Virus record (IMG/VR): IMGVR_UViG_3300023222_000391 | Coordinates: 1 to 41,471 of that record | Strand: one strand, 5' to 3' | Source of the DNA: a virus | DNA length: 41,471 nucleotides | In this document: positions 1 to 41,471 of the stretch, in pieces | Numbering within the stretch: the stretch's first letter is position 1 | Layout of the letters: each line of letters opens with the position of its first letter | Program-made: the position numbers and the translations under genes | Notes under the pieces: generated by a model | What the model was told of the DNA's origin: nothing | Databases searched by the model: none | What the model saw: the letters and a program-made list of their open reading frames with translations, nothing else

Positions 1-158
1 TGGATGCAGGTATATCTTCCATTATAATCCCTCTCACACTATTTGACAAGCAAGGCAACCAAATAGACATAGTTCATGACATTCATAGAATAGAACTGCC
101 TAAATCCTGGAAGTGCATTGAAAGTTTATCTAAGGTAACATGTACAAACGTACAATGA
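1..158 (+). CDS. 3' part of a secreted/membrane virion-type protein that starts at 41012
   Basis: The frame is open from base 3 to a TGA at 156-158 and encodes a tail beginning DAGISSII. The same residues occur at the end of the gene that starts at 41012, and bases 1-26 equal 41328-41353. Joining 41012-41327 to 1-158 gives 474 nt, an uninterrupted frame of 157 codons plus stop, so this is the C-terminus of one gene cut by linearising a circle. The tail continues with IPLTLFDKQGNQ and ends in CTNVQ. It contains two cysteines and no recognised domain. Its stop overlaps the next start (ATGA). Function unknown. Confidence 0.8.
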   Translation, partial: DAGISSIIIPLTLFDKQGNQIDIVHDIHRIELPKSWKCIESLSKVTCTNVQ

Positions 159-310
159 CTGACAATCTACAAGAACAAATTGATAATATTCAAGAGCATC
201 TCAACAGGATAGGCGCAAAACAAATGGATATTATAGCATACCTTGAGAAAGTCTTAGAGGACAAATCAGTTCTACATGACGCCCATAAGCAAGCCCTGTC
301 AAAGATCTAA
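155..310 (+). CDS. Small hypothetical protein, 51 aa, helical
   Basis: The ATG at 155 overlaps the TGA of the upstream gene (ATGA), a coupling used throughout this genome. The product (MTDNLQEQIDNIQEHL...) is charged and leucine/isoleucine spaced, so it is probably a short coiled coil. It has no cysteines and no membrane segment. No family recognised. Confidence 0.65.
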   Translation: MTDNLQEQIDNIQEHLNRIGAKQMDIIAYLEKVLEDKSVLHDAHKQALSKI

Positions 311-313
311 GAA

Positions 314-463
314 ATGATCTCTAAGAATATTATCAGATTTGAAGCTGCCACGCCTGATGATATTGATAAACTTGCTTACGAACTAGGAAAGATGACACCT
401 GGTAATGACATTTTTGTTACAAACAAACCTGCTGATATATGGTATTGTGAGAAGAAGAAATGA
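314..463 (+). CDS. Small hypothetical protein, 49 aa
   Basis: The ATG lies 3 nt after the previous stop and the frame ends in TGA at 461-463, overlapping the next ATG (ATGA). The product (MISKNIIRFEAATPDDIDKL...) is acidic in the middle and ends in CEKKK. Its last 63 bases are copied in inverted orientation at the far end of the contig. The size, coupling and absence of a better overlapping frame support it. Function unknown. Confidence 0.6.
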   Translation: MISKNIIRFEAATPDDIDKLAYELGKMTPGNDIFVTNKPADIWYCEKKK

Positions 464-525
464 CATGCTCCTCATGTGGCAAAGGATTCATCACCCAAAT
501 AGAGTACCAAGACAGATCTATAATG
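401..525. repeat. Left arm of a 125-bp perfect inverted repeat with the contig end
   Basis: Bases 401-525 are the exact reverse complement of 41347-41471. The copy here sits in a normal reading context (two coupled genes). The copy at the contig end interrupts a gene whose true continuation is at base 27. The breakpoint has the 7-base identity CATTATA/TATAATG. This is the pattern of a template-switch or assembly chimera rather than of a functional repeat. Confidence 0.85.
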
Positions 526-597
526 CAATACCCGATATTCTGCAGCAACCTGCTTTGCACTTGGGGGAAAAGAACAAGACATTACGGCAACCCCTAA
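460..597 (+). CDS. Small zinc-binding protein, 45 aa
   Basis: The ATG overlaps the upstream stop. The product starts MTCSSCGKGFI, a CxxCG knuckle, and has a second pair of cysteines at residues 28 and 33 (C-x4-C), so it probably binds one zinc ion. It closes the small-gene run before the non-coding stretch. A longer frame from 405 covers the same bases but lacks the Cys pattern and the coupling. Role unknown; probably nucleic-acid or protein binding. Confidence 0.6.
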   Translation: MTCSSCGKGFITQIEYQDRSIMQYPIFCSNLLCTWGKRTRHYGNP

Positions 598-904
598 ATT
601 CATAATCATATAAAGAACCATTTCATACTAGTATCAGAGGCTAGAAAAGGAAATAATCAATACCTTCGGACTTTAAGTAATCGGTCATTTGACGCCTCTA
701 ACAAAACTTAAAATCTAGCTCTAAGTTAATAATATTGATATCCGGTATTCAAAGCATACACTGGTAAGAGACCGTTGAGGGGTTTGGTGGCCTTACAGAC
801 TTGCAAGATACATAGTGTAAACCCCCGCAGGATATCTTAATTAGTTCTCTAATACCCTCTAAAAGTTAACTTTTTTAGGCAAGTATACCCACCAAAAATA
901 GGGT
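598..904. other. Intergenic region with a possible structured RNA and promoter
   Basis: No convincing frame lies in these 307 bases. The stretch 737-836 can close on itself: GATATCC (737-743) pairs with GGATATC (830-836), and GGGGTTT (779-785) pairs with AAACCCC (819-825). An A/T-rich box (CTTAAAAT, about 706-713) sits roughly 27 nt before the outer stem and could drive it. AAAAGTTAACTTTT at 861-874 is a perfect 14-bp palindrome and could be an operator. The region separates the small-gene run from the virion module. Confidence 0.5.
737..836 (+). ncRNA. Possible structured non-coding RNA, about 100 nt
   Basis: A 7-bp outer helix (GATATCC/GGATATC) and a 7-bp inner helix (GGGGTTT/AAACCCC) enclose a roughly 33-nt loop. 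Despite the 7-bp closing stem there is no T-arm or anticodon arm, so it is not a tRNA. The strand is a guess from the upstream A/T-rich box. No known RNA family is recognised. Confidence 0.3.
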
Positions 905-1192
905 ATGACTACGCCAAATTGGGCAGATATGGGCACCTATGGAAGGTACATAAGACGTGGATTGAACCTTTTGATGTCAGAGGTCAAACTGGAAGAAATA
1001 AAACGTACAGAACTCCAGAAAAATTACAAGATTGAAGATATTGACAGGATGATTAACATAGTAAACACACTCTCCAAAGCAGGAATAGCTCAGGCCAAAC
1101 TTGCCAAAGTCTCTGACCTTGACCAAAGGGTAAGATATCTGGAAGGACTAAACAAAGCTAAACAGACTCACGAGGAGTTTGCCAAGAGATGA
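905..1192 (+). CDS. Small helical protein upstream of TerL (possible TerS)
   Basis: A 95-residue, charged, mostly helical protein that opens the virion module after a non-coding gap. The middle (ELQKNYKIEDIDRMINIVN) looks amphipathic. Its place two genes before the large terminase would suit a small terminase subunit or packaging regulator, but I see no clear HTH and the assignment rests on position only. A TATA-like AAGTATACC lies about 24 nt before the ATG. Its stop is overlapped by the next start. Confidence 0.75.
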   Translation: MTTPNWADMGTYGRYIRRGLNLLMSEVKLEEIKRTELQKNYKIEDIDRMINIVNTLSKAGIAQAKLAKVSDLDQRVRYLEGLNKAKQTHEEFAKR

Positions 1193-1425
1193 AAGTCCTA
1201 GAACACCATATAATACTAACCAAGTATGGTGAAGATGTCTATGTTGATGAAACAACAATTAGAAGTGAATATCCTGATGAAGTTGGTAGAATAGAAAACA
1301 TTGCAGTGATCTCTGGAAATCTTACAGGAGAAAGAGTAACACTAACACAAGATGAAATCGTTGAACTGAAGGAAATACTAGACGAGTTAATCTACAAAGA
1401 ATCACAGAGAATTGGTAATAAATGA
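1189..1425 (+). CDS. Hypothetical protein, 78 aa
   Basis: The start overlaps the upstream stop by 4 nt (ATGA) and the stop overlaps the next ATG. The product is acidic with beta-like stretches (HHIILTKYGEDVYVDETTI) followed by a helical end (DEIVELKEILDELIYKES). It belongs to the pre-terminase run of coupled small genes. No family recognised. Confidence 0.75.
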   Translation: MKVLEHHIILTKYGEDVYVDETTIRSEYPDEVGRIENIAVISGNLTGERVTLTQDEIVELKEILDELIYKESQRIGNK

Positions 1426-1583
1426 ACGAATGGGCTTTGTTTTATTTGTGGGCTACGGTTATGATAGTACTATATATGATGGCAACCCATACTCCAGCAT
1501 CACATCTCTATGATAAACGATTTATACAACATTTGAAGGACGAAGCATTTTCTATGGGAATTAGAAAAGGATTTCAGAAATGA
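1422..1583 (+). CDS. Small single-pass membrane protein, 53 aa
   Basis: The ATG overlaps the previous TGA. Residues about 4-21 (WALFYLWATVMIVLYMMA) form one membrane segment, followed by a basic cytoplasmic-type tail. Its location just before the terminase is unusual for a membrane protein. Function unknown. Confidence 0.65.
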   Translation: MNEWALFYLWATVMIVLYMMATHTPASHLYDKRFIQHLKDEAFSMGIRKGFQK

Positions 1584-1729
1584 ATGAAAACGACATTGAC
1601 GAAATATTCAAACTTGCCACTCTAGTTAAACAAGATAAGGAAGACCTTAAGAAAGAACTGGAAGAAATACGCGACAGTATAAAAAACAAACAAGAAGCCC
1701 TTAGAAAACTATATCAGTTGTTAAGATGA
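1580..1729 (+). CDS. Small coiled-coil protein, 49 aa, before TerL
   Basis: The ATG at 1580 overlaps the preceding stop, and the TGA at 1727-1729 overlaps the ATG of TerL. The sequence (EDLKKELEEIRDSIKNKQEA) is a strong heptad coiled coil. It could be a packaging accessory subunit, but it is too short for a canonical TerS with a DNA-binding domain. Confidence 0.65.
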   Translation: MNENDIDEIFKLATLVKQDKEDLKKELEEIRDSIKNKQEALRKLYQLLR

Positions 1730-3501
1730 GCCTTGAAAATCGCATTACCCAACTAGAGGACGAATACCTGCCAAATGACTCACTGCCTATCTTACCGACT
1801 AATATCCTAAACTGGATAGAAAAGGCAAGACCCAGTATAGGCGGAAAAACTAGAAACTTTAACTTGTATCCGTACTGGATTGATATCTATGAGGATAACC
1901 ACCCTAACATCCTAGTTACAGCAGCCAGGCAGACATTCAAGACAACTGCATGCAGTGATATTATAGCATGTGACGCAACATCAAATAACAACGTAGAAGT
2001 ATCATACATTACAGATAATGAAGCACATAGAACTGCATTTTCCATGCAGAGACTAAGACGAAACACCTTTCTGGAAAATCCCATACTAAAACAATTCCTC
2101 CCACATGGAAGAGCCAGTGTGGGAACAATAAACCTCAATAACGGAAGTGTGATTTATTTACTGACTGATGAAAATGAATACAACCAAGGGGAAGGAAAGT
2201 CCAATTATCGTGTGGCATTGGATGAAGAACAATACCAGACAGTTGAATTTCTCACAAAAATCATGTATACCCTTAGCGCTACCAAAGGAAAAATCATAGG
2301 ATTTGGGATAGGCGGGGAAGCTGGCTCAGAATTTCACAGGTTATGGGAAAGAACAGACCAAAGGGAATGGATATATGATGATTCCTACTGGAGAGAGAAA
2401 CTAAAATTCGACAACAGAGGCAACATCATCAATTCTGACTCTGAGTTAAAATCCATACTAAAAGGCAGATGGGTACCACAAAAACCAGAGAATACACAGT
2501 ATAGAGGATACCATATCCCACAAACTATAGTTCCAACTATTCCCTTGTCAATTACAGACTCTATAGAAAAACATCACGCCCAACCTGAACTATCAATAGA
2601 ATACCAGCAAAAGAATTTCCCAAAATCTATCTTTCTCTCACATGCACTAGCTGAATTCTACAAGGCAGAAAGACGACCAATCACGCCAGAAATGGTATAC
2701 GCTTGCATGCACCCGTATCGATACCTGTCACTATTAAAATCTGAGGAAGTTCGTACTATCAAGGATATCTTTAAGAATGAAGTCAGGATACTAATGGGTG
2801 TTGATTTCGGATCTGGACCTGCATCTAGCAGCACTGTTGTTTCGATATTGCTCAACTGGCGCAAATCTGGAAGATATCAACTGGCTCACATTGAGGCTCG
2901 CCCACAGGAACACCAACTCAACCAATGCCGAGTTCTTGCAGAGCTTGGAACGAGTTACGGAGTGGATCATGGTGTCGGAGATCTCGGCTATGGACAAATA
3001 CAAGTCAAGCTTATCCAAGATGGTGGCACAGATTCACGAGGAAATAAGTTTAATGGATTGGGCAAGAAACGATTCCAAGGCTGTCGCACCATAGGAGACG
3101 AGACCAAGCCCCAAGCCAAATATGTTACAGATACAGACGAGCATGGAACCCAGCTAGGTCGATACCAGATAGACAAGACAACCAGTATCCAGGCATTCAT
3201 AGACAGGATAGGAACTCGAATCCCTCACCCCAATAATACTAGAGAAGAATATTCAAGACCTATCCTAATGATACCATTTAAGAATGAATACGAGACAGAC
3301 TGGCTAGTGAAAGACTTTTGTTCTATTACCAGAAAAGACCTATCCAAAGATCCTGATGTCACTACAGATGAGGATCCTAGGCAGAGAGCTACCAAGTGTT
3401 TTAACCACCCACCAGATAGTGTCATGAGTATCATTTACTGTTTCGTCGCAGACGAAAACTTTGAAGAGAAGGCCTTTAGTATACGAGGAGTTGGCAGATA
3501 A
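1726..3501 (+). CDS. terL: Terminase large subunit (DNA-packaging ATPase/nuclease)
   Basis: A 591-residue packaging motor that docks on the portal and pumps and cuts viral DNA. ATPase part: the Walker A-like motif AARQTFKTT (residues 66-74, Lys72) is of the phage RQxxKT kind, and Walker B is VALDEE (163-168, Asp166-Glu167). Nuclease part, RNase H-like: Asp360 in MGVDFGSG, Asp419 in GVGDLGYGQ and Asp564 in HPPDSVMSI are the expected acidic ligands. The length is normal and the start is coupled to the upstream gene. The last residues (FSIRGVGR) are encoded again in two downstream copies, which suggests insertions at the 3' end of this gene. Virion genes follow. Confidence 0.95.
   Translation: MSLENRITQLEDEYLPNDSLPILPTNILNWIEKARPSIGGKTRNFNLYPYWIDIYEDNHPNILVTAARQTFKTTACSDIIACDATSNNNVEVSYITDNEAHRTAFSMQRLRRNTFLENPILKQFLPHGRASVGTINLNNGSVIYLLTDENEYNQGEGKSNYRVALDEEQYQTVEFLTKIMYTLSATKGKIIGFGIGGEAGSEFHRLWERTDQREWIYDDSYWREKLKFDNRGNIINSDSELKSILKGRWVPQKPENTQYRGYHIPQTIVPTIPLSITDSIEKHHAQPELSIEYQQKNFPKSIFLSHALAEFYKAERRPITPEMVYACMHPYRYLSLLKSEEVRTIKDIFKNEVRILMGVDFGSGPASSSTVVSILLNWRKSGRYQLAHIEARPQEHQLNQCRVLAELGTSYGVDHGVGDLGYGQIQVKLIQDGGTDSRGNKFNGLGKKRFQGCRTIGDETKPQAKYVTDTDEHGTQLGRYQIDKTTSIQAFIDRIGTRIPHPNNTREEYSRPILMIPFKNEYETDWLVKDFCSITRKDLSKDPDVTTDEDPRQRATKCFNHPPDSVMSIIYCFVADENFEEKAFSIRGVGR
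3474..3500 (+). repeat. 27-bp direct repeat, copy A (3' end of terL)
   Basis: Bases 3474-3500 are identical to 3872-3898. The repeat encodes the TerL C-terminus SIRGVGR and the first bases of the stop codon. A diverged third copy lies at 4128-4150. Confidence 0.9.
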
Positions 3502-3502
3502 A

Positions 3503-3877
3503 TTGACTAAACAAAAAATATGTGTCACATTCCCTGCTTTACCTGCAGACAAGAAAAGATGTACGAAATATTCAAAACAGGATAAAATCCAAATGAGAAA
3601 ATATCACAAGAAAGGATTATCCTATACCATAATTGCACAATTAATGAAGTGTTCTTACAATACAGTAATGTCTGCATGTGACTCAACAGCTCGTCAAAAG
3701 ATCTATGCCCGTAATGCCAAATATAACAGAGCCAGATGGAAAAATGCCACTAAAAAGGAGAAACGTAAATTGCTTGATACGAGTAGTGAATCTCAACGTA
3801 TCAGATATGCAAACGACCCAGAATTCAGATGCCATACTGCCTATCGTATGAAAAAATGGAGAGAAGAAAATCTTTAG
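3503..3877 (+). CDS. HTH DNA-binding protein of homing-element type, inserted behind terL
   Basis: A 124-residue basic protein. Residues about 37-57 (KGLSYTIIAQLMKCSYNTVM) form a clear helix-turn-helix. The C-terminal half is rich in Lys/Arg/Tyr, like the accessory parts of phage homing endonucleases, but no HNH or GIY-YIG catalytic core is visible. TTG at 3503, just after the terL stop, is the likeliest start; an in-frame TTG inside terL (3461) and ATG 3594 are alternatives. The gene is flanked by a 27-bp direct repeat of the terL end, so it looks like an inserted module that recreates the terL tail behind itself. Confidence 0.75.
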   Translation: MTKQKICVTFPALPADKKRCTKYSKQDKIQMRKYHKKGLSYTIIAQLMKCSYNTVMSACDSTARQKIYARNAKYNRARWKNATKKEKRKLLDTSSESQRIRYANDPEFRCHTAYRMKKWREENL

Positions 3878-3898
3878 TATACGAGGAGTTGGCAGATA
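3872..3898 (+). repeat. 27-bp direct repeat, copy B
   Basis: Identical to 3474-3500. In the terL frame the sequence reads KKIFSIRGVGR then TAG, an intact copy of the TerL tail that is now outside terL. It overlaps the end of the HTH gene in another frame. Confidence 0.9.
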
Positions 3899-3904
3899 GA
3901 CAGA

Positions 3905-4147
3905 TTGATTGTATATATTGTGGTTCATGGGGAGTATTCGGATTATCAGATAGATGGTGTGTTTGAAAACCAGAAATCAGCGATTAAGTATGTTGCTTCA
4001 TATAACTATAGACCATATGACACAAAAATTGAAGTGTGGGAAGACACTAAACATATGAAAACACTCAACTTTGATTTGGATGGAAAACTTCAACTTGATT
4101 GGGAAAACAAAATAGATGAAAGAGAATCTTTAGTATTAGAGGAATAG
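3905..4147 (+). CDS. Small phage-type protein, 80 aa (DUF7336-like fold suspected)
   Basis: It starts with TTG at 3905, placed just after the repeated terL tail exactly as the preceding gene starts after the original tail. The opening (VYIVVHGEYSDYQIDGVFENQKSAIKY) resembles small phage proteins of the form VYVV-H-Y...GVF-s-e-AxxY; the family name is from memory and tentative. The end overlaps, in another frame, a third degenerate copy of the terL tail (IFSIRGIGK then TAA). This makes it the second module inserted at the same site. Confidence 0.65.
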   Translation: MIVYIVVHGEYSDYQIDGVFENQKSAIKYVASYNYRPYDTKIEVWEDTKHMKTLNFDLDGKLQLDWENKIDERESLVLEE

Positions 4148-4150
4148 GGA
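4128..4150 (+). repeat. Diverged third copy of the terL-tail repeat
   Basis: CTTTAGTATTAGAGGAATAG differs at a few bases from the 27-bp repeat. In the terL frame it encodes FSIRGIGK and reaches TAA. The encoded tail is better conserved than the bases, which suggests it was once under selection as a TerL C-terminus. Confidence 0.7.
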
Positions 4151-4158
4151 AATAATAA

Positions 4159-4166
4159 TATAAATA
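4159..4166 (+). promoter_or_regulatory. TATA-like box for the gene at 4191
   Basis: TATAAATA lies about 31 nt before the ATG at 4191, the archaeal TATA distance for a leaderless transcript. Confidence 0.45.
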
Positions 4167-4190
4167 ACGAAACCACTTAAATATTACGAC

Positions 4191-4370
4191 ATGAGATGCA
4201 GGCTCTGTTTTGTTACTACACAGGCACCGGATACTCCAAACTGGGAGAACTGGCAAATATGTCATGGTTGCGCAATGTCAATATCAAAATTCTACAAACA
4301 CAAAAGGATTCACGGCACTGGTGGCACATACATAAAACCATTAATATCAAAATCAATGATAGAGCAATAA
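4191..4370 (+). CDS. Small zinc-finger protein, 59 aa
   Basis: The sequence has CRLC at residues 3-6 and CHGC at 24-27, two Cys pairs spaced as in a zinc ribbon, then a basic tail (KFYKHKRIHGTGG). A TATA-like box stands 31 nt upstream. The stop codon TAA (4368-4370) lies inside the late promoter of the next gene. An overlapping frame (4196-4381) lacks any such pattern and is rejected. Confidence 0.65.
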   Translation: MRCRLCFVTTQAPDTPNWENWQICHGCAMSISKFYKHKRIHGTGGTYIKPLISKSMIEQ

Positions 4371-4383
4371 CACTCAAATAAAA
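4366..4383 (+). promoter_or_regulatory. Late viral promoter motif, copy 1
   Basis: AATAACACTCAAATAAAA; AACAC begins 36 nt before the ATG at 4405. It is nearly identical to four other copies upstream of virion genes. The CAAATAAA part falls where an archaeal TATA box would be for a leaderless mRNA. Confidence 0.75.
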
Positions 4384-4404
4384 AAACACGAAAATTATCA
4401 TATC

Positions 4405-4761
4405 ATGGCAATCGGTTCCGGACACAGTGTGGCATCAGAAGCTGACATATCCGGAACCAAGGCTGCAGGTGTTGACTGGTTTGCAGCTGATCTATCACCA
4501 ATAGCACCACAAACCCCGACCAACCACCCCGCAAAATGGGTCGTACAAATTTCCCTTTCAGCAAGTGCGGGAGTGGAGATAACATGGGATAGTACGAATT
4601 ACACTAAACTAAATACTGGAACTGATCTGACTGCCGATGTTCTTTACCGGTTTGCATTCACCTTACGGGTTGGTGACACATTTAACATTAGGACTGTCTC
4701 AGGAGCTGCAACTGTAACTGTTGATTTGTGCAGAATAGAAGAGTATCCGGATGAGGCATAA
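4405..4761 (+). CDS. Probable virion structural protein, 118 aa
   Basis: First gene after late promoter copy 1. The product is beta-rich, Thr/Ser/Ala-rich and low in charge (KWVVQISLSASAGVEITWDS, TVSGAATVTVDL), typical of phage head or tail decoration proteins. It starts a run of four fibre-like genes between the terminase and the portal. No specific family recognised. Confidence 0.7.
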   Translation: MAIGSGHSVASEADISGTKAAGVDWFAADLSPIAPQTPTNHPAKWVVQISLSASAGVEITWDSTNYTKLNTGTDLTADVLYRFAFTLRVGDTFNIRTVSGAATVTVDLCRIEEYPDEA

Positions 4762-4763
4762 TC

Positions 4764-4958
4764 TTGAGTACCCCCTGCCTTGCACCTCAAGGAATTTCAA
4801 TACCACAACCCAAGCTAGAATTTTGTCTGTCTCCACAAGCAGAAGCCGCACCTGGAGGAGGCGTTGCAACAGACTTTCAGGTAAGAGTCGCTGGAACCCC
4901 AACTAATTTCGAAGTGCGTGTAGCAACTGTTTCAACCCAGTTTGAGGTGAGAGTATAA
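4764..4958 (+). CDS. Short repeat protein, 64 aa, fibre-associated
   Basis: TTG start 3 nt after the previous stop. The C-terminal half has three imperfect repeats (TDFQVRVAG, TNFEVRVAT, TQFEVRV), about 11 residues each, which could form a short beta structure at the foot of a fibre. The stop overlaps the next ATG (TAATG). Probably translated with its neighbours. Confidence 0.6.
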   Translation: MSTPCLAPQGISIPQPKLEFCLSPQAEAAPGGGVATDFQVRVAGTPTNFEVRVATVSTQFEVRV

Positions 4959-5785
4959 TGGTATTACGAGAAGATAATCCAGATGCCACAATTGCCGATG
5001 CTGATAAGATTTCTTGGCTTGATGTCAGTGATTCTGATAATGACAAGAATACGACTGCAACACTGTTTGGAACCTATTCAGACGCACGAACAGGAACACT
5101 GACAAACAAGTCACTTGCACTAGGATCCAATACTGTTACTGGAACTTCAGCACAATTTGATACGGCAGTAACTGATGATAATTTTGCTTATGAAGGAGAA
5201 GCAAACACCTGGGGAACAGACAACCAAAACATTGCAGCTACAGGCAAATGGCAAGAGGCAGGGAATAGTATATCTCCAATTGGCACTCACACCCAGTGGA
5301 TCCCAGCCGGAGCTTGGGGAACTGTCACTACCAATGGTGCAGAGTTTGCAGAGCTAGAGCTTGCTACCAATGATATTATGCTACAAACATTTAACTTTGA
5401 TACGACCACTTCTGAAAAGGTACAGTTCTGGTGGGAACCACCAGCAGAATGGAATGCAGGAACAATTACATTTAATGCAAAATGGACTGCTGCTTCAGGA
5501 TCTGGCACTGTAATCTGGACGTTAGCAGGCCATAGTTATAGCGACAGCGATGCAATAGATGTTGCCATTGGTGGAACGCCAGCATCCACTGCAGCTGATA
5601 CACTACTTACTGCCAATGATATGCACAACACTGCAGAATCTGGGAATGTCACAATTGCAGGTGCAACCAAAGGAGAAGCTATCTTACTACAGATATCAAG
5701 AGACATATCCGATACACTGTCAGCTGATGCCAAGCTCATTGGAGTAAACATTACATATTCATCCGATGAGGCTACAAAGGATTGA
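4958..5785 (+). CDS. Virion fibre or appendage protein, 275 aa
   Basis: Beta-rich, with the TGTLTNKSLALGSNTVTG stretch that is widespread near the N-terminus of phage tail and head fibres. It then has aromatic, carbohydrate-binding-like segments (VQFWWEPPAEWNAGTITFNAKW). The start overlaps the upstream stop and the stop overlaps the next ATG. It probably forms part of a surface appendage for host recognition. The exact fold is unknown. Confidence 0.75.
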   Translation: MVLREDNPDATIADADKISWLDVSDSDNDKNTTATLFGTYSDARTGTLTNKSLALGSNTVTGTSAQFDTAVTDDNFAYEGEANTWGTDNQNIAATGKWQEAGNSISPIGTHTQWIPAGAWGTVTTNGAEFAELELATNDIMLQTFNFDTTTSEKVQFWWEPPAEWNAGTITFNAKWTAASGSGTVIWTLAGHSYSDSDAIDVAIGGTPASTAADTLLTANDMHNTAESGNVTIAGATKGEAILLQISRDISDTLSADAKLIGVNITYSSDEATKD

Positions 5786-6498
5786 TGAGTAATCCGTCTT
5801 TATGGCCTAGAACCAGTATAAACAGAGGAGGATTTTTACCTTCTGATGTGGCTGCACTCATATGTTGGTATGACGCATCAGATCTTGCCACAATTACGGA
5901 ATCCAGTGGAGATGTCTCCCAATGGGACGACAAATCCGGCGAAGGGAATCATTTGGTTCAAGCAACAGGTGTAAACCAGCCAACTACAGGTGCAGATACA
6001 CAAAACGGCAAAAACGTAATCACCTTTAATGATGCCTCTGAATACCTGCATGTTGATTCATTTGTTGGTGGATCCCTTTCCCAACCAAACACAATATTCA
6101 TAACATTGTTACCTGATTCTGATACCGCAGCTCTGCATACTTACATAGATGGTGATACTTCTGGTCAGAGACAGCTTATAGACCAATTAACAACTACTGG
6201 AAATTACAGAATTTTTGCCGGTAACAGTACTCCTTCAAGTACCGTTAGAAACACCTCATTTACACAGCTTACTGCTGTCTTTAATGGTGCCTCCTCCAGT
6301 CTTAGGGAAAACGCCTCTGAAATTCATACTGGTAATGTAGGTTCCAATCCGGTAGACGGAATTAATGTTAATGCCAATGTAAACGAGGCATTGGGAGGAA
6401 CAATAAGAGTCGGAGAAATTTTAATTTATGATGCTGAAATAACAGGTACTGATTTGACATCCATTGAACAATATTTAGTAAACAGGTGGGGAACATAA
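5785..6498 (+). CDS. LamG/concanavalin-like lectin-domain virion protein, 237 aa
   Basis: The pattern ICWYDASDLATI, VSQWDDKSGEGNHLVQ, NGKNVITFND is characteristic of LamG-like (concanavalin A-type jelly-roll) modules in phage tail and head proteins. The ending (GEILIYDAEITGTDLTSIEQYLVNRWG) is the usual closing strand-helix. The domain covers the whole protein and probably binds host surface sugars. ATG 5785, coupled to the previous stop (TGATG), is preferred over the TTG one codon upstream. Confidence 0.8.
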   Translation: MSNPSLWPRTSINRGGFLPSDVAALICWYDASDLATITESSGDVSQWDDKSGEGNHLVQATGVNQPTTGADTQNGKNVITFNDASEYLHVDSFVGGSLSQPNTIFITLLPDSDTAALHTYIDGDTSGQRQLIDQLTTTGNYRIFAGNSTPSSTVRNTSFTQLTAVFNGASSSLRENASEIHTGNVGSNPVDGINVNANVNEALGGTIRVGEILIYDAEITGTDLTSIEQYLVNRWGT

Positions 6499-6508
6499 CG
6501 TCATTATT

Positions 6509-6811
6509 ATGACTGAAATAAAATTTGTCGATACAGCAGACTTTGATTCTCAAGAGACACTAATGAGAACAAAATATAGAATACCCCGTAAGGGCTTCAG
6601 AGCATCTGACGGCGTACTACAACCAGATAAAACAGGTACAGAAGAATATTCAAGACCTCTGACTAGCAAGATCTTAGTTGGAATCTTTGCCACTTACAAC
6701 GATATAGATATCACAGAAGAAGCACTGGAATCAAGATTGTTGACAGATCAGGAAAAACAGATCAGAACAGATGACAGAAAAACGGGTATTGAATCTCTGG
6801 TGGTGGAGTAA
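6509..6811 (+). CDS. Hypothetical protein, 100 aa, virion module
   Basis: It follows the lectin gene after 10 nt. The sequence is mixed alpha/beta with a charged C-terminal helix (EEALESRLLTDQEKQIRTDD). No family recognised. Position suggests a structural or assembly role. Confidence 0.7.
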   Translation: MTEIKFVDTADFDSQETLMRTKYRIPRKGFRASDGVLQPDKTGTEEYSRPLTSKILVGIFATYNDIDITEEALESRLLTDQEKQIRTDDRKTGIESLVVE

Positions 6812-6814
6812 AAT

Positions 6815-6927
6815 AATGACTGCTGTCATAGTCACAACTGGAACCTTGGATGCAATAGTTACTAGCAAGCCCGCCAACTGCCATTGTAATCACTGAAGCA
6901 GAAGCAATAAGCAATGTAGGACTCTAG
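6815..6927 (+). pseudogene. Short frameshifted gene remnant
   Basis: ATG 6815 opens a frame MTAVIVTTGTLDAIVTSKPA that stops early. Shifting frame near 6875 continues with a similar pattern, AIVITEAEAISNVGL, to TAG at 6925-6927. The two halves resemble repeats (AVIVT.../AIVIT...). Either a small gene has lost its frame, a base is wrong in the assembly, or the repeat is fortuitous. Confidence 0.35.
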
Positions 6928-6941
6928 TTATACACTAGAGT
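6921..6941 (+). terminator. Hairpin between the fibre genes and portal
   Basis: ACTCTAGT-TATAC-ACTAGAGT forms an 8-bp stem with a 5-nt loop just before late promoter copy 2. It could terminate or process the upstream transcript. No strong T-tract follows. Confidence 0.4.
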
Positions 6942-6950
6942 TCTCAATCA

Positions 6951-6968
6951 AATAACACTCAAATAAAA
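6951..6968 (+). promoter_or_regulatory. Late viral promoter motif, copy 2 (portal operon)
   Basis: AATAACACTCAAATAAAA; AACAC begins 34 nt before the portal ATG at 6988. Confidence 0.8.
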
Positions 6969-6987
6969 ACACCGCCATTTTTAACAC

Positions 6988-8550
6988 ATGACCTTTAGGA
7001 GCAGACTGGCCAACGGCCTGCAAAAGCTACACATTATAGAGACACCCCGCAGTTACGGAAAGGCAGGAACGCAGCCAATAAACCTTAACAACCTTAAAAC
7101 CTCATTTTCTGAAATTGTATCCCAGCCAGTATGGGGACCGGAAATATCAACAGTCGGTGCATATTCCAGGGAAGGATACACAACCAAGACATTTGATATC
7201 CCTAAACCACCATTCTCACAACAAGTCATACCCATGAAAAACGACGAGGATGTACAATTGGCAATCAATCATCTGGCATCAACTATCACAGGGGGAGAAC
7301 ACTACTGGAAGGGTGCAAGTGATGTAATGACTGATTATATCGAGAATTTCACAAAAGACCTGGACTTTGACTGGTTTGACACCATTCTGGTAAAGGAACT
7401 GTTAGCTTATGGGAATTCAGTATGGAAGCCACGCTTGGGAATTTCGTATATCAGGGGGGCAGATGACCTAATGCATGTCCCCATATCATCGTTTGTCAGA
7501 ATTTGGTGGGACAGGCAAAGAGTGCCATACAAGTATGAATTTAGAGGTTCAGAGTATCAGGGGTATCACAATAAGGAGGATATAATTCATTTCTGTTGGA
7601 ATCCAATTAACGCATCAGCATTTGGTACGGGCTTCATGACCTCTGTCGTATCAAGTAGAGACTTTGAGGATATCACGTCCAATGGCCCGGTGCTGAAAAC
7701 CCTACCATCCATGCTGGACAGGAAATATTCCACAGCCATGGCCATGAACTTGGCAGAAAAGAGGTACATATCCCGTAATATATACCAGGCAGTTGACGCT
7801 GATGATAACGAACGTGCCCAGTTACAGGCAGATCTAAAAAACCTGGAAGTTGGCGAGGACTTTGTAGTGGGGAGTAAGCTGGAAGTACAGGAACTGGGTT
7901 CCCAGCAAAGAGACTTTGACCCCGCAAAATTCACAGATCTCACACAAGGCGCATTATTCAAGGCACTGAACAATTTTTCAGGCAAACAGGGCTCAGAGGA
8001 ATCACACCAGTATGCAAACGCTGAATCCTCAAAAGAAACAGACGAGGCAGGACTGGCATCATTCCCATTTGCAGTGACCAGACAACTAATCAACAAACTA
8101 TTCAAGCCATGGTATGTATCCAATCCCAACTATGACATATCATACGGAGGTGGGATGGTAGGCATCCCATGGGAGGACTGCGAGTATGAGTTAAACTTTG
8201 GCCACATTGAAAAGAAAGACATTGAACTGGAAGAGGCCATAAAACTATTGGAAATTGGCATATCCTCAGGGGCTGTAACTGACCCAATAGAAATCAGGGA
8301 CATTTTAGAACAGAATGGCTTACAACTACGAAAAGAGTACACCGACCAGATTACCCAGCAACAAAACGCAATGGCAATGGATCCTTATAGTATGAACTAT
8401 TCAATGCAGACAGACATCGGTGGGGGTCAGGTATATCCACAGTTTGACAACCAGACTGCAGGAACACCGCCAATGAGCAATGCCATATATGATGACATGG
8501 CAAGAAACCCAAGACCGACAGACATCAGACTAAACTTTACGGAGAAATGA
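6988..8550 (+). CDS. Portal protein
   Basis: A 520-residue protein that forms the dodecameric ring at one capsid vertex, which docks the terminase and connects to the tail. Family signs are the size, the segment FDTILVKELLAYGNSVWKPR followed by IRGADDLMHVPISSFVRIWWD (portal wing and clip region), the DIIHFCWNP strand and the long helical C-terminal part that carries an Asn/Gln-rich tail. It is first in its operon behind late promoter copy 2, with the prohead protease next, the canonical order. Confidence 0.9.
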   Translation: MTFRSRLANGLQKLHIIETPRSYGKAGTQPINLNNLKTSFSEIVSQPVWGPEISTVGAYSREGYTTKTFDIPKPPFSQQVIPMKNDEDVQLAINHLASTITGGEHYWKGASDVMTDYIENFTKDLDFDWFDTILVKELLAYGNSVWKPRLGISYIRGADDLMHVPISSFVRIWWDRQRVPYKYEFRGSEYQGYHNKEDIIHFCWNPINASAFGTGFMTSVVSSRDFEDITSNGPVLKTLPSMLDRKYSTAMAMNLAEKRYISRNIYQAVDADDNERAQLQADLKNLEVGEDFVVGSKLEVQELGSQQRDFDPAKFTDLTQGALFKALNNFSGKQGSEESHQYANAESSKETDEAGLASFPFAVTRQLINKLFKPWYVSNPNYDISYGGGMVGIPWEDCEYELNFGHIEKKDIELEEAIKLLEIGISSGAVTDPIEIRDILEQNGLQLRKEYTDQITQQQNAMAMDPYSMNYSMQTDIGGGQVYPQFDNQTAGTPPMSNAIYDDMARNPRPTDIRLNFTEK

Positions 8551-8554
8551 TAAT

Positions 8555-9961
8555 ATGTCAGGCAATGACGATATCCAAAAAGCCAAGGTACTAAACGAGA
8601 TAATAGCCATAAACCCGCCACTCGGCTCCATACATAATCACCCCGAAGTGCCACCAATAACACTAAATGTCCCAGATACCGGATATCCGCCACAATACTC
8701 GCCACCCTTTGAACCATATTTATCGGAGCCATTACGTCTCAACACCCCAGATGTAGTAGGATATCCCACATATGACCAGACCAACTACGTTGCCACGGGA
8801 TCCAAGGTAAACTCTGAACCGTCAATGCATAATGAGGAGGGCTGGAGTGCAAACAAGGAACCACCCATATCAACACAGGGACTCAACATAGACCCACATA
8901 GCATACTGTTTGAACCGCCAATGAATGAGACCAAATTCTCAGACAAGATAGACAACCAAAGAGATCTGTATCTCCACCCAGACGGAGAACAGCCAGCAAT
9001 GGATGTAAGGGTAGTAAAGGATGAATCATCTCCAGAGATACACATTCATCTTGACATGACAGATCCTGACGAGTTTAAATTTGATGAAACCATAAATGAC
9101 GGTTGGAAAGAAGTGGTACAGTCTCCAAGATTTGAGGCATTCACCAATTCATCATCATTTGTCGGCAATGTGAAATATGACAGGGACACAAATGAAATGA
9201 CCATGATACTAAACGGAAAGGAATATGACTTTTGTAGTGTGCCAGAAAGAAAGTTTGACAGTCTAAAGGGGGCTGGTTCAATGGGCAAGGCATTCAATGA
9301 TATTATAAAAGGGCAGCATGACTGCGGAGGTACCAGACTAAACCTTCCCAGAACCAACAGCCCCATACAGGAATCAATAGGCCAGATTAGAAATGAGTTT
9401 GACTGGCTGTCTGACGAATATCTGGACAGGGTAAGGAAGATAAAATCAGACGGGCAATGGTATTTAATTCGTGCAGGTGCTGAAACTATAACTAATCACA
9501 TGTCAGAAGGGGAACCACATCGACGCAAGCTAGACGGTGACGAACTTCATGCAATGACACGAACCGCTGTAAATAATACCATGGATATAAATCATCTTGG
9601 AGAGAAATTCAAGACAGGCGCCTTGATAGCTGATGCTGAATATGACAAGAAAAGAAAAGAGATACAAATGCTGGTTCACGAGTCAGACCCTGAAATCATT
9701 GAAGCAATACAACAAGGAGACATTACAGCAGTTTCAATTAATGGAGGGGCTCCACGAGACCAAGAAATGAAACCATGTGATGATAACTGTACTAGTTCAG
9801 ATTGTGAAGTATGTATAGTACCTACAGGAGTGATCTTAGGTGAAATTGATGGCATTGCCTTGACATATGTAGTGACTAATCCCAATGGCATGACATGGAG
9901 AGGCAAACATATAGCATATGCCCAACCAGGTGTGAAAAACACTGTCCTACAGGCTTTATAG
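8555..9961 (+). CDS. KTSC domain-prohead protease fusion
   Basis: 468 residues. Residues 1-180 are Pro/Asn-rich and probably disordered. Residues about 199-252 match a KTSC domain (SSSFVGNVKYDRDTNEMTMI, YDFCSVPERKFDSL, AFNDIIKG). Residues about 335-465 look like an HK97-type prohead serine protease: DINHLGEKFKTGAL carries the catalytic His347 and ITAVSINGGAP the nucleophile Ser394. The enzyme would process scaffold and capsid during maturation. Its place between portal and scaffold/MCP fits. The KTSC part in front is unusual and may bind RNA or a partner (inference). Confidence 0.8.
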   Translation: MSGNDDIQKAKVLNEIIAINPPLGSIHNHPEVPPITLNVPDTGYPPQYSPPFEPYLSEPLRLNTPDVVGYPTYDQTNYVATGSKVNSEPSMHNEEGWSANKEPPISTQGLNIDPHSILFEPPMNETKFSDKIDNQRDLYLHPDGEQPAMDVRVVKDESSPEIHIHLDMTDPDEFKFDETINDGWKEVVQSPRFEAFTNSSSFVGNVKYDRDTNEMTMILNGKEYDFCSVPERKFDSLKGAGSMGKAFNDIIKGQHDCGGTRLNLPRTNSPIQESIGQIRNEFDWLSDEYLDRVRKIKSDGQWYLIRAGAETITNHMSEGEPHRRKLDGDELHAMTRTAVNNTMDINHLGEKFKTGALIADAEYDKKRKEIQMLVHESDPEIIEAIQQGDITAVSINGGAPRDQEMKPCDDNCTSSDCEVCIVPTGVILGEIDGIALTYVVTNPNGMTWRGKHIAYAQPGVKNTVLQAL

Positions 9962-9982
9962 TTAATAATACAACAGACATTA

Positions 9983-10525
9983 ATGGTTTGGAAAAGTCTT
10001 GAGGCTCAAAGAGAATGGAGAGCAAAGACACCTGAAAAACAAAGGGCATATGCTAAACGAGATTGGAAACGAACCAAATCAAACTCTGTTCTTTTAGATA
10101 AGAAACATAAACACGACAAGGAATGTAGAGAGAAAAATATAGAATTTAGTAGACAAAGAGAAAGAATATCTTCAAAGAAATATAGATTGGCTCATCCTGA
10201 CCGAAGAAAAATAAGTTGTAAGAAATGGGAACTGAACAATCCTGAAAAGATATTAATCAAATTACAAAGACATTTAAAAAAGATTTCAAGAGAGACAAAT
10301 CTCCGAGTATATCAATTTACATTTGCCTTAAGGGGTTGGTCATCATTTGTAAGAAACCGAGATAGTAGAATATGTCAAGTATGTGGTCGTACTGCAAAAC
10401 TATCTCATCACATAATTCACAAGGTAAAATATCCAAAATTGGCACTAAACATGGGTAATGGCATATCTCTATGCGACAAGTGTCATAACGAAGTTCATGG
10501 AAAAAAACTAATAACACTCAAATAA
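9983..10525 (+). CDS. HNH homing endonuclease
   Basis: 180 residues. Residues 1-100 are very basic, Lys/Arg-rich helices for DNA binding. The C-terminus carries an HNH core: CQVC (131-134), His142-His143, Asn156 in LNMGNG, and CDKCHNEVH (164-172) with zinc cysteines and the last His. It is inserted between protease and scaffold, so it is probably a free-standing homing gene. Its stop TAA lies inside late promoter copy 3, which leaves scaffold expression intact. Confidence 0.85.
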   Translation: MVWKSLEAQREWRAKTPEKQRAYAKRDWKRTKSNSVLLDKKHKHDKECREKNIEFSRQRERISSKKYRLAHPDRRKISCKKWELNNPEKILIKLQRHLKKISRETNLRVYQFTFALRGWSSFVRNRDSRICQVCGRTAKLSHHIIHKVKYPKLALNMGNGISLCDKCHNEVHGKKLITLK

Positions 10526-10527
10526 AA
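10510..10527 (+). promoter_or_regulatory. Late viral promoter motif, copy 3 (scaffold)
   Basis: AATAACACTCAAATAAAA; AACAC begins 34 nt before ATG 10547. The motif overlaps the last codons of the HNH gene. Confidence 0.75.
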
Positions 10528-10546
10528 ACAGCCCAAACAACATTGA

Positions 10547-11350
10547 ATGACTTCAAAATCCAATATAGGTGCACGACTAAAAGCGTGTAATTGTATTGCA
10601 GATGCAAGAAAAGTTTTACAGGAAGCAAATGCAGGTCCGGCAGTTAAAAAACTGGTAGAGACAGCATATGCACTCCGAGACCAGGACAACATTAAACGAA
10701 GTTTCATAGACTCGGCAATCCAAGAGATGGATGACCCAAAAGGCTCAAAGCCATTTGTAGCCAATGTCGGAGATGGTGAGGATGATGTTGACAAAAAGGT
10801 TACAGAGTCCGGTGATATAGTAAGCGGATCAGGAACCTCAGGCTCTGAACAATCCTCAGATACTATACAGCCATATCCAAAGGAAGGTACAGAAGGGCAG
10901 GTTACTGGTTTGGAATCAGCATCAGGTGAAGACCAGATGAAAGAGGGCATGCCACCGCCACCAAACGGAATGCCACAAGGCCCAATGCCTCCAATCGCAC
11001 CACAACTCATGCAAGGCATGCAGCCACAGTTACCACCTGGACTAAACCCGGCAGTACTTCAGCAAATGCAATACACGGTTAAAGAAGCATTGAAACCAAT
11101 CCTAACACATGTAGCCCGACAGCAAGAGGCAATCAAGGCACTTGACAGTCGTCTAAGGGAGACGGAAACAAACAAAGCTTCCATGACCTTGGATATTGGC
11201 TCTGTGAAGGAAAATGCAATGGCAAGAAATATTCATGAAACCACATCGTTTAATGACGGCCTCCCAAAAGTATCATTTAATCGAATGAAGCTTGAAGAGA
11301 CCAGAAACGAGATATATGAAATGAATAACATGCTGAATGGCGCTCAATGA
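10547..11350 (+). CDS. Probable capsid scaffold protein, 267 aa
   Basis: An acidic N-terminal half, a Pro/Met/Gln-rich linker (about residues 135-175), then a helical coiled-coil segment (RQQEAIKALDSRLRETETNK). Low complexity, helical content and the position between protease and decoration/capsid genes fit a scaffold cleaved by the upstream protease. No sequence motif proves it. It has its own late promoter and is followed by a T-rich terminator. Confidence 0.65.
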   Translation: MTSKSNIGARLKACNCIADARKVLQEANAGPAVKKLVETAYALRDQDNIKRSFIDSAIQEMDDPKGSKPFVANVGDGEDDVDKKVTESGDIVSGSGTSGSEQSSDTIQPYPKEGTEGQVTGLESASGEDQMKEGMPPPPNGMPQGPMPPIAPQLMQGMQPQLPPGLNPAVLQQMQYTVKEALKPILTHVARQQEAIKALDSRLRETETNKASMTLDIGSVKENAMARNIHETTSFNDGLPKVSFNRMKLEETRNEIYEMNNMLNGAQ

Positions 11351-11361
11351 ATAATAACCAA

Positions 11362-11373
11362 TTTCTCTTTTTT
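11362..11373 (+). terminator. T-rich terminator after the scaffold gene
   Basis: TTTCTCTTTTTT within 25 nt of the scaffold stop matches the oligo-T signals that terminate archaeal transcription. Confidence 0.5.
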
Positions 11374-11440
11374 AATATTTATTAAGAAGTATTGAATATC
11401 CTTCATGACTAGTAGCAATCTGTGAAAAGCATAGAGAGAA

Positions 11441-11519
11441 CGTAAAATATCTCTGGAGGAATAATAGATGGTTCGATAAACCCTATACCGTTAGTGACCG
11501 ATACAATCACAGTTTTACG
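11441..11519 (+). ncRNA. Possible structured RNA, about 79 nt
   Basis: CGTAAAA (11441-11447) pairs with TTTTACG (11513-11519), and GTGA/TCAC forms a hairpin near the 3' end. The size is tRNA-like but there is no canonical T-loop, so a tRNA call is rejected. The strand is uncertain. Confidence 0.25.
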
Positions 11520-11577
11520 GCTGGAAATTGTTATGTGGCACAATAGGGAGTTAATATTTTTAACAAATAATAACAAG

Positions 11578-11676
11578 GTTAGTTATCCATAGAATAGTAT
11601 ATGCGACCTACACGGTGGATGGACCCGACAGACCTTACCTCGTCATGTAGGATACGAGACGGTCACCACAACTAAC
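11578..11676 (+). ncRNA. Possible structured RNA, about 99 nt
   Basis: GTTAGTT (11578-11584) pairs with AACTAAC (11670-11676). Inside, CCTACA (11607-11612) pairs with TGTAGG (11646-11651), and CTCG/CGAG can also pair. It resembles 737-836 in length and in its 7-bp closing helix, though not in sequence. The strand is uncertain. Confidence 0.3.
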
Positions 11677-11968
11677 AATCCTCAATTGGGCGCATATGCA
11701 AACATTCATCGTACATCCTCATACAGTGAGAACAGTTCCAGCATAACAGCTGCAATCCCTCAGGGTAATGAGTAGGATGAGTAATCACGTCCTGTCTTGT
11801 ATTTCCTGATGAATCTGCCACATGCAGAAATTCATTGGCCTGCACCCTGCAACAGACACATGCAGGATCATCCCCGCCGTAATGAGTCATGGCCAAATCA
11901 TGAAAGTGTCTGTAACGTTTCTTGTCTCTTTTTAGAGCCCGTTCTCTATATCGTTGATAATTATTCAT
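11672..11968 (-). CDS. HNH-like zinc protein, probably lacking the catalytic His
   Basis: 98 residues with the layout of small phage HNH proteins: CVCC (37-40), a middle loop, then HPTHYPEGLQLLCWNCSH with the second Cys pair. The usual xxIDH motif after the first Cys pair is replaced by FLHVADSSG, so the first catalytic His seems absent and the protein may bind DNA without cutting. It is on the minus strand inside the late virion block, downstream of another minus-strand gene. Confidence 0.7.
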   Translation of the reverse strand: MNNYQRYRERALKRDKKRYRHFHDLAMTHYGGDDPACVCCRVQANEFLHVADSSGNTRQDVITHPTHYPEGLQLLCWNCSHCMRMYDECLHMRPIEDC

Positions 11969-11983
11969 TTTCTTTTGGATAGT

Positions 11984-12175
11984 TTATCGTTTCCAAAATG
12001 GTTTTTTCCTTTCTAGATAAACATCTATAATTTCATTCATCCTCTTGAGGTTTGCTTTGGCCTCTTTTGTATTTTCAGCCTTGTAGTATGGGAGACAGTC
12101 AATGACTAACAGATCTCCATATTCCTTGGTGGACATTATCTTAAAGTTAACTTTTGATAGTTTCACAGTCTCCAC
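11984..12175 (-). CDS. Small hypothetical protein, 63 aa, minus strand
   Basis: It begins 3 nt from the + strand GTG at 12179 and is transcribed towards the HNH-like gene, 15 nt upstream of it. The protein is basic with a helical C-terminal half (KEAKANLKRMNEIIDVYLER). It contains the palindrome AAAGTTAACTTT in its coding sequence. It could be a regulator of the adjacent capsid operon, but no fold is recognised. Confidence 0.55.
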   Translation of the reverse strand: METVKLSKVNFKIMSTKEYGDLLVIDCLPYYKAENTKEAKANLKRMNEIIDVYLERKKPFWKR

Positions 12176-12196
12176 TACGTGAAATACTTAGTCCCC

Positions 12197-12203
12197 TATA
12201 TAG
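12197..12203 (+). promoter_or_regulatory. TATA-like box of the decoration/MCP operon
   Basis: TATATAG about 27 nt before ATG 12224 fits an archaeal leaderless promoter. The AATAACACTC late motif is absent here, so the capsid operon may have its own control. Confidence 0.4.
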
Positions 12204-12223
12204 TATTGCCAAAAAACCATACT

Positions 12224-12697
12224 ATGGCAGATTTATACACAGGACTTGAAAATGGCCCTATAGATGGCGGAACAGCTGGCAATATCGTAATCGAAGCTAT
12301 TGCAAGCGAAGCCGTGGATCTTGGAGCACCTGTAATTCTTGTCGCAGCAGCCACTGGTGAGAGATTACCAAGAGTTGCACCTGATGATACACAGGGAGCA
12401 TACGCTATGGGCGTAGTTGTTGCCGGTGTAATAGATGGTACATTCTCTGGGTCAGATCAATCAGCAGCCGATGCAGCGGGAGAAGCAGTATCTGTTTGTA
12501 TATTCGGACGTTGCAAAGTCAAAGTCAACGGTAACTCAGCCGCTATCCTATTGGGGAGCAATCTTACAATAGATGCAGTTGACGGCATCGCTGAACTGGC
12601 CGCAGCATCAGACGAAGTATTTGGTAAGGCATTATTGGCTACCACTGGCGCAAGTGATATTATCCCTTGCTTGGTAAATCCAATGGGGGTACTATAG
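12224..12697 (+). CDS. Capsid decoration / head protein, 157 aa
   Basis: Small, Ala/Gly/Val-rich and beta-rich, encoded directly before the major capsid protein, as decoration or stabilisation proteins usually are. The patterns VIEAIASEAVDLGAPVILVA and RVAPDDTQGAYAMGVVVAG recall DUF2190-type head proteins (tentative). ATG 12224 (MADLYTG) is preferred: an upstream GTG at 12179 would add 15 residues but would place the TATA-like box inside the gene. Confidence 0.75.
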   Translation: MADLYTGLENGPIDGGTAGNIVIEAIASEAVDLGAPVILVAAATGERLPRVAPDDTQGAYAMGVVVAGVIDGTFSGSDQSAADAAGEAVSVCIFGRCKVKVNGNSAAILLGSNLTIDAVDGIAELAAASDEVFGKALLATTGASDIIPCLVNPMGVL

Positions 12698-13873
12698 TTG
12701 CCTGCCAAGGAAAAATGGACACGTCAATCCATCCTAAATCTGGACGAACTGGCTCATGTACAGGAGACATTGGCAGTTAATGCCGATGCAAGAGCAAAGA
12801 GTGGCGAAAAGTTTGATATCTGGAGACCCATCAGGGAAACCCCGTTATCAGTATTTTTCGACAAAGCTGAACATTCATTTGAGAACATGAAATTGAATCC
12901 AAATCTCGCAAAGATCTGGCATTCAAGATACGGTCTTAGAATGGGAGACATGGTCAATGGCCATGGAAACCTACGAGAGACAGTAAATGTTCCAAACAGC
13001 CTGTCAGCTTTAAAGATTGCAGATGAGATTATCGAGGGTGCAGAACCTTGGAGTGACTGGAAACAATATTCCAGACTAATCCAAATGGACACACCAAAGG
13101 TAAACGTGCCAATAACCAAATACACCGACACAGTCGGAGGAGCAGCAGCTGACACAATGGCCATCTTCGCAGAAGGTGGTACAGGAAAGGCCCCAACAAT
13201 TGGCGGCAAATCCGAACCAGTTGAGTTAGACTGTTCAGGTACAAACAACTCCTATAGAGGAACTATAGAAGTCCAAAGAAACGATGTCAAAGACAACAAC
13301 TTCCTAGCTGTAGAGCAGCCACTAAAGAACGCCGGAAATATGTTTTATTTCAATATTGGAAAAGACATTATCGACACTTTAATAGCAGACACTACAGTTA
13401 ACACCGACACAAGAGCAAGCCTGGATCTTGCAACCTCTGTTCACTCAGAGTTCGAGGCATTATCCAATGTCATTCGAAGCAAGTTCCCAGGAACTCAAAG
13501 GAACAGGGCAGATACCATGTTTATCCACCCAGGAGATGCATTCCAAGCAGTAGCCACCTCTACAGGTGCAAGCGGAACATATCCATTTTTGTCACGATTC
13601 ATCCTAGGTCCAACCGACCAGACAGATGTAGTGAATAATTCTGGAATGGCAGCATCACTCGGACTGAAGAACGTATGGGAAACCCCACAAATCACGGAAG
13701 GTACTGTAATGATTACCAAACGTGACGTTGCACAAGTAGTCGGATTGAGAGAAGATCTCACACTAGAGAACTTTGACCTGACCACAGGCGGACTCTATGA
13801 GACTGACCTTGTAGTCAGATACCAACCAAAGGAAGCCCATGAGGATGGGGCCTTTAAAGTGACTTCCTTCTAG
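12698..13873 (+). CDS. Major capsid protein, HK97 fold
   Basis: 391 residues, starting with TTG directly after the decoration stop. The N-terminal helical arm (ILNLDELAHVQETLAVNADA) precedes a domain whose features fit HK97-type shells: a long spine-like helix with VHSEFEALSNVIRSKF, the loop FIHPGDAFQAV, VMITKRDVAQVVGLREDLTLENF and the final VVRYQPKEAHEDGAFKVTSF strand. The position after decoration protein and scaffold, and the T-tract terminator behind it, suit a strongly expressed capsid gene. Confidence 0.88.
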   Translation: MPAKEKWTRQSILNLDELAHVQETLAVNADARAKSGEKFDIWRPIRETPLSVFFDKAEHSFENMKLNPNLAKIWHSRYGLRMGDMVNGHGNLRETVNVPNSLSALKIADEIIEGAEPWSDWKQYSRLIQMDTPKVNVPITKYTDTVGGAAADTMAIFAEGGTGKAPTIGGKSEPVELDCSGTNNSYRGTIEVQRNDVKDNNFLAVEQPLKNAGNMFYFNIGKDIIDTLIADTTVNTDTRASLDLATSVHSEFEALSNVIRSKFPGTQRNRADTMFIHPGDAFQAVATSTGASGTYPFLSRFILGPTDQTDVVNNSGMAASLGLKNVWETPQITEGTVMITKRDVAQVVGLREDLTLENFDLTTGGLYETDLVVRYQPKEAHEDGAFKVTSF

Positions 13874-13881
13874 GAATCACA

Positions 13882-13895
13882 TCTTTCTTTTTTTT
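13882..13895 (+). terminator. T-tract terminator after the major capsid gene
   Basis: A T/C-rich run ending in eight T bases, 8-22 nt behind the MCP stop and immediately before late promoter copy 4. Confidence 0.6.
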
Positions 13896-13910
13896 AACAC
13901 TCAAATAAAA
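13893..13910 (+). promoter_or_regulatory. Late viral promoter motif, copy 4
   Basis: TTTAACACTCAAATAAAA; AACAC begins 33 nt before ATG 13929. Confidence 0.75.
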
Positions 13911-13928
13911 TCATTATACTCTAACGTC

Positions 13929-14150
13929 ATGGCAGGAACACGTGCAGGACAACACAAAGTAGAAGGACTTGGTGGTGATATCACACTTGGAATAGACAAT
14001 AATGATATTTATCAGGTCATGCCATCAGAGAGAACACAGCTAAGAACTTTTGAGGACTTGCGCGTATTGGATTTGCTAGACAGTATTGACAGTTCACTAA
14101 AAACACTTTTAGATTATATGAAAGAAATTGTAGGTGATAAGCTTGGTTAG
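13929..14150 (+). CDS. Small virion protein, 73 aa
   Basis: First gene behind late promoter copy 4. The N-terminus is flexible and Gly-rich, followed by a helical end (LRVLDLLDSIDSSLKTLLDYMKEIV). The gene overlaps the next one. It could be a trimerising base for the following proteins; function unknown. Confidence 0.7.
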   Translation: MAGTRAGQHKVEGLGGDITLGIDNNDIYQVMPSERTQLRTFEDLRVLDLLDSIDSSLKTLLDYMKEIVGDKLG

Positions 14151-14718
14151 GGTAGAATCTGGTTCTGGTATAACTAATGTTGCAAAAGTTGGCAGTAATC
14201 TAAGATTATGGATTGACGCAGTCCAAAAGACAGCAGAAAATGAGGCCATAGATAACGGAGACGGCTACAACCTAAACACAGGCCAGATTGTATTGTCTGC
14301 CACTACGGCCGTAATGTATGTTAAAAACAACGAAGACAAGAGTCTGTTCATATCCTCGATAGCAATAGGAATAGGCACCGGAAGTTTTTCAGACAATGTA
14401 GAAATATTCATAGTCAGGAATCCCACTGCCGGAACAATGATTACAGCAGGTATCAGCATTGACCAAAACGCAAACAGAGATTTTGGAAGCGCAAAAACAT
14501 TAACAGCTGATGCCTTTAAGGGAGCCAGTGGAGAAACATTCACAGACGGAACTGACACCATACTAATTGCCCAGAACGGCCAAGGCAGGGTATTTGCCAA
14601 TATCAACATGGTACTGCAAAAAGGAAACAGCATAGGAGTACGAATAAATCCCAATTTATCCTCTGGGTCTGTCGAAGCATATGCGGCACTTATCTGTCAT
14701 CTTGAAACTGAAACGTAA
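14143..14718 (+). CDS. Probable head/tail appendage protein, about 191 aa
   Basis: A beta-rich protein with segments such as QIVLSATTAVMYVKNNEDKS and NSIGVRINPNLSSGSVEAYA, in the style of virion surface proteins. The TTG at 14143, overlapping the previous stop, or the GTG at 14134 could be the start. It is followed by a functionally similar beta-rich protein, and the two probably assemble together on the capsid. Confidence 0.65.
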   Translation: MVRVESGSGITNVAKVGSNLRLWIDAVQKTAENEAIDNGDGYNLNTGQIVLSATTAVMYVKNNEDKSLFISSIAIGIGTGSFSDNVEIFIVRNPTAGTMITAGISIDQNANRDFGSAKTLTADAFKGASGETFTDGTDTILIAQNGQGRVFANINMVLQKGNSIGVRINPNLSSGSVEAYAALICHLETET

Positions 14719-15167
14719 TGATAGATGTCAGAATCAGTGATGATGCATCAAGTAATACTGCCAAGGTAACAGAACACAATCAGCTTGTAGTAGGGAATCT
14801 TGATTTCTCAGTCTCCATCCAGCATGACATGAATGTGGATGACACTGCATTTAATTTCTTCAAGCCAAGATCAGGCCACATATTCATCATAACTGACATC
14901 ATAGTTAACGCAACAAGACTGATAACAGCACAGGGCAGCATAGTGGAGGTATATGAGGCAAGCGACGAATTATCCACTATAGTGAATAAACCACTATTCA
15001 AGTTTGATGTCGCACGCCAGCAAGTCATATCATTGCCAGGACTAAACATCGGGATTACAGAAGGTGAGTTCCTTAGTGCAAAATGTGACAGTGACACTAT
15101 ATTCTTGACTATCTGTGGATATTTTGCTGCAAGTCAAGCCAAACGGGCAAGACCTTCTATATCCTAA
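14718..15167 (+). CDS. Probable virion structural protein, 149 aa
   Basis: Coupled to the previous gene (TAATG). The sequence is beta-rich (HIFIITDIIVNATRLITAQGSIVEVYEA, FLSAKCDSDTIFLTICGYF), like small head-fibre or baseplate jelly-roll proteins. No family is certain. Its stop is immediately followed by a promoter-like variant and a possible non-coding RNA. Confidence 0.65.
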   Translation: MIDVRISDDASSNTAKVTEHNQLVVGNLDFSVSIQHDMNVDDTAFNFFKPRSGHIFIITDIIVNATRLITAQGSIVEVYEASDELSTIVNKPLFKFDVARQQVISLPGLNIGITEGEFLSAKCDSDTIFLTICGYFAASQAKRARPSIS

Positions 15168-15185
15168 TAACACTTGTGTTATAAT
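15166..15185 (+). promoter_or_regulatory. Late-promoter variant before a non-coding stretch
   Basis: AATAACACTTGTGTTATAAT shares AATAACACT with the late motif and forms a 7-bp palindrome (ATAACAC/GTGTTAT). By the 33-36-nt rule it would start RNA synthesis near 15202-15205. No coding frame begins there, but a structured RNA-like stretch does. It might instead act as a hairpin terminator. Confidence 0.4.
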
Positions 15186-15196
15186 GTAATTTAAGT

Positions 15197-15307
15197 TACG
15201 GGCTTCATTCTCCGCTAGCAGAGTCCACCCTATTTGAGTTGATTTTAATGTGCTATTGTTTACATATAGTAGTAGACAGGTAAACCAACGACTTAGCACG
15301 AGCCGTA
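15197..15307 (+). ncRNA. Candidate viral non-coding RNA, about 105-110 nt
   Basis: TACGGGCT (15197-15204) pairs, with one bulge, with AGCCGTA (15301-15307). GTGCTA (15250-15255) pairs with TAGCAC (15294-15299). No frame longer than a few codons fits on this strand. The predicted 5' end coincides with the start site expected from the AATAACACT element upstream. The next gene has its own promoter copy, which supports an independent short transcript. Confidence 0.4.
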
Positions 15308-15336
15308 CTATCTAATCTATACCAAGTTAGGTGTCT

Positions 15337-15354
15337 AATAACACTTATTATCAT
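15337..15354 (+). promoter_or_regulatory. Late viral promoter motif, degenerate copy 6
   Basis: AATAACACTTATTATCAT; AACAC begins exactly 34 nt before ATG 15374, the same distance as in the perfect copies. The CAAATAAA half is replaced by TTATTATCA. Confidence 0.5.
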
Positions 15355-15373
15355 TTGAGTCTTATTTTGATTT

Positions 15374-15640
15374 ATGCCCTTAGTAAAATGTGAAATTTGC
15401 AGACAGTCTGCAGAAGGCAAAACCTACGAGCTAGCAGCCGATTCTATAGATCATGGAGCTGGAAGCAAAAAGTGTCCAGGAGGTCCAGGCGCCAGACTAT
15501 CATATATGGATAGCAAGGGCAACGCCTCAGCAACAATCCCCAAAACTAAGGAAACTCATAACACCTTAACTGAGGCAATAGGTGATGTGTACGCAACCAA
15601 AGGAACACCACACAAAAAGAAATCAAAAAAGAAGAAATAA
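15374..15640 (+). CDS. Small basic protein with one Cys pair, 88 aa
   Basis: MPLVKCEICRQSAEGK carries a CxxC pair and SKKCPGG a third Cys; a zinc site is possible but incomplete. The C-terminus is a Lys tail (PHKKKSKKKK). It is monocistronic between two late-type promoters, and its stop lies in the next promoter. Because it is in the head-tail block, a DNA- or capsid-binding role is conceivable; unproven. Confidence 0.7.
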   Translation: MPLVKCEICRQSAEGKTYELAADSIDHGAGSKKCPGGPGARLSYMDSKGNASATIPKTKETHNTLTEAIGDVYATKGTPHKKKSKKKK

Positions 15641-15653
15641 CACTCAAATAAAT
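15636..15653 (+). promoter_or_regulatory. Late viral promoter motif, copy 5 (connector/tail operon)
   Basis: AATAACACTCAAATAAAT; AACAC begins 34 nt before ATG 15673. The TAA inside it is the stop of the preceding gene. Confidence 0.75.
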
Positions 15654-15672
15654 TCATGTACAAATTCATCAT

Positions 15673-16041
15673 ATGGCCCATGCCACACAAGCTAATGTTA
15701 AACGATTATGTAATATTGAAATTTCAAACACTGATGCTGATGACAAGATAGACGACCAAATAGTAAACTCTGATGCCTATGTAGACACACAAATAGAAAT
15801 GCATGCCACTGTTCCCGTAGTGGGAGATGCCGAACTTCCAGGATTGTCAGACTTTTTGGCAGCAGCTACCTATAATTACTGGCAGACTCCTGCAAAAGAC
15901 CGGGTTCTTAGCGGGGTTGAGCATTGGGAGAAGAGAATCCAGGACCATATCATGGCCAAGTATGGCAAGAGAAACCCCACAGGACTGTCAGGATCCACTT
16001 TTTCAAAGACCACTTCTGCCGTAACTGGCACGGAGGTCTGA
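15673..16041 (+). CDS. Head-tail connector (gp6-type adaptor), 122 aa
   Basis: A small helical protein: DDKIDDQIVNSDAYVDTQIEMH, then LSDFLAAATYNYWQTP and VEHWEKRIQDHIMAKYG. This is the usual pattern of gp6/gp15-like connector proteins that sit below the portal. It opens the tail operon, consistent with the order connector, tail completion, tube, tape measure, hub, fibre. The assignment is by pattern and position. Confidence 0.6.
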   Translation: MAHATQANVKRLCNIEISNTDADDKIDDQIVNSDAYVDTQIEMHATVPVVGDAELPGLSDFLAAATYNYWQTPAKDRVLSGVEHWEKRIQDHIMAKYGKRNPTGLSGSTFSKTTSAVTGTEV

Positions 16042-16042
16042 C

Positions 16043-17005
16043 ATGGGTGATTTTGGTGCAGATACACTACGGGATTCCATAGAGGCAGGCTGGGCATTAA
16101 CAGGACAACTCACCAAGACTTCTATTCCAACCATGAAAGAGGTTGTTCAGTTTTATGCACACCCCCAAATAGTAGGAAACGAGTGGAGCAAGGCAGTAGA
16201 GGTACAAAAGATAAACACAGCTGGAAATGAAAATGTAATTACTCACCCCAAGTTTGAGGAGATACACGACAGATTTGAGATAACCTGCAGATATCGCCTA
16301 AAGGGAAGTAATGAGACACAGTATGACGAAGCCGAACAGGACATTGAGGATATGTGTGAAGAGGTAGTTCGAATAGTAAAGACAGTCTATAATCCATCAT
16401 CTGGCACTGGCATATTCAGCAAGACAGACAGGCAGTGGGTGAACCGTGACAACTTTGAGGATGCAAGTAAACCAGAACTAAAACGTCTCTTAGTATTTAC
16501 ACTAACTCATCTGCAAAGTGATGATTCTACCGTATTTCACGGATTCTCAAATGGAATACTGGCACTAGACACGTCAGCCACTACAGCTGACTCCAAACCA
16601 GCATCAGACTATACTTTCACTGAAGTCCATACTGTAGAGATAGACTTTGGATATGACGTGATAGCAGAGTATGTGCGAGGCGGAACTGCAACCCAAGGAG
16701 TAGCAGACTATTTCCAAGGAGGTTTTTCTGGAACATTCTCATGTGTTACTTATACCAAAAAAGCAGACATTACCAGCAGCACTATAGAAGCATTGGATAA
16801 TATTTACAAGTTACAAAATAATAACGAACTTGCTGAAATTGTATTCTTGCATTCTGTAGATAATACAGAAGGTACACCCGTCACATTTACCGAATCAATC
16901 CCACTGTTAATAACTAGAATAAGAAAGACCTTTGAGGACACTGCAATTGTAGAGTTTACCATAGAGGCAATAGTGAGTGCTACAACAGCGTACACGGTGG
17001 CATAA
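16043..17005 (+). CDS. Tail completion-tail tube-like fusion, 320 aa
   Basis: Residues 1-150 (DSIEAGWALTGQLTK..., HDRFEITCRYRLKG..., DIEDMCEEVVRIVKTVY) resemble tail-completion or terminator proteins. Residues about 180-320 contain FTEVHTVEIDFGYDVIAEYV and TIVEFTIEAIVS-like strands expected of a ring-forming tail protein. This could be two tail genes fused, or one unusual tail terminator. It is coupled to its neighbours by 1-nt stop/start contacts. Confidence 0.5.
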   Translation: MGDFGADTLRDSIEAGWALTGQLTKTSIPTMKEVVQFYAHPQIVGNEWSKAVEVQKINTAGNENVITHPKFEEIHDRFEITCRYRLKGSNETQYDEAEQDIEDMCEEVVRIVKTVYNPSSGTGIFSKTDRQWVNRDNFEDASKPELKRLLVFTLTHLQSDDSTVFHGFSNGILALDTSATTADSKPASDYTFTEVHTVEIDFGYDVIAEYVRGGTATQGVADYFQGGFSGTFSCVTYTKKADITSSTIEALDNIYKLQNNNELAEIVFLHSVDNTEGTPVTFTESIPLLITRIRKTFEDTAIVEFTIEAIVSATTAYTVA

Positions 17006-17427
17006 TGGCAGATATCGGAGCGACACCTGAACTTGTAAATGCCGAGGATCTACGATTAGAAGTCGGTTCTGATGAATACGTAAAGGCACAGGATCTGTTC
17101 CTTCACATATCCCGTGTATCTGACAGGAACGCTACCACTGATGGCAATGTGGATTATGTCGCAGGAAAGGGGAACAGCTGGTTTACTGTCACTTTGTTAT
17201 TCACTACACCTGAGGCCAGTTCTCTTAACACACTAACTCAGACTGATACCAATGGAGACTGGACCAGCACAGATTGGAAGTTTGTAGGCACGGGAAGGGA
17301 TGCCTCCACCGTAACCTATGCTGCAACCGGAGTGATTGAGACAATGGATATATCTGCAGGAGCGAACGGAGCTACCAAAATTAACTTGTTTGTAATAGTA
17401 ACAGGAGACACCGTACCGGATACGTGA
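17005..17427 (+). CDS. Probable tail tube protein, 140 aa
   Basis: A small, Thr-rich beta protein (GNSWFTVTLLFTTPEASSL, ASTVTYAATGVIETMDIS) just before the tape-measure candidate, where major tail proteins normally lie. The start overlaps the previous stop (TAATG). No sequence signature is certain. Confidence 0.55.
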   Translation: MADIGATPELVNAEDLRLEVGSDEYVKAQDLFLHISRVSDRNATTDGNVDYVAGKGNSWFTVTLLFTTPEASSLNTLTQTDTNGDWTSTDWKFVGTGRDASTVTYAATGVIETMDISAGANGATKINLFVIVTGDTVPDT

Positions 17428-17431
17428 CAGA

Positions 17432-18130
17432 ATGGCCAATTTAGCTGAAGAAATCAAACGAATGATAGAAGAAATTCTACAAAATACAGACTGGACCAGT
17501 GCCAGTCCAAACTTTACCAACAAGGTGAAACAGATCAACGCAACAGCCCTGCCTGATCTTGAGGAGTTTATACGTGAAGGTAAGGAAGAGGAAGACGTAA
17601 AGCGCTCACAGGCTATAGACACTGCTGTAGAGAGAGTTGATACTTTTGATAAGGGAAACATAGGCGAGGTTCACCGATTTACCAGAGAGCAATTTGGGAA
17701 CGTACGCAGTCTGGCACATAATCCAATTCAGTTTCTTATTACTGGTGTATTTGGGAAATTTGCAAAAGGTGCAGGCGTTGCTGCTCTTGCATTGGTGTTC
17801 TTCGAGGTTGTAAAATTTATCATTGATGAGTTGTTAAAACCAGGACGATTTCTTGACAGGAGATTCAGACGTGACATCTCAAAAGAAATATTGGCGTTTC
17901 GCTCCAGAGAAGAGAAACAGAAACTACTCCAAGGCAGAGCAAATATCATAGTGACTTCGATAGGCGGGTTGCGCGGGGGAGCAGGTCAGGTATCTTCCAA
18001 CTTGCGAGCACTGGCTGGATTACAATCCTCCCCAATACCTAACAATTTCCAACAGCCAACTACAACAGGTCAGGCCTCAGGGCAGGATTTGTCAATGTCT
18101 AGAGGCAAGCGAGGGAGGTTTGGCCAATAA
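17432..18130 (+). CDS. Short tape-measure candidate, 232 aa
   Basis: Helical throughout, with a hydrophobic segment at residues about 112-133 (KGAGVAALALVFFEVVKFII) as found in tape-measure proteins, then Arg-rich helices and a flexible Gln/Ser/Gly tail. It lies between tube-type proteins and the tail hub, the expected tape-measure place. The length is far below the usual 600-plus residues. At about 1.5 angstrom per residue it would set a tail near 35 nm. Alternatively it is a tail chaperone or ejection protein. Confidence 0.5.
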   Translation: MANLAEEIKRMIEEILQNTDWTSASPNFTNKVKQINATALPDLEEFIREGKEEEDVKRSQAIDTAVERVDTFDKGNIGEVHRFTREQFGNVRSLAHNPIQFLITGVFGKFAKGAGVAALALVFFEVVKFIIDELLKPGRFLDRRFRRDISKEILAFRSREEKQKLLQGRANIIVTSIGGLRGGAGQVSSNLRALAGLQSSPIPNNFQQPTTTGQASGQDLSMSRGKRGRFGQ

Positions 18131-18639
18131 TGGCAAACGAGAATGCGGCACTCTGGCAGGTACAGGCAAGTGCCGGTAATGGAACAGAGGCAACGGCAGG
18201 AGCTACAAACACAGTACTATTCAATGCAGATCCTATAACTGCAGGAGATTCCAGAATCTATAATACCGAGATTGACTTTCGAAGGGCAGTACCAGAAAAC
18301 GAGGCAGTCGATGCTGATAATAACGAGATTCAGGATATGGGAATTGAAGGGCTGGATATCCAGATTACAGGCAGGGTGTCTAACATTAATAATGACGTAT
18401 CAACTGCTGCAACAAACAAACTAATCCGATTTCTAAAGGATGGCAACACTGCCACCTTGTTTACAAAAGGCAGATATGGACTGAGACTGGATGACCTGCC
18501 ACAGTTTGGGGTGATCCCAACCTCGACTTACGGGTATCATATCAGGTCAATACGTTTTATTCGAGACGCAGAATACAAGGACAAGGCAGGTGTAATAATC
18601 TCATTAGCACTGGGTGGAGACATAGCTAGTGCCATCTAA
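18130..18639 (+). CDS. Tail protein (tube-like or distal tail), 169 aa
   Basis: Beta-rich, with an N-terminus (MANENAALWQVQASAGNGTEAT) and a later GIEGLDIQITGRVSNIN stretch typical of tail-tube-like folds, ending in VIISLALGGDIASAI. It lies between the tape-measure candidate and the hub, so it could be the distal tail protein or a second tube protein. The ATG overlaps the previous stop. Confidence 0.55.
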   Translation: MANENAALWQVQASAGNGTEATAGATNTVLFNADPITAGDSRIYNTEIDFRRAVPENEAVDADNNEIQDMGIEGLDIQITGRVSNINNDVSTAATNKLIRFLKDGNTATLFTKGRYGLRLDDLPQFGVIPTSTYGYHIRSIRFIRDAEYKDKAGVIISLALGGDIASAI

Positions 18640-21370
18640 TTACACCGGTTTTACCGTAGACTGGTATGACAACTCGGATAACTATGCCACTACTGCTAAT
18701 TTCACCAGTGATGTCAAGAGCCTTCCGGCATTTACCGATACTGGGTCAGGCGAGGTTAACCAATCCACCATAGTATTGCGTTCTCTGAATGGAAAATTTA
18801 TCGAGAATGGCAATATCGTAGAGAAGCATGACAGATTTGACATAAAATGTACTGACCTTGGAGGGAATAGTTATGAACGATACTATGAGGTAATGGATAT
18901 CATTCCCACCATTACCAAGCGTGAAGGGACTCTTCTCACCCTTGAATGCCTGGGAACAGAGTATCATACCCAGCATATCCATGTATCAAAACCATACTAC
19001 CAGACAAACGGTTTCTTTGTAGCCAAGGATATCGCAGATATGTATACTGAAAACAAGGGCAGCAACCAGCCAACCTTGGCCTCTTCTGCCACTGCATGGA
19101 CTGGTTCTGTAGGCAATGCGCTCCCTGACTTTGATGCGAACCACTTTGAGTATGCACTAAATGAAGACACAGCATATAACCGCTGGATGGATCTGTTGGA
19201 TAAATATCTGGCCTCAGTGTCTGGCGGCGGTGCGCTAAAAGTCTTTGAGCTCTCCTTTGTAGCTGATGCCAAGAATTTAATCCGGTTCAGACTACGAGAA
19301 AGCGGAGATAACACCCCTACTGTAACCATTAAGAATGCAAAGGTTACATCTCCCAAAACTGTAGGAGAACAGGAAGGCCAGATTAGCAACCCGACAGGAA
19401 CTAATGTATTGTCATGGGGATCTGCAGATCATGGGTCTCTGCCTGTAGAGTTTTCAAGGTATGATTCGGAATTAATCCAGTTCAAATTCAGACCAGAATA
19501 CGACAGTACTGTTACATATCCAACTGATGCAATGATAAAAGTTACGGCCAGTGATGGAACTGCACAACACTACAAATCGCTAATAAACAGTAACCTTAAC
19601 AACACTCCTCCCGGCCCTACCGCTGGCAGTAATGATACTGATTCCAACTGGCAGCAGATAGATATGAAAGATGAGTTTGGTGATTCAATACAGTATTCCC
19701 TATGGACTGATGACAAGGCCACCCTATGGAGTAACGCAATGGGACTGCCAACAGGTGCTGAGAGAGCATGGGATATCAATTTAGTGGTATGGGATGACAA
19801 GTTCTTCAGGACTTGGGTTGACGCAATTGCCGTCTCTGATGCCAATCTCACTGCTCTGATTGATAACGGAGCATCAAACGAGGGATATGCATATGACTTT
19901 ACTGATGTGACTACTTTACCTAGGGGATTTCGTGTACTAGTTAATTCTAATTCCCCTACTGGCGCACTTGCCAATTTTGCTAATATGGTGGCAGAATGGA
20001 CCGGTTCTGCATGGCAGAAGAAATATTCCTTTGACACTTCAAACACAAAGGTACAGGTGGCAGTAATTGACGAGGCTGATATCTATGAAGATACTATTAC
20101 CGCCGGGCCTGCACATAGCTGGTCTAATATCTCAGCAAGTGCTTACGCTAATGACTGCTTTCATCCAGTAACCTCAGTAACTAATGTTGCAGGGGTAGAT
20201 CTGGTTAATGGCACCCCAAGATCTGATATTACTGACGCCACTACATATCCTCACATTACTGACACTACAGGACAATCCTTTACAAAAAATGTTAATTCTG
20301 CTATACGATTCAGGTATACGTGGGGAGACATTGTTTCTGCAGCAGCATCAGCCTCAGATCCTACGGGTTCTTGGTATGGCAGGGGTGCATGGGCTGGTTG
20401 GAGAGTGCCATTTCCAAACAATGACTTTAATGGAATTTCAGAAGGAGTAGGGGATCTGTTTGGGGGAGGAACACAATCCCAGACAGAGCCTGCAACACTG
20501 GATATCCAAAATATGCATTTATCCCATGACGGTCTTAGAGGATTTAATCAGGGAAGCAGTTCTGAGGATTTAGGACCAATTAACAGCGTGGCGTTCTGGG
20601 TAAAGGTGGAAGTCACTATCGGCTCTGTAATACTAAATGACGAGCACAGAATGAGGTGTTTCATGATTGACACATCAGACAATATAGTATATGCCGACTT
20701 TGCAGTGGAATTTGGAGATACCTGGCAGGATGTACCAATACCCATATCTGCATTCCGTATCTACAGAGGAAGAAAGCCTGTGTATGGATTTGATGCAATC
20801 ATTGCCAATTTTGTACCTCCTAAAGAACTGGAGGTTATCAATATCATTGAGTGGCGTAACATAAAGTTTGTAGGAATCCAGTATGAACCGGTATATGACA
20901 AATTTGGAAGGTACAATCCTGCCAATGCCGTAGTTAACGAGGCTGGAAATAGTGTCCAGTTCTCACAGTTTGCAGGAGGAACACTGGATCTTACCCTAGA
21001 CGGATTCAGATTTGTAAAGCCATTGCTAGTCACTTCAGGTCAGGAAACAACCCTGAATCTGGAACCGACATTCCTACAGAGGTCAAACATATCCGTGTAC
21101 AAACAACTACAAAATGATGCCAAATCACAATTAGAGATAGAGAAGTTCCAGCATAAGGAATACAATATAGAGACATCAGGCGATGACATTTTTGATATAG
21201 ATTTTGGAGATTCATTCTTTCTAGAAAATGATCAGATTGTATCTGATGCGGATAGTGGAGCTAATACGATAAAACTCGTAGCCAAACGAATTGAATACTC
21301 CATTACAAAGCCTCCCAACGGACCTGGCGGACTAAGGCGACGTATCCTTGGAGTGAAAGTGTTTACATAA
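18629..21370 (+). CDS. Tail hub / baseplate protein, 913 aa
   Basis: GTG start overlapping the end of the previous gene. The N-terminal 250 residues look like a hub domain (VVEKHDRFDIKCTDLGG, YYEVMDIIPTITKREGT, the long GFFVAKDIADMYTENK region). The middle contains a beta-sandwich, carbohydrate-binding-like stretch (NSVAFWVKVEVTIGSV, WQDVPIPISAFRIYRGRKPV). The C-terminus closes with hub-like strands (FLQRSNISVYKQLQNDAKSQ). The size and the position before the fibre fit the tail-tip platform. The start could also be a few codons further on. Confidence 0.65.
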   Translation: MPSNYTGFTVDWYDNSDNYATTANFTSDVKSLPAFTDTGSGEVNQSTIVLRSLNGKFIENGNIVEKHDRFDIKCTDLGGNSYERYYEVMDIIPTITKREGTLLTLECLGTEYHTQHIHVSKPYYQTNGFFVAKDIADMYTENKGSNQPTLASSATAWTGSVGNALPDFDANHFEYALNEDTAYNRWMDLLDKYLASVSGGGALKVFELSFVADAKNLIRFRLRESGDNTPTVTIKNAKVTSPKTVGEQEGQISNPTGTNVLSWGSADHGSLPVEFSRYDSELIQFKFRPEYDSTVTYPTDAMIKVTASDGTAQHYKSLINSNLNNTPPGPTAGSNDTDSNWQQIDMKDEFGDSIQYSLWTDDKATLWSNAMGLPTGAERAWDINLVVWDDKFFRTWVDAIAVSDANLTALIDNGASNEGYAYDFTDVTTLPRGFRVLVNSNSPTGALANFANMVAEWTGSAWQKKYSFDTSNTKVQVAVIDEADIYEDTITAGPAHSWSNISASAYANDCFHPVTSVTNVAGVDLVNGTPRSDITDATTYPHITDTTGQSFTKNVNSAIRFRYTWGDIVSAAASASDPTGSWYGRGAWAGWRVPFPNNDFNGISEGVGDLFGGGTQSQTEPATLDIQNMHLSHDGLRGFNQGSSSEDLGPINSVAFWVKVEVTIGSVILNDEHRMRCFMIDTSDNIVYADFAVEFGDTWQDVPIPISAFRIYRGRKPVYGFDAIIANFVPPKELEVINIIEWRNIKFVGIQYEPVYDKFGRYNPANAVVNEAGNSVQFSQFAGGTLDLTLDGFRFVKPLLVTSGQETTLNLEPTFLQRSNISVYKQLQNDAKSQLEIEKFQHKEYNIETSGDDIFDIDFGDSFFLENDQIVSDADSGANTIKLVAKRIEYSITKPPNGPGGLRRRILGVKVFT

Positions 21371-24300
21371 TGGGAAAGCCACGAAAATTCAACTCATATG
21401 ACAGTGACGTTAGAACTGCCAGACGACTTGTAGAAGCCTATGGAAAAGCCAGACAGGATAAATCTGGTATAACTTCCTCATTTAATGACTCTCCCACTGG
21501 AATACCACAAGGCCAATCCCCAGGAAAAGCAGATGAAACTAAACTAAGCCTCCAGTTTGGAGGCGAGCTGAATGGCCCTATAGGAGAAACAGGTGAAGTG
21601 CATGCAATTGATGGAAGTAATGACTTGGATATCAGCATGACTGGTTCTGGGGAACAGAGACAGATACGACCATTAGTGTATGTCTCTAGTTCTGTTGAAA
21701 CCAACCTGCAAAATATTATTAACGGACGTATCTATCCTGGCCAGAAACTAACCCTTACTGGAATAAATACACAAACTGCCATTACTATCAGCCACGCAGC
21801 GGGAGGTGCAGGACAGATATTATGCCCAGGCGATTCCACTTTTACCCTAAACAATGACGAATCTGTACTTTTGCAAGATGATATTACTGCTGGTACCCAG
21901 ACCTGGAGGATTATAGCAATAAGTGAGAGTGCAGCAGCTGCAGCTGCTGCAAGTTCTACAACATTCGTCTCAGCTAGCCTGTCTGCCGACCAAACCGCTA
22001 ACATTGCAGCAACTGACCATATTGAATTTGACACCAAGGATACTGATGGTGGTATTGTATTACAGACAGGTGCAGGACAGCTGGATGGGATCTTTGAGTT
22101 AAAACAAGACAGGACTTACAAATTATCAGGACAGTTAAGGCCAGAATTCTCAGGCGCCACAGGAGAACTGGTAGTGGCATGGTATGATATTACAAACGCT
22201 ACAGAACTGGGAAAGAGGGGAATCTATCAGGCGCAGACAAATACAGATAATAGTGCAAACCAACCACTGCCAGAGATTATCGTTGAACCTACAACTGATG
22301 TCACCGTTGAACTGCGTATCATCTCAGTAACTGCACTGACTGCCTTGGCCAATGAATATTGTATAGCCAATCTCCTTGAATTAGGTAGTGGCGGAACAGC
22401 AACTTTTGCACAGTCACACGTCGTACAGGATTCCCTCAGCCTTTCCCTTACTCAATATACCTCGTTTGGTCCATTTGCCGGCTTTGGCCTTGACGTTACA
22501 GAAAATATTGCCCGTGTAGTTATGGCATCCCCTCAGACTCTAAAGACTCTCTACATCGAAATTACCGGTACCCTCACTGGGGGCAGCTATGACGCTACAA
22601 TAAGAAGAAACAGTGCTGACTTGTCTCCAACTAAAACTGTCAACATTACTGCAACTGGCACCCATATCATACCTAACATAGACCAACTGTACAGCGCTGG
22701 TGACTTTTTTTCTTTAGAGTTTGACCCCGATTCCCCTACTGGCGCACCTGTCTTGACTAGCTTTTCTGCCGAATGGGAACTTAGTGGAGGCGGAGGAGGA
22801 GGCTCTGCCTCATTCCCATTAAACTATCCGGTGGACAGGCAGGGAGACAAATCAGGAACAGTAACCCACGACCTGGATCTAACGACAGGACATAAGCTGG
22901 AATTTACCGCAACAGGAGACTGTGACATTACCATATCAAATATCCCGACATCAGCTTCTAATGGATTTGATTTCTACATTGAAGTGACACAGGATAATCC
23001 CGGCCTTCATGCTATAACATTCAATGATTCGGAATGGGATCCTATCCCTGTTTTTGGCACAGCAGCTGACACAGTATCACTAATATCAGTCCATGCGGAT
23101 GGTGACGGCAAACTAAGGCCAGTACTACTTCTTAACGCAACCATTACTACAGCTGGTGCAACCACAGAGCTAGACAATCTAGGGACGACATCAATCAATA
23201 CTGATTTGCTTCCAGACGGGGATGCCACACGCGACCTTGGAACATCTGCATTAGAGTGGCAAAATCTGTTTGTGCAGACTATTAATGCAACTGCCACAAC
23301 TGCAATAGCAAGCCCCATATTCAGCATCAACTCAGCGACAATAAATCTAGGCGATGCCATTACTGATTCAATAAATTTCCTGGGAAGACAAGCTACAGAT
23401 TTGTTACCAATTGTTGACGCCACTCATGATTTGGGTAGCAGCGCTCTTGCTTATGCACAGATATATGTAGACGAAATAACTAACGCTGCTACAGTAGCTG
23501 TAGGTTCTCCTGTGTTTGCAATTAATTCAGCCACTATCAGTTTTGGCGATGCGATAACCGATGCTATCAGTTTTCTGGGAAGAATAGCAAGTGATGTATT
23601 ACCTATTGCAGATGCAACTCATGACCTAGGTAGCAGTGCGCTGGCATATGCACAACTATATGTAGACACCATTAACAACGCCGCTACTACTGCCATAGCT
23701 AGTCCTGTCTTTGCTGTAAACTCTGCTACGATCAGTTTTGGCGATGCGATAACCGACAGTGTATCTTTCCTAGGCAGGATAGCAAGTGATGTTCTTCCAA
23801 TAGCTGATGCGACCCACGACTTGGGATCTAGCGCACTAGCTTATGCACAGATCTATGTTGATAGTATTAATAATGCTGCAACCACTGCAGTTACTTCTCC
23901 AGTGTTTGCAATAAACTCTGCTTCAATAGTATTAGGGGACGCCATTACTGATAATATAAGCTTCCTTGGACGGGCTGGTACTGATCTGTTACCCATAACT
24001 GATAGCACCTTTGACCTTGGCCGTACTGCTCAAGTTTGGGCTGAAGTCTGGGCTGATGCAGTCAAGACAGATGGCTCCCTCTCATTCACCAGTGCCTCTG
24101 GATTTGATTTTTCAGGAGGTGACACAGAGTTCAATGATAATTCACTAACTGGTGTATTTCGGATTGACCTAACAACTGAACCAGGTGCTGCTGTTGCAAG
24201 CATTTTTGCAAATGATGCTGCAACAGATTCTTTGGATATACAACTTGGGGCTGCCTCTGATCTGTTTATAACAGACAGTGGTGCAACGAGAGCAAGATTT

Positions 24301-24516
24301 GATAATACTTTACTTACTTGGGAATTTGACGGTGCTAGTGTTTTAAAACTTCCACAAGCTACTGAAATATCTGACAGAACTACTACGCCCTCTACTCCCT
24401 CTACTGGGCAGGCTGTTCTATATGTTTTTGATGATGGTACTGCACAACCAAACCAATTTTTAAGAATAAGATTTGCCAATGGGGAGATAAAAACAATTGC
24501 GGATGACATTCCCTAG
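21370..24516 (+). CDS. Long tail fibre with 65-residue repeats, 1048 aa
   Basis: The N-terminal 470 residues form several beta modules separated by a poly-Ala patch (SAAAAAAAS, near residue 190) and a Gly6 linker (near 475). The following domain has DFYIEVTQDNPGLHAITF. From residue 612 come four exact-length 65-residue repeats and the start of a fifth, each with LPxxDATHDLGSSALAYAQ and SPVFAINSATISFGDAITD. The C-terminal tip (VLKLPQATEISDRTTT...) is of phage-fibre type. This is the likely host-recognition fibre; the repeats set its length. Confidence 0.8.
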   Translation: MGKPRKFNSYDSDVRTARRLVEAYGKARQDKSGITSSFNDSPTGIPQGQSPGKADETKLSLQFGGELNGPIGETGEVHAIDGSNDLDISMTGSGEQRQIRPLVYVSSSVETNLQNIINGRIYPGQKLTLTGINTQTAITISHAAGGAGQILCPGDSTFTLNNDESVLLQDDITAGTQTWRIIAISESAAAAAAASSTTFVSASLSADQTANIAATDHIEFDTKDTDGGIVLQTGAGQLDGIFELKQDRTYKLSGQLRPEFSGATGELVVAWYDITNATELGKRGIYQAQTNTDNSANQPLPEIIVEPTTDVTVELRIISVTALTALANEYCIANLLELGSGGTATFAQSHVVQDSLSLSLTQYTSFGPFAGFGLDVTENIARVVMASPQTLKTLYIEITGTLTGGSYDATIRRNSADLSPTKTVNITATGTHIIPNIDQLYSAGDFFSLEFDPDSPTGAPVLTSFSAEWELSGGGGGGSASFPLNYPVDRQGDKSGTVTHDLDLTTGHKLEFTATGDCDITISNIPTSASNGFDFYIEVTQDNPGLHAITFNDSEWDPIPVFGTAADTVSLISVHADGDGKLRPVLLLNATITTAGATTELDNLGTTSINTDLLPDGDATRDLGTSALEWQNLFVQTINATATTAIASPIFSINSATINLGDAITDSINFLGRQATDLLPIVDATHDLGSSALAYAQIYVDEITNAATVAVGSPVFAINSATISFGDAITDAISFLGRIASDVLPIADATHDLGSSALAYAQLYVDTINNAATTAIASPVFAVNSATISFGDAITDSVSFLGRIASDVLPIADATHDLGSSALAYAQIYVDSINNAATTAVTSPVFAINSASIVLGDAITDNISFLGRAGTDLLPITDSTFDLGRTAQVWAEVWADAVKTDGSLSFTSASGFDFSGGDTEFNDNSLTGVFRIDLTTEPGAAVASIFANDAATDSLDIQLGAASDLFITDSGATRARFDNTLLTWEFDGASVLKLPQATEISDRTTTPSTPSTGQAVLYVFDDGTAQPNQFLRIRFANGEIKTIADDIP
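23203..23982 (+). repeat. Four tandem 195-bp coding repeats in the tail fibre
   Basis: Units start at 23203, 23398, 23593 and 23788, and a partial fifth starts at 23983. Every spacing is exactly 195 nt (65 codons). The encoded repeat begins D-L/V-LPxxDATHDLG. Unit 1 and the partial unit 5 are the most divergent, and units 3 and 4 the most alike, consistent with recent internal duplication. Confidence 0.9.
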
Positions 24517-24628
24517 TACTATACTTGTATTATTTGTCACAATACTGATATTTCTCCCCTCTATCTTCTTTTCATACATAGTTCACACACTACTATTGAA
24601 CACTAGGATCAAAAGATACAAGTATTAA
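24503..24628 (+). CDS. Small membrane protein behind the fibre, 41 aa
   Basis: The ATG lies inside the end of the fibre gene. Residues 5-32 form one long hydrophobic segment (STILVLFVTILIFLPSIFFS) followed by a basic end (NTRIKRYKY). It is too short for most holins but could be a holin-like or membrane-anchoring peptide. The following 110 nt hold an open frame without a start (next entry). Confidence 0.55.
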   Translation: MTFPSTILVLFVTILIFLPSIFFSYIVHTLLLNTRIKRYKY

Positions 24629-24717
24629 AAGACGAGATATGTCGACTAAACAAAATCATTGAGACACTAAAAGAAAATCGAAGGGCATGTTACATTCCAC
24701 CAATAGATAGAACCTAA
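24607..24717 (+). pseudogene. Coiled-coil frame without a start codon
   Basis: The frame (VLKDEICRLNKIIETLKENRR...) is open from the stop at 24604 to TAA at 24715-24717 and has a heptad pattern, but no ATG, GTG or TTG. It might be expressed by a +1/-1 shift from the membrane peptide ahead, giving a TM plus coiled-coil product like others in this genome, or it is a decayed gene end. Confidence 0.3.
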
Positions 24718-25836
24718 CTATTGTGCAGCTTCTAATGCCGCAACCTTAGCTTCTAAAATCATAATCCTCGCAAGAAGATCTGCAATAGTGACTACTGGTT
24801 CTCCCACAACTGTCAAGTTTAGTGTAAGTGTCGGTGCAATAATATTTCTATCAGTTGGATTATCAAAAGTCTCTATGTTTATTATGTAGTTTCCTGGCTG
24901 AATTGCCCTAAAGTCATACATCAAACTTAATGATTGACCAGATTCAAGAAGGCCTGTTTGTGAGCGTGTCTGAGGTTCAAATCCTACAGTATTTGTCTCT
25001 AAGAGATAATCCTGTTCTCTTGACTGGTCGTTTTCTACACTCACTAGTATCTGAATTGTTTTTCCAGTTTCAACACTAGTCACCTGCTGTCCTGTAACCG
25101 GATCTACAAGTCTGGCATTTTCTACAACGAATACCTCATTTGGTGGAGGTGGTGGAGTTGGAGTAAAAGTAAAATTAGCAGCAGCCGTTTTATTTGCATG
25201 AGTTACTTCTACACTACCTGTGCTACCTTTACTAAAAAATGGAGGCTCAAGAATAAATGTCTCTGAAAATGTATTATTTGATTGAAGTGTTATCTCCCCA
25301 ATACGTGCTATACTATCGTTAGCCTTAACTAAAAAACCTACACCAATACTCTCTACAGAATTATCAATTGTCCCTGAGATTATGACGGTGTCTCCTTCTT
25401 GATATGACTCTTTGTCAAGTGTTACTGTTACCACAATCTCCTCCTCACCTTCTCCAATAAAAATAATTTGTTCACATTCTCTAGGTGCATCACTGATATC
25501 TATATGACAATCATCATTACCCTCTCCTCCAGATATCCCATTACTATCCCCAATACTGGTCAATATTATGTCATCCCCAGTACCACCGAAGATCTTGTCA
25601 AATCCACTACCACCACAGATAGTATCATTTCCTTCCATTCCTCTAATCACATCCTGTCCTCCTAGTCCTAAAATTACATCATCAAATTCTGTACCAATCA
25701 TAATGTCATTGCCTGGCGTGCCTATCATTGTGGCTTCTTTACCAAAACATGTGGTGTGCTCTTCTCCATAAGACATGGAAACAATCCCGCCCAAAACAAC
25801 CGCAGACAGTACAAAGAACAGTGCAAGATATTTCAT
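24718..25836 (-). CDS. Secreted RTX-like calcium-repeat surface protein, 372 aa
   Basis: ATG 25836 gives a signal peptide (KYLALFFVLSAVVLGGIVSM). Residues about 38-92 hold RTX-type nonapeptide repeats (GTPGNDIMIG, GGSGFDKIFG, GGTGDDIIL), which bind calcium in a beta-roll. An Ig-like domain follows (VTLDKESYQEGDTVIISGT), then a Pro linker and a second beta domain. It ends in a short coiled coil (ARIMILEAKVAALEAAQ). This architecture is known from thaumarchaeal surface proteins. It is transcribed against the virion operon and may be a host-derived gene acting at the cell or virion surface. Confidence 0.85.
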   Translation of the reverse strand: MKYLALFFVLSAVVLGGIVSMSYGEEHTTCFGKEATMIGTPGNDIMIGTEFDDVILGLGGQDVIRGMEGNDTICGGSGFDKIFGGTGDDIILTSIGDSNGISGGEGNDDCHIDISDAPRECEQIIFIGEGEEEIVVTVTLDKESYQEGDTVIISGTIDNSVESIGVGFLVKANDSIARIGEITLQSNNTFSETFILEPPFFSKGSTGSVEVTHANKTAAANFTFTPTPPPPPNEVFVVENARLVDPVTGQQVTSVETGKTIQILVSVENDQSREQDYLLETNTVGFEPQTRSQTGLLESGQSLSLMYDFRAIQPGNYIINIETFDNPTDRNIIAPTLTLNLTVVGEPVVTIADLLARIMILEAKVAALEAAQ

Positions 25837-25838
25837 GA

Positions 25839-26024
25839 TTAACACTTTCTCCTGAATGTTAGACAAGTATGATATGAACAACTACATTGACAGCCTTCTT
25901 CTTGAACATGATATGCTCTATCCCAATTAAGAAAATGCTTCCTTAAAATACACCAAACACAGAGATATTCATTCATAACCGTTTGATTAGAATATAATTT
26001 AGTCAATGATTTGGACATCTCCAT
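25839..26024 (-). CDS. Small Cys-rich protein, 61 aa, minus strand
   Basis: It ends 2 nt before the RTX gene start and overlaps the gene upstream. CVWC and CQCSC motifs suggest metal binding. Its N-terminal part (SLTKLYSNQTV) is encoded by 27 bases nearly identical to the start of a plus-strand gene at 35883. ATG 25976 (MNEYLCVWC...) is an alternative start. Confidence 0.5.
   Translation of the reverse strand: MEMSKSLTKLYSNQTVMNEYLCVWCILRKHFLNWDRAYHVQEEGCQCSCSYHTCLTFRRKC
25976..26002 (-). repeat. 27-bp dispersed repeat (26/27 identical to 35887-35913)
   Basis: On the minus strand the sequence is CTAAATTATATTCTAATCAA then ACGGTTA. The plus strand at 35887 has one base different. Both copies are read in the same frame and encode KLxSNQTV. 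Confidence 0.8.
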
Positions 26025-26128
26025 AATTCACCCAAAATTTCATCTTTAGTGGATATTTGTACTAATTCTGAATTACAAAAAGGACATACATTATCCTTTG
26101 TAGAATCTGGTATTACACTCTTGGTCAA
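26003..26128 (-). CDS. Small zinc-ribbon protein, 41 aa, minus strand
   Basis: TTG start at 26128. CPFC followed 21 residues later by RCPNH gives a C2-CH zinc site. It is first in a three-gene minus-strand set ending with the RTX protein. It shares a short divergent promoter region (A/T-rich CTATAATAC around 26150) with the plus-strand gene at 26180. Confidence 0.5.
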   Translation of the reverse strand: MTKSVIPDSTKDNVCPFCNSELVQISTKDEILGELWRCPNH

Positions 26129-26179
26129 TAAATCATTCTAATCACAAAACTATAATACGTTTACTACCAAATTCTACTA

Positions 26180-26335
26180 TTGAATGAACAGGATTGGATA
26201 TCCCTATTTAGTGTCTTAACAACACCGCTAAAACAAGAAATACAGAGCAAAGATATGAGGATTAACCAGCTAATGAAAGAGTTAGAAAAAATTAAAATAG
26301 AATTAGAAGAACCAAAGAATCCGAAAAATGAGTGA
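26180..26335 (+). CDS. Small coiled-coil protein, 51 aa
   Basis: TTG start, about 30 nt after the box CTATAATAC. The product (MNEQDWISLFSVLTTPLKQE, then MKELEKIKIELEEPK) has a heptad coiled coil. The stop overlaps the next ATG by 8 nt, so the two are translated together. No family recognised. Confidence 0.55.
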   Translation: MNEQDWISLFSVLTTPLKQEIQSKDMRINQLMKELEKIKIELEEPKNPKNE

Positions 26336-26687
26336 GGAAGTTATACAACCAAAATTGTCAAGAGGCCAAACTACTAAACTCACTGTAGAGTTTGAAGTAA
26401 CTGAGGCACAAGCTCTATCCCTAATGGCTATGTTTAGATACTGGAATGGTTTAGCAGGTGTAGGCTCATCAAGATATACTGCATTTTATGCGGATGGTGA
26501 CGGAAATTTCAGACCAAAATGTAAATGGTCTACTCCCGAAGGAATAGAACTCACAGATAAGATATACAAATTTGCATTTGGACAAGTGGATAAAGATCCT
26601 CTTAAAAACAAAATGGAATTGAATCTGAATGAGGGTAATGCATTATTTGATTTTGACAAGATTGCATGGAGTTTAAACAACAAATGA
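26328..26687 (+). CDS. Hypothetical protein, 119 aa
   Basis: Overlaps the end of the coiled-coil gene. It is mixed alpha/beta with MAMFRYWNGLAGVGSSRYTAFYADGDGNFRP, which looks like a compact globular domain, and FDKIAWSLNNK at the end. Phage proteins of this type exist but I cannot name the family. No membrane segment. Confidence 0.7.
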   Translation: MSEEVIQPKLSRGQTTKLTVEFEVTEAQALSLMAMFRYWNGLAGVGSSRYTAFYADGDGNFRPKCKWSTPEGIELTDKIYKFAFGQVDKDPLKNKMELNLNEGNALFDFDKIAWSLNNK

Positions 26688-26702
26688 ACAAGGATAACAG
26701 AA

Positions 26703-26801
26703 ATGACTGACATAGATCCTAAAATACTGTCTAGATTCTGGAATAAGGTAATTAAAACTGGTAATTGTTGGGAATGGATATCAACAAAGAACCCAGTTTG
26801 A
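26703..26801 (+). pseudogene. Truncated HNH endonuclease remnant
   Basis: MTDIDPKILSRFWNKVIKTG followed by NCWEWISTKN is the standard N-terminal signature of HNH_3-type phage endonucleases (RFWxKVxKxGxCWEW). The frame then stops at TGA, where the GYG-HR core should follow. Only 32 codons remain, so this is a decayed homing gene. Confidence 0.6.
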
Positions 26802-26852
26802 TAAACTTTATAAAAAACATCTTCAACTACAAAGACAGAGGTTAAGAGTTGA

Positions 26853-27362
26853 TTGGTAATTGGTGTAGCTGTCATATCAGTAAGTATTCTGGAAGCAGTC
26901 GATGCAGGAGTAGAGTTACTCTTGGCTGAAGCATATCAGATTCCCCAATTCTTTAGCGAACCAACCTCTCAAGGTAATGTTTTAATGAGTATCCCAGATG
27001 ATGCCACAGATCATTTGATTACTGTAAGCGATCTGGGCATTGCATCAGGCACTACAGAATCACTTCATGATTTACGAACAGGCGGCAATTACACAGTGAC
27101 CACTACTGGAAACTTAAAACTGGCAGTTCAGGTTACGTCAGGGTCTGCCACTATACAATTTAAGGTATGGAAATCTACTACTATAGACAGCGCAACAGGC
27201 ACTACTGTTTATAATTTCACCAACACCACTTTGCTTAATGCAAATGATCTATTTACCACTCCTATCCTAGAGTTTTCTGTAACGGCAGCTGACCTTATCA
27301 ATGTAGAGGCAATTGGCGGGAATATTAGTGCAGTAAAAGCATGGATTGTAGAGATACCTTAG
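26853..27362 (+). CDS. Probable virion appendage protein, 169 aa
   Basis: TTG start, with an A/T-rich box (CTTTATAAAAAAC, about 26806-26818) some 40 nt upstream. The N-terminus is hydrophobic (VIGVAVISVSILEAVDAGVE) and could be a weak signal or anchor. The rest is beta-rich and Thr-rich (GGNYTVTTTGNLKLAVQVTS, TIQFKVWKSTTIDSA), similar in style to the fibre proteins in this genome. Confidence 0.6.
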   Translation: MVIGVAVISVSILEAVDAGVELLLAEAYQIPQFFSEPTSQGNVLMSIPDDATDHLITVSDLGIASGTTESLHDLRTGGNYTVTTTGNLKLAVQVTSGSATIQFKVWKSTTIDSATGTTVYNFTNTTLLNANDLFTTPILEFSVTAADLINVEAIGGNISAVKAWIVEIP

Positions 27363-27368
27363 TAATGA

Positions 27369-27376
27369 TTAAATAG
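27369..27376 (+). promoter_or_regulatory. Second-class promoter (accessory operon)
   Basis: TTAAATAG lies 29 nt before ATG 27398, inside AATGATTAAATAGTTATATG. A closely similar sequence precedes the Cdc48-N gene at the same distance, which defines a promoter type different from the late motif. Confidence 0.5.
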
Positions 27377-27397
27377 TTATATGTGTAATCATAACAC

Positions 27398-27601
27398 ATG
27401 AGGTCAAGGCTTACAGTAGTTAGAATATCTCCAGAGTGGCATTATATATTGGCATTTTTCTTTTCTGCCAAAGGCATGAAAGTCGGCAGGGGCAGAGAAG
27501 GGCTGAGTACTATCATAGAACCTGCCCTGGCACAGTATGAGCCTTTGTTAGAATTTATCAAGGAACAGAATCTGAAATTGCCAAAGTGTGAGGAGAAATG
27601 A
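27398..27601 (+). CDS. Possible RHH-like small regulator, 67 aa
   Basis: MRSRLTVVRISPEWHYILAF starts with a basic beta-like strand followed by helices, compatible with a ribbon-helix-helix DNA-binding protein, but the match is weak. It is the first gene of a long chain of coupled small genes. The stop overlaps the next ATG (ATGA). Confidence 0.6.
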   Translation: MRSRLTVVRISPEWHYILAFFFSAKGMKVGRGREGLSTIIEPALAQYEPLLEFIKEQNLKLPKCEEK

Positions 27602-27951
27602 AATCACAATACGAAGGCACTTGTCCTGTATGTTCCAAATCATGGCAGGTAAATGACGAGATATTCCTGTCCAAAGTAAATGACAGCTGGGTAAAGTGTA
27701 CAGACAAGGAATGTTTCACACAACAGGGTGGGAAAGTATTCGAAGGCGGTACAAAGAAACCGTTTGTCTCACAAAAAATCCCACTTGAAAACGCACCTAA
27801 AGTATTTGCATTGGCAGAAACATTACTGGAATCATTCAAAACCAAACGCGGTATACAACATACTGCAAGTCCAAATAAACTAACAGAAGAACAGGAACTT
27901 CAAGCTATAGAGTCTTTTTTCAAGACACTGTCAGGAAGTTACAAACCTTAA
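27598..27951 (+). CDS. Zinc-ribbon protein, 117 aa
   Basis: CPVC at residues 9-12 and KCTDKEC at 34-39 form one zinc ribbon (N-terminal 45 residues). The C-terminal 70 residues are helical. This layout, zinc ribbon plus helical part, suggests a nucleic-acid or polymerase-binding accessory protein. Coupled by ATGA to the gene before. Confidence 0.7.
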   Translation: MKSQYEGTCPVCSKSWQVNDEIFLSKVNDSWVKCTDKECFTQQGGKVFEGGTKKPFVSQKIPLENAPKVFALAETLLESFKTKRGIQHTASPNKLTEEQELQAIESFFKTLSGSYKP

Positions 27952-27963
27952 CTCTGAGGAGAC

Positions 27964-28221
27964 ATGAACTGCCATAAATGTAACACAACTGAAACCTACA
28001 TTGACCGTAATGGCCGTCCTAGATGGTCATACATTAGAGAAAAACCATTATGCTCTGCTTGTTATGCCAAGAGATACTACAAAAGGAACAGGGAAATTAT
28101 TCTGCAAACAAGCCGTGCGTGGAAGAAAAACAACAAAGAGCGACTCAATTTGTACATGAGAGAATATACCCAACAACTCAGAGACGACGCAAGAAAGTAC
28201 AGGGAGTTAACCAATGGGTAA
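27964..28221 (+). CDS. Zinc-finger protein with basic helix, 85 aa
   Basis: CHKC at residues 3-6 and CSAC at 31-34 (C2C2, GATA-like spacing), then a strongly basic helix (RYYKRNREIILQTSRAWKKN). The pattern resembles zinc fingers found beside HNH cores in phage homing proteins, but no HNH follows. Probably DNA binding. Confidence 0.7.
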   Translation: MNCHKCNTTETYIDRNGRPRWSYIREKPLCSACYAKRYYKRNREIILQTSRAWKKNNKERLNLYMREYTQQLRDDARKYRELTNG

Positions 28222-28414
28222 ATATAATGGAATTGTAAGGATTGGAGGCGATAACACCGGCTTTGAAAATGACCTTCTAACAATCCTAGAAAAAATAGCC
28301 AACGAACTAGCTGAATCAAACAGACTAAAAAGATTGGAAATGAAACAACATGTCTGGCGTAACAATCCTGCTGAAAAGAAATACCCTGTACATGATCTGG
28401 AGGACCAGGCATGA
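28214..28414 (+). CDS. Hypothetical protein, 66 aa
   Basis: Overlaps the previous gene by 8 nt and the next by 4. A Gly-rich start (MGKYNGIVRIGGDNTG), then an amphipathic helix (LLTILEKIANELAESNRLKR). No cysteines. Function unknown. Confidence 0.65.
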   Translation: MGKYNGIVRIGGDNTGFENDLLTILEKIANELAESNRLKRLEMKQHVWRNNPAEKKYPVHDLEDQA

Positions 28415-28521
28415 AGTGGCTCTCTGGTAAAATAACAATCCCTCGTTGGGCGTGGCTTACAAGTACTACACTTGCCTTTGCATTTGTTATACAATTTGTA
28501 CGTGAGATGGCGTTCCCTTGA
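28411..28521 (+). CDS. Small membrane protein, 36 aa
   Basis: ATGA coupling to the gene before. One membrane segment (WAWLTSTTLAFAFVIQFV) preceded by a basic start. The following gene is also a short membrane peptide; the pair could work together. Confidence 0.55.
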   Translation: MKWLSGKITIPRWAWLTSTTLAFAFVIQFVREMAFP

Positions 28522-28523
28522 AA

Positions 28524-28625
28524 ATGAATATTTTACAACGTTTGGATGAAATAGGTGCAGGATATTTATTTTGTATATTTGGCGGATTAATTTTAGTTTT
28601 GTTTATTATAGGAGCAAAGGGCTAA
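28524..28625 (+). CDS. Small membrane protein, 33 aa
   Basis: The ATG lies 2 nt after the previous stop. Residues about 13-30 (YLFCIFGGLILVLFIIGA) form one membrane segment. The stop overlaps the next ATG (TAATG). The longer frame from 28571 starts inside it in another phase and is rejected as a start for the next gene. Confidence 0.55.
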   Translation: MNILQRLDEIGAGYLFCIFGGLILVLFIIGAKG

Positions 28626-29080
28626 TGAATCCAGATAAAAAAAGAACCCACATTCACAGAGCCAACAAAAATAGAACTTCCGAATCAGATATTCCAGCAA
28701 AATTCAAGGTAATGGAGATAATAAAGGAAAACTTTGGCCTGTACGCATTAACTGACCAACACATATCTATCCCAAACGGCATAGCTACCTATAGAAGCCC
28801 TGACCTCACAATCAAAACAACAACCCCTACATTCCTTATAGAACTGTTGGGAGGAGTACACGGATGGGAAGAAGAAAACCCATTAACCCTAAAAGACCAT
28901 GAAAAGTGTGAGGACTATGAGAAAGTAGGAGAAGAATACAAAGTGCTCTGGATTCACGAGAAAGGCGATTTCTATGCGGCAGGCAGAATCACTCAGGAAC
29001 TGTATGAAGCAGGACTCCCAGTGAATGAATCTGAGGCACGTTCTTACAGAAACAGAAAGGTGACAAGGTATGAAATATAA
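28625..29080 (+). CDS. Putative PD-(D/E)XK nuclease (Vsr/DUF559-like), 151 aa
   Basis: SPDLTIKTTTPTFLIELLGG followed by VHGWEE and KDHEKCEDYEKVGEEYKVLWIHE recalls the Vsr/DUF559 layout: Asp, then an E-x-x-GG-x-H strand, then a KD helix and a strand-forming VLWI. The canonical ExK lysine is not obvious, so activity is uncertain. It would act on DNA, perhaps nicking or resolving branched molecules. The ATG at 28625 is coupled to the previous stop. Confidence 0.5.
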   Translation: MNPDKKRTHIHRANKNRTSESDIPAKFKVMEIIKENFGLYALTDQHISIPNGIATYRSPDLTIKTTTPTFLIELLGGVHGWEEENPLTLKDHEKCEDYEKVGEEYKVLWIHEKGDFYAAGRITQELYEAGLPVNESEARSYRNRKVTRYEI

Positions 29081-29192
29081 CATTTATCTTCCTCCAGAAG
29101 AACTTCAAAAAATTATAAGAGATAAAAAGGCGCTAAAACGATTCACCAAAAAAATAACAAAGGTTCCAGAGACTGTGAGGAGATACACATGA
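29070..29192 (+). CDS. Small basic protein, 40 aa
   Basis: Overlaps both neighbours (11 nt and 4 nt). The sequence starts MKYNIYLPPEELQKIIRDKK and ends basic. The N-terminal strand-helix could be a minimal RHH dimer unit, but this is a guess. Confidence 0.55.
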   Translation: MKYNIYLPPEELQKIIRDKKALKRFTKKITKVPETVRRYT

Positions 29193-29308
29193 CAGATTCC
29201 AGAGGATATACCGGTTTCTTTGCTTGTAATTGTTGTAACCATGCTTATCATTCTAATTGTAATAATTGTGAATGTCAACTAACAGAACGAGGTAACGGTA
29301 ATCCATGA
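29189..29308 (+). CDS. Cys-rich zinc-binding peptide, 39 aa
   Basis: CNCCNHAYHSNCNNCEC holds six cysteines and two histidines in 17 residues, enough for one or two metal sites. Both ends are ATGA-coupled. Confidence 0.6.
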   Translation: MTDSRGYTGFFACNCCNHAYHSNCNNCECQLTERGNGNP

Positions 29309-29421
29309 TTAAAATTAACTGTATGTCCTGTAAAGAAAATTATGCCGGAATAACGGATAGTAAACAAACTGATTTAGTCTTGGAAATAGGTTATTGTGAG
29401 AGGTGTTATTTAGATAGATGA
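29305..29421 (+). CDS. Zinc-ribbon peptide, 38 aa
   Basis: CMSC (6-9) and CERC (31-34) make a minimal zinc ribbon. ATGA-coupled to the previous gene. It ends the first part of the accessory chain before a 366-nt non-coding stretch. Confidence 0.6.
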   Translation: MIKINCMSCKENYAGITDSKQTDLVLEIGYCERCYLDR

Positions 29422-29787
29422 CACTTGGAGATAACGGTTAGATATGTTCTTAGAGAATCAACTTATTAACCATAACACTATCCATAATATGCGGTCTGAT
29501 ATGGTATGATTAGCGTAGGTTAACGTCATATCACTGTAGAGATACGGTAGTACTACCTTACAGTAAAAGACTGTCCACAATCCCTCAGTGCAGAGTAGGG
29601 ACGACGACTAGGCCAAGTTTGTGTGGGTATATGCAACCACTAGGCCAATAACATCCTACATACACTACACATCCTACATTTCTACTCCCGGTGCAGACCC
29701 ACACACCTATGTTTCCAGTGAGAAAATATAAAAATAAAAAATAATTTAACCTATATACATATATAATATATAGATATATCATTAATC
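29422..29787. other. Intergenic region with hairpins and repeats; possible origin or RNA
   Basis: No convincing gene. It contains TGATATG/CATATCA pairing (about 29490-29530); the perfect palindrome GGTAGTACTACC inside CTGTA/TACAG (about 29536-29566); ACTAGGCCAA twice; ACATCCTACAT twice; and a 9-bp pairing TGTGTGGGT/ACCCACACA (about 29623 and 29697). It ends in an A/T-only stretch. This is the most repeat-dense non-coding segment and a candidate replication origin or regulatory RNA. Confidence 0.45.
29753..29780 (+). promoter_or_regulatory. A/T-rich promoter for 29788
   Basis: TATACATATATAATATATAG lies 15-35 nt before ATG 29788 and includes a good TATA box. Confidence 0.5.
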
Positions 29788-30144
29788 ATGGGCACGTATC
29801 TCTGGGTAAAAACCGAAAAAAGACAAGAACTCTTAGATATTGTTGGGACTATCCCAGAATTTTCCAGAAAAAAAATCAGCGAGATACTAGAAATGGCGTT
29901 AGAAGAGTTTGTTAAAAAACATGGAAAATCAAACAACCCACAATCACAAATAACCCAATACCACAAGGGCGGAATCCTCCAGGTTCCTGATATCTATGAA
30001 TCAATAGATAATCCACACCTATGGAAAAAATTTTACAGTATGATTAAAACTGACAAAGAATTCAAATTAGTAGATCAATCTCTTAATGAAATTCTACGAT
30101 TACACAACAAACGAGACAAGGAAATGAGACATGCCATACACTAA
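29788..30144 (+). CDS. Possible RHH-type DNA-binding protein, 118 aa
   Basis: The N-terminal strand (GTYLWVKTEK) and the helices RQELLDIVGTIPEFSRKKIS and EILEMALEEFVKKHGK are compatible with a ribbon-helix-helix repressor. The C-terminal half is helical with ESIDNPHLWKKFYSMIK. It follows the repeat-dense non-coding stretch, where it could bind. The fold assignment is tentative. Confidence 0.65.
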   Translation: MGTYLWVKTEKRQELLDIVGTIPEFSRKKISEILEMALEEFVKKHGKSNNPQSQITQYHKGGILQVPDIYESIDNPHLWKKFYSMIKTDKEFKLVDQSLNEILRLHNKRDKEMRHAIH

Positions 30145-30190
30145 GCGTTGGTATCTAATCCATTTATTGGGAGGCATCTTTGACCCATGA
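30131..30190 (+). CDS. Very small overlapping ORF, 19 aa
   Basis: The ATG overlaps the previous gene and the stop overlaps the next ATG (ATGA), matching the coupling style of the region. MPYTKRWYLIHLLGGIFDP is partly hydrophobic. It may only keep ribosomes moving between its neighbours. Confidence 0.3.
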   Translation: MPYTKRWYLIHLLGGIFDP

Positions 30191-30291
30191 TTGAATTAAT
30201 ACAAATGATTATTGTTGGCGGGATAATGATTATTGGTCTGTTCTTATCATATCGTCTAGGAAGAGCACACGGTCAATGCCAAGGATCCTGA
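30187..30291 (+). CDS. Small membrane protein, 34 aa
   Basis: Residues 3-23 (ELIQMIIVGGIMIIGLFLSY) form a membrane segment followed by a short basic tail with one Cys. Coupled to the upstream peptide. Confidence 0.55.
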   Translation: MIELIQMIIVGGIMIIGLFLSYRLGRAHGQCQGS

Positions 30292-30297
30292 GGTAGA

Positions 30298-30564
30298 ATG
30301 AGTCCTAAATTAAAGAGCAAGCAATGTCCTGTAATGCGTCAAAAACGAAACACAGACGTGCAATTACAATGCCTAAGAAATAACAGGCATAGAGGGCATC
30401 ACCAGTTCCCGTTAACCAGGCTTCACTCTGACACCCACTGGAAAATAGATGACCTCGACGAAAAGGGAAAAATACCACTTGCCAGGAAATGCAAGCACTG
30501 CGGAAAAATGTACAGACAGATCAAGAAACACTACAAAATGTGGAAAGGAGACTGCAAAAAATGA
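30298..30564 (+). CDS. Zinc-binding protein, 88 aa
   Basis: A CKHCGK motif near residue 67 and histidines/cysteine behind it (HYKMWKGDC) form a C2HC-like finger. The N-terminal part also has CPVM...LQC and a His-rich RHRGHHQF stretch. Very basic; probably nucleic-acid binding. The end overlaps the next ATG. Confidence 0.65.
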   Translation: MSPKLKSKQCPVMRQKRNTDVQLQCLRNNRHRGHHQFPLTRLHSDTHWKIDDLDEKGKIPLARKCKHCGKMYRQIKKHYKMWKGDCKK

Positions 30565-30668
30565 CAGCCACAACAAAGGATAACGAGTGCGAACATCCTG
30601 TTTACGTAGTACAGAATGGTATAGCTTTTTGTAACGAGTGTAAAAAATCGTGGGAGTACATTGAATGA
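30561..30668 (+). CDS. Zinc-ribbon peptide, 35 aa
   Basis: NECEHPVYVV and CNECKKSWEY give a C-H...CxxC site as in small zinc-ribbon proteins. ATGA-coupled at the start. It is followed by a 9-codon ORF that leads to the HNH gene. Confidence 0.6.
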   Translation: MTATTKDNECEHPVYVVQNGIAFCNECKKSWEYIE

Positions 30669-30690
30669 CATGTTGTAAAGGCTCTTGGAT

Positions 30691-31167
30691 ATGAACACGA
30701 TAACTCTACAACGATTCCAAAAAAAAATTACAGTGGATATTTTAGAAGGATGTTGGTTATGGGAAAAATCTATTAATCAAAAGGGTTATGGTGTTTTTCT
30801 ATTTAACAACAAATCACATAGTGCTCATAGAGTATCTTACGAATATTGGAAAGGAACAATCCCAATAGATCTAGAGATAGATCATTTATGTAGAAATAAA
30901 TCATGTGTTAATCCCAATCACCTAGAAGCTGTTACTCATAAAGAAAACGTAAGACGTGGTCTTGCAAGCACTTCACCTAAGCCTAGTCACTGTAAACGAG
31001 GCCATGAGTTCACTCCAAATAATACATATAACCGTCCTAGAGGTACTCGTGAATGTAAAACTTGTTGGAAGATACGACCTGTCTTAAACTATGATAAGCA
31101 TTTAAAATCTAGACGTGAGTATAAATCTTGGAAACGATTAGCACGATATGCGAGGGATTTAATGTGA
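30691..31167 (+). CDS. HNH endonuclease (HNH_3 type), 158 aa
   Basis: Complete HNH core: GCWLWEKSINQKGYGVF (20-36), AHRVSYEYWKG (45-55), EIDHLCRNKSC (62-72) with Asp64-His65, and VNPNHLEAVTHKENVRRG with Asn76-His77. A second zinc-ribbon-like part follows (HCKRGHEF, CKTC). Most likely a free-standing homing endonuclease. ATG 30691 is chosen over the upstream TTG. Confidence 0.9.
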   Translation: MNTITLQRFQKKITVDILEGCWLWEKSINQKGYGVFLFNNKSHSAHRVSYEYWKGTIPIDLEIDHLCRNKSCVNPNHLEAVTHKENVRRGLASTSPKPSHCKRGHEFTPNNTYNRPRGTRECKTCWKIRPVLNYDKHLKSRREYKSWKRLARYARDLM

Positions 31168-31189
31168 AGAGGATAAGGAGTTGGAGTTT

Positions 31190-31696
31190 ATGCATAAATC
31201 CACACAAGGGAAGATACACCCCAGAGGCTGCCAGTCTATGAAAAAAGCAGTACAACATTTACAGATTATTGGACGTAATGACGAATATGGCACTCCCCAA
31301 GAACTGTTTGACCAAGCTTGTAAAGAATATGACATCCACCCTCAAGTTGACATATGCGCTTCCAAGGAAAATCATGTATTAGATAGCTATATGACTAAAG
31401 AAAGAACCTGTTTTTCAGTTGGAATTTCTCGTGATTTCTTTATGAATCCGCCATACTCTGAAATTACCAAATTTATGAAATTTGCCAGAGAATCACACGA
31501 AAAACATAACGTCAATGTGCTAATTCTAGCCTATTCAAAAACTGACACAAAATGGTGGCATGATTACGTAGAAGGAAAATCCGAGATACACAACATTAAG
31601 GGAAGGATAAGATTCAACTGCAAGCACGGATACCCAAAGGATAATGTGGCACCATACCCTAGCTGTTTTATCATATGGAGGAAGAATGTATCCTGA
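31190..31696 (+). CDS. dam: DNA N6-adenine methyltransferase (phage Dam type), 168 aa
   Basis: The phage Dam family (PF05869) pattern is present: NDEYGTPQELFDQACKEY, VDICASKENH, FFMNPPYSEI with the catalytic NPPY (86-89), then VLILAYSKTDTKWWHDYV and GRIRFNCKHG...APYPSCFIIW. It methylates adenine in DNA and probably protects viral DNA from host restriction. ATG 31190 is likely; the ATG at codon 17 is possible. The length is normal for this family. Confidence 0.85.
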   Translation: MHKSTQGKIHPRGCQSMKKAVQHLQIIGRNDEYGTPQELFDQACKEYDIHPQVDICASKENHVLDSYMTKERTCFSVGISRDFFMNPPYSEITKFMKFARESHEKHNVNVLILAYSKTDTKWWHDYVEGKSEIHNIKGRIRFNCKHGYPKDNVAPYPSCFIIWRKNVS

Positions 31697-31796
31697 ATGT
31701 ACCACTCACTGCGGGCGAAGGACAGACACTGGCGGAGTATGCAGGGAATGTGTCAAGTTTATCCTATACCATATGGGCAGGAGAACAGCAAATTGA
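31686..31796 (+). CDS. Zinc-binding peptide, 36 aa
   Basis: The ATG is inside the end of the methylase gene. Cysteines at 5, 9, 19 and 22 (CTTHC, CREC) form a zinc site. The stop TGA overlaps the TTG start of the next gene. The longer frame from 31697 in another phase has no such pattern in its first third. Confidence 0.55.
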   Translation: MYPECTTHCGRRTDTGGVCRECVKFILYHMGRRTAN

Positions 31797-31918
31797 CAGA
31801 ATGTAATCATAAATGGGAACCAAGGAAATTTCAACACAGAAGATGTAAACGATGTTATTTGGAACAGAAATGGGATAATCAAGATTGGGACATAGAATGG
31901 AAGGGGATAGATAATTGA
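31793..31918 (+). CDS. Zinc-binding peptide, 41 aa
   Basis: TTG start in TTGA overlap with the previous stop. ECNHKWEPRKFQHRRCKRCY has C-H...CxxC ligands; the C-terminus is Trp/Asp-rich. This TTG fits the coupling, whereas the upstream ATG of the same frame does not. Confidence 0.55.
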   Translation: MTECNHKWEPRKFQHRRCKRCYLEQKWDNQDWDIEWKGIDN

Positions 31919-32007
31919 GACCCTGTCCTAATTGTGGCGAGGATATTGATTCGCATTCGGAGGGAAAGAGTCGTAATTGCCTAATCAAACTATCGGAGGA
32001 GAAATGA
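31915..32007 (+). CDS. Zinc-knuckle peptide, 30 aa
   Basis: TTG start in TTGA overlap; CPNCGED is a clear zinc knuckle, followed by an acidic middle with one more Cys (RNCLIKLSEEK). The stop overlaps the next ATG. Confidence 0.5.
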   Translation: MRPCPNCGEDIDSHSEGKSRNCLIKLSEEK

Positions 32008-32432
32008 AACTAACAGAAGAAGAAATCGAACTAAATGATATGGAAGGCTATGAGGGGATATGGATCCCGTATCGTTATGATGGAAGAATACTTGATGGAG
32101 ATTCAGATGAATCTAAGAAAAGAGTTCAAGTTGCTATTAAATGGGCAAAACAACTCAAAGCTCAGATCCTATCCAACCAAGACAATGCCGAGAAATGGAA
32201 TGAATTACAATTAGGTATCTCTCAAATGAAATCAACAGATCATATGGCTACTACAATAGGAGAATATTTTGCAAAGGTCCTAAATGAAAACCAACAACTG
32301 AAAGAGATAGTAGAGAAATTAAAAGAAACATACCTAAAATGTAAAGAAAGGGAAGACGCTGGAGAATTGTTACGTTCTGGGATTACTTTTCAACAACTCA
32401 AAGAAATCCTATCACAAAAGGAGAAAAATTGA
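32004..32432 (+). CDS. Hypothetical helical protein, 142 aa
   Basis: Acidic and helical, with a long coiled-coil-like part (LNENQQLKEIVEKLKETYLK). It is one of the larger proteins of this region and has no cysteine motif. ATG 32004 is coupled to the upstream stop; an in-frame alternative start at 31977 would overlap further and is unlikely. Confidence 0.7.
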   Translation: MKLTEEEIELNDMEGYEGIWIPYRYDGRILDGDSDESKKRVQVAIKWAKQLKAQILSNQDNAEKWNELQLGISQMKSTDHMATTIGEYFAKVLNENQQLKEIVEKLKETYLKCKEREDAGELLRSGITFQQLKEILSQKEKN

Positions 32433-32509
32433 AGATCCTGTCAAATCTAATCATATTCTATCAGGGAAATACATACACATTGAGAGACATTGAGCAAGGA
32501 GAGAAATGA
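32429..32509 (+). CDS. Very small coupled ORF, 26 aa
   Basis: TTG start in TTGA overlap and an ATGA overlap with the methylase behind it. MKILSNLIIFYQGNTYTLRD has no motif. Its last bases (GACATTGAGCAAGGAG) are repeated near 32975. Confidence 0.4.
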   Translation: MKILSNLIIFYQGNTYTLRDIEQGEK

Positions 32510-32982
32510 TAATAGATTTATGTTGTGGCATCGGGAGGTTTAAAACACCGGACGAGGAAGTTGTCTCAATAGACATAGACCCCAAAACGAAACCGACAAT
32601 CTGTGCAGACATTAATCATCTGCCATTAAAGCCCAACATGAAAATCAGGTATGTTCACGCCTCCCCCACCTGCACTTATTTTTCAAAGGCCAGACGTTGG
32701 GGAACAGGCTGGAACCCAAAGGGAATAGGGGAATCCTTAAGACTTGTTGCCGCCTGTTATGACGCCTTTGCCTATCTGGGGGCTGAAAACTGTTCCTTGG
32801 AAAATCCTGCCGGAATTGAGGATATTCTGGGCCATAAAATAAAATTCAAGTATGACAAGTATGATATCAAAAATGCCACAACCAACATCTACCTGAACAA
32901 GAAGGCACAAAAACGAGCCGTCATACCACAAGATATACGTCAGGAAATGCTACTCCTGACAAACAGTGAAAACAGACATTGA
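32506..32982 (+). CDS. C5-like DNA methyltransferase, atypical, 158 aa
   Basis: DLCCGIGRF (4-12) is the SAM-binding motif and SIDIDPK the acidic strand. HASPTCTYFSKA (51-62) stands where PCQxFS of C5 methylases is expected, keeping the Cys (56) but with Thr in place of Pro. SLENPAG (97-103) replaces the ENV motif by ENP. The protein lacks most of the target-recognition domain. It could be a minimal DNA methylase or a related base-modifying enzyme. Confidence 0.65.
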   Translation: MIIDLCCGIGRFKTPDEEVVSIDIDPKTKPTICADINHLPLKPNMKIRYVHASPTCTYFSKARRWGTGWNPKGIGESLRLVAACYDAFAYLGAENCSLENPAGIEDILGHKIKFKYDKYDIKNATTNIYLNKKAQKRAVIPQDIRQEMLLLTNSENRH

Positions 32983-32997
32983 GCAAGGAGAAGAGAA

Positions 32998-33120
32998 ATG
33001 AGTAATATAAGGGTCAAATTTTTTGGTTTGCCTACAGGAGATTCAAGAGTTGAGATTCAAAAACAATGCAGTTGTCATTGTAAAAAATGGGAAACAATTT
33101 CATTGGAGTTTTTGAAATGA
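32998..33120 (+). CDS. Small Cys-containing protein, 40 aa
   Basis: ATG behind GGAGAAGAGAA (a purine-rich ribosome-binding-like stretch). QCSCHCKKW has three closely spaced cysteines and one histidine. The stop overlaps the next ATG. Confidence 0.5.
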   Translation: MSNIRVKFFGLPTGDSRVEIQKQCSCHCKKWETISLEFLK

Positions 33121-33374
33121 GTCTATTCGCCACTGGTGCAGACTATCTCAGAGAGAACCGTATAACCAGACCCTCTCACCCACCAAAGACCAAACTACCT
33201 ACCACTCACAAGACAAAAAAGAGAAAATGCTGGTGTGGCAAACCAGCCAAACAAAGGGACTGTGCCAAAATCCTAAGGAATCTGTGCGATAATCATTACG
33301 CCCAATGGCTGAAAGGAAATGACCTCACCAAATATGAGGCACATTACATAAGGGCAACACTATACAAGGGCTAG
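33117..33374 (+). CDS. Zinc-binding protein, 85 aa
   Basis: CWCGKPAKQRDC and LCDNHYAQW provide a C-x-C...C...C-x2-H pattern like small phage zinc proteins. It is basic in the middle. ATG 33117 is coupled by ATGA; the in-frame upstream ATG at 33087 lies inside the previous gene. Confidence 0.65.
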   Translation: MSLFATGADYLRENRITRPSHPPKTKLPTTHKTKKRKCWCGKPAKQRDCAKILRNLCDNHYAQWLKGNDLTKYEAHYIRATLYKG

Positions 33375-33380
33375 CAATGT

Positions 33381-33388
33381 TTAATTAG
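33381..33388 (+). promoter_or_regulatory. Second-class promoter of the Cdc48-N gene
   Basis: TTAATTAG lies 28 nt before ATG 33409. The surrounding AATGTTTAATTAGTTATACA matches the stretch before 27398 in 16 of its first 18 bases. Confidence 0.5.
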
Positions 33389-33408
33389 TTATACATGTAC
33401 CATACACT

Positions 33409-33951
33409 ATGAATACAACAATTTCAACAGTGATTGAAAGTGTCAAGGTGTATGAAGCCTATACAAGAGACGTTGGAAGAGGAGTTATCAGAATCGATTA
33501 TGACACTATGGACAAACTAGGATGCTCAACAGGGGATATTTTAGAAATTAAGGGTAAAAGAAGAACAGTTGCAAAATGTCTTCCATTATATCCATCTGAT
33601 GAATGCAAGAACATGTGTAGGTGTGACGGTATGACAAGAACCAATCTAGGTATAGCCATAGGAAATACAATAACAGTAAAGAAAATTATTCCACATTCTG
33701 CACAACAAATCCAGTACAATTTTGTAGAGAACACACTCCCGATTGATGATAGGTATCTTACAGACGCCTTTGAAAGCATTCCGTGCATGAAAGGAGATAT
33801 ACTTCTCATAGCATATTTTGGATCTAGAGTACCACTCAAAATATTATCGACTAAACCAAAAGGTTGTGTAGTCATAACCACAAATACTATTTTCAATTCA
33901 AAACCTGATTTAAACAAAGTTATCTGTCCTACTTGTGGGCAGGAGGTTTGA
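33409..33951 (+). CDS. Stand-alone Cdc48/VAT N-domain with zinc knuckle, 180 aa
   Basis: Residues 11-92 (VKVYEAYTRDVGRGVIRI, GDILEIKGKRRTVAK, RTNLGIAIGNTITVKK) match the double-psi beta-barrel of archaeal Cdc48/VAT. Residues about 105-162 (GDILLIAYFGSRVPLKIL, TKPKGCVVITTNT) match its second, clam-like subdomain. The protein then ends in VICPTCGQEV, a CPxC knuckle, instead of the linker and two AAA ATPase domains. In cellular Cdc48 this domain recruits adaptors and substrates for unfolding. A viral copy without ATPase could compete for, or redirect, host adaptors (inference). It has its own promoter. Confidence 0.9.
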   Translation: MNTTISTVIESVKVYEAYTRDVGRGVIRIDYDTMDKLGCSTGDILEIKGKRRTVAKCLPLYPSDECKNMCRCDGMTRTNLGIAIGNTITVKKIIPHSAQQIQYNFVENTLPIDDRYLTDAFESIPCMKGDILLIAYFGSRVPLKILSTKPKGCVVITTNTIFNSKPDLNKVICPTCGQEV

Positions 33952-33954
33952 CAA

Positions 33955-34149
33955 ATGACTGAAGCTACAAAACTCATATCTGATCTGCTTGGAGATGGTG
34001 TGACTAGTAGAAGAATAATACTAGACACGATGGAAACTGACTTGGAGTGCGGCCGTAAAAACGCAGAAGACATAATGAAAATGTATCGAAGGATTCTGGT
34101 GTTAGACGTCTCAACACTGTCAGATAGAACACAGAGGAAATTGAAATGA
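33955..34149 (+). CDS. Small helical protein behind the Cdc48-N gene, 64 aa
   Basis: It begins 3 nt after the Cdc48-N stop, so it is co-expressed and may be a partner. All-helical (EATKLISDLLGDGVTSRRII, RKNAEDIMKMYRRILVLD), perhaps a three-helix bundle. The stop overlaps the next ATG. Confidence 0.65.
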   Translation: MTEATKLISDLLGDGVTSRRIILDTMETDLECGRKNAEDIMKMYRRILVLDVSTLSDRTQRKLK

Positions 34150-34274
34150 TTGACTTGATGGGGATTTACACTATTACAATAATCATCCTTTGGGGTGGTA
34201 TGATCTTGTGGAAATTGGAGAACATACAAAAAAAACTAGATATGATAAAAGGAGTAAAGGATAATGACATGTGA
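34146..34274 (+). CDS. Small membrane protein with coiled-coil tail, 42 aa
   Basis: Membrane segment IYTITIIILWGGMILWKL (7-24), then a charged helix (ENIQKKLDMIKGVKDND). Overlaps both neighbours. Confidence 0.55.
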   Translation: MIDLMGIYTITIIILWGGMILWKLENIQKKLDMIKGVKDNDM

Positions 34275-34470
34275 TCGTAAACACTCTAAATTCTACTGGG
34301 TAACCATACGAGTCCTAAAAAAGAACGGAATAGGAACCAAGAAGAAAAAGTTCTGTGACCATATTGAAGGATATTCCATGAGCGGAAACCCTGCAATACT
34401 TTTCTGTGGCGACATCCCAATAGGAGAGGAATTGCCAAAATCATACCAGCCACTGGGAGGATTAAATTGA
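34264..34470 (+). CDS. Hypothetical protein, 68 aa
   Basis: Starts inside the previous gene. Basic N-terminal half (RVLKKNGIGTKKKKFCDHIE) with Cys at 3, 31 and 48; no clear zinc pattern. Function unknown. Confidence 0.6.
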   Translation: MTCDRKHSKFYWVTIRVLKKNGIGTKKKKFCDHIEGYSMSGNPAILFCGDIPIGEELPKSYQPLGGLN

Positions 34471-34471
34471 G

Positions 34472-34654
34472 ATGACCGATAAAGTAAATCTAACTGTATT
34501 TTGCAAGTTTATTGACTGTCCATTTCAAATTGATTGGCGTGAAACAACCAAAAAAGAAGCCTTGAAGTTTTTTCGAGATTTTAATGAGAAACACTATGAA
34601 TCTATGCAATGCATTCATGACTATGGAATTACAATAAAGGAGATAGACAATTGA
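34472..34654 (+). CDS. Small protein with a Cys pair, 60 aa
   Basis: FCKFIDCPFQIDWRETTKKEALKFF... has C-x4-C followed by a helix and later C-x-H; this could be a compact zinc finger of the form C-x4-C...C-x2-D. The stop overlaps the TTG start of the next gene. Confidence 0.6.
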   Translation: MTDKVNLTVFCKFIDCPFQIDWRETTKKEALKFFRDFNEKHYESMQCIHDYGITIKEIDN

Positions 34655-34902
34655 ATTATCCTGTCTGTGCAAGGTGCGGCCAGCCTGAATCACCAAGACA
34701 TCCACACAAAAAGAAAGAATGGAACTGCCCCCAATGCAACAGCATTTATCCGCCCAAATCATATGCATGCCCTGAATGCAATGCCAAGTTTGACACCAAT
34801 TATAATCTAATCAAAAACAAAGAGTGGGATCGACCCTCAGGAGATATGAGCATGGGTGATGAGTTCAGCAAGGGCGACGACACCACAAGGAGAAAAAAAT
34901 GA
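34651..34902 (+). CDS. Triple zinc-knuckle protein, 83 aa
   Basis: TTG start in TTGA overlap. CARCG (6-10), CPQCN (30-34) and CPECN (44-48) are three CxxC knuckles, enough for one complete ribbon plus an extra half. The C-terminus is acidic and Gly/Met-rich. It resembles ribosomal or transcription zinc-ribbon modules; probably binds nucleic acid. Confidence 0.65.
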   Translation: MNYPVCARCGQPESPRHPHKKKEWNCPQCNSIYPPKSYACPECNAKFDTNYNLIKNKEWDRPSGDMSMGDEFSKGDDTTRRKK

Positions 34903-35039
34903 TTAGAACTGAAGACTCTTTAAATTGTCCATGTAATGGAATTTACAAATGTGGACTTCATTCTCTTTATGTGATACCAAAATACAGGACCTCGCCACGT
35001 CAAATACTCAATGAACTTCTTGAGGAGTATAACTCATGA
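34899..35039 (+). CDS. Small Cys-rich protein, 46 aa
   Basis: NCPCNGIYKCGLH gives cysteines at 10, 12 and 18 and a His at 21 for one metal site. A helical end follows. ATGA coupling on both sides. Confidence 0.55.
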   Translation: MIRTEDSLNCPCNGIYKCGLHSLYVIPKYRTSPRQILNELLEEYNS

Positions 35040-35149
35040 GACACCCCTGCACAAAATGCCTGAAATCATTTGAAACAAAACAGGATAGGGACACTCACTG
35101 GAATCTGATCCACTGGAAAGATGTACAATGGGAGGCCGTTGACTCTTGA
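35036..35149 (+). CDS. Small zinc-finger-like protein, 37 aa
   Basis: HPCTKCLKSFETKQDRDTHW has CxxC and a downstream His in C2H2-like spacing, with a second His (LIHW). Coupled on both sides, with the next start being TTG. Confidence 0.55.
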   Translation: MRHPCTKCLKSFETKQDRDTHWNLIHWKDVQWEAVDS

Positions 35150-35622
35150 CCGACCTTGTAAACCAACTAAAAATTAGGTATAAAATTCACATTCATCGTT
35201 ACCCTGATGATAAAAAACAAAAGAACAGAACCAGCATTGTAACTGCTTGGAAAGCAAAAAACAGTAAATATGTTGAGAATCAATGGGACTTTTGTTGTGA
35301 TTCATTTGAACAAGCGATAAGTTATGGATATATTGTAATTGTTACAGACAAAAACAATTTTTACCATATCAAATACGATGAGAGAAAGGAAGAGCTCAAG
35401 CAACCTGTGGTTTGTCTAAGAACATTCGATGAACAAAGTGGTAGTCGAGACTGGGATGAGGCTCTAGATGAGTGGAATCTACCAATTCAAAACTGTCCTT
35501 TCTGTACTGCAAAAATTGAAACTGAATTAGTCGAGAAAAAAAAGATCACACATACATGCAAGAAAGTTCAGAAAACATACGAATCTTGTGAAGATGAAAC
35601 AACAGAGGAGATCATTAAATGA
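35146..35622 (+). CDS. Hypothetical protein with C-terminal zinc ribbon, 158 aa
   Basis: TTG start in TTGA overlap. Residues 1-105 form an alpha/beta domain of unknown type with FCCDSFEQAISYGYIVIVTD. NCPFCTAKIETELVEKKKIT followed by HTCKKV... gives a C-terminal zinc ribbon. It is the largest zinc protein of the chain. Function unknown. Confidence 0.65.
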   Translation: MTDLVNQLKIRYKIHIHRYPDDKKQKNRTSIVTAWKAKNSKYVENQWDFCCDSFEQAISYGYIVIVTDKNNFYHIKYDERKEELKQPVVCLRTFDEQSGSRDWDEALDEWNLPIQNCPFCTAKIETELVEKKKITHTCKKVQKTYESCEDETTEEIIK

Positions 35623-35753
35623 CTAGAACAACAACAATAGACATCCCTTTTGGAATACTGAGAATCATCACTATACATCCTACAGTACCTTATGGTTATG
35701 CAGAGAAAGGAGTGAAAAGGTACAGGCTGTTTGGGAAATGGTGGATTAAATGA
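35619..35753 (+). CDS. Small basic protein, 44 aa
   Basis: ATGA coupling at both ends. The product has a beta-like start (TTTIDIPFGILRIITIH) and a basic aromatic end (RYRLFGKWWIK). No motif. Confidence 0.5.
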   Translation: MTRTTTIDIPFGILRIITIHPTVPYGYAEKGVKRYRLFGKWWIK

Positions 35754-35890
35754 CAGAACAACCAAAGCGTGACGTGATGAATGATTTTTTTGAATTAATG
35801 AAACATGGTAGATATTGTGAAAGATGTTTACAGACTATGTCTAATTGTTTGAATACGATTGCAATGCATAAGAGGGCCACTGATGTCTAA
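35750..35890 (+). CDS. Small Cys-containing protein, 46 aa
   Basis: GRYCERCLQTMSNCLNTIAM carries CxxC and a third Cys, followed by His. ATGA coupling at the start. Its end overlaps the next start. Confidence 0.5.
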   Translation: MTEQPKRDVMNDFFELMKHGRYCERCLQTMSNCLNTIAMHKRATDV

Positions 35891-35993
35891 ATTACATTCT
35901 AATCAAACGGTTAGACAGCACGTAATTGATTGGGCTGAACATATCCCATTAAAACAACTTCAAGACCACATAACCGAAAGGATCCAGAAATGA
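35883..35993 (+). CDS. Small helical protein, 36 aa
   Basis: Overlaps the previous gene by 8 nt. MSKLHSNQTVRQHVIDWAEH is probably helical. The segment coding KLHSNQTV is nearly identical in DNA to the minus-strand stretch at 25976-26002. Confidence 0.5.
   Translation: MSKLHSNQTVRQHVIDWAEHIPLKQLQDHITERIQK
35887..35913 (+). repeat. 27-bp dispersed repeat, plus-strand copy
   Basis: One mismatch to the reverse complement of 25976-26002, in the same reading frame in both genes. Confidence 0.8.
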
Positions 35994-36077
35994 CACTTGA
36001 GGTATAACGTAATCTACTCATCTAGTCAAAACAATATAACCCATTAACTAATAACACCAACTACTACCACAACACAC

Positions 36078-36182
36078 ATGAGCAAGTATGTGAAGTGCAA
36101 GTGTGGTCATAAGTGGTATACTGAGAGTACGCTTGCGACATTAAGGTGCTCACAATGTAACAGGAGGGTTAATGTTGAATAA
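36078..36182 (+). CDS. Zinc-ribbon peptide, 34 aa
   Basis: VKCKCGHKW and LRCSQCNRR form a compact four-Cys ribbon. It follows an 84-nt A/T-rich gap that should hold its promoter, and its end overlaps the secreted-protein gene by 11 nt. Confidence 0.65.
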   Translation: MSKYVKCKCGHKWYTESTLATLRCSQCNRRVNVE

Positions 36183-37191
36183 ACTACTAATCCCAATATT
36201 TGCCATCTTAATTATAGGAGTGTCTGCTGCCCATGCACAGACCTTGCCATTGCCACTATTACCCGTAGAGGATGTGACTGGCGTTAACATTTATGCAAAA
36301 TACCAGTCAGATAATCGATACACAATCCACATTGAAGTACAATATCAGACAAATTCAGAACGAGACGTGCCAGAATATATCTACACCTTGTCCACTGACG
36401 GCAGTCAAATTATTAAAATCCCAATCAAAGAGGGATTCATAAAAGCCAATACGCCTTATGTTGTACCATCCCTTGAGGATATAGACAAAGAAGAGGCAAA
36501 ACAAATCGCAATACATGAAAAAATAGAACAAAAGAGAATTGTACTGGAAGATGAGAAAACAAACGCATACCAGTCTCTTAGAAAATGTCTGGAGGAATTC
36601 AAAGAAGAGCAGCCTGTAAGATTTGCAGCATTTGAGAGAACAGCCGCATTGCAAGAATTCACAATACCGGATGAAGAGCCAACAGCAAGCAACCTGAGTG
36701 CATTCGAACTGGATGGCCAGCTAAAGACCCAGGCATGTAAAACCTTGAAACAATATCCCTGGATTGGATTCTATGAGGCAAACAAGATAATTGATGATAT
36801 CCCAATCCGTTCCCTGGATGATTCAGATTCACCATACACTATCCCTGTAACAGAAGAAGCCATCCAAGCTGAAGCCGTAAGAGCCGAAGAACTTGACAAA
36901 TATTGGCATGACCCATACGGTGCCCTTGAGGGAGAAAACAGAGGAGCACCATATTCTGGTGAATCAAAAGGCGAACTCTGTCAAAAAGTACCTTGGCAAT
37001 TCTATGCTGATGAAAAAGTCTGCCCATTAAAAGACAAAATTGCCCTGGATAAAGAACCAGTAGTAGACCAAATAGCATTGGCACAAGAAATCCAGTGCAG
37101 ACTATACATGCCAGCTGTAAACTCTGCTGACTATCACCCAGAGAAGATTCCAAACTTTCTGAGTCACTGTCCACTGGAAGGATTTGATTGA
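36172..37191 (+). CDS. Secreted protein, 339 aa
   Basis: A signal peptide (LLIPIFAILIIGVSAAHAQ) with a probable cleavage after AHA. The mature protein has a beta-rich start (YAKYQSDNRYTIHIEVQYQT), a helical middle (EEAKQIAIHEKIEQKRIVLE) and six cysteines spread over the C-terminal half that could form disulphides. It opens the surface module. No family recognised. Confidence 0.75.
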   Translation: MLNKLLIPIFAILIIGVSAAHAQTLPLPLLPVEDVTGVNIYAKYQSDNRYTIHIEVQYQTNSERDVPEYIYTLSTDGSQIIKIPIKEGFIKANTPYVVPSLEDIDKEEAKQIAIHEKIEQKRIVLEDEKTNAYQSLRKCLEEFKEEQPVRFAAFERTAALQEFTIPDEEPTASNLSAFELDGQLKTQACKTLKQYPWIGFYEANKIIDDIPIRSLDDSDSPYTIPVTEEAIQAEAVRAEELDKYWHDPYGALEGENRGAPYSGESKGELCQKVPWQFYADEKVCPLKDKIALDKEPVVDQIALAQEIQCRLYMPAVNSADYHPEKIPNFLSHCPLEGFD

Positions 37192-37505
37192 TATCAGAAA
37201 CCATACTATTTGGTATGCTGATATTGTTTTCCCAGCCAATATACATGGATGAGGCAGGACAACAAGAAAAGATGTTACACATAGTCGATAAGATCTGCGA
37301 TGATACAGGGGAATGCTCAGAGGATGAAGTTGGATTGGCTACTAGTAAAGAGATGTGGATAGCACAGGGACACTTTGGCAATACCCACACCGCCCAACTA
37401 TCGCAGTCTATTGGATGTACTACATTCCTACACGAGAGATATCATATTATACATGGGGACTGGTATCATGAAATAATGCCACATGGATGCGAGGGTGTAT
37501 GGTAA
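37188..37505 (+). CDS. Small secreted protein with HExxH motif, 105 aa
   Basis: TTG start overlapping the previous stop. A hydrophobic N-terminus (ETILFGMLILFSQPIY) acts as signal or anchor. TTFLHERYHIIHGDWYHE contains HERYH (82-86), the HExxH zinc-protease signature, followed by further His residues at 89 and 94 and an even pattern of cysteines. If active it would be a minimal extracellular metallopeptidase, possibly used against the host S-layer; HExxH occurs by chance too, so this is tentative. Confidence 0.6.
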   Translation: MISETILFGMLILFSQPIYMDEAGQQEKMLHIVDKICDDTGECSEDEVGLATSKEMWIAQGHFGNTHTAQLSQSIGCTTFLHERYHIIHGDWYHEIMPHGCEGVW

Positions 37506-38143
37506 TGATAGACAAGGTAACATTTGGAATAGCCCTAATTGCAATAATCTTATCAGCAGGTACGCTAGTAAACATGGCAATTGATAATGATACTAACCCA
37601 CAAACAGAACAAACCCTAATCGAACTAAAAACAGCAGATGAGGAACTATGGAAACAGTTTGGAATAAACTTTGACCAGTATTATCAGACACATATGAACT
37701 TGGAAGACCAGATTGAAACTACGGAACAATCCCAAAACAGTATTATCTCTCAGTTGGAAGATATACAATCTCAAGTAACTGAGCTGCAAGCTGCAACCAA
37801 GACCCTAAGCAAGAACCAGATAGACATACCTGAAACAACAGAAACCAAGAGATCATTCTACCTATATGTAACTGACTCGTCTCAAAACATAAAGAATACT
37901 TTCGGAATAAACGAAGCAGTTTACTTTACTGGAAGAGCTGATGATACAACACACAGCTCGGTAACTTACAAAATATTCGCACCAAACCAAGCAGACGCAA
38001 TATACACATCAACTGTAGGTATCCCAGCTGAGGGAACATTCTCAATAGCATGGATAATCCCATCTGATGCAGTAGATGGCACCTACACCTTACAAATGTG
38101 TGAACCAAGGTGGTGTGACTCTATAACGTTTAAGGTAGAGTAA
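37505..38143 (+). CDS. TM-coiled-coil-Ig-like surface protein A, 212 aa
   Basis: A membrane segment (TFGIALIAIILSAGTLVNMA), a long coiled coil (residues about 35-105, SQLEDIQSQVTELQAATKTL), then a beta domain (YLYVTDSSQNIKNTFGINEA...) of the thaumarchaeal Ig-like type ending in CEPRWCDSITFKVE. The plan is repeated by the gene at 39483. ATG 37505 is coupled to the previous stop; an in-frame ATG at 37487 would overlap. Confidence 0.75.
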   Translation: MIDKVTFGIALIAIILSAGTLVNMAIDNDTNPQTEQTLIELKTADEELWKQFGINFDQYYQTHMNLEDQIETTEQSQNSIISQLEDIQSQVTELQAATKTLSKNQIDIPETTETKRSFYLYVTDSSQNIKNTFGINEAVYFTGRADDTTHSSVTYKIFAPNQADAIYTSTVGIPAEGTFSIAWIIPSDAVDGTYTLQMCEPRWCDSITFKVE

Positions 38144-38376
38144 TGAAACTAACAGAAAAATCCTTGATAGATCATAATCTGTCAGAAAATAATGTGTGCT
38201 GTCCTCTGTCAAGAGAACAAATAAGACAAATTCTAAAGAATCAAGAGATAGTAGAGAAAATAGAAAAATTAGTTAAGGATAATGATGGAACTTTCAAGTT
38301 TACAGAAGAAGGTGCAGACGTATTAAGATGTTGGGTTAAACTCACAAGACTCCTAGCAACAAAGGAGAAGAAATGA
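38143..38376 (+). CDS. Hypothetical protein, 77 aa
   Basis: Coupled to protein A (TAATG). Helical, with VCCPLSREQIRQILKNQEIV and GADVLRCWVKLTRLLATKEK; two adjacent cysteines. Function unknown. Confidence 0.65.
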   Translation: MKLTEKSLIDHNLSENNVCCPLSREQIRQILKNQEIVEKIEKLVKDNDGTFKFTEEGADVLRCWVKLTRLLATKEKK

Positions 38377-38480
38377 AACTAGAACTAAACACAGAATCAC
38401 TCCTAGGAGGCTTTATCCTTGGACTTATCTTTGCGGGAATTGCACTGGTATCTATGGGGTGTAAAGGACTGCAGATATGA
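38373..38480 (+). CDS. Small membrane protein, 35 aa
   Basis: Residues 9-29 (SLLGGFILGLIFAGIALVSM) form a membrane segment followed by GC. The context LVSMGC is not a classic lipobox. ATGA coupling on both sides. Confidence 0.55.
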   Translation: MKLELNTESLLGGFILGLIFAGIALVSMGCKGLQI

Positions 38481-38584
38481 GTTGGTACGATCCTCAACAG
38501 CACCATACCAAACTGGAATACCTCATTGTCAGTTTCGCCCTTGGAGTCGGCGTGACACTAATTACATTATTAATTGTACCATGA
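38477..38584 (+). CDS. Small membrane protein, 35 aa
   Basis: Polar start (MSWYDPQQHHTKLE) then a membrane segment (YLIVSFALGVGVTLITLLIV). Paired with the preceding membrane peptide; they could form a holin-like pair. Confidence 0.55.
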   Translation: MSWYDPQQHHTKLEYLIVSFALGVGVTLITLLIVP

Positions 38585-38739
38585 AATGCAATTGTAAAAA
38601 ATTTGATTGTCCAGAATGTTGGGATTATTCCACTCACGGCTTTTGTAAAACATGCAATTCCCCGTTTGGAGTTGGGGATCTTGATTGGGGAACGTGTCCA
38701 CGATGTGGCTCCAAAGATATAGAGGAAGGATTAGAATGA
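38581..38739 (+). CDS. Zinc-ribbon protein, 52 aa
   Basis: CNCKKFDCPEC, FCKTCN and CPRCG give eight cysteines, enough for two zinc sites (double ribbon, rubrerythrin-like knuckles). ATG 38581 fits the ATGA coupling better than the upstream in-frame ATG at 38419. Confidence 0.65.
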   Translation: MKCNCKKFDCPECWDYSTHGFCKTCNSPFGVGDLDWGTCPRCGSKDIEEGLE

Positions 38740-38855
38740 AATGCCGTTACTGTGGAGAATCATTCGAATACAGGTGGTATCTGCTATCCCATGAATGGAC
38801 AAAACATGAGCATCAACTATACAAATACAAACCTAAAGTGGATATAAGCTACTAG
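38736..38855 (+). CDS. C2H2-type zinc finger, 39 aa
   Basis: CRYCGESFEYRWYLLSHEWT then KHEH has the C-x2-C-x(11-12)-H-x-H arrangement of a single C2H2 finger, as in archaeal viral transcription factors. Coupled to the previous gene. Confidence 0.6.
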   Translation: MKCRYCGESFEYRWYLLSHEWTKHEHQLYKYKPKVDISY

Positions 38856-38870
38856 TCCAGAGTTCAAATT

Positions 38871-39014
38871 ATGACCCAAGTGCTTTGCGCATGGTGTGAA
38901 TGTGAATATCTCCAACAGAACGCCTCAAAAAATACATACTGCTGCGTGAAATGCCACAAGTATACCAAGGTGTTCCGCTATATGGGCGATGGCGATCTGT
39001 CCAAATGGAGATAA
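38871..39014 (+). CDS. Zinc-binding protein, 47 aa
   Basis: LCAWCECEY and YCCVKCHKY provide two Cys pairs (CxxC) for one ribbon. It starts after a 15-nt gap and is the last zinc peptide of this part. The larger minus-strand frame covering it lacks support. Confidence 0.6.
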   Translation: MTQVLCAWCECEYLQQNASKNTYCCVKCHKYTKVFRYMGDGDLSKWR

Positions 39015-39046
39015 CATTATTAACCAACCAACATTTCACTATAACC

Positions 39047-39319
39047 ATGACAGAGCACATTCCTATTGATTTGATATCCACTATTACCCCTTTACTAGTC
39101 GGCATTATTCTAGCTGCAATAGGTGGCGCCACTGCCATAAACTATGTTGTTTTCAAGAGAGTATTACTCAATACTCACAATCTGGTAAAGCTAGTCAAGG
39201 AAGCCTTTGATGATGACCAGCTGACTCCTGAGGAAACAAGAGGAATAATTAATGCAATCCTTAAACTAATCAGAAACAATCCTGAAGCTGCAGCAGCACT
39301 ACTGAACTCTAAAAAGTAG
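39047..39319 (+). CDS. Holin-like membrane protein, 90 aa
   Basis: N-terminal membrane segment (LISTITPLLVGIILAAIGGA, with NYVVF after it), then a helix and an acidic-basic C-terminus (DDQLTPEETRGIINAILKLI). The size and topology resemble LL-H-type phage holins, but an archaeal virus holin is not established. A T-run terminator follows directly. Confidence 0.55.
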   Translation: MTEHIPIDLISTITPLLVGIILAAIGGATAINYVVFKRVLLNTHNLVKLVKEAFDDDQLTPEETRGIINAILKLIRNNPEAAAALLNSKK

Positions 39320-39327
39320 AAACACTA

Positions 39328-39333
39328 TTTTTT
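39328..39333 (+). terminator. T-run after the holin-like gene
   Basis: Six T bases 9 nt behind the stop, inside an A/T-rich stretch that also holds the promoter for the next small gene. Confidence 0.35.
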
Positions 39334-39373
39334 ATAACTAAATCTTTATTTCACACAAACTCTGAGATAAATC

Positions 39374-39460
39374 ATGACTAAATGGTTAGTAGTTATAGCA
39401 ATAATTGTATTTGGCCTATCTTTTGGTATAGGAATAGTCACCGGAATATTATCTCCATGA
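39374..39460 (+). CDS. Very small membrane protein, 28 aa
   Basis: MTKWLVVIAIIVFGLSFGIG is one membrane segment with a basic start. An A/T-rich box (ACTAAATCTTTATT) stands 22-35 nt upstream. It leads via a 10-codon ORF to the next gene. Confidence 0.5.
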   Translation: MTKWLVVIAIIVFGLSFGIGIVTGILSP

Positions 39461-39482
39461 TTAACACAGGACTAGTAGCCAT

Positions 39483-40070
39483 ATGGTAGATACTCCAATG
39501 GCTCTAGCTGTTACAGCAATGGTAGTGAGTGTATTATTTGGAGTTTACAATAATAACGAGTTACAAGGGGTAGGAAACCCAGAAGAATTTGAAGATATGC
39601 TAGCACAAATCACAAAGAATGCTGAAAATATTAACAGTGGAGACAACAGTGTAAAGACTCTATACGAGGCAGATGACACGCTTATCAGGGGAGAGATAAC
39701 CCTACTACGAGAAGAAATACAAGACCTGCGAGACAGACCACAAACTAATAACGACACTGTAGTGTCGGTGGCATCAGATTTGCAGTTTGATTCATTTGCA
39801 GACATAACCCTAAACCAACAAAGAGACACATTCCATCAGGGAGACCAGATAACACTAAGGGCATATAATGAGGATTTCAGTGACAAGGCATTCCTATACA
39901 TAACAGATCCTAATGGTGTCACCTCCTCTGAACCCAGGGAACTTGGAACCAACCAGGGTTTCTTTCAATGGCAGCACCAAGTACCAGAATTTGCATTATT
40001 GGGCGATTACACTCTAACTCTTGAAATAGGCAACAAGGTAGATTCAATAAATATAACTATTGTGAGATAA
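39483..40070 (+). CDS. TM-coiled-coil-Ig-like surface protein B, 195 aa
   Basis: Membrane segment (ALAVTAMVVSVLFGVY), a coiled coil with RGEITLLREEIQDLRDRPQ, then a beta domain (LNQQRDTFHQGDQITLRAYN ... GDYTLTLEIGNKVDSINITI) of the thaumarchaeal Ig-like type. It has the same plan as protein A at 37505 but little sequence identity. Both probably protrude from the membrane or virion. Confidence 0.75.
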   Translation: MVDTPMALAVTAMVVSVLFGVYNNNELQGVGNPEEFEDMLAQITKNAENINSGDNSVKTLYEADDTLIRGEITLLREEIQDLRDRPQTNNDTVVSVASDLQFDSFADITLNQQRDTFHQGDQITLRAYNEDFSDKAFLYITDPNGVTSSEPRELGTNQGFFQWQHQVPEFALLGDYTLTLEIGNKVDSINITIVR

Positions 40071-40074
40071 TGAT

Positions 40075-40200
40075 ATGACACAAAGTGTTTATTGTTCAAA
40101 AAGAACAGATAATTTTAAACTTCATGAAGTAGTTGAAAAAGTAAATTGGGATAAAGGAAAAATTGAATATTATTGTATGTGGTGTGATAAAAAATTATGA
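40075..40200 (+). CDS. Small zinc-binding protein, 41 aa
   Basis: VYCSKRT...LHEVVEK and YYCMWCDKKL give C...H...CxxC ligands. ATGA coupling to the next gene. Confidence 0.55.
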   Translation: MTQSVYCSKRTDNFKLHEVVEKVNWDKGKIEYYCMWCDKKL

Positions 40201-40346
40201 CACAAACGAATCAAACTGTTATGAGTGCTTGGCATTATTTAGATTGTGACCAAACAACCAAAGATAACCCAACTTGTAGATGTATGCAAATAGATCATCA
40301 TGTAGGAACGTATCTCGTTTTTAAATGGATAAGAGGACTGCTTTGA
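40197..40346 (+). CDS. Small Cys/His protein, 49 aa
   Basis: WHYLDCDQTTKDNPTCRCMQ followed by DHH offers a metal site of Cys and His residues. The stop overlaps the ATG of the next gene (TGATG). Confidence 0.5.
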   Translation: MTQTNQTVMSAWHYLDCDQTTKDNPTCRCMQIDHHVGTYLVFKWIRGLL

Positions 40347-40651
40347 TGTCTGCTGAAATTACAGAAGGACTCGGAGACTTTTTACCAATAGTAATAGCTC
40401 TCTTAGTAATAGCTGGAGTGGTATTTTCGGCATTCAACTATGTGGCAAAGAAGACAAAGGACGCCACGGCATTTAGAATCACTACAGAACACAACTATGA
40501 AAAACTAGACACAAAAATAGACGTCCAGAAAGAGGAAACCGACAACAGACTGTCCAACATAGAAGACCATCTGGAGGCAAACAACATAGAAGCCCAGAAT
40601 TCCACGAAAGAAATCATAAATGCTATAAGCAAGTTAGGAGAAAGAATATAA
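40346..40651 (+). CDS. TM plus coiled-coil protein, 101 aa
   Basis: Membrane segment (PIVIALLVIAGVVFSAFNYV), then a long coiled coil (EETDNRLSNIEDHLEANNIE). It could be a holin-like or tethering protein. ATG 40346 is coupled to the previous stop; ATG 40325 in frame is an alternative. Confidence 0.65.
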   Translation: MSAEITEGLGDFLPIVIALLVIAGVVFSAFNYVAKKTKDATAFRITTEHNYEKLDTKIDVQKEETDNRLSNIEDHLEANNIEAQNSTKEIINAISKLGERI

Positions 40652-40656
40652 ACATA

Positions 40657-40974
40657 ATGGCACTAACTTTTCCAATCAATAACATAGAATCAAATACTGA
40701 GATCACAAATATCGATTTATCTTATTTTCATATACATAAATTAACTTTAGCCAATGACACTGCTCTAGTATTTACTAATCTTCCTGATGCAGGACTAGCA
40801 ATAGACTGGCACTTAGAGGTATCACAAGATCATATAGGTTACCATAAATTAGTCTGGCCACATTCTGTCCGACATAAACCAAGAATGTTAAAAGCCCCTA
40901 ACAAAAGAAGGCTATTTAGTTGTCATACACAAGATGGCGGCAAAACTATTCATGTCATGCAAATAAGTCTTTAA
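40657..40974 (+). CDS. Fibre-tip-like beta protein, 105 aa
   Basis: LTLANDTALVFTNLPDAGLA, then EVSQDHIGYHKLVWPHSV is the common phage fibre module (xTLxxNxxIxFxNLP...xQDxxGxHxVxWP). The long fibre has the related segment EVTQDNPGLHAITF. It could be a separate receptor-binding module. Confidence 0.65.
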   Translation: MALTFPINNIESNTEITNIDLSYFHIHKLTLANDTALVFTNLPDAGLAIDWHLEVSQDHIGYHKLVWPHSVRHKPRMLKAPNKRRLFSCHTQDGGKTIHVMQISL

Positions 40975-40976
40975 CC

Positions 40977-40983
40977 TATATAA
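40977..40983 (+). promoter_or_regulatory. TATA box of the gene spanning the contig junction
   Basis: TATATAA begins 35 nt before ATG 41012 and ends 29 nt before it. Confidence 0.5.
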
Positions 40984-41011
40984 CCCGCCTAGAAGAAACC
41001 TTACCTAAGAA

Positions 41012-41353
41012 ATGAACCTAAAACTATTTGGAATTATCGCAATCTTTGTAGTGTTATTCTATGGAATATTACTAATACCATACCTACAAACAGCAGAAGC
41101 AGGGTTCTATGAAAGTTTTAAGATCTACCCTGAAAGAATACAGACAGCAATTCTAAACTTTTACGAAGACCAAATTAACCAACATGATCCTAACATACCA
41201 GTAACAGAACAGCAAACCTATCTTGATAAATTACAGCAACGCACAAATCTAATAATCGGCCTACCCTCACTAACTGCAGAACTGGACGAGCGCAAGGAAG
41301 CCCTACTCCCAAGAGCACAAGCTATTTTGGATGCAGGTATATCTTCCATTATA
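41012..41353 (+). CDS. 5' part of a secreted/membrane protein that continues at base 27
   Basis: A signal peptide or anchor (LFGIIAIFVVLFYGILLIPY), then a helical, Gln/Glu-rich body (ERIQTAILNFYEDQINQHDP). The frame stays open past 41353 only through the chimeric end (to 41455). The true continuation, by the 26-bp identity with bases 1-26, is IPLTLFDKQGNQ... ending at base 158. The full product is 157 residues. Function unknown. Confidence 0.75.
41328..41353 (+). repeat. 26-bp direct terminal repeat (same as 1-26)
   Basis: The repeat runs from TGGATGCAGG to CATTATA and is identical to the window start. Overlap of this kind, with gene continuity across it, indicates a circular or circularly permuted genome of about 41,327 bp. 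Confidence 0.8.
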
Positions 41354-41471
41354 GATCTGTCTTGGTACTCTATTTGGGTGATGAATCCTTTGCCACATGA
41401 GGAGCATGTCATTTCTTCTTCTCACAATACCATATATCAGCAGGTTTGTTTGTAACAAAAATGTCATTACC
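41347..41471. repeat. Right arm of the 125-bp inverted repeat, probably chimeric
   Basis: Exact reverse complement of 401-525. It breaks the gene at 41012 and carries no feature of its own. The 7-base microhomology CATTATA at the joint fits template switching. Confidence 0.85.

Follow-up and report, generated by a model that had tools for sequence, protein, structure and literature searches.

A stand-alone Cdc48 N-domain encoded by a tailed virus and its AAA-less relatives in Nitrososphaeria

A Cdc48 N-domain without a motor in a tailed virus

The gene at positions 33409-33951 (+) of a linear IMG/VR entry of 41,471 bases, analysed over its whole length and referred to here as the window, encodes a genuine Cdc48 N-domain without the motor. 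Its reading frame is uninterrupted and stops after residue 180, and the product matches the Pfam profiles CDC48_N over residues 13-93 (E 7e-26, 90.6 bits against a cut-off of 35.1) and CDC48_2 over residues 116-162 (E 1e-8, 35.0 bits against a cut-off of 22.4), whilst of UFD1_N1 and UFD1_N2 only the latter gave a match, at E 0.11 and 13.0 bits against a cut-off of 37. Sequence matches in the PDB were archaeal Cdc48 double-psi barrels and VAT-N, followed by p97 across both subdomains. The AlphaFold2 model, built on a 27-row alignment (mean pLDDT 84), is an ordered two-subdomain fold with residues 169-180 disordered, and a Foldseek search of the PDB ranked p97 N-domains first (E ~1e-13, TM 0.75-0.79), as expected of the kidney-shaped combination of a double-psi barrel with the Nc fold. 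The preliminary description of this gene had proposed a Cdc48/VAT N-domain spanning both subdomains, citing the motifs RDVGRGVIRID, GKRRTVAK, GIAIGNTITV and STKPKG, all of which are present in the frame, and two of the checks that it suggested agree with this identity, since CDC48_N is the top family with UFD1_N2 far behind and the structure prediction gave no different fold.

The absence of AAA modules, also claimed there, holds. The frame ends without D1 or D2, and after a gap of 4 bases it is followed by a gene of 64 aa without a Pfam match (33955-34149, +). We reject the possibility that a sequencing error or a frameshift cut short a full cdc48 gene, as D1 and D2 are absent downstream in every frame, the record is viral and CDC48_N matches only once in the 41,471 bases. 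The viral protein had no match in PHROG and no relative in INPHARED, and on plasmids it matched Cdc48 N-domains only distantly (28-32% identical), in proteins that mostly bear a CDC48/AAA ATPase annotation.

The gene belongs to the virus's accessory (early) half, with an HNH gene (30685), a Dam gene (31181) and small Cys-rich genes as neighbours. A TATA-like A+T-rich stretch, TTTAATTAGTTATACAT (33380-33396, +), lies 13-29 bases upstream of the ATG and, judged by eye, could be a leaderless archaeal promoter; the N-domain gene and the 64-aa gene are probably co-transcribed. Elsewhere in the window, 32506-32982 encodes a 158-aa protein resembling a shortened cytosine-C5 methyltransferase (LCCGIGRF, ASPTC.YFS), which had no PHROG or Pfam match and adjoins the Dam-type methylase and the HNH nuclease, and 38419-38739 encodes 106 aa, 11 of them cysteines, likewise without a Pfam match. 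The sole long minus-strand frame (24718-25881, 387 aa), directly after the last tail-fibre-like gene, encodes RTX calcium-binding nonapeptide repeats (Pfam E 5e-13).

From its large terminase subunit (1726-3501, +) the record can be recognised as that of a tailed virus with a link to Nitrososphaeria. Relatives of this terminase at 58-78% identity were found in seven other IMG/VR contigs, three of which are ~40 kb and share the genome's structural half with the window; the accessory half is the region of difference among these viruses. CDC48_N was not found in the three ~40-kb contigs, some of which may be fragments, so that the search for the same gene in related viral contigs, as the preliminary description had advised, came back empty for terminase-related viruses. 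Terminase homologues occur in 22 of 400 Nitrososphaeria genomes, 13 matches being near full length at 42-53% identity, and some lie well inside large contigs, one of them, for example, in 451 kb (G052:C3). These homologues and the thaumarchaeal source of the Cdc48 domain jointly make it likely that the host belongs to the Nitrososphaeria (ammonia-oxidising archaea).

Origin and AAA-less relatives

Sequence comparison identifies the viral gene as derived from the N-domain of a Nitrososphaeria Cdc48. With few exceptions, the best 80 loci amongst 84,980 prokaryote genomes were Cdc48 genes of Nitrososphaeria. These are 52-59% identical over residues 1-163 and full-length (~730 aa) except where contig ends truncate the gene. 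This kinship, with the tailed-virus record, bears out the earlier suggestion of a virus-encoded domain of Nitrososphaeria origin. The viral protein's nearest relatives are N-domains from a single Cdc48 paralogue, one of several in these archaea and marked by the signature EAYTRDVGRGVARIDYD, and two trees place it inside the clade of that paralogue, on a long branch. The first tree groups it with L132, an AAA-less copy from genome G101, at a support of 92/91, whilst in the second the two are near each other with lower support and the pairing is not recovered; given an AU p of 0.505 and the long branches, a firm sister relation was dropped. The exact viral gene was found as one sequence.

AAA-less Cdc48 N-domains are present in at least 14 Nitrososphaeria genomes, identified by a CDC48_N search combined with open-frame length and then by reading the DNA: Ca. 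Nitrosotalea devanaterra (G003), G101, G137, G313, G337, G219, G139, G281, G112, G076, G084, G124, G075 and G039. No D1 sequence occurs within the fetched stretch at the locus of any of the 14, and G112, G139, G076 and G084 are each represented by a megabase-scale contig. Part of the 14 were chosen for high CDC48_N counts, so this number is no measure of frequency; 46 genomes from one family held two clear cases. Some of the proteins are N-domain only (~160-200 aa) and others carry a further 90-110 residues at the C-terminus, whilst several lack a detectable CDC48_2. Examples are L086:9141-9656, L134:5574-6356, L147:4153-4938, L152:4260-5087, L155:4222-4743 and L158:3815-4405. Two frames of ~272 aa (L149:1938-2762 and L150:4002-4820) have the first Cdc48 N subdomain only, and their C-terminal region is conserved (FILSGSCIDFEKER...), a distinct domain architecture. 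Four other short candidates were dropped as split genes or as frames cut at a contig end: in L133 a D1 frame directly follows the N-domain, L164 and L165 have AAA attached and run off their contig ends, and in L166 AAA lies downstream.

Two of the cellular copies have neighbours of note. L132, of whose kind the family sample contained no other copy, lies with ParB and HNH genes on a contig of 6.3 kb. As ParB genes are a typical feature of integrative-conjugative elements in thaumarchaea (PMC6563490), it may be part of a mobile element. At L162:2760-4697 the AAA-less gene starts 52 bases past a 464-aa frame that is transposase-like by eye, and is possibly an insertion-sequence passenger; the genome contains another copy (L163) with different neighbours.

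A second virus carries the domain as well. The IMG/VR contigs L167 and L168, 100% identical across the 20.5 kb fetched and therefore counted as one lineage, are from an archaeal-type virus and encode a 212-aa AAA-less protein (L167:9992-10630; CDC48_N 85.7 bits, CDC48_2 43.4 bits) with its own C-terminal extension, next to dCMP deaminase and helicase genes. They were found by a scan whose alignment included thaumarchaeal orphans; viral scans with single-protein motifs or mixed archaeal/bacterial alignments gave no matches, and a hit from an EGKG pattern scan (L169) was a chance match within a repetitive protein. This N-domain is 34% identical to that of the window and no other gene common to the two viruses was detected, which looks like an independent acquisition. 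The uniqueness implied by the preliminary description thus falls, with at least 14 Nitrososphaeria genomes and an unrelated virus carrying such domains and UFD1 having the same fold.

Unequal conservation, gained cysteines and possible roles

The Pfam matches and the alignment divide the viral protein into an Nn subdomain, the double-psi beta-barrel (residues 12-93; 33442-33687, +), and an Nc subdomain (residues 94-163; 33688-33897, +), which have diverged to very different extents. Viral Nn has the host majority residue at 63 of 82 positions (77% identity) and viral Nc at 25 of 69-70. Conservation is much the same in the two subdomains across a reference set of 25 host N-domains, where 65 of 82 columns in Nn and 52-53 of 70 in Nc reach ≥90%. 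Of the conserved sites the virus retains 55 of 65 (85%) in Nn but 24 of 53 in Nc (Fisher p 1e-5). No such contrast is seen in two full-length paralogues (p 0.16 and 0.62), whilst the orphans L132 (p 0.024), L162 (0.016) and L155 (0.026) lean toward Nn like the virus and L163 and L159 lean in the same direction, the five spanning p 0.016-0.043. As the test takes sites as independent and was picked once the alignment had been seen, the contrast is supportive rather than proof. We would argue from it that something bound by Nn matters most; the divergence of Nc could mean lost function instead of a new one.

The viral protein contains nine cysteines compared with one in the host domain, a gain that within the domain comprises C39, C66, C70, C72, C126 and C153 and that is absent from the preliminary description. 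The cluster C66-x3-C70-x-C72 in Nn (33604-33624, +), which the alignment sets against G, I and I in the host, is a possible metal or disulphide site. The gain may be partly compositional, because cysteine makes up 2.4% of the early-region proteins of this virus taken together, versus 0.7% in late genes. The C-terminal tail (residues 164-180; 33898-33948, +), disordered in the AlphaFold2 model (pLDDT ~38), replaces the N-D1 linker and the AAA modules. It contains the CPTC pair (33925-33936), in keeping with the earlier statement that the protein ends in CPTC and not in AAA. The zinc knuckle proposed there was rejected: the pair stands alone in a disordered tail, with no H and C after it to complete CX2CX4HX4C.

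Tentatively, and at a little short of an even chance, we propose that the free N-domain binds the same ligand as Nn of host Cdc48, in competition with the motor, acting as a competitor or dominant negative. An adaptor trap, a dominant negative and a recruiter had been offered in the preliminary description, and each may still apply. A tailed virus would have captured the N-domain of the EAYTRDVGRGVARIDYD paralogue without the D1/D2 motor rings, or else inherited it from a relative already lacking AAA that resided on a chromosome or on a different mobile element. The viral domain would still bind what host Nn binds, be it substrate, tag or adaptor, and as it has no motor the bound ligand would be diverted from Cdc48 and the 20S proteasome, protecting viral or host targets during infection; Nc and the tail would be free to change, or may have taken on a viral partner. 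The retention of Nn beside a loose Nc, the recurrence in an unrelated virus and the position in the accessory region all speak for such a decoy, whilst the gained cysteines hint at a metal or disulphide property that a simple decoy would not need. We know of no ligand described for the N-domain of Nitrososphaeria Cdc48, nor of any partners of archaeal Cdc48 N-domains. That Cdc48 can matter in archaeal infection is suggested by its up-regulation in Methanosarcina infected by MetSV (PMC9694453). A wider reading, possible but doubtful, would make AAA-less Cdc48 N-domains recurrent, horizontally moving decoys against the archaeal Cdc48-proteasome system, taken up by viruses at least twice independently and kept by the mobile elements and chromosomes of ammonia-oxidising archaea.

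The main rival, which we consider unlikely, is that the free N-domain brings a target to host Cdc48 and so redirects degradation, in the manner of UFD1. UFD1 has the same fold, a disordered tail is present in the viral protein too, and giant-virus UFD1-like proteins are among the best structural hits from the viral library; however, the viral tail is only ~17 residues long, no SHP-box-like segment was seen in it by eye, and the sequence family is Cdc48_N, with the UFD1_N2 match as weak as reported above. It is quite unlikely, too, that the double-psi barrel was re-purposed for a viral role unrelated to Cdc48, binding metal through the new cysteines and acting on nucleic acid or in some other viral process. 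The nine cysteines with their cluster in Nn and the many Cys-rich small proteins of the early region would fit this, but a new role would not need an Nn that stays so near to host Cdc48, and the cysteine content of early-region proteins offers a partly compositional explanation for the gain.

Two further explanations are improbable. One is that the free domain passively aids the folding of unfolded viral proteins, for which the isolated VAT-N of Thermoplasma, whose folding activity was reportedly described by Golbik and co-workers in 1999, is a precedent, although this leaves both the kept Nn with the lost Nc and the cysteines unexplained. The other, that the gene is a recently captured passenger, a truncated host gene as yet without function, would suit a single instance missing from terminase-related viruses and the commonness of AAA-less fragments among hosts, but the frame is intact within a tight gene array despite long divergence, and an unconstrained gene would drift evenly instead of keeping the conserved Nn sites and showing the Nn/Nc contrast.

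A virus that keeps Nn almost as it was whilst loosening Nc points to the place where the important ligand binds, and its protein is a natural bait in the search for the ligand of the Cdc48 N-domain. If the decoy proposal is true, this would be viral manipulation of the archaeal proteasome pathway.

Comparison with known systems

The domain, its fold and free versions of that fold, in the form of UFD1, are already known. Searches of the open-licence literature turned up no account of Cdc48 N-domains that lack AAA, either from archaeal viruses or from Nitrososphaeria, which in this weak sense upholds the earlier remark that no such archaeal virus system had been described, and the Nitrososphaeria set is, as far as found there, a cellular family without a description. 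CDC48-family ATPases have been noted as virus- or plasmid-associated in archaeal genome islands (PMC4158269), those entries being ATPases.

The viral protein shares both subdomains and the fold with the N-domain of full-length Nitrososphaeria Cdc48, of the VAT/p97 family, at the 52-59% identity given above, but lacks the N-D1 linker, D1 and D2 and has a strongly diverged Nc, eight extra cysteines and a short new tail. The Nitrososphaeria AAA-less frames (e.g. L132, L086, L134, L158 and L162) have the same architecture, but are cellular or on other elements and are without the CPTC tail and the extra cysteines, and some have C-terminal extensions of 90-110 residues with a coiled-coil look. The L167/L168 protein is likewise virus-borne and AAA-less with Nn and Nc, and differs in its low identity, its C-terminal extension and its neighbouring genes. 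The UT3 domain of UFD1, in eukaryotes and giant viruses, is the same fold outside an AAA protein, and UFD1, which has the same architecture, delivers substrates (PMC4192671); it is nevertheless a separate family, and has Cdc48-docking and NPL4-binding segments.
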